Source: Xestospongia muta (Eukaryota; Porifera; Demospongiae; Haplosclerida; Petrosiidae). Taken from it: DNA of 64,000 nucleotides. Of the stretch, positions 1-64,000 are shown in pieces. The stretch lies in assembly GCA_963693285.1 (NCBI GenBank), contig OY848921.1, positions 7,887,229-7,951,228 of the forward strand. The letters run 5' to 3'. The translations under genes and the position numbers were made by a program. A model generated the notes under the pieces. That model had not been told where the DNA came from, did no database searches, and saw nothing but the letters and a program-made list of their open reading frames with translations. Each line of letters begins with the position of its first letter. Positions within the stretch are counted from its first letter, which is position 1.

Positions 1-3000
1 GTCCTCCTCATCTTTAAATTTACTTTCATTTTCCATACACCAGTCTTGTAAAGTGTCTTCATCAGCATCTTCTCCTAGCTCAGAAAATGCTGCTAAAACA
101 ACTGACACCTTATATTCATCAATTTTAGTTAGTGTGTTGTAGATCTTTCTTTGTTGTTCATTAAAGCTGGAGGGATCTAATTGAGAAGTTACACTTAAGG
201 TGCCAATAGATTTTTTTTCTTTTGGTTTCACACTTGTCATGTCATTAGTAGCAAATTGCTTCATTACATTTGATAGAGCTATGTTTATCTTTGACTGGTC
301 AGGTTGAGGTGTGACAGACAAGAGAAGCTGCTTTAATTTGGTGGAAGCTGTTGAGTCAGGATTTTTCTTCAATTTCCCAAACTCTTGACGTAAATCCAGC
401 AGCTGTTGAGAGGTATAGTAATTCAAATGGGGATACTTTTTACGATGACTTTGAACACTTCTCTGCCAGTTAGCTAGAGCTTCTTCCATTTCAAGAATCA
501 TTTTATCAAACTCTGCTTTCTTATATTGACTACATCCACATTCTAAACGAAAGTGTGTATAGTCAACATAACCAGCCTCTTGTAATTTGATTAACAGCTC
601 AGACACTCGCTCAATTTTAGAGAGGGTCTGTTAAATTTAAAACAAGGATTAATTGTTCTATTTAGGTTGTTTAGAAGTCATCACACATCAATATATATAT
701 GCATGTATAATATACAAGTAGTTTAGCAAATATATATATAAGTATATATGTAACTACTAGTTCAATATTGAGACTGAATTTGATTGTACAAATTCAAAAG
801 AGAATTTGAACAGATACTTTTTCAAGTGATATTTAATGTTAAAACATTTTATTAGCTACATTTACTACAACATGGTCAATAAAGAACTGACAAGATAAAC
901 CAACTAACCTCAATAAATTTGTTGACATTGTCAGCATTTTCAGCTGCTACTAATACCAGTTTACTTTGTAGTTCTCTAAGATCATCAAGTTTGAATACTT
1001 TCTGAGTGCCTTGATCAGATGTTACTCTCATTCGTAGACACACAGCATCATCAGAACGATGAAGTATCCTTCCCGGAATAGCTTCAATGTAATAGATACC
1101 CCTAGTATTCATCAAGTTCATTTGTTCAACATTGTTTCTCTGAAAATCAGAGAGTGTTTCTTGAACTCTTTTCAATTCCCCAAGTCTTGCATTACAAGAT
1201 TCCTGTAATCAAAATTAATATCATGACAGTTCCACGAGAATAAAACTTACAGTGATTTCACGTAAGTTAGGATTCTCATCAACAAACTTCCACAAACTTT
1301 TACATCTGTTAACCAATGTCTCACAATTCTCATCAAGACTGACATCATATATAAGAGGAGCAAAGGCGCTTCCAAATTTGAGGAGATCTTGAAGCAGTTG
1401 CTTTACCAAGTCACCTTCCATTGTTTGATTAGCAATTTGTATGACATTTTGCAACTGACCAACATCTATTGGTATTTATATATAAATAAAATAATAGTAA
1501 TTATTAGTACATAATTTACTTTTGGCAATTTCTCTAACCCATTCAACTAATGTCATACAAGAACAAAATGCTTCCAAACAAGCACGACGACGTGGATTGT
1601 TTGCAATATCTTTAAGAATACCAGCTGTTTCTGCTGCAGTATTTTCAACAGTAGACAGAGTAATATCTGTACTTGATTCCTGTTGATGACATTTATAAGT
1701 GATAAAATATTATTTGCTGTAATTTACCTCTGGCATTAACAAAGCTTCAACAGCACTAAAATCTCCAGTCAGTTTAAGTGTCTCCTTTAATTGTATTAGT
1801 GTTTTTGCAGTATAAGAATAACGACAAAGTTCTTGGTAGTCTGATATCTTCTGAGCAGCATCTCTGATCCATCTTTTGTCAGTCACCTCAAAAGCATCAC
1901 ACCATTTACTTAACTCTTCTTCGATCTCTTTCAAATGAGACATTCCTTCAAAAAAATAAGCTACTTTCTTTAAAGGAAGCTTTAAGCCATCACGAAGATT
2001 TTGAAGATCAGCTTTAAGCTCAGCACACATTGGTTTCCATAATTCATTGACAACAATTTCTAGAGTTACAACTGATTCAAGTGGCTTCTTGACATGATAT
2101 TCTTTCTTTTCCTTGGCAAACACTTTGAGAAAGATACTTAAAGATAACCCCTCATGATGAGTTAATATAAACACTTGCTCTATCACATCATCAGAAACTG
2201 GAATAGGACAGTGTTTGAAAACTAATAGAGTATGCTCCCAGAGGTCTGACACTGGAGTCAAAGTGTAGTTTGACTCAAGAACTTTCTTCATCTTATTAGT
2301 CTCAACTACAAAATATTGATAAAGATTTAATAAAAACCTTGTTATGGTTATGTTAAAATTGCTAACCTTCAGCAAACTCTTGAAATGTATGCGCAAAGTG
2401 CATCAGTTTTTTGTTTCGTTCTTTGAATTTACTATATGCACTAACTTCTAATTCAAGTGCTTTAAGTGCCTCTCTGTGCTCTTTGAAAACACCAATTGAA
2501 ATGAAAGATTTGACTATCTCCTTGGTCTTCACAAAGTCACCAGCCTTATAAAACTCATCTAAATCTTTAGGAGTGACTTGTCTGGTATTCAAATCATTAA
2601 CAAACTTTGTCAAGTGTGCTCTAGCTTGTTCACAAATCCTCTGAGCAGCCCTTTCTTCCTCTGTCTTTGGAACTATGCCTGTATTAAGCATATGTCCTAT
2701 AAAATTAAAGAAGCTAAATTTACTAAGGACAAATGAGAGCTTGTACCATAAATTTCCAAAATTTCAGGCCATGAGTTCCAAAAAAGAGAAACAAATGTAA
2801 CATCAGCACCTGGTGGATACTTTGAGGACAAAATGGCTCCAAGAATTGGTAGATTTTGAGAAGGTAAACCACCTTTCAATGAGCTCAACAAATGATGTGT
2901 TTGATCATCCTATATTGATCTCAATAAGGTTATTTATATAGGCAATAAAACTCACTTCATCAGGTGCAGCAGTTCTTGCTGATTGCAAAACACTCTTAAG

Positions 3001-6000
3001 TAAAGCATCGATAACTTTTGGCTCATTTGAATTTTCAAAGGAACTATGTAATATGTTAACCTTTGCTTGAAGTTGCATCTGGAAATATTAACCTAATATA
3101 TAAATTATGAATGCATTCGTCATACCTTATCAAGACGCATTGACAGCTTTAAATCAATACTTTTTTCCCAACTCTCTTTGATATTTTTGCACACCTTGAT
3201 CTGATACATGTCACACCAATCCTATTATTAATAATGTTAACATGATATAACAATTAATGATAATTCATATAACATTACTTTTAATTCATTCATAATTTCA
3301 GATTCAATAGGTTCTGTGCCATGTACATTCTGCATCCAAGTAATTATTTGGTTACTCAGCTCTATTATATATTCTTCTGATGATTGCACTGAGTTTTTGC
3401 TAATGGCCATTAAGAGTAACTCAATTGATGCTTTGAAAAGAAATGCAGTGTCTGGCAATTTACTAGCAACCACTTTACGCACAATCTTATTTGCACCTTT
3501 ATAACATAATACAGCTTCTTCCTTTTCAGCATACCTGTTACAAAAGTGAGATTATAATTTCTGAAGCATTTAAACAAACTCTTCTATCTGGTGTATTTTA
3601 TCACTAATATAAACTAGGTAAATTTGTTAATTTATCCAAGACCATTAAATGGAGAACTTACACATTTGTGATTAGATTGACAAGTCCACGAATTGCTTCT
3701 GTCAGCTAAAATTACAAATAATTACTTGCACTATACACAATGACATATGACTACCTGATCATTTAATTCTAGTCTAGGCAAATATTCCTCACCAAGTAGC
3801 CAACAAGCAAATAGAGAAGATTCTGGATAGTCTCGAACACGGATGATTAATTCTCCAAATGGACATGCAGCAATGAAAGCTCTGGGCATAAGCCAGTCAT
3901 ATTGAAAATAAGGCCGCACCAAGTTAAAGGCATTAAAGGCAAATCTATTTGAAGATGCCTTTAAGTGGCGTGCTTAATTAAACAAAATGCTTACCTTTTA
4001 CATTGAGCTGTAGGCAATTCAGAAAGAAGTTTCTGAACATCCAATCCACAAAATAAAGTAGGAAAAATATCTTTTTTAACATTTGGCAGAGCAAAAGGTT
4101 TCTTTGGAACAAATGAATCGTGTTTGATTACATGTAATAGTGGCAGGAGACCCATCCATTCATATTGTAGCTTTTGAATAGCAACATTGCATAAGGTAAA
4201 GAGTATTGGTTGAAGACACTGACTCCTATAAAAGCAAATTGAACTGTCAAATATTAGTACATCAGTTACTGACTTATATTTGCTGTCAAGAGTCTTGATC
4301 ATTGTTACACATTTCTCAAAATCAGTAATAGGAATATAGAAAGTGGTTAGTATTTCCAGAGTGGAAGCTATGTCATTTACAAGGTATTTTGTATTAACAT
4401 TAGAGAATAAAGAGCTTGTGACCAGTGCTTCAATCATGATAAAGCCAGAATGAAATCTCTCTAAACCAAACAATGACTTCAATTTTGCAGCTACTTTTTC
4501 AAGAAGTAACTAAACATAAGATAATGATCTCATTAATGGGATATGTAATACTAACCTTGTCAATTTCTTCAGAATAAGATTTATCCATTTTACTCACATT
4601 ACCACCTCTCACAAGATACTTACAGTATCTTAAACTTTTTATTATAGAACTTAAGTATTGGCCCTTCTTTTCTGCTTCTTCAAATACTTTGCTAGTGAGT
4701 ACTGACATCCACTGCTTGTCAAAAGCCCAATCCAGGTATAGAGAAAGTGCATTGGTAGTTGCTTCTAATCCAGGTTTTTTCCAAACTTTAAACCAACTTA
4801 CACTATCTTTTGGAATAATCATAGGATCATATTGAATATACTCTACAAAACATTATATGATATCAAAGTTACAACATCCATAATGCCAATACCTGAATCT
4901 GATGAATTCATTTCTACAACTCGAAAATTAGCTGAGTTATGAACTGAAAGATGTTCATACTCAACTAAATAGCCTTTGCTTTTGCTCCTTTTCTTAATCC
5001 TGAAGGCATAGGTATAACGAAACATCATTTTCCCGTGTTTTGTCCGAGTAAATTCATCAGGAATTGGTAGTTTGCAGTAAAGTATAAAGAAGTTCTCTTT
5101 TTTGTAGATACTTAAGTACAGAAATTATTAAATAATGAGCACTGATCAGAAATTCACACCTAACCATTTAAACTTCCCAAATAAAGATTCTGTATTGTTG
5201 ATCTCTGGTGAAATGATTGAAACTCCTAAATTATCAGATCCTAGATCCCACATAGATTTGTCCACAATGGCATAAAGTGTGATCTTTCTTTTACAGTCTT
5301 TCACAAACATTTCTGGAGGAGACCTATATACCATGATAAAGTTTATTTGTCTCAAAAGCAAATTAAATCAGTAAAATGTACTATAAACTAACCACTTTTG
5401 CCGAGAACCCTTCAAATTTCCTGCAAATATTTGTTTCAAAAGTATATTTTCATCATCATCATCATCATAGTCCTATTCCACAAAAATCTTCATTAAATTT
5501 CATTAACTTAAGCTTACTTTTTCAAAATCTTCATTCTCCTGTTCTTCTTGTTCTTGTTCTTCATCATCAGATGGAAAGTCAATCAACTTAGCTGTAATAA
5601 CTTCTATGTAAAATCGTTTAACCATAATATTAATACATACAAACTATATCATCAGCTGTTTCCATTTCACAAACTTCAGAAGATCTCAGAGCATTCAAAA
5701 AAGTATCCCAGATATACGGCTTATTCTGTGTATCTTTCCAGGCATCCAATACATTACTGTAAGCATCTTCTGATGGCAATTCTGACAGGATTCGAAGTCT
5801 GTCTTCTGGCACTCCTAGTTGCCTCCCAAGTGGTTTCCATTTCATCGCAAGTTTTTCAGACAAGTTTTTAAGAATTATATCATCAGGAACATCTTTGAAA
5901 ATGACTTTTTCTATAAAAGAAAAAGCAACAATGCTCCAGGCTAACTATACTGCAATAAATCAAGACAACAAGTTAATCACTATAAGAGTTAATCAGTTTA

Positions 6001-8023
6001 AGAACTCACTTGTAGCTTACATATATGGATTACTATGAAAACCCAAAATTCATGTGAATTACTCACTATATAAGTTATTGCTTTGTATAAGTACAACATA
6101 TCAACAAATTATGCAGTGAGTAATTCATATAATTCTAGATTCCATAGTATTCTACCTATTTAAGCTACAAATTTGTTAAAATAGCTGATTAATTTAAAAA
6201 GTGATATACTGTTAAAGTACATGGGGTAAGCCCAGATCACAAACTTGAGCTAATATTAAAAGAATCTGAAGGTTTGAAAATAGACTGGTCACCACTAGTA
6301 TATTCAAAAGCTTGTCATTATTGAAGAAAATTTAAGCAAGGTACCAGCTAGTGCATGGATCTCCTACTCCTATTCATTCTTTCTCATGTCCATCAATCTC
6401 GCCCTTAAGACATACAAAAATTATTTTTCAACCTGCAATGAAAATGTTGCAAATTGCATGGACCAGGCCAGATTAAAATTGGATCAGCTGGATCACGCTA
6501 CAGCTATTACATCTACTATAAAAGCTAAATTTGAGTAATTCCAATCTTAATAATATGTTGCTGCAACAATGAATAGTATACACTTAAGTAAGCTATGCAA
6601 GCAGGATCCAAAATAAACTGTGCTATCTTCCTATTAACTACTTTATCTCATACTATTACCATTAGGATTCAAATTTTCTGAGTATTGTTGATCTGGAGAT
6701 GTCTCTATGGAAAAGTGATGAATGACATGCATAATCCTGGAAGGAACTCACTGTCTGAATTCTCTGACTGTGTTTGTGAGTGTTCTTGACCTGGACTTGG
6801 TTCTGTGGAGAAGTGATGAAGAGTATGGTATAAAAAGAAACTCACTATGAACACTGCTATCCTCTTGTGAGCTTTTTGAATCTCTTCTTCCAAGTATGTC
6901 CTTGGAGGGAGGTTGTCCCACTACAACTGGTAGATTAGAACCACGTTGCTGTGGGGTGGCACCTTCATCTATTTGCCGTGGGGTGGCACCTTCATCTATA
7001 ATAGTAAATTTTGACTAATTAAAATTCCTTTTGAAATAATTGTAGCACCATGGTAATACATACAATTATTGCATATTGCTTGATAAAAATGAACTAGTAC
7101 TTACCAATATGGAAATTATTGTTCTGTTGTTTCATCGGCAGTGCATGTCCTGAAGATTTGTTGTCTTTGGGTTGTAGTGGGTGATCTGATGTCTCAACAC
7201 CTTGTACTTTTCCAGTTTGTGGTTTTGGCAGTTTAGTAACATCTGTGGATGTAGAGTCAGGTATAGAGTTACCATTTGAGCCATGTTCTTGTGATTGTAA
7301 AGATGCTTCTCCTCCTTTCTCTTTGGGAGGAGGTTGTTCAACTCCTGGCTCAGTAGTTGATGTAGATTTAACAACAGCAGCTGATGATTGAACCTCTCCT
7401 AGAACATGGTCACTTTTTTGTGATGGTAAGGATCCAGGCTCCTCTGTGCTAGGTAGCGGAAGACCAGGGGCTTCATCTACAAATAAATATTAACATATTT
7501 AAGTGGCTCACAAAATATACAGTATTACTTGGCTTTAGATCCAGCTGTTTGTGATCTGAAGGTGATCCTGTGGAAATGTCATTACATGATAAAGTGGGAA
7601 GTTGAGGAGCTTACTAGTACTACTGGATGCAGTATCCTGTTCTCCATTTGATGGAGTTTGCAGAGTAGGTTTGGAGGATGATGACTGGACCATTCCAGGA
7701 ACATGAGGTGAGGCTGCAGGCTCATTTGTATCAGATTGTTTTGAACTAGGAGCGCTAGCTGTATCTAGGTCAATGTCAACAAGTCCACAGCCATCTACAC
7801 AAATAACTGAATCTTCTTCTCTTAACAATATTCCACTACAGTTGTAGCAGTATACCATTACATCTTTGTAATTCGTTTCCACATCATCTGGAGTTGTCTC
7901 AATAGAAAGCGTAAAATTAGGTATCTTTTTTCTGCAAGCTGTGCATAATATCTTCGTACTGGACTTTGAAAGCAGCTTCTTGCAGAAAACACAATGATTG
8001 ATTGCTTTTTCTAGAGTTGCCAT
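1..8023 (-). CDS. RNF213: RNF213/mysterin-like giant E3 ligase, N-terminal part (3' end beyond left edge)
   Basis: Multi-exon gene whose visible part matches the N-terminal zinc finger, CBM20-like region and stalk of RNF213; the AAA+ and RING/E3 parts would lie beyond position 1. Start ATG at 8023 begins MATLEKAINHC. The first coding exon (7615-8023) has paired cysteines (CVFC, CTAC, CYNC) like the RNF213 N-terminal finger. Low-complexity exons follow (7530-7568, 7105-7477, 6848-6998, 6752-6803, 6661-6703), then a death domain (5641-5911; KWKPLGRQLGV) and an acidic linker (about 5390-5589). A CBM20-like segment (about 4850-5361) and a helical stalk come next. Stalk landmarks are GLLPLLHVIKHD near 4150, LKETLKLTGDFSAVEALL near 1780, NTRGIYYIEA near 1095, and ANWQRSVQSH...NYYTSQQL in the exon at 1-628; each aligns in order with human RNF213. 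Joining the zinc/death exons to the stalk as one gene is inferred from order and strand. RNF213 is a large ubiquitin ligase in lipid and antimicrobial defence. Confidence 0.82.
5641..5911 (-). other. Death-domain exon of the RNF213-like gene
   Basis: The exon reads from acceptor ...tttatag at about 5912 to donor gtatg at 5640. Its translation has the six-helix death-domain pattern: LSEKLAMKWKPLGRQLGV, then RLRILSEL, then an acidic turn, NVLDAWKD, and WDTFLNALRSS. The conserved W and LGR..LG positions are present. Human RNF213 has no death domain, so this is either a lineage-specific domain gain or a separate small gene spliced upstream. An acidic exon (5519-5589) links it to the CBM20-like segment on the same strand. 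Confidence 0.75.
6010..6170. repeat. Inverted-repeat element (MITE-like) in an RNF213-like intron
   Basis: The two ends are diverged inverted copies of each other. The left arm begins TTGTAGCTTA and the right end, reverse complemented, also begins TTGTAGCTTA. Both continue to GAATTACTCACT about 50 bp in. It is about 160 bp with almost no unique centre and no coding capacity. It sits in the intron between the death-domain exon and the exon at 6661-6703. The rest of the 5912-6660 intron shows nothing recognisable. Confidence 0.6.
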
Positions 8024-10141
8024 TCTTACTGCAACCCAGATAAATGTTGCAAGAGCTCTGAGAGTAATATTTTTATGTAACATCTATACACATGCCCATT
8101 GAAGCCATTCAAGTACATATGTATTCAAAGGGAAAACCCTATAATATACACACATATTAGATATGTAGGTGCAAACAAGTCAGTTATAAAGCAATAGATA
8201 TGTAACAAAACAATTAACTCTACTAGTCCATTTCCTTAAACTTAGAACAGGTGTTCTCTCTAGAGTAAAAATTGTTTTGGTACAAAACTTACGTAATTTG
8301 TTGGAACATCAGTATAAAATCAATTTTAAAGTATTGGAAATCTGACATTGCATACATCAGCATTTGATTGTTTTAACAAATGATGTGACTAGTTGTCATA
8401 GTATCAATAAATTTCCTGTCATAATTGCTGTGAGTAAAGTTATGATAATAAGGCAAAGTAAAGCTGTGACAAGTGTACACTCTCTCATACATGTACCTGT
8501 ATATAACAATGTATAAGTGTATGACATTACCTTTATATAAAGTTCAGTAGATTACTATATTGTGTATACAACTATATACATGACTTTATTAGATGGAAGT
8601 ATCATATACTCTAATCTATGAAGGAGTGTACACTAACCATCCTGTTCATAGTATTGGTCTGTTTCTTATCATAATTTAACTCATATAGCAGCTGCGATGA
8701 CAATCATAGTCATACCTAGCAGACATTTTGTTGCTTAATATAACTAAATCATTTTAGCAGTGAAATACATATAGAACTCAAAGAAGCAGTTAAGCAAGAC
8801 TTATTTGCATAGATTACCAGCTATACCCTGTAAAAATTGATTTGTTGATTTAACTAATATATTGTTATATAGGTTGCATGTAGCAAACTTAGTGTGATGT
8901 AAAAGTAAATACAACACTGTTTCTATTACTAATGTATTACTGTTTAGTAGTTAATAGTACATTAGTAATCAAAACAGTGTTATGTTTTATAACAATTAAT
9001 ATGTTTATACTTTTAAAATCCATTTTTTGGCACTCAGAGCAAATTCACATCAACATATACAACAGTTGCATTACAAACATATTTTCTGTAATGTATTTAC
9101 ATTTTTGCAACAAGTAAGTCTGCTACATACAGCCTGTGTGTTATATTTTGAGACAATTGGGCTACAATGTAGACAATGGGCTACTGACCAAACAATGATC
9201 GTTATATTTATTATATAATATAACAATATTATTTATGTATTATTGCACTGTTTCTGTACATTATTGAACAGCTGCTGTGGCTATAAAAAACACTTGAAAA
9301 AAACTAGTTTTTTGATCTCCTCACTATATGTTACCACACTGTGTAACCCCATAAAACAAATCCATTTTCATAGCTGCTGTATGAGTCAAATTATAAGAAA
9401 CTAACCAACACTATGAACAGTTTTGTTAGTGTACTCTATCTACTTCATAGAATAGAGTATAAATCTGTTATCTGTTATACACAGGTGTAGATATGACAGT
9501 GTCCACATATGTCACAGATTTACAGTGCTCATTATCATAGTTTCACTCATAGCAAGCAGTTATTATAGGATATCTATCAGAACTATAGCAAATAGTCTAA
9601 TTATCAGTTAAACAACCAATCAGATTTAACAGTTATATACATGAATAAATTGATTTTATATTGCTTATCCAACAATTTACATAGAATTTGTACTATGTAA
9701 TTTGATAATTTTCTATGTGCTATATAGAAACTATTAAAGGTTTGATTACAACTGAATTACATCTTTGTCTAAATGTTATTACTTAGTTGAAAAACTTAAT
9801 GTTAGCGTAACAAGCTAGCTCTACCTTCATAGAAAGTCAGTTTGATAATATCTAGAGTTATTAACAAACTCTTCATGAAATAGTGTACATATGAAAATTG
9901 TACCATCCTCCATCTATAAGGATGTCTTTACAATATGTACATTAATGATCTGTAGTACTTTGTTCATAGTACAGATGAGAAAGTTATTACTGGAGGTGCC
10001 ACTAGTCCAGCCATGACAATACTTGTGGGTAGTACTATCTAATTCACTGATTTGGACAGGTGTTCTGCGGCTATGCTATAATAAAAAAGGGAATTTTTGA
10101 GCACTAACAATTAAGAGAGCTACACTGTATTGCATAGCAAC
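8024..10141. other. Intergenic DNA, no gene seen
   Basis: AT-rich spacer between the 5' end of the RNF213-like gene and the 3' region of the TRAFD1-like gene. Only short, chance-like reading frames are present and none resembles a protein. It contains one short inverted repeat (8912-8982). Promoter elements of the minus-strand gene starting at 8023 must lie in its left part, but none can be named by eye. Confidence 0.6.
8912..8982. repeat. Short inverted repeat / hairpin
   Basis: Arms of about 24 bp (8912-8935 and 8959-8982) are near-perfect reverse complements, both reading CAACACTGTTT or TAACACTGTTT then ATTACTAATGTA from outside in, with a 23-bp AT-rich centre. It resembles a very small foldback element. 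No gene overlaps it. Confidence 0.6.
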
Positions 10142-10780
10142 TAATACATGCACTGAGTATAGCCTTTTCTACTGACTTATCCAAAGTGGGTTGGAACATT
10201 GGATGAATGTGTGTTCATTTAAAACAACTTTCAATTTAAGTTCTTGTAGATTAACCTACTAAGAAATTTAAACTTTCCAGAAGCTTAACCACACATGAAA
10301 CAGAAAATGACAATATCAGTATTACAAGAAATAGGTGACACTAAAGTGAACTACTTCAATGATATATTAAATTCATTTTTATTATTATAAAAACAACAGC
10401 TATATTATCAGACCTGGTTATCCTATTACATCTAGACAAAATAGTCAGTCTTCATATGTGACAAGTGTTAACATAGAAATAGACATTTTGTGCTGATACT
10501 AACAGTATTGTCTAAGTAATGTTATTTCTTTAGACACAAAGGATGTCAGAAATGTCAAAGACATGTTAATATATAGCAATACATAACTAGACACTATAGA
10601 TATAATGTGTTCATTATAATGTTAACACTCTCTACACATATTATGGTCTATAGTTGACACAAACTGTTAATATATGCTCTCACCAATACTGAGAACCACT
10701 GTTAATTATTATACCGGTATGATGAGAGTAATGAGGAGAAGGAATAGTTTCCAAATATACCACTAGCTCCACACACTCTG
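10142..10780. repeat. Diverged tandem duplication, copy A
   Basis: This block repeats, in the same orientation, as copy B at 10857-11580. Shared landmarks in the same order include CCAAAGTGGGTTGGAACATT, TGGAAGCTTAACCACACATG (TCC in place of TGG in A), and ACACAAAGGATGTCAGAAATG. Copy A lacks about 100 bp present in B (11055-11157). Its right end (10681-10780) resembles the terminal coding exon of the TRAFD1-like gene. Confidence 0.85.
10681..10780 (-). pseudogene. Decayed copy of the last-exon end of the TRAFD1-like gene
   Basis: This stretch aligns with the true 3' end of the TRAFD1-like coding region (11491-11580): both contain AATACTGAGAA, GTAATGAGGA, GGAATAGTTT and CACTAGCTCCAC. Small insertions and substitutions disrupt the frame, and the match stops after about 100 bp, so only the last 25-30 codons plus downstream DNA were duplicated. 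No other exon is present nearby, so it is a non-functional fragment made by the tandem duplication. Confidence 0.8.
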
Positions 10781-11497
10781 TGTATAAAATTACACTAAAT
10801 AAAGTGAAGTTTGCTCCTCTCATTTTCAAACCTGTATATTTTAACCTATGTAAGCATTAATACATACACTGAGCACAGCCCTTTCTACTAACTTATCCAA
10901 AGTGGGTTGGAACATTAGATGAATGTGTATTTATTAGAACAACTTTCAATTTAAGTTCTTGTAGATTAACCTACTAAGAAAATTAACCTTTCTGGAAGCT
11001 TAACCACACATGAAACGGAAAATGATAATATCAGTATTACAAGAAATAGGTGACAAGTTGCAGCTGATAGCCAAAAATCACATGATACTATCTTAGATAT
11101 CTAACTGATAATATATCAGTGGTTTATTAAGTGTGTGTCAATGGAATAATACATTATACTAAAGTGAACTACTTCAATGATATATTGAATTCATTTTTAT
11201 TATAATAAAAACAACAACTATATATCATTAGACCTAGCTATCCTGTTACATCTAGAAAAATAGTTAGTATTCATGTGACAAGTGTTGACAAAGAAATAGA
11301 CATTTTGTGCTGACACTAACAGTATTGTCTAAGTAATGTTATTTCTTTAGACACAAAGGATGTCAGAAATGTCAAAGATATGTAATATATAGCAATACAT
11401 AATTATACACTATAGATATAATGTGTTCATTACAATGTTAACACTCACTACATATATATGGTCTATAGTCATTATTAAGTGTTAATATGTGCTCTCC

Positions 11498-18210
<6,713 letters not shown>

Positions 18211-20124
18211 GGTAATATCACAGACACAGAACAGAGCTATACGACAGAACTAGGACCCAAAGCTAAGGCTATTAGATACCAAACTTAAAATAGTGATATT
18301 ATTCTAATTATAGTCTCAAGTGGACAGAACAAATCTAATGAAGTGATGAGTAGCTCAGTTCTTCTTATAATCTTTTGAAATTTGCAGTGCAGTATACAGC
18401 AAAACGGTGTAGTCCTAGGGAGTTTCCCACTAATTTTAAAACTACGTAATAATAAGAGTGGGAGTGGCGTTGTCATCAAAAGGTGTGGCTACAAAGCGGT
18501 AAATATTTAATATTCATAAGAATTGATCATTAAGATGAAAAATTGAATGTTGCAAGGATTACTAGCATTGACTATGTAGCTAGCAGAGCTTTTAGTATCA
18601 TTGATATGTTTTGCAGTAAAGGAAAATGGAATTTGTTGCAGATTGCAGTGTATGTCGGTGCTTGGTGGTCAGTACATGTTCATTCATTAAAATCAAAGGT
18701 TGCATACAACAATAAATTAATGATAAGTTAAGTACATGATCGTATAATACGTGGTTGAAAACAATTTTAGGACAATCTGACATACTTTCATGCCATATAC
18801 AAACACACATACACACATATATATAGGTCACATGACATGACAGTGTGCTTGCATGCCAACAGTATAGAAAGAGAGTGTGATGTATGATCATGAAGGCTTT
18901 CAGCATCTGACTTTAATCATAATACCAATAGTTGCCTTCCTAAAGGTAATTATGGATGCATATAGCTAAGATAACTGATATTACATTAATTGCACAACAT
19001 TTTAAAATAAGATTTTTGCATTTAGCAATTTAAGATATTTGCAATGTGTTTACTTAATAAAATACTGCTATATTTGGTAAATTGCCCATACTGTAATATA
19101 TACTCTGTTTAAACTAAAATGTATTATATATGCTTACAAAATATTTTCACTATTTATTAAAAAGTAACCTTGTTATATGCCTATAAAGACATTACTGGTA
19201 TATACAAGCTATATCTGTCTACATTTAGTACTTGTGGATATTGATCAGAGAACTAGAGGAGACTTCATACAAATGAATACAAACTGTTCAGACTTCAACT
19301 CAGAGGTATAGGTGACCATAAGGCAGACTACAATACTGCGTTGTTGCTATAGTACTTATGTATGATAGAGTAAGATCAACAAAACCAAGCAAGAGTTACT
19401 ATACTAACTGAAGTGAAATAGAACAGAGAGAGAGAAGAATTTAAAATCCTCTCATGTAAAGGTTGTTCACATTCTGTCTATGGGTCCAGCTGAGCCCTCA
19501 TACACAAGCGGGACCAGTAGTATACATGCATGTGAAAGAGGCTCATGACCTGTTTATATAACTGACATTTTCTCAAAATAACTGCCTTCATTCAAAATAT
19601 TAGAAGGCTTTCATTACTTCATCACTTATTGTTCCTTATAATTCTTAATGAAATGTGATGTGTGCATATTTTTTTTTTTATTTTTTCAGCCTATTACTAA
19701 AGGGAAAAGAAAAGAAAGTCATAATAAACCTATATATTTAGCAGGTTATAGTAATGTTACTACTTCGTATTGTTTTCACAAGATGTATGAAAAGGGACTC
19801 ATGACACATTTGATAACTAACATTCTCAGAATAACTGTCTTCATTGCAATGGATTAGAAGTCTTTCATCACTTCATTCTTTACTCTTCCCTATAATTCTT
19901 AATGAAACAATGGATAAACATTTCCTCATTATTCAGCTCATTACTAAAAGGAAAAAAAAAGGAAAGTAGCAATCATAATATTATTATAAATATTTACATT
20001 TATATGACAAAAACAGTATAGTATTATATATAGGGAAAAACCACAGGATCACTCACTATAGGTATTCCAGTAAATATAAATAATGCAACATGGACCAGCA
20101 TATACAACCTTGTCAAAGTAAGAA
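18211..20124. other. Intergenic region between divergent genes; contains a diverged tandem repeat
   Basis: No protein-like reading frame. It separates the minus-strand TRAFD1-like start (18210) from the plus-strand start at 20125, so both promoters should lie here. Two direct copies of about 190 bp (about 19540-19725 and 19795-19975) share CTCATGAC, TTCATTACTTCATC or its variant, CCTATAATTCTTAATGAAA and CATTACTAAA with a purine-rich end; they have drifted considerably. Confidence 0.6.
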
Positions 20125-21042
20125 ATGGTTGATGCAGGAGCACAAGGCGGACAAGCGGTCAGCGCAATAAATAATGTCTTCGATGGTTTGAAACAATTTG
20201 AAGAAGACATAGGTCAAGGGGAACAACTAATTCTTGATCTCAATAAGGAACTGTCTAGATGTCCTCGATTACTCCAGCAAAGCTTTAAGCATATCCAAGA
20301 ATATTTTTTCTATTTAGACAATGATAATCTTAGGAACAGAACCATTGAAGCTCAATTGACATCAGAGTCTCCGGATCTTGAGTCTATCAGTGCTTACATC
20401 CAGGAATTGAAGAGTGCACTAGATGAGGCAAAAGACAAATACGTTCAACTTGAAAACACTACCGATAATGTTATCACAGCTTGTAATAAAGCAAAAGGAC
20501 ATTGCAGGACCTACTCAAATGGAGCTGACAATAGTAAAAACAAAGGACAAGGAGTTGGAGGGACAGTTGCCGCAATTTTATTGCTCACTGGTGTGGTTGC
20601 TTTGATTATTACAATTGCAACTGCTAGTGCCGGAACCTTATCAACTTTGGTTGTTGTGGGCATTGCAATCGGAGCTGCAGTAGCCTTTGCAGCAGGAGGT
20701 GGAGTGGCTATTGCCACTGTATTTGCTGCTAAAAAATATCAAAAAGATAAAAAGGAAATTGAAGATCAAAAAGATGAATTTCACGTCTTGAATGAGACTG
20801 CCCATAACATAAGGAGCAAGCTGGAGGATCTTGAAATTTGCTTGATGGAAACATCTAGACATGTGAACAAACTTGCTGATAACAATAACGAACATGTGAT
20901 ACGTGAAAATTTTAGCTTGCTCCAAACGAAAAGCAAAGACCTTCGTACCATCTTCACCAATAGAGATGAGCTGTGTTGTCAAGTGAAGTCATTTTTAAAT
21001 CAAAATGAATCAATACAGGAAGAAGAGGAAACAGATATATAG
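20125..21042 (+). CDS. Intronless 305-residue protein with a central hydrophobic hairpin
   Basis: I do not recognise the family. The single exon runs from ATG (MVDAGAQGGQ) to TAG. Residues 10-125 and 205-295 are predicted by eye to be long amphipathic, coiled-coil-like helices rich in E, K, Q and L. Between them, residues 143-203 form two adjacent Gly/Ala-rich hydrophobic segments (about 145-167 and 173-203) with small residues in GxxxG-like spacing, ending in AAKKYQKDKK. There is no N-terminal signal peptide. Helical arm, glycine-rich hairpin, helical arm recalls apolipoprotein-L-like and alpha-helical membrane-inserting proteins, but this is shape similarity only. Lacking introns in an intron-rich neighbourhood suggests a retrocopy or a fast-evolving lineage-specific gene. 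Function unknown. Confidence 0.7.
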   Translation: MVDAGAQGGQAVSAINNVFDGLKQFEEDIGQGEQLILDLNKELSRCPRLLQQSFKHIQEYFFYLDNDNLRNRTIEAQLTSESPDLESISAYIQELKSALDEAKDKYVQLENTTDNVITACNKAKGHCRTYSNGADNSKNKGQGVGGTVAAILLLTGVVALIITIATASAGTLSTLVVVGIAIGAAVAFAAGGGVAIATVFAAKKYQKDKKEIEDQKDEFHVLNETAHNIRSKLEDLEICLMETSRHVNKLADNNNEHVIRENFSLLQTKSKDLRTIFTNRDELCCQVKSFLNQNESIQEEEETDI

Positions 21043-21734
21043 TATAACAATAACATAATAATATTATTATAACCCCCAATGAACTAGCAATTGTATGTCA
21101 AGCTAAATTTATGCATGCATTATTTTGATGCTGAATAGTTAGATCTATATAACACTTTTATATTTCTATATTCAGTCATTCCTTATTATTTATAATAAAA
21201 CAAACGTCATTGTAGAAAACCCAACCATACAAGTCAATATAACAGTAAACCAAAAAAAAAAAGAAATTGGTAATTGTACCAAATTAAAAAGCTACCCAAA
21301 TGTTGGGATTAAATGTACAAGGAGACTCTGTCAATTCACTATCTTTAATCTTTAAGTCAGGAGTACTCAGGTATGTGGCTTTCTATAGCAGCAAGAAAGC
21401 TATGGAGCATCGTCACTGATCAAGAAAGGAGTTAATAATGTAAATCTTTACAAGCTTTTCAAGACTGCCACAACATATGGTTTCCATATCCTTACTGTCG
21501 TGTATATAATAATATGTAAACAAAGAACAGTTTAAGAGGCTGTTGCAGCCAATCCGAAGAGATTAATAGGCGTGGTTTACATTAATTATTAGGGGCGTGT
21601 TCGTAATTTTATCACTGTTATAGTGTTACTAGTTTTATTATATAGTTCGTCTTCTGGTGGGTGGCCCACAAAAAACTTTTAAAAAAACAACCCTCTCCTA
21701 TTTTCTATTTTCTCCTGTCTCTTTAGTCTCCGTT
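21043..21734. other. Intergenic: 3' flank of the 305-residue gene and HIP1R-like upstream region
   Basis: Both neighbours are plus strand. No reading frame or repeat of note. The 100 bp before the ATG at 21735 is pyrimidine-rich (CTCTCCTATTTTC... CTGTCTCTTTAG), so the 5' untranslated region may include an acceptor at about 21726. The promoter cannot be pinpointed. Confidence 0.5.
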
Positions 21735-29396
<7,662 letters not shown>

Positions 29397-30299
29397 TATT
29401 TTTTATAACCTTCGCTACCTCACAAGATAAATAATATATTAGGCTTATCTTTGATTTCAAGGAATTTTACATTTTTTATGAACTTAATTAACCCTTTTAT
29501 TAAAAGACTATTAACTATATCAGCAGTTTGTTTACAAGAAATGTTAACAAAATTCATTTACTAAAATAAGATTCATGTACCAATAACAACAAACAACATT
29601 CCAAAATGACTTGGCAGTTTATTATTAAATTACTAATAGCCATTACATCATCATTAATAATCTATTAATAGAACATTTACAGTGAGGTGAACTAAGGGCA
29701 GTTACTACTAACAGTTGTAATAACTAAACAAATGTTTATATAAATGTTCATACCATTAGTGGTAACTCACAATTTTAACGACAAACATATTTTGATGGCT
29801 TTAGTTTTAACAAGTAAGATATTCTGTCCCTTTTATATTCTTGTTTGATGAACTTACTTACAATATTGACAAGATCACAATAAACCTTTTTTCCTAACTC
29901 TTGAGCAAAAACGTGTTGTAATTCCAAACTAAAAGTAACCACTTGTTGTAGTCAAGGAGTTTCATACTCATACAGTGGGCTGCCCATTCTGTAAAGGTTA
30001 TATATGTGTGTGTGTATCGTATTGATTTCTTTAGTCTTAGAGGATAGACAGAGCCCAGTGCTACAGACTTCTACTATTCTTTCTCACCAAGGGATGGCAA
30101 CATAGTCACAATCTACTGTAACATACAGACATCAATGTGCATATCAATTGCTTAAAAGTGAGAGGGCCAAATAAAATAAACTTCATATTCTAAAAAAACA
30201 ACTATTGTTATACTAATATATATTGTCATAAAACATTAACTATATCATACTACAAACATAATCAAATGTTAGGTCTTTCAGTATTAATATAACTATTAA
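29397..30299. other. Convergent intergenic region (3' flanks)
   Basis: It lies between the stop codons of the plus-strand HIP1R-like gene (29396) and the minus-strand nucleoredoxin copy 1 (30300). AT-rich, with no reading frame of interest and no repeat beyond a short TG run at 30006-30016. It should hold both 3' untranslated regions and polyadenylation signals; several AATAAA-like strings exist on each strand and cannot be assigned. Confidence 0.6.
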
Positions 30300-32175
30300 T
30301 CATTCCTTGATTCCTTTGGCCGTCAGTTTATTGGCGAGGTAATCTTCGAAGAACTGACGCACAACTCCTTCATTCAAATCATCACCAGACTTATCACAAA
30401 TATACTTCTTTTGACCTTCCATATTAACAATAGCCAAGACGGGGAATGGAGATGAGATTTTAGTGAAATTTTGAAGTCTCCCGGCAAGATCATCATCTTT
30501 AGCATACATGAAAACTACAGCACTATCGTCATCCTTGTGTTTCTCAAAATAGGGTGTGGCCACAGGGTCCATTGATTTCTTTGCTTTCTCAATTTGTGCA
30601 TCAGTACCATCTGTTAACAAAACCAAATCAATAATGAACAGTTGTCATGACAACCAGCATGCATCAATTAATTAAATTATAACATAATTAATATGATAAG
30701 TTACATGTACATGTGTGACTGCCTGTAATGTAGTACATGTACATGTACATGTGCATATACATTACAGGCAGACTTCTATTGCTTCAAACAGTCCCTTTAG
30801 CAAGGGCTACTTGTAGTATATTAGATGTAACTGATAAGGTTTGTTGATACTTGATACATTGTAAGTATTTACATAATATCAGTAGCAATTACCAAGTTAA
30901 TATAATTATTAAAAATAACAATTATTTTGTTACAACTAGGAACTAACCTGTAAACCAGATCAAACAGGGTTGTTCATTGATGGCCTCCACTTTACCACTG
31001 TGAAGTGGTTCTAATGGTTTAGGATACCATGGAAAATCCTAAAATATACAAGAATATACTGAAAACTTAGACACAACACTAAAATATACAAATTCATGAA
31101 AAATTTGAATGAATAGAACAAAGAATGCATTAATGAATAGTTGAATAGAAAAAATACATGAATTAATGTTACTTGTATTTCAATAACTATTGAATATTGA
31201 ATAGGTGACAAAATTATTTAATAAATAACTATTAAAATGCTAATAATGTAACAATGGACAGATATATAAATCAATAAAACAATGGACGTTACTTTTCCTT
31301 CAGGATCAGAAGACACCATGCCACGTCCACTATCAGTAATAACTTTTCCAGAGTCTGCATCCAATAATACTAAATGTGGAATACCTACACAAGGAGAACA
31401 GTCATTATATAAACTGAACTCATGTGTTCATTGTTACAGTTATAGTCACAACTGAAGGGAGTCAGAGAACAATAATTATCTATAATGACTCTGTACACAG
31501 CAATCTGCTTCATCAACATTGTAATACATGTTTGTCCTCGATATAAAGATATACTGTGTTGGTCAAGACATATAGTCTGGATTTAAAACAGTTTGTTAGT
31601 CATGGCTGTTTGTCTAATAGGAAGTGTGTACACTCTACACACAGTTATTTTCACAGTAGATAAATCTTGGTGTTTTATCACAAGACCTAATCCACAAAAC
31701 TTCGAAATATGTACTTTATTTTACAAACAATCTTGCAGTCATTCAATTAATTTTCCAAACAAGGCAAGTGAATTCATCCACAAAATGGTATTGTGATACC
31801 ATCTACTGTTATTACTATTATTAACATTTTAACAACAAACAAATATATGTGCTAATACATTCAATGCAGTCTACTAGCCCAATAATGTTACATAGCAAAT
31901 ACATGTAGTGAAAAAAGGAATACAAAAAGACACTGGAAGACTGCACACTACCAGTCATCATGTGTACCTGATACTTCAAATATCTTGTCTAGTTTATTCT
32001 TTCTCTTGTCATCATAAGGTATAGCATACCAGGGCATCTCTGACAGGTATGTTTCAAATTCTTCCTTTGAATTATCAGATGATACAAATATAACCTCAAA
32101 ATTTTTTCCTGCATCTTTCATTTTCTTGTAAAATTTGGCAAGTTCTGGAGTGAATGATTTACAGGGTGGACACTT

Positions 32176-32232
<57 letters not shown>

Positions 32233-33300
32233 TTCTTATTTACTAAAAACATAATATAGTTTCATATTCACATTGTAGTCATTGACAAAAATCAGTTTTA
32301 TCAATTAATCTAGTCTCGTGTTAATTCTATGATAAACATCAGGTACACCAAGTCAATTTAGTAGCACTGCACAGAGCTTGATGATGTAGCCAATCAAATT
32401 ATACTTGCTACAACATCATGCAATAGAACTATAAATGTTTATGAACAACACACCTAGGATGTAGCTTGTTTTATTATTAAAGACTCTGCAGACTAATATC
32501 TAAGACATGGTATCACTACAGTATAGTAAGTGTACAATTGTAAAAATATTTAATAGCGTTATAATTTTGTAACATTGGTTATTAAAAGGGCATTTTTTTA
32601 TCTATATCTATTTATCTATATCACATACCCAATGAGCCGAGAAATACAGTCCAACAGTTTTCCCTTTGCAATCATCCCAACTGATCTTATTGCCATCTTT
32701 ATTCACAAATGCACCGGGTATAACATCACCAAATGTCTCTGGTTTCCAAGGAAAATTCTCTCCATTAGGATCTTCAGTGACGAATGATCGGCCATTTTTA
32801 TCAATAAGCTCCCCAGTTTTGGCATTCACAAAGACAAGAGTAGGAATGCCAGAAACTTTAAAAGTTTTACTGAGCTTAGCCTGTAAGAGAAATTTAATAA
32901 TTTAACATGAAATGAAGCAGTACTAGGAAGACTGTTATTACTACAGTCCTTACATGCAGTACACTTTAGCCAGACTTACTTTGACGTCTCTCTCATTATA
33001 GGGCAAACACAGCCAAGGCATGGAATCAAAATACTCATCGAAAGCGTTTTCATCACGATCAGAGCTGACAAAGACAATCTCCAGTTTGTCTTTCAAAGCT
33101 GCTCCAGTCAGTTTACTGTACCATTCAGCTAGTTTAGGCGTGAAGCCCCTGCATGGAGGACACCAATGAGCACTGAAATACAAGCCCAAAACTCTGCCTT
33201 CATCCTCTAAACTTTCAACAGGAACATCAGTTCTGCTGTCTTTCTTTCCACGATTGAAGCTCTTGACCCCTTGAAATAAACCAGTGCTAAGAGTTGCCAT
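30300..33300 (-). CDS. NXN: Nucleoredoxin-like protein, copy 1
   Basis: Six exons (32980-33300, 32629-32880, 31968-32172, 31293-31384, 30948-31038, 30300-30610) join to 423 residues, close to human nucleoredoxin (435). Two thioredoxin-like domains each carry a redox motif: GLYFSAHWCPPCRGFTP near residue 45, and SAHW/CPPCKSFTPEL near residue 190, where an intron falls exactly between W and C. Family landmarks follow each: LEIVFVSSDRDENAF, MPWLCLPYNER, EVIFVSSD, MPWYAIPY. The C-terminal third (EAINEQPCLIWFTDG, AIVNMEGQKKYICD) matches the nucleoredoxin tail domain. It is probably a cytosolic disulfide oxidoreductase; in vertebrates it restrains Wnt signalling through Dishevelled. A paralogue with the same exon structure lies at 46479-49033. 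Confidence 0.94.
32175..32229 (-). repeat. (CT)n tract at an acceptor of nucleoredoxin copy 1
   Basis: About 55 bp of (GA)n on the plus strand, (CT)n in the transcript, ending CTAAAG before the exon starting at 32172. Copy 2 has a shorter (CT)n tract next to (CA)n at the same intron position (48222-48261). Confidence 0.9.
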
Positions 33301-35526
33301 TACTGTACTGCTAGCACGAATAGCTGAAGCGGAAATTGTTGTAATAATTATATCTAGGACTAACTAAACCACGCCCTAAACCCTGTAGCAAAAAACTAGC
33401 AATCTCAAACGTCTTTTAATAAATAATTAAGTTAGTGCATAAAATAGTAGCATAAGAAAGTACTGAAATTGTACATTCATCATTTATAAGGGTAAAATAA
33501 TTCAGTGATAACTACGTACAATGTATCAAGTGTCAATAAATAAAAATAGTAACATGTGATTGCATGTTACTATTTATAGTAATTGCATAGTGACATAATG
33601 AATAAGTCTACTTCATCATGACTGTTAACTGTCATAATGAGGTAAGCCATTTTGTGTAGGTTATTCATTATGTATATCACCATGCAATTACTATAAATAG
33701 TAACATGCAAGCATATGTTACTATTTTTAGTGTCTAGGAAATACTGATCAACTGGATGATGTAATCCTAATAATGGTCAAGTTACAGCCAGAAACTGCCT
33801 ATTTTATCACAATGGTTAATTATTATTGAGTTAACACTCAATCAGACTCACCCTACCAAATAATTCTCACTTGCCACTTGTTTGCATATATAAAGTGTTA
33901 CTACACAGCAGTTGACGAACTGGACTTTACCCTGACTATACCAACTGAAAGCTCTCCTTGAGAAAACAGGAATATCATTAGTGTGTTATGTCAGCAGATG
34001 TAGTATTCCACTCAATGAGTACAATGTATGAGACCGGGTTCCTTGATCTTACTTCAACTATCATTTAAGCTCTTTGGGCATATATTTGCTGCTTGAGAAG
34101 ATTATAGACAAGTATCTTCCTCAACTGACAGCTTCAAGTCTTCCTTCTTTATTTGAAATTCATTGTAAGTCTTTGTCACCTTGCACTAATACTATATTTT
34201 TTTCTAAAGGAAATATTGACTAAAGTTATACAAAGATATTGTGTACTTATTAGGTTTAGTTGAGTGAAATGGACTGTATAAATGGAGTCTGTTAATAGGG
34301 GCAATTGATACAAACTGTTGTGATAGATTGTGGATGTATGAAGTCAGTCGAGTAAAGGTACAATAAAATTGACATGACGTAAATGATATTAATTGTTAAA
34401 TATCTCACTCTAATAGATCTATAGTGACATACAAATGGTACATATTTAATCTCTTTGATATATTCTAAATATGGTGATGCTATAACTAGGGAATTATGAG
34501 TTTCCTTTCTTTCAAAGATGAGTAGGTATTCCCTCCCAATACTAATAATATACATGTATACATTTATATATATGTTGGCTTCACAAAATGAATAACATGC
34601 CAATAGTAGTTTAGGTAGTAAAGTGTCTAGACAAAACAAAGACAAGATAAAATTAGTGCTTCCTGCATGGCCAGTTTTATAATTATCGACGAAATCAATA
34701 AAGCTAATGAAATCAATGAATTTATTATTATGTTTTAAATTTAGTGCGTGTATATATTGTCTTGTACAATGTAGTGTCTAAAAATAAAAATAAATATATA
34801 TATAATTAGTAGTGTTGTTCTAGTTTGCTTAAATGGGACTAATTTTATTCTTGGCCCTTAAAAATATATTTTTAGTTTTAATAATTATTTAAACAGGCTT
34901 TTGTTCACCGATATAGATAATTAGATGCATAGCAATCATTAATGAGATTCATGGCAATTCACAGTGTGGGTGAGTGAGGGAGAATTGTTTGGGCAACACA
35001 ACATGTTTTTTTATAAATTTTAAAACAATTTTATACAACTGGGAAGAAATGCCAATAGAACTGGTCCTCAGTTCTACAGCTGCTTTTTCTCTAACCAGGA
35101 TGTAGAGTGTGTGCAAATGTCAGTAATAAATGTCATCATAGACACCTACCTATAACCACATCCTCTAATTTGCAGCAGCCCCACTCTACACTCTCAAAAA
35201 TAATTCTTTATATGTCTGGGTGGCTCTTCTCAACTCAAACAAATCATAATACATGTTTAGGCTCTAGGATTAATTTCTCAATGTACTATATGCTTCCTAT
35301 ACTATATGGATAGCAGCTGCAAAATATTTATCTCATAGTATACAACTTATATATGTATATATATTTCAAATTAACTCTACTTACAAACAGAAACAGTTCA
35401 TAAAAAGCATAAAACATAACTTTAAAAAGCAAATATCAAAGGATATAATTATCTGCTATAGATAATTGGTAAAATATCAGCTAGTTATCAAGAAGACATG
35501 TATATACAAGAACTTTATTACTCTCT
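33301..35526. other. Intergenic DNA with one MITE; no gene seen
   Basis: Spacer between the start of nucleoredoxin copy 1 (promoter expected at 33301-33530) and the 3' end of the SRCR receptor gene. The longest reading frame (34292-34645, minus) has no homology that I recognise and skewed, AT-driven composition; I treat it as chance. An inverted-repeat element occupies 33541-33729. Confidence 0.6.
33541..33729. repeat. MITE with long terminal inverted repeats, TA-bounded
   Basis: The element begins TAAAAATAGTAACATG and ends with its complement (GTTACTATTTTTA). The arms are about 68 bp and nearly identical when inverted, and each contains its own small palindrome (AGTAACATG...GCATGTTACT). The centre is about 45 bp. 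The outer TA on both sides fits insertion at TA, as in Tc1/mariner-type MITEs. Classification is inferred. Confidence 0.85.
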
Positions 35527-38500
35527 CTACATTTCAGTGAACTCTATTACTCTTGTGTCAGGATTCTGCAAAAAAAGTGAACAACTTAACATCACAACTA
35601 GAATTATACCTTATCAGTGTACTTTATTTGAGTCATTCCATCTCTCCTATAAGTAAAAGGCAAAGTATAATCATAACATTGCTGCCCTGATAATGCAGGT
35701 CTGGACTTGATTCTGGCTCCTCGTCAAATAAATTATAACTTACTTTTGATTTTTATTTCTTATCATAGCTATCACAATCCCAACAATCAAAAGTATAAGA
35801 ACAGTTAAAATGATAAGAACTGATCCAATAACGGGTATGGTAATTGCTAGAATGGATTTATTACTAGTTCCTCCTGAAGTTCCAGTAGTTACTAAAATTG
35901 AATGCAGTTAAAATGAAGCAATTACAGTACACATGACAAAATATGGTAGACTGAGACTAACTTAGATCTAAGGGCACACTGAGACTGAGGCTAAAACTAA
36001 GGTAGACTGAGACTAACTTAGATCTAAGGGCACACTGAGACTGAGGCTAAAACTAAGGTAGACTGATACTGAAGTTAAAACTATGGTAGACTGAGACAGA
36101 GGCTAAAACTAAGGTAGACTGATACTGAAGTTAAAACTATGGTAGACTGAGACTGAGGCTAAAACTAAGGCAGACTGATACTAAATTAGACTGCAATTGA
36201 GGCTAAAACTAGACATTAGATAAACTGAAATTTTGGCCTCTGCATAGATAATAAAGTGGAAGTATAGCCTATGTACATTAGCTAATACTGATGTTATAGG
36301 AATTATATGTTCGTGTATATGTTTAACATACTGGTACACTGTACTATGTAGTCTAGTTCTCCAGTGTAGCATTGGTCTCTAGCAAGTTGAGGAGAGCATT
36401 GATCGAATGAGTCAGCATTATTAGGACATGTATACTGATTATAATAGACTGTTCCTGGGAGAGGACTACGACCATAGCTTGATGAATTTGATGGAAGTTT
36501 GATACCACCTGTGGAACACACAAAGAGAGAGAGAACAGTCTTTTCACTCTAGTCTAAAGCATTCTATAGCATACTTATAGCTAATGATTTGATCACGACT
36601 CACCTATATAACCTGCAAGTCTACAAACAACTTCTGCTACATTACCACTATTTGTGCCATCATTACATATAGATGACCAGCCTCCTTGTTTACAATGCTG
36701 AGGGATGCCAATAATGACATTGTCTCCATTAGCGTCTGTAGTATAGTTATTATAGAGTCTCAGGACTCCATCAGAACAGTCTATTTGGAAAGTAGACATG
36801 TGGTTATAAGGTGACAATTGAATAGAAGCAAATGGATAGATGAATGAATAGATGGTTTAACACATGGACAAATGAAACATCCATTGATTAGATGAATGGA
36901 TGGACAGAGTGTCAAAGTAACAAATAGACAAACACATGTTGTAGGTGACATACATCTTCCACAAGTGATGGCAGCATATCCCCCTCCATAAGAACTACAA
37001 CCAGAATATCCAGTAGTGTTAGTACATTCAGAAGTAGTAGTACAAGTCAAGTTAGTAACCACATATTTAGTATCAGTGAGGGGAGGAGCAGTAACACCAG
37101 ATGGAGTACCAACAAAACCAGCTATAATTATATTATTAAATATGCAATATAATATAAATTTACACAGTGACTGGGTTTTTGAATTAATGAAACTAACCCT
37201 TGTAAGGACAAGTGTTGACATTACGTTGTTAGTCTATAAGCTACCATGTGTGCACTACCACGTCACATAACTTTAATAAACAACTTATTAAGTGCTTGTT
37301 TTATGAAAATAAATTTTCAGTAATATTTACTAATATTTCTGGCAGTAAATAGATATCATAAATGTATTACATGCCAATTGGTCTGTAGCACTAACAGTAC
37401 TCAGATTAATATTGTAGGCAATAGCAAGTCTATAAGAACTACACACACTTAAATTCTGATTTGTTAGTTGTTGTGTAGTCACAGTTAATACTTTAAACTG
37501 TTTTATATAACAATAGAATCATTCAAAAACCCAATCATTATGTAAAATGTAACTTTATAATATATTTTATAATTATTAATTTTATTAAAAATAAAGAGCA
37601 TGTCAGAATCGACAGTTAAAAGTGTGCACACATAATTGATTTCTCTAACTTACAGACAGTAGTGAATCCAGTTGATAACAGACAAATCCTAGACAATGTG
37701 CTCATATTGAGGCTAGTACCATTACAAATAGGGAGATTGTTTCCATTGACACAAACTGTAGGAGTTCCTGTAACATAGCTAACAGAGTTTATAGTTGTGT
37801 TGACTGTAGTATTGAAACCAAGGTGGCCAGGAGAGCAGGTAACTTGAGGTATAGGTGAAACTAAAGATAATAAATCAAGTAACATTTATGTCATTATGCA
37901 GACAACAGAACAGTCTGAGAGTGAGATTAAAATTGAGGTAGATTGGGACTGAGGCTAAACTAAAGTTTTAAGCAAACTGAGACTAAGGCTTAAACAACAG
38001 ACTGAGATACTTGCTGGTCTCTGATCATAGAAATTGACAATTTTATAACATTAAACTAAAACATACCAGTACATTGTACGATAAACTCTAGTTCGCATTG
38101 GTCACCAACAAATTGAGGACTGCATTGAATAATTGAAACAGAATTATTAGGACATCTAAACTGATTGTAATAGACTGTTCCTGGGAGAGGACTGCGACCA
38201 TAGAGTGATGAGTTAGAAGGAAGTTGGATACCATCTATGGAACAGAGAATGGAATATTCTGAACATTGAAGATACACTGTACAATCAGTCTTTATGTAAC
38301 ATAATTCTGCACAGCACAGACCAACAAGTTCCTAATCTTAAAGACTTACTGGTAAAGCCTGCAAGTCTACAAATGAGATCTACTACATTATCACTGTTTG
38401 TTCCATCATTGCAAATAGATGACCAGGCTCCCAGATTACACTGTTGAGGGATACCAACAATCACATTGTTCCCATCAACTACTGTAATGATGTTATTATA

Positions 38501-39162
38501 GAATCTTATATCTCCATCGGAACAGACTATTTGGAAAGTATACGTGTGTTTGTGAAATAAATAAATGTCAAATAAACGAATAGATGAATAGATAATAAAA
38601 GGATGTGGATAAACAACTAGTCACAGACAAACACAAATTGTTGATAGGTGACTTACATTTTGTACAAGTGACAGCAGCATAACCTCCTCCATAAGAACCA
38701 CAACCAGAAGATCCAATTGTGCCAGTACATTCTTCATTATTTGGACAAGTCAGGTTAGTAACCACATTGTTAGTATCAGTGAAAGGAGGAGCAGTAACAC
38801 CAGGTGGAGTACCAACAAATCCAACTATAATAAAAAAACAGAGATTAATAATACTATACAACACAATAATCATTTTAATTTAAAATAGTAATTATTAATA
38901 TATTATTAATTTGTTATATAATGACTGCTTTATAAACTCACCAGTGAGAGAATATCCAGTAGACTCCTGACAAACTCTAGTCACTACATTGTAGTCTAGA
39001 CTAGCACCATTACAGATAGGGAGACCGTTTCCATTAACACAGAATGTAGGAGTACCTGTTACATAGCTGACAGAATTACCAGTCGTGTTGACTGAAGTAA
39101 TGAAACTAACTTGACTAGAATAGCAAGCTAAAGAAAGTAAATAGATATAAATAGTAATTGTC

Positions 39163-39252
<90 letters not shown>

Positions 39253-42200
39253 AAAGAAAAAAACCTAAACTGATAAAACCATGGGTTTTCTAAACACATA
39301 TTCAGCTTTATAGACTACATGATGTTAAGATTTAGACCTGAGATACTAAATGCAAAAAAATTGGCATAAGCTAAACAAATATAAATCTAAACTAACTAAG
39401 TTGAGACTACACACAAAGAAGCCTAACCAACACGCATATTTTAAAACAACACCTCCATGACGACAATGTATGTATGTATGTGTGTATAATTGACATACGG
39501 ATAGTGCACTGTATTACAAAGTCTAGTTCTCCACTGTAGCAATGGTCTCCACCATTTTGAGAAGAACAAGCATCAATTGAGCCGGCATTATCAGGGCATA
39601 TAAAATGGCTATAATAGATTGTTCCTGGGATAGGACTATGACCATAGAGTAATGAATTTGATGGAAGTTGAATACCACCTTTAGAAGGGGAGAAGAAATA
39701 TTGTAAATATTGTAAATACATTGGAAGTACACTCATTAATACAGCGATTTTCATTTTACACTATGCATGTTCGAATTACATTGTTTTATATGTTACCTGA
39801 GAATCCTGCATTTTTACAAATGATATCTGCTACATTAGCACTATTTGTCCCATCATTACAAATAGCTGCCCAAGTTCCCTGGGTACATCCTAGTGGGATA
39901 CCAATAATCACATTGTTTCCATTAACTACTGTAGTATAGTTATTGTAGAAACTTCCTTCAGAGCAGTCTATTTTGGAGGAAAGAAATGTTTTAATGACAT
40001 AATAAATGGATGTATTGCTAGATAATGATGAAACAACTAGTCACAGACAAACACTTGTAGGTGACATACATCTTCCACAAGTGATGGTAGCATATCCTCC
40101 TCCATAAGAACTACAACCAGAAGATCCAGTAGTGTTAGTACACTCGAAGTTATCGTTACAAGTCAAGTTAGTAATCACAATGTTAGTATCAATAAGGAGA
40201 GGAACAATAACACCAGGTGGAGTACCAACAAATCCAGCTATAATAAAAAGATACTGTTAGTATTTTTAAAGAAATAAATGAAGTAGCAATGTAGTCATTA
40301 ATTATAGCAATAATTAACCCTTACTATGTCAATGCATATGTGAAAGTTTCAGTACTGAGTTTGTCCCATTTGTTTTATAGTAAAAAATTGAGAAATAAAT
40401 TACAAAACTCGTATTCTATTATATTTTTGTAAGTGTTGTCAAATAACATAGCCTATTAAATCAAAATGTATGTTTTTATGTGGATCAACTAAAGATATTA
40501 CATAGCCAACACCTTCCTGAAAGGTAGAGACTAATATCTGGTAGTATCTATACACTTCAGAATGCAGATAGTATTGATATTATATATCATTATATGCTAA
40601 ATATTGGAGCCATTAAGAAAGGCACCCTTTCTTGGCTCTAGAGACACTACACATTATATTGTAAAATTACACAGGAGTATGGACTTAAATGTTTTTTATG
40701 CTTGACACATTCTATTTTTCATAAATTATTTATTCCTACAATACTTAGCATACTTGTAAGGCCAGTAAACTGCATACAAATAGCAGAAACTACGCTCTCA
40801 TCAAGACTGGCATTACAGATAGGGTGACTGTTTCCATTGACACAGACTGTAGGAGCTCCTATGATGTAAGTTACAGAGTCAACAGTTGTGTTGACTACGG
40901 AATGGAAACTTAATTGACCAGGAGAGCAAGGAGATCCTAGAAAATGAAATTCACGCAGTTAGAAACAATGAACATCATTCATTATATAAAAAGTAACTAA
41001 AATATGAATGAGATTAACAATAGTCTAAATATTATTTGTCCACACAAGACATACTGGTACACTGTACAACAAAGTCTAGTTCTCCAGTGTAGCAGTGGTC
41101 TCCAGCAAATTGAGGAGTGCATAAATCAAATGAGTCTGTATTATTTGGACATGTGAATTGGTTGTAATAGATTGTTCCTGGGAGAGGACTGTGACCATAG
41201 ATTGCTGAATTTGAAGGAAGTTGGATACCACCTATGTGCGGAGAAAGACAGACAGATAGACAGACAAAGAAAAAGAAAATTATTGTCTTTTAATTCTAAA
41301 TACATTTTCCAATGCAATTGATCATGATTTACCTGTATATCCCAAAACTCTACAAACAAGATCTGCTACATTATTAGTATTAGTTCCATCATTACAAATA
41401 GATGACCAGGCTCCTTGATTACATTGTTGAGGGATTCCAATATCAACAACGTTTCCATCAATTACTGTGGTATAGTTATTGTAAATTCTCAGGACTCCAT
41501 CAGAACAGTCTATTTGGGAAGTATACATGTGTTTATGAGGTAATGTGATAAATAGGTTAATTGATTAATGGATGAATGAAAATATGGATGGTATCAAAGA
41601 AACAGACAGATAAACACAAGTTGTAGGTGACATACATCTTCCACAAGTGATAGTAGCATATCCTCCTCCATAAGAACTACAACCAGTAGATCCAGTAGTG
41701 TTAGTACATTCAAAGGTACTATTACAAGTCAAGTTAGTAACAACATAGTTAGTATCATTGAGGGGAGGAGCAGTAACACCAGATGGAGTGCCAACAAATC
41801 CAGCTATAGTAGAAAATACAAGTATAGAGTCATTAAAGCAACGATTATAGGAAAAAGCAATTATATAGTAGTTTTTGAAAAAAACAGTTCAACATCCTAA
41901 ATATGGCAATAAAGTATTTGTGTTATTTAATGCCCTATATATATCAAGGACAAAAGCTACTTTCTCTAACATAAATCTTACTGATTAGCCCAGTTGAATA
42001 TAGACAAATTGTAGAAACATCACTCCGGTCCAGACTAACATTACATATAGGGAGACTGCTTCCATTGACACAGACTGTAGGAGTTCCTGTATTGTAACTG
42101 ACAGAGTTGGCAGTTGTATCGACTTGGTTAAAGATATTGAGTTCACCCGGATAGCAAGTATGTTGACCTTAGAAGAGATAAATTCATTTGATTCATACTT

Positions 42201-44412
42201 CAAGATAAAAACAAAGGTCTAGATGTTAATATTTGAATAAAAAACTCTGAAAACCCAGAGTCTCAGACTCAAACTGAACAATAGAGATTAAGACCTATAG
42301 ACTAAAATTATCAGATATCCAAACCCAAACTAAAAAGTAGAGGCCTAGCCCTATAAATGACACTTAGACCAAGAAAAATAAACAAGTAGAGACATAGCAG
42401 TGTACATTTCTATTGAGATACAGACTTTAGTACACACACACACACACACATATATATATAATTATATATATAACTCTCCATAACATACCACCAGTGCACT
42501 GCAAAACTAAGTCTAATTCTCCATTATAACATTGAGGTGTTAAAGCAGCTTGAGGCTCAGAGCAATTATCTAATGAGATAGAATTATCGGGGCAAGTATA
42601 GTTGCTGATATAAAATGTTCCTCCAATAGGAAGGTGACCATAGATTGATGAATTTGAAGGAAGTTGGACGCCATCTGTATGGATGTATGAAAGAGAAGTT
42701 GAGTATTACTTAAGTTCATTGATATAATAAGGAAATAATCTGATAATATATGCACCTTGCATAATAAGGTTATGGTGAATTAAAAATTGATTTCTTCACA
42801 TTAATCCCTCTTTAAAATCATGCTGTGCCTATGTTTCTTTATTAATCATATTGCGCTACTTGAATGCATCTCTCAAAAGACTAACTTTATTTATATATGA
42901 CTCACCATAAAACCCAATAGACCTACAAAAAAGTTGTGCTAAGTTTGAGTCAAGTGTACCATCGTTGCAAAAAGATATAATAAATCCTAATAAACAGAAT
43001 ATAGGAGTACCAACAACAACTTGGTTTCCATCAACTATCTTGGTGTTGTTATTATACAATATTCCATCTTCTGCAGTACAGTCTATTAGAAAGAAATCAT
43101 TAATGGACGAATAGAGGATATGGCTGATAGACGGACAGATGAATGGATTAATGGATAATGGACGGACAGATGGATGGATTAATGGATAATGGACGGATAG
43201 ATGGATGGATTATTGGATAATGGACGGATAGATAATTGACAAAAACAAACAAACAAACACAAGATCTAGGTGACCTACATCTTGTACAAGTGACAGCAGC
43301 ATAACCTCCTCCATAAGAACCACAACCAGAAGATCCTATTGTGCCATTACATTGTCCACCATCTGGACAAGTCAGGTTAGTAACCACATAGTTAGTATTA
43401 GTGGGGGAAGGAGCGGTGACACCAGGTGGAGTACCAATAAATCCAGCTATGACATAGAGTCATATAGTAATATAACATAGTAAATATATAAAATGGCTTT
43501 TAAATTATGTAAAATTACATTATTGACAAGTTTTGCTGAAAACAATTTTCTACCAAAAAGTGGTCACAGTACCCATTTTCTACACTTTTTGGAAGGAAAT
43601 CACTCATTGCTATAACTACATCAAATTTGTTGGAAAAAAATGACAAAACCTACTGGATATTTAATTAATGACCATTCCTTTAATTTTAATGCATTATTAG
43701 CAAATTTTAACAATAACACAAAAGTGAATGAGAACTTTCAGTGCATTCAAATTAACTATCTCCTACATTTATTTCATTTTTAGATATTATGAACATTTCT
43801 GTTTAATATGTTAGCTCATTGTTTTAATATAGGATGTAATATAGGGTGATTAATTATTTAAACTTACAGACGCTAGTAAAATTAGTTGAAAACAAGCAAA
43901 TTCCACCAATGGCTTCTTCATCAAAACTAGCATTACAAATAGGAAGCCTGGTTCCATTGACACAGAATGTAGGAGTCCCTGTGATGTAGGTTACAGATTC
44001 ACCAGATGTGATGACTGAAGCAATGAAACGGAGTTCACCAGGAAAGCAGGTAGGTTGAGAAGTACCTATAGAAATGATAAGTCCTATATAACAGGTATTT
44101 ATAAACATGTATTAATTTTGGATACTAGTTAGACAGAGGCTGAAACTAAGGCAGGCTAGGATTAAGTCTTTTAAAAAGACAATAAACTGAGAATCTGCTT
44201 TATGTGCTCACCCTTGTAAAGACTTAAGTTTAGATTTACATTAAGTCTATTCAATGTTGCTTGTAACTTCAGTGACATTTAAGAGGCTTTATGATTGGCC
44301 ACTAGTAGTAAGTCTAGATCTAATGTAAGTATCTAAAATATATTATACTTTTCTTACATCTCATAGCTAATAAAAGAGCTGACAGTGCAATAATGACTAC
44401 TAAACCCTTCAT
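35527..44412 (-). CDS. Type I membrane receptor with ten SRCR-like domains
   Basis: Twenty-four coding exons give 1281 residues. A signal peptide (MKGLVVIIALSALLLAM, exon 44358-44412) is followed by five copies of a four-exon cassette, a transmembrane exon (35744-35891; IPVIGSVLIILTVLILLIVG) and a tail of about 30 residues ending VIEFTEM. In each cassette, exons a+b make one SRCR-like domain (GTPTVCVNG, GFVGTPPGVTAP, CGSYGGGYAAVTC) and exons c+d another (DCSDGVLRLYNN, WSSICNDGTNS, VAEVVCRLAGY, LPSNSSSYGRSPLPGT, YTGELDYIVQC). Many N-x-S/T sites fit an extracellular protein. All cassette exons are multiples of three (b always 168, c usually 177), and every intron between them is phase 1. SRCR receptors bind microbes or self ligands; sponges have many. 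The ligand is unknown. The tail has a tyrosine (IKYTDK) but no clear ITAM. Confidence 0.92.
35946..36215 (-). repeat. Minisatellite, about 28-bp unit, in the SRCR-gene intron
   Basis: Imperfect tandem copies around GGTAGACTGAGACTGAGGC plus TAAAACTAA, partly arranged in longer units, fill the intron before the transmembrane exon. Related fragments appear in other introns of the gene (37910-37990, 44130-44155), as expected if introns were copied with the cassettes. Confidence 0.8.
39163..39251 (-). repeat. (TAA)n then (GAT)n microsatellite in SRCR-gene intron
   Basis: About 55 bp of TAA repeats abut about 30 bp of GAT repeats, upstream (in transcript) of exon 38942-39127's partner intron. Simple sequence only. 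Confidence 0.9.
43095..43235 (-). repeat. GGAT/GGAC-type repeat in SRCR-gene intron
   Basis: Imperfect tandem units built from GGATGGATTAATGGATAATGGAC. Similar degenerate tracts lie at the equivalent b-to-c introns of other cassettes (for example 36830-36905 and 41560-41590), which indicates cassette duplication carried the intron with it. Confidence 0.75.
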
Positions 44413-46478
44413 GTCTAAAGAACTGGAGAGAGAGAGAGAGAGAGAGAAAGTTACTAGAGTTGGCATAATTATATATTATTTAATTATGGCATTAGAACCA
44501 GACAGACTTAGATATTGAGAACAAGTCCAGGAGAACATAACATGGCAGTCTTATTAATAATATTCATGATCAGAGTTGGCATTGTCACAATAATTTCAGT
44601 ACAATAATATACATGTGCTGAATGCATTACCAGACACTTAATGGGATCACCTCAACTAAGTGACATTGATATCACTGAATGAAAGAAGTATTAACTAGAT
44701 ATCTATATGACTAAGAGATTTAACAAACACATTATAATAATACTTACTACAGAACAGAATTAATTATAAATTACATTATCTGCTCTATAAATAAAATACT
44801 TATACCAAATTAAGTCATAGTATTATTACCATTTAGCTAATGTGCTTAAAGAATCCTGAACTAGTCCAGGATGTACAATGGCACAGCACAATTTAATGTT
44901 AAAAACACTACATAATTAATTATAGTTATTAGTTTTAAAATAATATTCATGATCAATAGGGACTATTATTACCTCAGTGCACAATTCAAGTAATTTGATT
45001 AGTTAGATACTATTCTTAGTTAAATAATTTCTAGTTACTTTCACTAAGCATTGTTTGAGTTGTGCAGTAATACTTGATTTCTGTTAGGTAACTAATATAG
45101 GAACTAATAAGCTAGGTCAATTATAGTTCTAGCTACATACATTATCAACCTAGGTCACACTTAGTTCCTACTACACCCATATTAGGTGAATTGGATTCAT
45201 CCACCAATATAGAAATTGTGACAAATCACAAATAGTTCCCATTATATATATGATCCCATCAGTTATCAGATTCATTAGGTGTTAGCTTTTAATTGTATTG
45301 TTCTCTTGGACTCAGACTCAAGTCTATTACAAAGCTATAATATGTCAAAGGAAAGGTCTTTTTGCATCATAACAATATTGGGTTATAAACAGCAGTTGTA
45401 TGGAAATATGCTAGGTAATATTGAATAAAAACAATAGATGCATAAGTATTCACCTATACTTATGTTTAGTGCTTGTTCTGCGTTAGTGAGGAGTACAAAC
45501 TCTGATCTTTAGTGAATATATGAATATAGAAATTCTTGTTATACCTAGCTTGGAAAATAGAAACGAAAAGTATCATTTAGTTTAATACCAGTGCATAAAT
45601 CATAAAGTGCATGCAGTAGATCAATAGTTAGGGAAAGTCAATTTATTATTGTATTTGAAGTACCACTATAACGAGAATGCTTTGAAGCATTCTGTATAGT
45701 GAGTTAGTGCTTCAGGACGAACTCTTGGGCCAGTCTTCAATTTTGCAACTGACTTAAATATCTAACATTATATTTTATCATATCATTGTTCATAGCGAGA
45801 TGAGTATAATCTTGTTACTTCTTGGGGAAAAATAAAGCTATTCCAGCCCTGCATGTTGCATACATTTGAGACTAAGGCTACAATATTATATATACAGTAC
45901 ATATATGGTAATGAATATGACTATAAGATAACAAAGATATAACTGAAGTAATGGTCAATTTGACTTGCTTGTGTGCTAAAATGTTAATCAGTGGTATAAT
46001 ACACTGCTTACCTTGTGCCTAAGAAAATCTGAAAGAGCTATATATACTAGCTATAGCTAGGACTGGATTCACAGAAAAAATATTGCTTGAGCTTTTTGTG
46101 CACTGACACACCCGTTTTTATTGCCCAAGTGAATTGTTAAAACATGCAAATTACTAATATTCATTACTTTCAGCCTATTTAGCTATTTAGCCACGTGTAT
46201 ATGCATGTGCCTAGAGCTGAAATTACACACACACACACACACACATATATGTCATTCAGTCCTGGTAGAAAATGTAACACTTTAATGTAAAATTAATACT
46301 AGTTTCTATACTTAAGATTTTTTTTCTAAACACTATTCACAAACAATAAAAAGCAATAAAAAGCAATAAAAAGCAATAAAAATTGAGATGAACCATTTAA
46401 AATAAAAACTGGCCTCAAAAAATAAAAAAAAATTTATAAGCATCCTTAAATTACTTATTAAGTTTTAATAAAGATCAT
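44413..46478. other. Intergenic region upstream of the SRCR gene and downstream of nucleoredoxin copy 2
   Basis: A 5' untranslated intron of the SRCR gene is likely: CTCTCTCTCTCCAG (plus-strand GA run 44424-44447) immediately precedes TTCTTTAGACATGAAGGG. Beyond that I see no coding frame. A hairpin lies at 45664-45701, a (CA)n run at 46227-46244 and a fourfold AAAAAGCAAT repeat at 46349-46382. Confidence 0.6.
45664..45701. repeat. Two-tier perfect hairpin
   Basis: CACTATA and AGAATGCTT on the left are matched by AAGCATTCT and TATAGTG on the right, with a 2-base loop and a 1-3 base bulge. It is isolated in the spacer. It may be the relic of a foldback element or a structured RNA; nothing else supports either. 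Confidence 0.6.
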
Positions 46479-48221
46479 TTACTCCTCAATTTCTTGGCCT
46501 GTCAGTTTATTGGTAAGATAATCATCCAAGAACTGACGAACAACACCTTCATTTAAATCATTACCAGACTTATCACAAATGTACTTCAATTGATTGGGTA
46601 CGTCAACGATTGCCAATACAGGGAAAGGAGCTGTAACACCGATAAACCTTTGAATTGATTCCTCAAAATCACCATTTTTGGCATATCTAAATATTAAAGC
46701 ATCGTTTTTGCTTTTGTGTTCCTCAAAATAAGGTATGGCCACAGGCTCCATTGCTGACTTAGCCACCTCAATTTGCTTATCACTACCATCTATAGAACAA
46801 GAAATTGTGATGTAATCATTATTAGTTGCTATGACAAATAACATGTAACTGTCGTTGTTACTATGTTTTTGTTTTAGTGGGATGGATAAAAATTATGATA
46901 TATACATGGTAACAGTTTATATAACATGTACATTAATTATATGTACATGCATATGTACATGGCATGTACATGTATATGTACATGGCCTGTACATGTATCT
47001 ATACATGTACATGTAATGTACATTGTACTTGTTTCTACTGTTCCATCTTCATAGGTGTATTTACTATCATGGCATCCGGTAAAAGATTTTCTCTTATAAA
47101 TCAATTTCTAATATATGCAATAATTTGTTTTGTTAAAGTTAATGAGGCGCTAACCATAAGATATTCCCACTCATAACCACATCCCATTACATAAATTATT
47201 ACTATAGTTTTATTGTTACTACAGACCCTATTCCAAAACTTAAAGCCCTAAACACTTAAGCGTACGATGTAGTGAGCCACTCCCATTATTAGAATATTAA
47301 TTATGACATGACAGCATACCATAGTTCTCCACTACAATTCTCTACTTTATAATTCAACAGAGAATCTATTAATATATGAATAATTAATAAATAGAATTTG
47401 CCTTGATATCTTTACCAGCAGTCTATAAGTGCCCGTGTCTTTTAATATAAATATAAATTTAATGTATTGATTATGATACATTAATATTGTGTAAATGACC
47501 AACCTGTAAACCAGATCATAAAGGGTTGTTCATTAATGGTGCCCACATTACCAACATGAACTACTTCCAATGGCTTGGGATACCATGGAAAATCCTAAAA
47601 TATACAAGAATATACTATTGGTGTGCAAACGTATACAAAACTGATATTCAGTATGCAAGAAATAACAAAGGTATAATAAATTAATGAACAGATATATAAA
47701 TCAATAAAGCAATGGACATTACTTTTCCTTCAGGATCAGAAGACACCATGCCACGCCCACAATCAGTAATAACCTTTCCAGAGTCTGCATCCAATAATAC
47801 TAAATGTGGAATACCTAAAGAAGATCGATGATGAGAGTTATATTTCTTCTATAAACAATATAATATCAGTACACATTGGCATGTAATGAGGTTGTATAAG
47901 AAGCTATAATATATATTAGGGAATGAGTACACTCTGATGTGAGATAAGAAAGAAAATACAGCTAACAGCTAAAGTAATAGATTATTGCTCTGATGATGTG
48001 TTACATACCTACTACATTAAACATCCTGCTTAGCTTCTTCATTTTCAGCTTGTTGTCAAATGGCAAAGCATACCAAGGCATCTCTGACAAGTATCCCTGG
48101 AATGACTCATTGTCGCGATCAGATGATAGAAAGATAACCTCAAATTGTTTTCCTGCATCCTTCATTTTCTTATAAAATGTAACTAGTTTTGGAGTGAATA
48201 CTCTACAAGGTCCACACTTAA

Positions 48222-48262
<41 letters not shown>

Positions 48263-49033
48263 CTATAAAAGGCCTCATGAAATTTATTACATTAAGAAGC
48301 AAACAGTTGTCCCAAATCTCATTCCAACCTATGGTACTACTATAAATACTAATCACTAATGTCATTTATCTCATACCCAATGAGCTGAGAAATACAGTCC
48401 AACAGTTTTCCCCTTGTAATCATCCCAACTGATCTTGTGGCCATCTTTGTTTACAAATTCACCAGGTATAATTTCATCAAATTTCTCTGGTTTCCAAGGA
48501 AACCTATCTCCATTAGGATCTTCAGTAACAACAGAACAACCATCACTATTTATTAACTCCCCAGTTTTCGCATTCACAAAGACAAGATAAGGAATCCCAG
48601 ATACTTTAAAAGTTTTACTAAGTTTATTCTGTAAAGGAATATCATTATCATGAAAAAAAATAGATAGATAGATAGACAGTCCTTACATGCAGTACACTTT
48701 AGCCAGGCTTACTTTGATTTCTCTCTCATTATAGGGCAAACATAGCCAAGGCATGGAGTCAAAATACTCATCGAAAGTATCTTCATCACGATCAGAGCTG
48801 ACAAAGACAATCTCCAGTTTGTCTTTCAAAGCTGCTCCAGTCAGTTTAATGTACCATTCAGTTAGTTTAGGTGTGAACTCCCTGCATGGAGGACACCAAT
48901 GACCACTGAAATACAAGCCCAAAACTTTGCCTTCATCCTCTAAACTTTCAACAGGAACATCAGTTCTGCTGTCTTTCTTTCCATAACTGAAGTTCTTGAT
49001 CCCTTGAAATAAACCAGTGCTAAGAGTTGCCAT
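46479..49033 (-). CDS. NXN: Nucleoredoxin-like protein, copy 2
   Basis: Six exons (48713-49033, 48377-48628, 48009-48216, 47723-47814, 47504-47594, 46479-46789) give 424 residues. Exon lengths equal those of copy 1 except for one extra codon in exon 3. The first domain keeps FSGHWCPPCREFTP; the second reads SAHW/CGPCRVFTPKL, i.e. the classical thioredoxin WCGPC instead of CPPC. Other landmarks (LEIVFVSSDRDEDTF, MPWLCLPYNER, MPWYALPF, PFPVLAIVDVPNQLKYICD) are conserved. Intron sequence next to exons is also conserved between copies (for example AGATATATAAATCAATAAA before exon 5), so the duplication is fairly recent. The two copies are in the same orientation about 13 kb apart, with the SRCR gene between them. 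Confidence 0.94.
46920..47035. repeat. ACATGT-rich palindromic repeat in nucleoredoxin copy 2 intron
   Basis: Overlapping TACATGTACATG-type motifs, self-complementary on both strands. Similar short tracts occur in the matching intron of copy 1 (30703-30762) and in a HIP1R-like intron (25316-25380). Low complexity, not coding. Confidence 0.8.
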
Positions 49034-49430
49034 TTTTACTGTATAAACATTTTACTATATATAAAGAATGTGTTATATACACATGCACATGAGCCAAGAT
49101 GACACAGCACATCCCTACTATTTTTAGTAACATTGAAGCAACCAAACTAAACTATAGTATTGAGCAGTTACAATGATTTAATTTTAACAATATATATAAC
49201 TACTACAAGTGTACATACGTACATGCACATAATATGTTTAGAAATTTAAAATTTTATATAATAGTATAACTAAGAGCTAATGAAGTATGCATTTTCAAAT
49301 GACTAGAACCATGGTACCATGCAATGTTATATTAATCATATGTACTTCCGTGTCTTAAATATATGATTTATTTATATATAATTACAATGACAAAAACAGT
49401 GCTATGCTACAGTTAGTAAACAGTGCTATG
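49034..49430. other. Upstream region of nucleoredoxin copy 2 / 3' flank of LOTUS-DUF3883 gene
   Basis: About 400 bp, AT-rich, no reading frame or repeat. Both genes are minus strand, so the LOTUS-DUF3883 transcript must end and the nucleoredoxin promoter must lie within it. Confidence 0.5.
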
Positions 49431-52400
49431 TTACAGTTTTATGTAGAGAGTTATTGATGGATTACTTTCAATAAGATTAAAAACATCTGACAACCACTCC
49501 ATCTTGACTTCCTCAATTTTCCTTCTCACACCATAGACACGTAGTAACAGATACGCCTTCTTAACTTGCTGTGCAAACTGAAGCTCTTTCCATGAGATAG
49601 GAATCAAAGTTCTGACAACAGATGTAGTACTTTTAACTTCAATATAGTACTCTATTTCATCATGAGCACTGATAACTTTAATATCATAAGGTAGACCAGA
49701 CTCTGTATGTTCATTCAACCACACTATACTTTTAATCTCAACTCCATTAGGTAATTTTCTTTGATGTTTGAGAATGTTAAAGACAAATGCTTCTCCCCAT
49801 CTACCAACTTCAAGTTTTTCTGATTTTCCATCTTCATTTGGAACTAATTGTGCAAACAAGTTTTTGTCAACTTGTATTGGTAGGCTCTTCATTAATGGAG
49901 TGATATCAACGGATTTAAGGTCAACGAAAGAAGGATTTGTTTTTTTCAATTTAGAAACCTCAGTTGAGTTTGCCTTGTTTCTAGGTACTACCTCTGTTGA
50001 CTCTTTTGCAGTAGTCATTTCTTCTTTAGAGGTCGATGATGTAGACTGCTTCAATATTTGATGAGATTTACCAGTTTGAGATAGAGTGACTTGCTGTGAT
50101 ATTAAAGAATGACCGGGAGGCTGACTGTCAGACTCACTATATACACTTCCAGCTGGGTTTTCCTGATTAGTGTCATATTGACTGGAACTAGACTGCTTAC
50201 TAATGGTAGGTTTTGGGGATTTGACAATTGATTTATGACATTCTTTCTCTCCAGCCTTTCTTTGAATCTGTAGTACATCTTCGGCAGCTGCAGTAATGAT
50301 ATCTCTCTCTGTTAACTTTCTCTGTTTATCATTTTTATATAAGAGTCCTGTAGCTTTCCTTGCATCCTGGTCTCTATCTATTCCTACAGGTGCTTTACGT
50401 GGCCATGTTCTTAAGCTTCCTTCAGTACCAGTACTGGCAGCTGGATAAGGACACTTATCAATGTAGAAAAGTGGTTGAAACTCTTGCTGTTGTGACTGAA
50501 GAGAAAATATTGGGTCACTTGAAGTGCTCGAAACAGAGAAGGGATTCACGGATATACTAGTAGGAGCTGCTATTTCTTCTGTAGATGACTGAGAAGTAGC
50601 ATTTTGTTGGGAGTAAATTTTCCCTACCAGTTCTTGTAGAGAAGAGACATCAAAGTACTCACACAAAACTGTAGACTTAAAACCATTTAGATTCTCAAAG
50701 GCAACTTCTAAATTTGAATATGACTCTTGAAGGAGGGGATGTAAAACTAATGCTAAGAGCTTATGATGAGAAATGACTATTTCTTCATTGTCTTTCTCAA
50801 TAAAAATATCCAGCACTTTATACATATGACTGACATCATTATAGCCATGTTTCTTCCTAACACATAATTTTTTATGAAAAATAGAAGCGTAAATCCTCTC
50901 GATTTTATTTTTCCTGATCATTGGACATTCTTTAAACAGTGGTAGCAATGACTGTAGTATCCTTCTCTGTCTTGCATTGGGTTCTTGAGTTTCTTCTACA
51001 TAACCAGTAGCAGGAACTAGATTAACAGCCAAAAGAGGTTCTAACATTTCAGGCTGTTTTGCAGGAGGTGGAATTGCTTCATGAGACCGTTCTTCTGTAT
51101 TTCGTATTATGTGTCTTTTATTAGAAGAGAGACTTCGTGTGTTGGGTATGGGATGTTCTGTTAAAAGAGGTGTGACTTCTATGACACCACTTCTTGTTGG
51201 ACTAGGAGAGAGAAATTGCCGAGATGGTTTTTTGTCAATATAGTAGAAAGGTTGAGGCTGTTTCTGTTTTGATTGCTGTGACATGGGAAATGTTACTGTA
51301 TTAGCTGAAGCTGTTAATAAAGACTGCTGCATAGATCTAGGTGTAGATACTGGTATTTTGATAGACGATAAAGGACCATTGGCTTGTTGAGAGTGAATCT
51401 CCTGTACCAGCTCATAAAGAGACAAGACATCACAGTATTCACACAATATTTCAGGCTTAAAACCGTTCAATGTCTCAAAGTCTGCTTCTAAATTTGAATG
51501 TGGCTGACTAAGAAGTGGTCCTAAAAGAAAGTCTAAAAGTTTAGGACGAGATATAGCTATTTCATCAGCACCTTTGTTAACAAAGACATCAATAATGGCA
51601 TACATATTATTATGATCTCTAAAGCCAAAATTCTTCTTAAGTGATAGCCCTTTCTTGAAAAGTCTGGAATAAACAACAGATATCTTGTGTTTTTTAATCA
51701 GTGGACATATTTTAAAAAAAGGTAGCAATAATTTAAGTACCTTTCTCTGTGTTGTGTTGGGTACACACGCGGGAACTAGATCAGCAGGTAAATGAGGTTT
51801 TAGCTTTTTTATGGGAGGTGGAGTTTCACCAGAAGGTTGGAGTGTGGGTGTGGCTGGCCTTTTAGAAGGTGCAACAATTTTCATTGGAGGAGACATGATT
51901 TTTACAGGCATAGTTGCTATTGAAGGGAAAAGGGGAGTGGGTAAGATTTGGTTAGGAGGAAGGAAATGAGGATGTGTGAGAATATAGGAAGAGTAAGTAA
52001 TGTGAGGAGGAGCAGCAATTATCGGATGAGGCTGAGATGGTACCATTGGTGTGGGGACACATGGTTGATGTATAGAAGTTGGTCTTGTAAATGATATCAT
52101 ATCTGTAGTGGTGTACTGTTGTGAGTGAATCTCCTCCATCAGTTCATAAAGAGACGATACATTACAATACTCACATAAAAACGTTGAGTTAAAACCATTT
52201 AACTTTTGAAAGGCCATTTCTAAATTTATAGGTGATTCTTGAAGGAGAGGTCGTATAAATAGTTCTAAGAGTTTAGGACGAGAAATCGATACTTTCCCAC
52301 ACTCCTCATTGAAAACATCTAATGCGTCATACATATGTTTAATACCCTTGTAGCCATGTTTTTTAACAGGTAATGTTTTATGAAAGAGAGAACAATATGT

Positions 52401-52511
52401 TTGGGCGATCTTCTGTTTGTCAATCAGTGGATAAACTTTAAACAAAGGCAACAATAACTCCAATATCTTTCTCTGTAACGCATTAAGTCCTAGAGAGTTT
52501 CGAGAAGCCAT
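49431..52511 (-). CDS. Intronless 3x LOTUS-like repeat + DUF3883 (NO VEIN/PD-(D/E)XK-like) protein
   Basis: One uninterrupted frame of 1026 residues. Three homologous units of about 120 residues lie at 11-130, 254-375 and 514-635. Each starts with a segment like a LOTUS/OST-HTH domain (ILELLLPLFK..., KIAQTYCSLFHKTLPVKK, GYKGIKHMYDALDVF, VSISRPKLL) and continues with a conserved extension (LNGFNSTFLCEYCNVSSLYE). Proline/serine/glutamine-rich linkers separate them. Residues 900-1026 match DUF3883, the NO VEIN C-terminal domain: EVGRWGEAFVF, IVWLNEHTESGLPYDI, YYIEVKST, ISWKELQFA, YLLLRVYGV. G-x-x-G-E (903-907), D943 and E958-x-K960 give a PD-(D/E)XK-type nuclease arrangement. LOTUS domains in animals bind RNA or Vasa-type helicases; the combination with a nuclease-like fold suggests nucleic-acid surveillance, which is inference. 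The LOTUS call rests on pattern only. A paralogue begins at 63230. Confidence 0.8.
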   Translation of the reverse strand: MASRNSLGLNALQRKILELLLPLFKVYPLIDKQKIAQTYCSLFHKTLPVKKHGYKGIKHMYDALDVFNEECGKVSISRPKLLELFIRPLLQESPINLEMAFQKLNGFNSTFLCEYCNVSSLYELMEEIHSQQYTTTDMISFTRPTSIHQPCVPTPMVPSQPHPIIAAPPHITYSSYILTHPHFLPPNQILPTPLFPSIATMPVKIMSPPMKIVAPSKRPATPTLQPSGETPPPIKKLKPHLPADLVPACVPNTTQRKVLKLLLPFFKICPLIKKHKISVVYSRLFKKGLSLKKNFGFRDHNNMYAIIDVFVNKGADEIAISRPKLLDFLLGPLLSQPHSNLEADFETLNGFKPEILCEYCDVLSLYELVQEIHSQQANGPLSSIKIPVSTPRSMQQSLLTASANTVTFPMSQQSKQKQPQPFYYIDKKPSRQFLSPSPTRSGVIEVTPLLTEHPIPNTRSLSSNKRHIIRNTEERSHEAIPPPAKQPEMLEPLLAVNLVPATGYVEETQEPNARQRRILQSLLPLFKECPMIRKNKIERIYASIFHKKLCVRKKHGYNDVSHMYKVLDIFIEKDNEEIVISHHKLLALVLHPLLQESYSNLEVAFENLNGFKSTVLCEYFDVSSLQELVGKIYSQQNATSQSSTEEIAAPTSISVNPFSVSSTSSDPIFSLQSQQQEFQPLFYIDKCPYPAASTGTEGSLRTWPRKAPVGIDRDQDARKATGLLYKNDKQRKLTERDIITAAAEDVLQIQRKAGEKECHKSIVKSPKPTISKQSSSSQYDTNQENPAGSVYSESDSQPPGHSLISQQVTLSQTGKSHQILKQSTSSTSKEEMTTAKESTEVVPRNKANSTEVSKLKKTNPSFVDLKSVDITPLMKSLPIQVDKNLFAQLVPNEDGKSEKLEVGRWGEAFVFNILKHQRKLPNGVEIKSIVWLNEHTESGLPYDIKVISAHDEIEYYIEVKSTTSVVRTLIPISWKELQFAQQVKKAYLLLRVYGVRRKIEEVKMEWLSDVFNLIESNPSITLYIKL

Positions 52512-52795
52512 TGCACCGGTCTTTCAAACTACAGGTAGCACGTGGACTAGGGTGGAGTTTGTAGCAAGGGGTTAAGTTTTATTTCATTACTAATAGCGTT
52601 TTTAGACCTAATATTATATTACAGTTAAGAATATCAAGTTAATCATATACATGATCCTGTATTAATATTGTATATACAGCCTTGATATATAAACAAACCT
52701 TTCATTTGATTTCATTAAAAATCTATTATATATATATATATAATGACTTAGCAATACAAAAATAGACACAAATACATTAGAAAGTAGCAGGATTA

Positions 52796-54277
52796 TTACC
52801 AAGGCCAATATTTCTTTACATAATCCGCTGCTGGTAACAGACTAAAACTATTTAAGAACCCTCTCACTAAACAAGGACTAAGTCCTTTAAAGAACACCTT
52901 TGATCCATTTTTCGCATATAACTTCTTAAAACAGTCCCATGATCCATGATATACATGTTTACTAGATATTCCATCAGTCTGAATTTTGGTTTTTACCACA
53001 TCAAAGGGATAGCTTGCAATCCACACAACACACCCGGTCATTCCCCCGGAAAGACTTCTCCAAAAAAGCCCTAAATCATCCACTGATCCTTCAGTACTTG
53101 TAAAGGTTTTGCAAAAGAAACGATAAGATGAAAAGTAGAGTCCAAAACTTGTACATTCTCGAGCAATAGTCATATTAAATCCCTTCATTATTCCTTTCCT
53201 AAATCCATCTTTCTGCCATATCAGTTTTGTTGTCTGCCAAGGACCACGGTACGTGTGATTTCTAGCAGATCGTGCCTCTCCTACTCCTTGGACCTGCATT
53301 CTCAATTTAATCAGTTCCATTGGACTACATACTATAGATTGGACACCACCAGCAATAGCACCAGACACAATTGAGTTAGGTATTGATTGAGTTCCCCCTT
53401 GAGGTTGCAATAACCTCATACACTGACCTTCCACATAAAATACAATGGCATTGATGAGTGCTTGACCACCAAGTGGATATGCCATCCCTTTGTAAAGACC
53501 ACGAATCTATTTGGAATAAAAGAGCAATTTTAAATGTATTTATTCTCCTATGAAATTACTTAATTGAGAGAAAATTTACACAAATATGTGCAATGCTGTG
53601 CAAATGGTGCTGTGTATAGATAAACAAAACAGGTCATTTACACAGTCCATTCATCAACAAAGCAACACATAGCCATCCTTTTTAAAGCCGTGAATCTATT
53701 TATAATGAAAGAGTAATTTTAAATAGCTTTATTCTTCTATGAAAATACTTAATCGAGAGAAAATATTACACAAAATATGTGTTAAGCTGTGTAAATGGGG
53801 CTGTGTATAGATAAACAAAACAGTTCATCTATACAGTAATTTTATACCATAGTAAAATGCTATATATGCTGACATGTATAAACATAATTTTGTTATTATA
53901 TTTGTGAAACTAACTCCTTCAGTTTTTAAAGTTTTCTTGAAACAATCCATTCCATTTTTATAGACAATACGTGTCTTCTCAGTAGTTAATCCATGATCTG
54001 TGTGACCAGCATCGATTTGAGCCTGTATTCGAGACTAGAAAGATGAAGAAAAATACATTGCTATGTCAACCAATGACACTTTTACTTTAACTGTATCAAA
54101 TGGCTGAGAAGTTAACAGACCAACACCACCTAATAATTATAAAAGTGTCACAAATTACAAATTATCACCATGACAGACATACAGACAGACAGACAGAACA
54201 CACACACACACACATACAATAGTTTCATTAAAGTGTTCATGTTGGCTCAGGAGAGACTTTGATGACACACACACACA

Positions 54278-54330
<53 letters not shown>

Positions 54331-54438
54331 CAACAGTATTGGCAAGGAATTATAAGGTATCTATGTACAGAGCACAAGCATTGGTTGCTGACCTCCTATT
54401 GCACCAGCAGTGATATCTCTAACAGCAATATCTGCCAT
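52796..54438 (-). CDS. SLC25A29-like mitochondrial carrier, copy A
   Basis: Four exons (54393-54438, 54086-54129, 53915-54034, 52796-53506) give 306 residues, the family's usual length. The three signature repeats read QPFDTVKSRIQ, SPMELIKLRMQ and YPFDVVKTKIQ, the P-x-[D/E]-x-x-[K/R] motifs of inner-membrane carriers. INAIVFYVEGQCMRLL, PMELIKLRMQVQG, SFGLYFSSYRFF and YPFDVVKTKIQTDG match the carnitine/basic-amino-acid carrier branch, closest by eye to SLC25A29 (also A20/A45/A48). Likely substrate: basic amino acids or acylcarnitine, not decidable here. Exon 1 (MADIAVRDITAGAIG) was found upstream of a (CA)n-rich intron. An almost identical gene follows at 55187-56611. Confidence 0.92.
53505..53830 (-). 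repeat. Internal duplication in carrier A intron 3, with pseudo-exon edge
   Basis: The exon-4 boundary and about 190 bp of intron are repeated: GAATCTATTTGGAATAAA at about 53503 recurs as GAATCTATTTATAATGAA at 53692, followed in both by AGAGTAATTTT or its variant and TAGATAAACAAAACAG. The extra copy includes a decayed version of the exon start (ATAGCCATCCTTTTTAAAG). Carrier B has only one copy, so this arose after, or was lost since, the gene duplication. Confidence 0.8.
54199..54329 (-). repeat. (CA)n / ACAG microsatellite in carrier A intron 1
   Basis: (CAGA)n then two (CA)n runs (54199-54214 and 54265-54328). Carrier B has a much shorter tract at the same place (56375-56390, 56484-56492), so the repeat expanded in A or contracted in B. 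Confidence 0.9.
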
Positions 54439-54796
54439 CCTGTTACCACAGAGATCCAGTTAATTCCCAAACTGATATCCTATGTTGACTTATTCACACT
54501 TTATTTGTGAGGAGTGTCCTCCTTAGCAGCATCAACCATAAATCATAAACAAACTTGAACTTTCGACGTTTTCTTATAAACTGCTGCTGTGGCTTGTTAT
54601 AACAATATTCATGAAGAAAACGCGAAGGACAAAAGTTATTCATACTTGTCTAATTAAGTAGAACACACACATTTCAGTGTTTCCTCTTCCTGTCAATCGA
54701 ATCATCATCTTTTCTGTAACACGTTAGCTCCTTGATCGTTTAAAACGCCATAACATAGGTTTTATCCAAATTACATGCTAGGACGTGGATTAAGGT

Positions 54797-54896
54797 TAGT
54801 CTGGCTGCCCAGACCCAACCCCCTAATTATTGAACGACGGACGGGGAAGTCATCCGTCGTTCAATAATTAGGGGTTGGGCCTGGGCAGCCAGACTA
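54797..54896. mobile_element. 100-bp foldback element inserted in the second duplication copy
   Basis: Near-perfect palindrome: TAGTCTGGCTGCCCAG... on the left and ...CTGGGCAGCCAGACTA on the right, arms about 43 bp, loop about 10 bp, and much more GC-rich than its surroundings. It is bounded by TA on both sides. The equivalent place in copy 1 (near 52544-52552, CGTGGACTAGGGTGGAG) lacks it, so copy 1 is an empty site and the insertion followed the duplication. Confidence 0.9.
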
Positions 54897-55186
54897 GATT
54901 CAGGTGGAGTTTGCAGCAAAGCGTTAAATTTTATTTTGTTACTATATAGCAATGTTGTTTAGACCTAAAATATTATATTACAGTTAGGAATATCATGTAA
55001 ATTGCAGTTAATCATAAACATGATCCTGAATATACATACATCTGCCTTGATATGGAAACAAATTAAATTTCATTAAAAACTATAATAATATATATACTTT
55101 ATAAAATTTAAAAATATTTTTGAAAGAATAACTTAGCAATAAAAAATAGAATCTAAATGCAAATACAATAGAAGCTAACAGGACTA

Positions 55187-56611
55187 TTACCAAGGCCAAT
55201 ATTTCTTTACATAATCCGCTGCTGGTAACAGACTAAAATTATTCAAGAACCCTCTCACTAAACAAGGATTAAGTCCTTTAAAGAACACCTTTGATCCATT
55301 TTTAGCATATAATTTCTTAAAACAGTCCCATGATCCATGATATACATGTTTACCAGATATTCCATCAGTCTGAATTTTGGTTTTTACCACATCAAAGGGA
55401 TAGCTTGCAATCCACACAACACACCCGGTCATTCCCCCGGAAAGACTTCTCCAAAAAAGCCCTAAATCATCCACTGATCCTTCAGTACTTGCAAAGGCTT
55501 TGCAAAAGAAACGATAAGATGAAAAGTAGAGTCCAAAACTTGTACATTCTCGAGCAATAGTCATATTAAATCCCTTCATTATTCCTTTCCTAAATCCATC
55601 TTTCTGCCATATCAATTTTGTTGTCTGCCAAGGACCACGGTACGTGTGATTTCTGGCAGATCGTGCCTCTCCCATTCCTTGGACCTGCATTCTCAATTTA
55701 ATCAGTTCCATTGGACTACATACTATAGACTGGACACCACCAGCAATAGCACCAGACACAATTGAGTTTGGTATTGATTGATCATGAGTTCCTCCTTGAG
55801 GTTGCAATAACTTCATACACTGACCTTCTACATAAAATAATATTGCATTGATGAGTGCTTGACCACCAAGTGGATATGCCATCCCTTTGTAAAGACCAAG
55901 AATCTATTTGGAATAAAAGAGCAATTTTAAATCTTTTTTATTCTCCTATGAAATTACTTAATTGAGAGAAATAGTACACAAATATGTGTTAAGCTGTGTA
56001 AATGGTGCTGTCTATAGATAAACAAAACAGTTCATCTATACAGTAATATTATACCATAGTAAAATGCTATATATGCTGACATGTATAAACATAATTTTGT
56101 TATTATATTTGTGAAACGAACTCCTTCAGTTTTTATAGTTTTCTTGAAACAATCCATTCCATTTTTATAGACAATACGTGTCTTCTCAGTAGTTAATCCA
56201 TGATCTGTGTGACCAGCATCAATTTGAGCCTGTATTCGAGACTAGAATGATGAAGAAAAATACATTGCCATGTCAACCAATGATGCTTTTACTTTAACTG
56301 TATCAAATGGTTGAGAAGTTAACAGACCAACACCACCTAATAATTATAAAAGTGTCACAAATTAACACCATACAGACAGACAGACAGAGACACAATAGTT
56401 TCATCAAGACAGCTCATTCTAAGGCTGGCTCCATGGACACTCAACTTTTATAGTGTCCATGTTGGCTTAGGAAAGACTTTGATGAGACATACACACACTA
56501 CAACAGTATTGGCAAGGAATTATAATAAGGTATCTAAGTACAGAACACAAGCATTGGTTGCTGACCTCCAATTGCACCAGCAGTGATATCTCTAACAGCA
56601 ATATCTGCCAT
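55187..56611 (-). CDS. SLC25A29-like mitochondrial carrier, copy B
   Basis: Four exons (56566-56611, 56293-56336, 56122-56241, 55187-55903) give 308 residues. The first three exons have the same lengths as in carrier A; exon 4 is six bases longer because of a two-residue insertion (GGTHDQSIPN against GGTQSIPN). Other differences are few and mostly conservative (VGEAR/MGEAR, KTFTST/KAFAST, SPCLVRGFLNSF/NPCLVRGFLNNF), and all three signature motifs are intact, so both copies look functional. The donor of exon 3 is GTTCGT here and GTTAGT in A. This is one of two tandem, same-strand copies from a duplication of about 2.2 kb. Confidence 0.92.
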
Positions 56612-57689
56612 CCTGTTACCGCTGAGCCCTAGTTAATTCCTAAGTAATATCCTACCATAAACCCGCAGACTAATTACTTGTTCCCACTATTTATGAGGAG
56701 TGACTTCCTTAGTATTGTAAACTATGAACTTTTGATGTTTTTTTGGAACAACTGAAGTGGTTTGTTATAAGTGTCCAATTAAAACGAGCCAAATGCATAA
56801 GGCCAAAGTTCATTCAAACTTGTCTAAATAAATTGAACACACATATTTCACTATTCCTCTTCCTGTCAATCAAATAATTATCATCATGTTTCTCTAATAT
56901 TATAGTAATATGATATATTGGAAACAAATTATTTCTTCTAAATTGAAGAGTTTTTCTTTCTAATAATGTATTTTCCTTTTGAGAGATGTGCAAGATATAT
57001 TCTCAACTTAGCATGATCCGGTAATAATTTGACAATAATCTAGAAAAGACATCAGAAATCATTAATACATTTTAGAGCTTCAGTCAAAATGAGAGATCGG
57101 ATAGACCAATGAATGCAAATATAACTTCAGTCAACTCTACATAGACCATACTACTGTACACACAATAAAAATTATTATAATATACTGTTGCTAGTAGGAA
57201 TACACTATACATTAACCACATTTAGTAACTGTTACTCAAACATGACTAATATGTAGTAAACCCACCTCACTATTGGATATAGAAGAGATAATAGCCCTAC
57301 ATAATAGAAAGAACATAGTTACTACAAATGTATTTAATGTGTTAACAAAACACCTGTCTGAGCATTATAGCAAAGAACTCACTCAAGTGCTAACAATAGT
57401 AAGAACATTGTGGAACAGCACATGGTTTTTATATATTACTGTATAACTCAATACAATTATAGCTGGGTCCCGTTAAAGGAATTGCATTGTGGTATAAAGG
57501 GAAATTAGCAACACTGGATAATGCTGTTGCAATCCTTTTTTAAAAAACAGATACTATTTTGAATATGACAATAAACAGTATACACACTCAGTGTTATTAT
57601 TTTTGTCCTTTATATGCTAGTACAATATCTTTAATACATGGTCAGTCTATTTATCTAAGCAGTATATATACACACTCAATACACTAACG
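56612..57689. other. Region between carrier B start and the recognised part of SUDS3
   Basis: No clear gene. It must contain the carrier B promoter and the last exon(s) of SUDS3. One minus-strand candidate near 57440-57520 (after TTTAAAAAAGG...CAG) stays open for about 25 codons but does not resemble the SUDS3 C-terminus, so it is not annotated. Confidence 0.5.
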
Positions 57690-60347
57690 TTTCAGTTCCC
57701 CTCTCCTTCGACTCAACTACGATATGTTGATTTTTCCCATAACTACAAAAATATAATAAGAAACAGATATAAAATAATATTAGCATAGAACAATTACCTT
57801 TTTCCTTCATAATGAAGCTTTCCATCTTCCACTCTAACATCGTAAATCAATTCTGGTTGTGTGATTGTCAATGATGGTGCTGCAGAGATAGTATAGTTGC
57901 AATATAACTAGAGGAACATTATACCTGGAGCTGTGATAGTTGGTCTAGTAGACATTGCAACAATGGATGTGGGGTTTTTACCCTAAACATAAGATATTTG
58001 TGAATGGATAGATGTTACAGGTGGGTAAGTGAGTAAGGAGATGTACACAAAATGATGAATAAGTAGATATTAGACAAAGATGAATTTAGATTTGTTTTTT
58101 TTTTTACTTTGCAAATAATTTTTATATCTTCTTCAACGTCATTCTCATCTAGCTCATAAACCAAAGTTGAAAGTAAAAGGAAAGAAAGTTAAGAACAACA
58201 ACAAAGTTAAATTAATAAGTAATTAATAACAAGTGTAGTGGATATAAAAAGGGGAAGTTCTCCGTCTCTTTTCAGGAACAGGAAGAGACTCATAATTACG
58301 ACGTCTTAGTTTCCTGGTCACCATCATCTTGGGCTCAAAGAGATCTACAACCAAATCAAATACATATAATATGACCATATGGTATATTAGTAATACATAT
58401 AATATGACCATATGGTATATTAGTAATACATACAATATGACCATATGGTATATTAGTAATACATATAATATGACCATATGGTATATTAGTAATACATACA
58501 ATATGACCATATGGTATATTAGTAATACATATAATATGACCATATGGTATATTAGTAATACATATAATGAGCATATGGTATATTAGCAATACACATAATA
58601 TGACCATATGGTATATTAGTAATACATACAATATGACCATATGGTATATTAGTAATACATACAATATGACCATATGGTATATTAGTAATACATACAATAT
58701 GACCATATGGTATATTAGTAATACACATTATATAAATGAGTTATGAGGGTATAGGTGTCAAATGCCAAATGTGGCTTGAATTACTACAACAACAGCTGTC
58801 CACATGGCCTATATAACAATTATGATTATATTAATAAGACATATTAAATTAACAGGAGACAAGACAGATTTCATTATAGTACCAGGTAGAGTCTACATTA
58901 TTCTATCGTGTTCTTACATGCTCCTGTTGTAATCTCCATAGTTGATCTCAAGTTCTCAAATGTTCTCTTCTTCTCTTGAAGATCAAGTAATAAGTTATCT
59001 TTTAATTCAGTCTTCTTTGTCTGAAAACAAATTAGAATTAAAGCAAATATAATAATACCATTTAATTATTAACAAAATATCATTTGTTGGGATGCCTCGT
59101 TAATGTCTTAATCTAAGGGACTTCCTCTTTTAAAAGCAATAGGAAAAACAACAAGGGTTGGTATTTGTAAGGGCTATCCATGATTGAACTAGAAAGTCAA
59201 CATGGATCATATAATATGATACATTAGTCTCTGCACTTATTAGATAATGAATGGAGGTAGAAAATCTTTTCCCTGTACATTCCACTTAAACAGGAGGACA
59301 TGCTCCACTCATTCTCTAAATTTTTACCTTTTCAACTTAATCATATGCCAGCTATATCTTACATACACTTAATAGCACAAATGGAAACTAAACTCAAGTT
59401 TTAAATCACCTCAAATTCATGAATAGCTTGTCCTCTTTCTCTTTCGTGTTCCTCTCTGGCAGCTTTGAGCTATGAAGAGAGAGAGAAAGTATATGACACC
59501 AGTAAGGTAGATGATATACCTCATAGTCCCTGAAAGTCTCTGCCATAAAGATTCTCTTGTCTTTAAGTTCATGTAACTCACGTACTCTCCTCTTAAACTC
59601 AGGGTCAGTCCCTATAAAAAGAAGAAGTAATTACAACTAGATTGCAATGTGTCATTGTGTGTAAGTGTTAACATTTATGAACATAAAAATATTTATAGCG
59701 TGACAATCTACTACAATAGAAATACAAATAGAATGAAACATTTATGGCCAGATGGATGAATGCATAAAAATGAGATCTCAATAATAGTGATTCAACCTTC
59801 TTTAATTTGCTTTAACTGTTCTTTCAATGCCGCTATTTTTTCTTTGTAAGATCTACATCAAACAAAAGAGAACCAGATCATGTGAGAACTTTGACAGCAA
59901 CATTAGCTTCAATATCTATGACTCTCAAGAAGACTGGCCAATTCACAGTTAGTAGTTTCAAGGTGTCTCCATTCACACAAATTAATAAAAACAAAAGCAC
60001 ATTATAACACCTGCTAAATAAAAAAAAACACTGTAATACTTACCCACCACCAAGCTCTATATCTTCTTCCTCCATTTTGAACATTTCAGGCTCACTGGCG
60101 TCCTCAGTGTCTAGAAATATAGGAAATACCAAACCAGTAGTAACTTAGGGTGGAGGAAGCCTTGAAAAGAAGCGTGGTGGGATAGTTCGATTAATTAACA
60201 CGCTTATTAATTTTAACAAAGGCGGGTCAAGAGTAAACAAACATGGAAAGATGGTTTCGATTAGCTGTTATGCGTCAAAATACCTTCATCAGTAGACGAA
60301 TGACGTCTCTTTCCAATGCTACGTAGATCATGGCTCTCAGCATCCAT
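57690..60347 (-). CDS. SUDS3: SUDS3/Sds3-like Sin3-HDAC complex subunit (3' end unresolved)
   Basis: Start at 60347 (MDAESHDLRS). Exons: 60284-60347, 60044-60110, 59797-59852, 59520-59611, 59410-59469, 58918-59020, about 58224-58346, about 58111-58160, 57925-57982, 57798-57879 and 57690-57742. The coiled-coil half (YKEKIAALKEQLKQIKEG, FKRRVRELHELKDK, EHERERGQAIHEFE, KKTELKDNLLLDLQEKK) matches the Sds3 core that dimerises and binds Sin3. Next comes the family's MVTRKLRRR...PVPEKRRR basic motif, then DVRVEDGKLHYEGK and HIVVESKERG, matching the C-terminal part. The protein scaffolds Sin3-HDAC1/2 corepressor in the nucleus. The exon pair around 58111-58346 has an ambiguous junction, and the final exon (after 57690) was not found. 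It is divergent from DERL2. Confidence 0.88.
58363..58725 (-). repeat. 33-bp minisatellite, about 11 copies, in a SUDS3 intron
   Basis: The unit contains ATATGACCATATGGTATATT and is nearly identical from copy to copy, with one copy shortened (58563-58590). The unit is partly self-complementary around CCATATGG. Because it is a multiple of three, long reading frames appear on both strands; these are artefacts. Confidence 0.95.
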
Positions 60348-60491
60348 GTTTCCTTACTAATAGGATACAATATGCACACTATTGCACAGATAACTTAAAG
60401 CTGCATGTGCTGTAAGTAGGGGGTGTGGTAGCTTTCTATTTATACGTACAAGGAAAGTAATTTTATCATCTAACCATAGAGACAATTGAAA
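60348..60491. promoter_or_regulatory. Putative bidirectional promoter, SUDS3 and DERL2
   Basis: Only 144 bp separate the two divergent start codons (60347 minus, 60492 plus), leaving room for short 5' untranslated regions and one shared regulatory region. No TATA box at a sensible distance is obvious on either strand. The shared-promoter role is inferred from spacing. Confidence 0.55.
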
Positions 60492-62698
<2,207 letters not shown>

Positions 62699-63177
62699 AT
62701 GATAAGATATTCATAAATTTAGTTCCATCTCATCATTTTTATAAATTAATATAATGTACTTTTCTTATTAATATGAAGCAGATGTAAAATATACTTAACA
62801 ATTTACCAGTTTATGATAGTTGTATAAATACAATAGTAATTTAGTAGTGTGCCATGTTAATAGTCTTCTTAGGTAATAGTCATATGCCGTACCAGGTAGT
62901 TAGTTACCAGGCAATTCGTCATGTGACTCAGTTGATATATACCAGGTAGTCTGGTTATTTTAATGGTTATTATTTTGGGAGGTAACATTGTCAGTAGTCT
63001 TGTCAGCAAGAAGTCAGTCAGTCTTAAGGATTATTGTTATTGGTTTTGTTACTTCTGGTGAAGTGAACTGTAAGTTCATATTTTTAGTTTTTGATGAATT
63101 TGAGGTTCCAAGAGCAGTTGTTAATATTCATTAACTTATTAGGGACTCGTGAATAACTTCTCTAGATTCTATTCAAT

Positions 63178-63214
<37 letters not shown>

Positions 63215-63229
63215 TGAGCTGAACGGTCG
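62699..63229. other. Spacer between DERL2 and the right-hand LOTUS-like gene, with probable 5' UTR intron
   Basis: Same-strand genes on both sides. A donor-like GTAAGT at about 63069 and a (CT)n run at 63178-63213 ending TTGAG just before CTGAACGGTCGATGG suggest a spliced leader exon. The GTCAGTCAGTC and GTCAGCAAGAAG region at 63000-63030 may be first-exon or promoter sequence. Nothing else seen. Confidence 0.5.
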
Positions 63230-64000
63230 ATGGCGTCTCAAGAACCTAGTACGACGCAAAAGGAATTAATAAAACTGTTGCTACCTCTGTTTAAAAAGTG
63301 TCCATCGATCGACAAATACCAGATAACTAACTCTTATAATTCTGTTTTTCGTAAATCATTATCTGTCAAGAAATATGGCTATTCTAGTCTTGAACGAATG
63401 TATACTATCTTAGATGTTTTCAATGAGGAAGGCAAGAATGTTTCTATTTCTCGTCCCAAACTTTTAGAACTACTACTGCAACCACTCCTTAATGAGCAAC
63501 GTTCAAATTTAGAAACTGCCTTTGAGAAGCTAAATGGTTTTAAGTCTACAGTTTTGTGTGAGTACTGCGATGTCTCTTCTCTTTGTGAATTGATCGAGGA
63601 GCTCCGCTCACACAAGTCCACTGTATCATCTACAAAAGTGGATACATCATCTTGTTCTGGGATATCTGTGGGACCCTTTTCTTTATCAGCCACTTCAACT
63701 AATGCATCACAGTCTTTCCAATCACAACAACAAGAAAAGAAACAGCTTCAACCCCTCATATGTCCCCAAATCCCATCTCCTAGACCAGAACCTACAATAA
63801 GAGCTCCCTTATTAGATTTCCCACCACTTCCGATACCAAGTAACCCTCCTTTTATTAGACAAGTGATATCAACTAATAGAGAGTCTTCTGCTGAAAGAAA
63901 TCAGCCTCCTGTAAAGAAACCTATAAGCCCAATACCTGAATATGTTCAGCCTATCAATCCAGGTAATGCAATGGAAGGATCTCAAGAACTCAACACAAAA
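63230..64000 (+). CDS. LOTUS-like repeat protein, 5' part (runs off right edge)
   Basis: Open from ATG (MASQEPSTTQKELIKLLLPL) for 257 codons to the window end with no stop. Residues 10-128 are a fourth copy of the unit seen three times in the 1026-residue protein: IKLLLPLFKKCPSID, SVFRKSLSVKKYGY, MYTILDVFNEE, NVSISRPKLLELLLQPLL, LNGFKSTVLCEYCDVSSLCE. A proline/serine/glutamine-rich stretch follows, as in the paralogue. Both start MAS and lack introns in the visible part (a possible donor, CAG/gtaatg, occurs at 63962). It lies on the opposite strand about 11 kb from the paralogue. Whether it also ends in DUF3883 cannot be seen. Confidence 0.82.
   Translation, partial: MASQEPSTTQKELIKLLLPLFKKCPSIDKYQITNSYNSVFRKSLSVKKYGYSSLERMYTILDVFNEEGKNVSISRPKLLELLLQPLLNEQRSNLETAFEKLNGFKSTVLCEYCDVSSLCELIEELRSHKSTVSSTKVDTSSCSGISVGPFSLSATSTNASQSFQSQQQEKKQLQPLICPQIPSPRPEPTIRAPLLDFPPLPIPSNPPFIRQVISTNRESSAERNQPPVKKPISPIPEYVQPINPGNAMEGSQELNTK

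Follow-up and report, generated by a model that had tools for sequence, protein, structure and literature searches.

An apparently shortened, ATPase-less member of the animal LOTUS-NO VEIN family encoded by an intronless gene of the sponge Xestospongia muta

The analysed stretch of DNA, referred to here as the window, is 64,000 nucleotides long and corresponds to C5:7887229-7951228 of the 158-Mb, 28-contig genome of Xestospongia muta. It comprises, on the minus strand, an intronless gene for a protein of 1026 amino acids, P0001, and, on the plus strand, the beginning of a much longer related gene, gene A. The features are located as follows.

49431..52511, minus strand: open reading frame of P0001, intronless, from ATG to stop, 1026 aa, coding for three predicted LOTUS units, a linker and NOV_C
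52119..52496, minus strand: predicted LOTUS repeat 1 of P0001 with its helical extension, aa 6-131; winged-helix core at about aa 10-78
51387..51770, minus strand: predicted LOTUS repeat 2, likewise extended, aa 248-375; 50-52% identity to the other two units
50607..50990, minus strand: predicted LOTUS repeat 3, also extended, aa 508-635; LCEYF replaces LCEYC
49431..50430, minus strand: C-terminal tail of P0001 (linker and NOV_C), homologous (82% at the nucleotide level) to the last third of the final exon of gene A
49443..49829, minus strand: NOV_C domain, predicted to be of the PD-(D/E)XK type, aa 895-1023, with D943, E958 and K960
63230..64000, plus strand: start of gene A, a full-length relative (three LOTUS units, GHKL ATPase, NOV_C)

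The stop-to-stop frame of P0001 comprises 1030 aa, the nearest upstream stop lying 4 codons 5' of the ATG, and the chance of a frame of this length at the local G+C content of 0.34-0.38 is, by hand arithmetic, far below 1e-30. The first-pass annotation of this DNA had described an intronless gene with three repeats of ca. 120 residues, and both statements hold: the gene is a single frame, and the repeats are three units of ca. 126 aa, separated by linkers and 50-57% identical to one another. The same 1026-aa frame is found on another public contig (P0002, 96.5% identity, no indel), which argues against P0001 being an assembly artefact. The 36 differences between the two copies are unevenly spread: the successive LOTUS units have 1, 3, and 2, the last linker has 18, and the final 150 residues of the protein have 5.

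A search of the genome with PF13020 revealed three NOV_C places, two of them in the full-length genes A and B, and all within the cluster to which the window gene belongs and in which P0001, gene A, and gene B lie within about 36 kb; a scrap of NOV_C interrupted by stop codons is present on contig C1. With the window numbering carried past the window end, gene A spans positions 63230-74121 (15 predicted exons, 3250 aa) and gene B positions 75785-85305 (15 exons, 2773 aa). Their exons were predicted from GT-AG sites chosen manually with the two paralogues as a guide, and the prediction is supported by the fact that in each gene the 15 blocks join as a single open frame. Gene A codes, in this order, for three LOTUS units, a middle part, a GHKL ATPase of the sacsin type, and NOV_C. 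Its ATPase exon matched NF047352 (3.7e-21) and SACS PF25794 (1.5e-11), both above the cut-off, and the general HATPase models scored below theirs. Gene B contains one LOTUS unit, a middle 92.5% identical to that of gene A, and a NOV_C over the cut-off; its ATPase was assigned through the identity of the middle, the profile scan of the ATPase exon having covered gene A only.

P0001 corresponds to the two ends of such a protein. Its tail shares 72% with gene A, and it is devoid of the roughly 2200 residues, GHKL ATPase included, which lie between these ends in gene A. The LOTUS array of gene A is located in exon 1, and the sequence resembling the tail of P0001 in the last third of exon 15, the final one. 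The intronless structure of the P0001 gene follows from this arrangement, because each of its ends falls inside a single exon of gene A; a retrogene origin is thus unneeded to account for the missing introns.

The identification of the repeats as LOTUS domains relies on a structural model of one unit, a profile-profile comparison, and a LOTUS profile built solely from vertebrate proteins (P0020, P0021, and P0023). Outside NOV_C the model of full-length P0001 is of low quality (mean pLDDT 43.4), and hence repeat 1 was folded alone. The resulting model (pLDDT 93.8) comprises a LOTUS winged helix with four additional helices, and its best matches among solved structures are TDRD7, TDRD5, and Tejas. 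These matches, and those for NOV_C described below, are taken from the VIA-align rows and not from Foldseek E-values: in Foldseek the repeat 1 model gave no match at E <= 0.001, with a ROQ domain in the first row (0.083) and the TDRD5 LOTUS domain in the second (probability 0.97). In hhalign, the sponge units matched the vertebrate LOTUS domains at 88.6% over 45 columns, against 4.9% for the best of 30 column shuffles. The vertebrate profile found repeat 2 weakly (residues 272-303) and repeat 3 very weakly (residues 520-567). Pfam OST-HTH had no match in P0001 itself and gave gene A 17.2 bits (18.2 bits when the genome was searched), short of the 23.8-bit cut-off; it reached 26.7 bits, above that cut-off, in P0006, which at 98% identity is taken as an allele of gene A. 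Searches of PDB sequences with P0001 and with the seven-unit profile A2 returned 0 matches each. The repeats, of which one was modelled and the others are assigned by homology, are thus predicted to be winged-helix LOTUS domains; the earlier view of them as LOTUS-like is borne out, and the structure prediction it had proposed as a check revealed no departure from the winged-helix fold.

The Ghxph motif, situated between helices 2 and 3 of LOTUS domains (PMC2848206), fits strictly in five of the seven sponge units (GYSSL in three, GYKNL, and GYNDV). Within P0001 it is found in repeat 3 only, repeats 1 and 2 having GYKGI and GFRDH, respectively; its glycine is invariant in all seven sponge units and in 16 of the 16 aligned rows. 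The cysteine-containing extension following each unit is, in the repeat 1 model, a helical appendage on the winged helix. A CxxC metal site in this extension was considered and rejected: the second cysteine is replaced by phenylalanine in repeat 3, and a general site of this kind is therefore unlikely.

At the C-terminus, PF13020 (NOV_C, DUF3883) matched residues 907-998 of P0001 with E=5.7e-15 and 55.6 bits (cut-off 22.1), in agreement with the first-pass assignment of DUF3883. The model of the C-terminus displays a PD-(D/E)XK-type fold with the D...ExK residues present, and its leading fold matches are DNA nucleases; Foldseek with the full-length model gave no match of any kind at E <= 0.001 (Rep15:Rab3B in the first row, 0.084, and R.SwaI in the fourth). 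E958 and K960 are kept in 34 of the 34 aligned rows, so that the residues whose loss had been named beforehand as a test of the PD-(D/E)XK arrangement are all in place. On the basis of the model, the C-terminus belongs to the PD-(D/E)XK-type folds and is a predicted nuclease. P0001 had no NCBIfam match, and neither a Tudor nor an SGNH or NYN domain was detected in it. The Pfam matches to LIF_OSM, ANAPC2, Tau95, zf-U1, and RPT, like the general HATPase ones, were all below the cut-off, and these five were treated as noise.

The combination of LOTUS and NOV_C had earlier been regarded as a fusion not met before. This does not hold, as the two domains form the ends of a long animal protein and enclose a GHKL ATPase. 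With residues 1450-3250 of gene A as the query, 26 proteins were retrieved, five of which carry a precomputed OST-HTH domain: P0020 of Alosa, P0021 of Narcine, P0023 of Carcharodon, P0030 of Chiloscyllium, and P0039 of Myxine. The precomputed domains list no NOV_C for P0039 and no SACS for P0030. The three proteins of this set that were rescanned, those of the alewife (P0020), the ray (P0021), and the shark (P0023), contain OST-HTH, SACS, and NOV_C together, the shark protein with four OST-HTH stretches (E=3.2e-30). Three mollusc proteins, P0018, P0024, and P0019, showed on rescanning SACS and NOV_C and no Pfam OST-HTH; P0018 is named an HTH OST-type protein by UniRef. The vertebrate LOTUS profile matched P0030 (7.1e-81), P0039 (1.3e-18), the bivalve P0018 (7.3e-11), the crinoid P0029 (1.1e-9) and P0026 (1.5e-8), P0022 (1.7e-7), the gastropod P0024 (6.7e-4), and, at only 0.25, P0025. 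At E <= 1 it had no match in P0017, P0019, P0027, P0028, P0031-P0038, and P0040-P0042. The order LOTUS, ATPase, NOV_C is found in sharks, a ray, and a bony fish and, by profile, in a crinoid and a bivalve. Proteins with LOTUS and NOV_C and no ATPase were limited to P0001 and P0002 among the best 7997 and 7988 candidates by shared words together with the gene A search.

Plant NO VEIN has its animal form in the LOTUS-ATPase-NOV_C protein, and LOTUS-NO VEIN is an old, largely unstudied animal family. Of its complete order P0001 has the two ends and not the ATPase; judged by sequence, it is a descendant and incomplete member of this family. We put the probability that it is a short, ATPase-less paralogue within the family at roughly 0.7. 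The literature searched, mostly without subscription papers, contained no paper joining 'LOTUS domain' or 'OST-HTH' with 'NO VEIN'; PMC3710099 mentions both OST-HTH and DUF3883, the DUF3883 passage concerning a bacterial helicase.

By sequence, the family is linked to a bacterial defence protein. The PADLOC model of TmtA, which we take to be the Tiamat anti-phage protein, matched the ATPase exon of gene A (1.5e-49), P0003, which is 98% identical to the C-terminal exon of gene A (1e-31), and the tail of P0001 (2.6e-21). In the shark protein P0023, residues 1473-3157 align with positions 4-1291 of the 1302 of the TmtA model in one stretch (E=1.3e-149). Plant NO VEIN P0031 matched the same model in two stretches (1.1e-127) and a second TmtA model in one (1.2e-92, 6-1637 of 1655). 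From the ATPase onward, the full-length members are collinear with the bacterial anti-phage protein. If TmtA is characterised by the pairing of a GHKL ATPase with a C-terminal NOV_C, as defined here from the extent of its matches, gene A codes for both and P0001 for NOV_C only. Tiamat is counted among anti-phage systems (PMC12629846), its mechanism being described as unknown (PMC10855318). In a metagenome survey, 100% of the 'Tiamat' matches in plant samples fell on plant genome sequences, and the survey asked for the reasons to be studied further (PMC12409356); a relation of NO VEIN to TmtA would explain them. No paper joining 'Tiamat' with 'NO VEIN' was found in the literature searched, again mostly without subscription papers.

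The two ends of P0001 differ in their distance from gene A. For P0001 and gene A, dS is 0.30 in the tail and 0.72-1.35 in the LOTUS units (all nine unit pairs), and for P0001 and gene B 0.58 and 0.67-0.92, respectively, the LOTUS values being possibly overstated, as the unit-to-unit correspondence is not fixed. In the tail tree P0001 and gene A form a group that leaves out the related A-type P0004 (86/83, below the star limit), and in the repeat tree the repeats of P0001 do not fall within the clades formed by those of gene A; the deep branching is unsettled in both trees. The dS gap and the position of the repeats suggest that the tail is younger relative to gene A than the LOTUS units, and so that the two ends have different histories. 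Gene conversion seems to operate within the cluster, since dS between genes A and B is 0.11 in the middle, as against 0.63-1.31 for LOTUS pairs, and several introns are, by eye, nearly identical. An origin of P0001 by one simple deletion of the gene A middle is disfavoured by the dS values and by the repeat tree; gene conversion in the tail, or fusion at a later time, probably fits better. At the DNA level, no homology was detected upstream of position 52476 or past the stop codon of P0001. Pairwise estimates of omega are 0.31 for NOV_C (P0001 and gene A), 0.53 for the whole tail, and 0.21-0.54 for LOTUS, and values below 1 in every part compared suggest that function has been retained.

As regards function, some LOTUS domains bind Vasa (PMC5458760), LOTUS domains bound G4 RNA in ELISA, as related in PMC12247748, and the GHKL domain of VcSduA has been hypothesised to control its PD-(D/E)XK nuclease (PMC12137116). 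In the full-length proteins, the LOTUS array would pick or place an RNA or RNP target, the GHKL ATPase, by analogy with the hypothesis for GHKL-type Shedu, would open or close the nuclease, and NOV_C would cut. P0001 would then keep the targeting and cutting parts and be devoid of the ATP gate, serving to defend against viruses or transposons, either as a nuclease recruited through LOTUS or as an accessory subunit of the long proteins. The relation to TmtA lends indirect support to the possible part in transposon or virus control that the first-pass annotation had suggested. This role, putative as it is, has in our estimate somewhat less than an even chance for an active nuclease or subunit, and it overlaps with the regulatory and germline roles considered below, as do the figures given to them. 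It is tentatively proposed, with the odds against it, that a machine related to the Tiamat type and guided by LOTUS is present in animals ranging from sponges to sharks, and that it combines LOTUS targeting to RNA or germ granules with a GHKL-gated PD-(D/E)XK nuclease; plant NO VEIN would be the same machine without LOTUS, and P0001 a gateless version with guide and blade only.

A role in the germline, in which P0001 would regulate mRNA like Oskar, TDRD5/7, or MARF1, with NOV_C serving as an RNase or a protein-binding module and not as a defence nuclease, is possible and would accord with the action of LOTUS proteins in germ granules (PMC5458760) and with the female bias of a NO VEIN-like transcript in an acanthocephalan (PMC12690905). 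Nevertheless, nothing in this analysis ties P0001 to germ cells, NOV_C has DNA nucleases as its leading fold matches, and the nuclease part is independent of LOTUS, because the named plant NO VEIN rows show none. It is rather doubtful that P0001 is mainly a regulator which pairs or competes with full-length A and B as a subunit or decoy and for which cutting is a secondary activity; the absence of the ATPase, the tail shared with gene A, an N-terminal array of like kind, and the proximity of the three genes would suit such a role, but a pure decoy would need neither the retained active-site residues nor the low omega of NOV_C. A decaying chimera, a recombination by-product of the cluster without a selected role, is improbable: the unequal ages of LOTUS and tail relative to gene A, the nesting of the tail beside gene A, the fast-evolving last linker, and the NOV_C scrap on C1 are what it would leave, but both copies keep the 1026-codon frame uninterrupted and omega stays below 1 in every part compared. 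P0001 lends itself, as a natural test case, to the study of what the LOTUS and nuclease parts do when the ATPase is missing. The point of interest is that the family as a whole is linked to a bacterial defence protein, P0001 itself being a shortened form of the family.

Among known systems, Oskar, TDRD5/Tejas, TDRD7, and MARF1 have in common with P0001 the LOTUS type of domain, but a Tudor, SGNH, or NYN domain was not detected in P0001 and its predicted nuclease is of the PD-(D/E)XK type. GHKL-type Shedu VcSduA resembles gene A in having a GHKL ATPase followed by a PD-(D/E)XK nuclease (PMC12137116); the nuclease of VcSduA is DUF4263, unlike that of NO VEIN. TmtA is similar to P0001 in the NOV_C tail, the ATPase being absent from P0001; it matches gene A at the ATPase and C-terminal exons, with the LOTUS array outside the match. 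In plant NO VEIN (P0031-P0033, P0035-P0038, and P0040), NOV_C is common with P0001 in seven of the eight rows, P0040 being partial, and the ATPase and part of the middle are shared with the full-length neighbours A and B, while no LOTUS was found in these eight rows with Pfam or the vertebrate LOTUS profile. The closest counterpart is animal NO VEIN, called also Wu:fj29h11 in PMC12690905, which in Carcharodon (P0023), Narcine (P0021), and Alosa (P0020) has, as P0001 does, an N-terminal LOTUS array and a C-terminal NOV_C. P0001 differs from it in having a helical extension longer than that of the aligned vertebrate LOTUS cores and in being without the middle of ca. 2200 residues that includes the GHKL ATPase.

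The two predicted full-length LOTUS-GHKL ATPase-NOV_C genes, A and B, are near-identical in their middle exons and several introns (66075-71217 in gene A and 77218-82382 in gene B, numbered past the window end), while the gene ends have diverged, a pattern that is a sign of recent gene conversion. The other features concerned are:

48683-49033, minus strand, WCPPC-containing ORF
52551-53646 and 54903-56044, two tandem copies of one mitochondrial carrier gene, 88% identical in nucleotides
52796-53485 and 55187-55882, minus strand, mitochondrial carrier ORFs
G000:C1:25814403-25814594 (contig C1 of the source genome; L007, L014), isolated NOV_C-end scrap with internal stop codons

The WCPPC motif marks what we take to be a nucleoredoxin/thioredoxin-type exon. 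Near the carrier copies lies a second repeated stretch (53672-54709 and 55878-56882, 78% identity).

The C1 scrap, 61% identical to the window protein P0001 and, over a shorter stretch, 75% to P0003, a near-match of the gene A C-terminal exon, looks like a dead dispersed copy. The OST-HTH genome search found eight further stretches outside the A/B/P0001 cluster, on contigs C6, C10, C15, and C7 (L018-L025), six of them exceeding the Pfam cut-off; these are possibly TDRD5/7 or MARF1 genes.

Models of the anti-phage protein TmtA are matched end to end by a plant NO VEIN protein (P0031, the one tested of eight named plant rows), which would account for the 'Tiamat' matches in plant genomes described in print.
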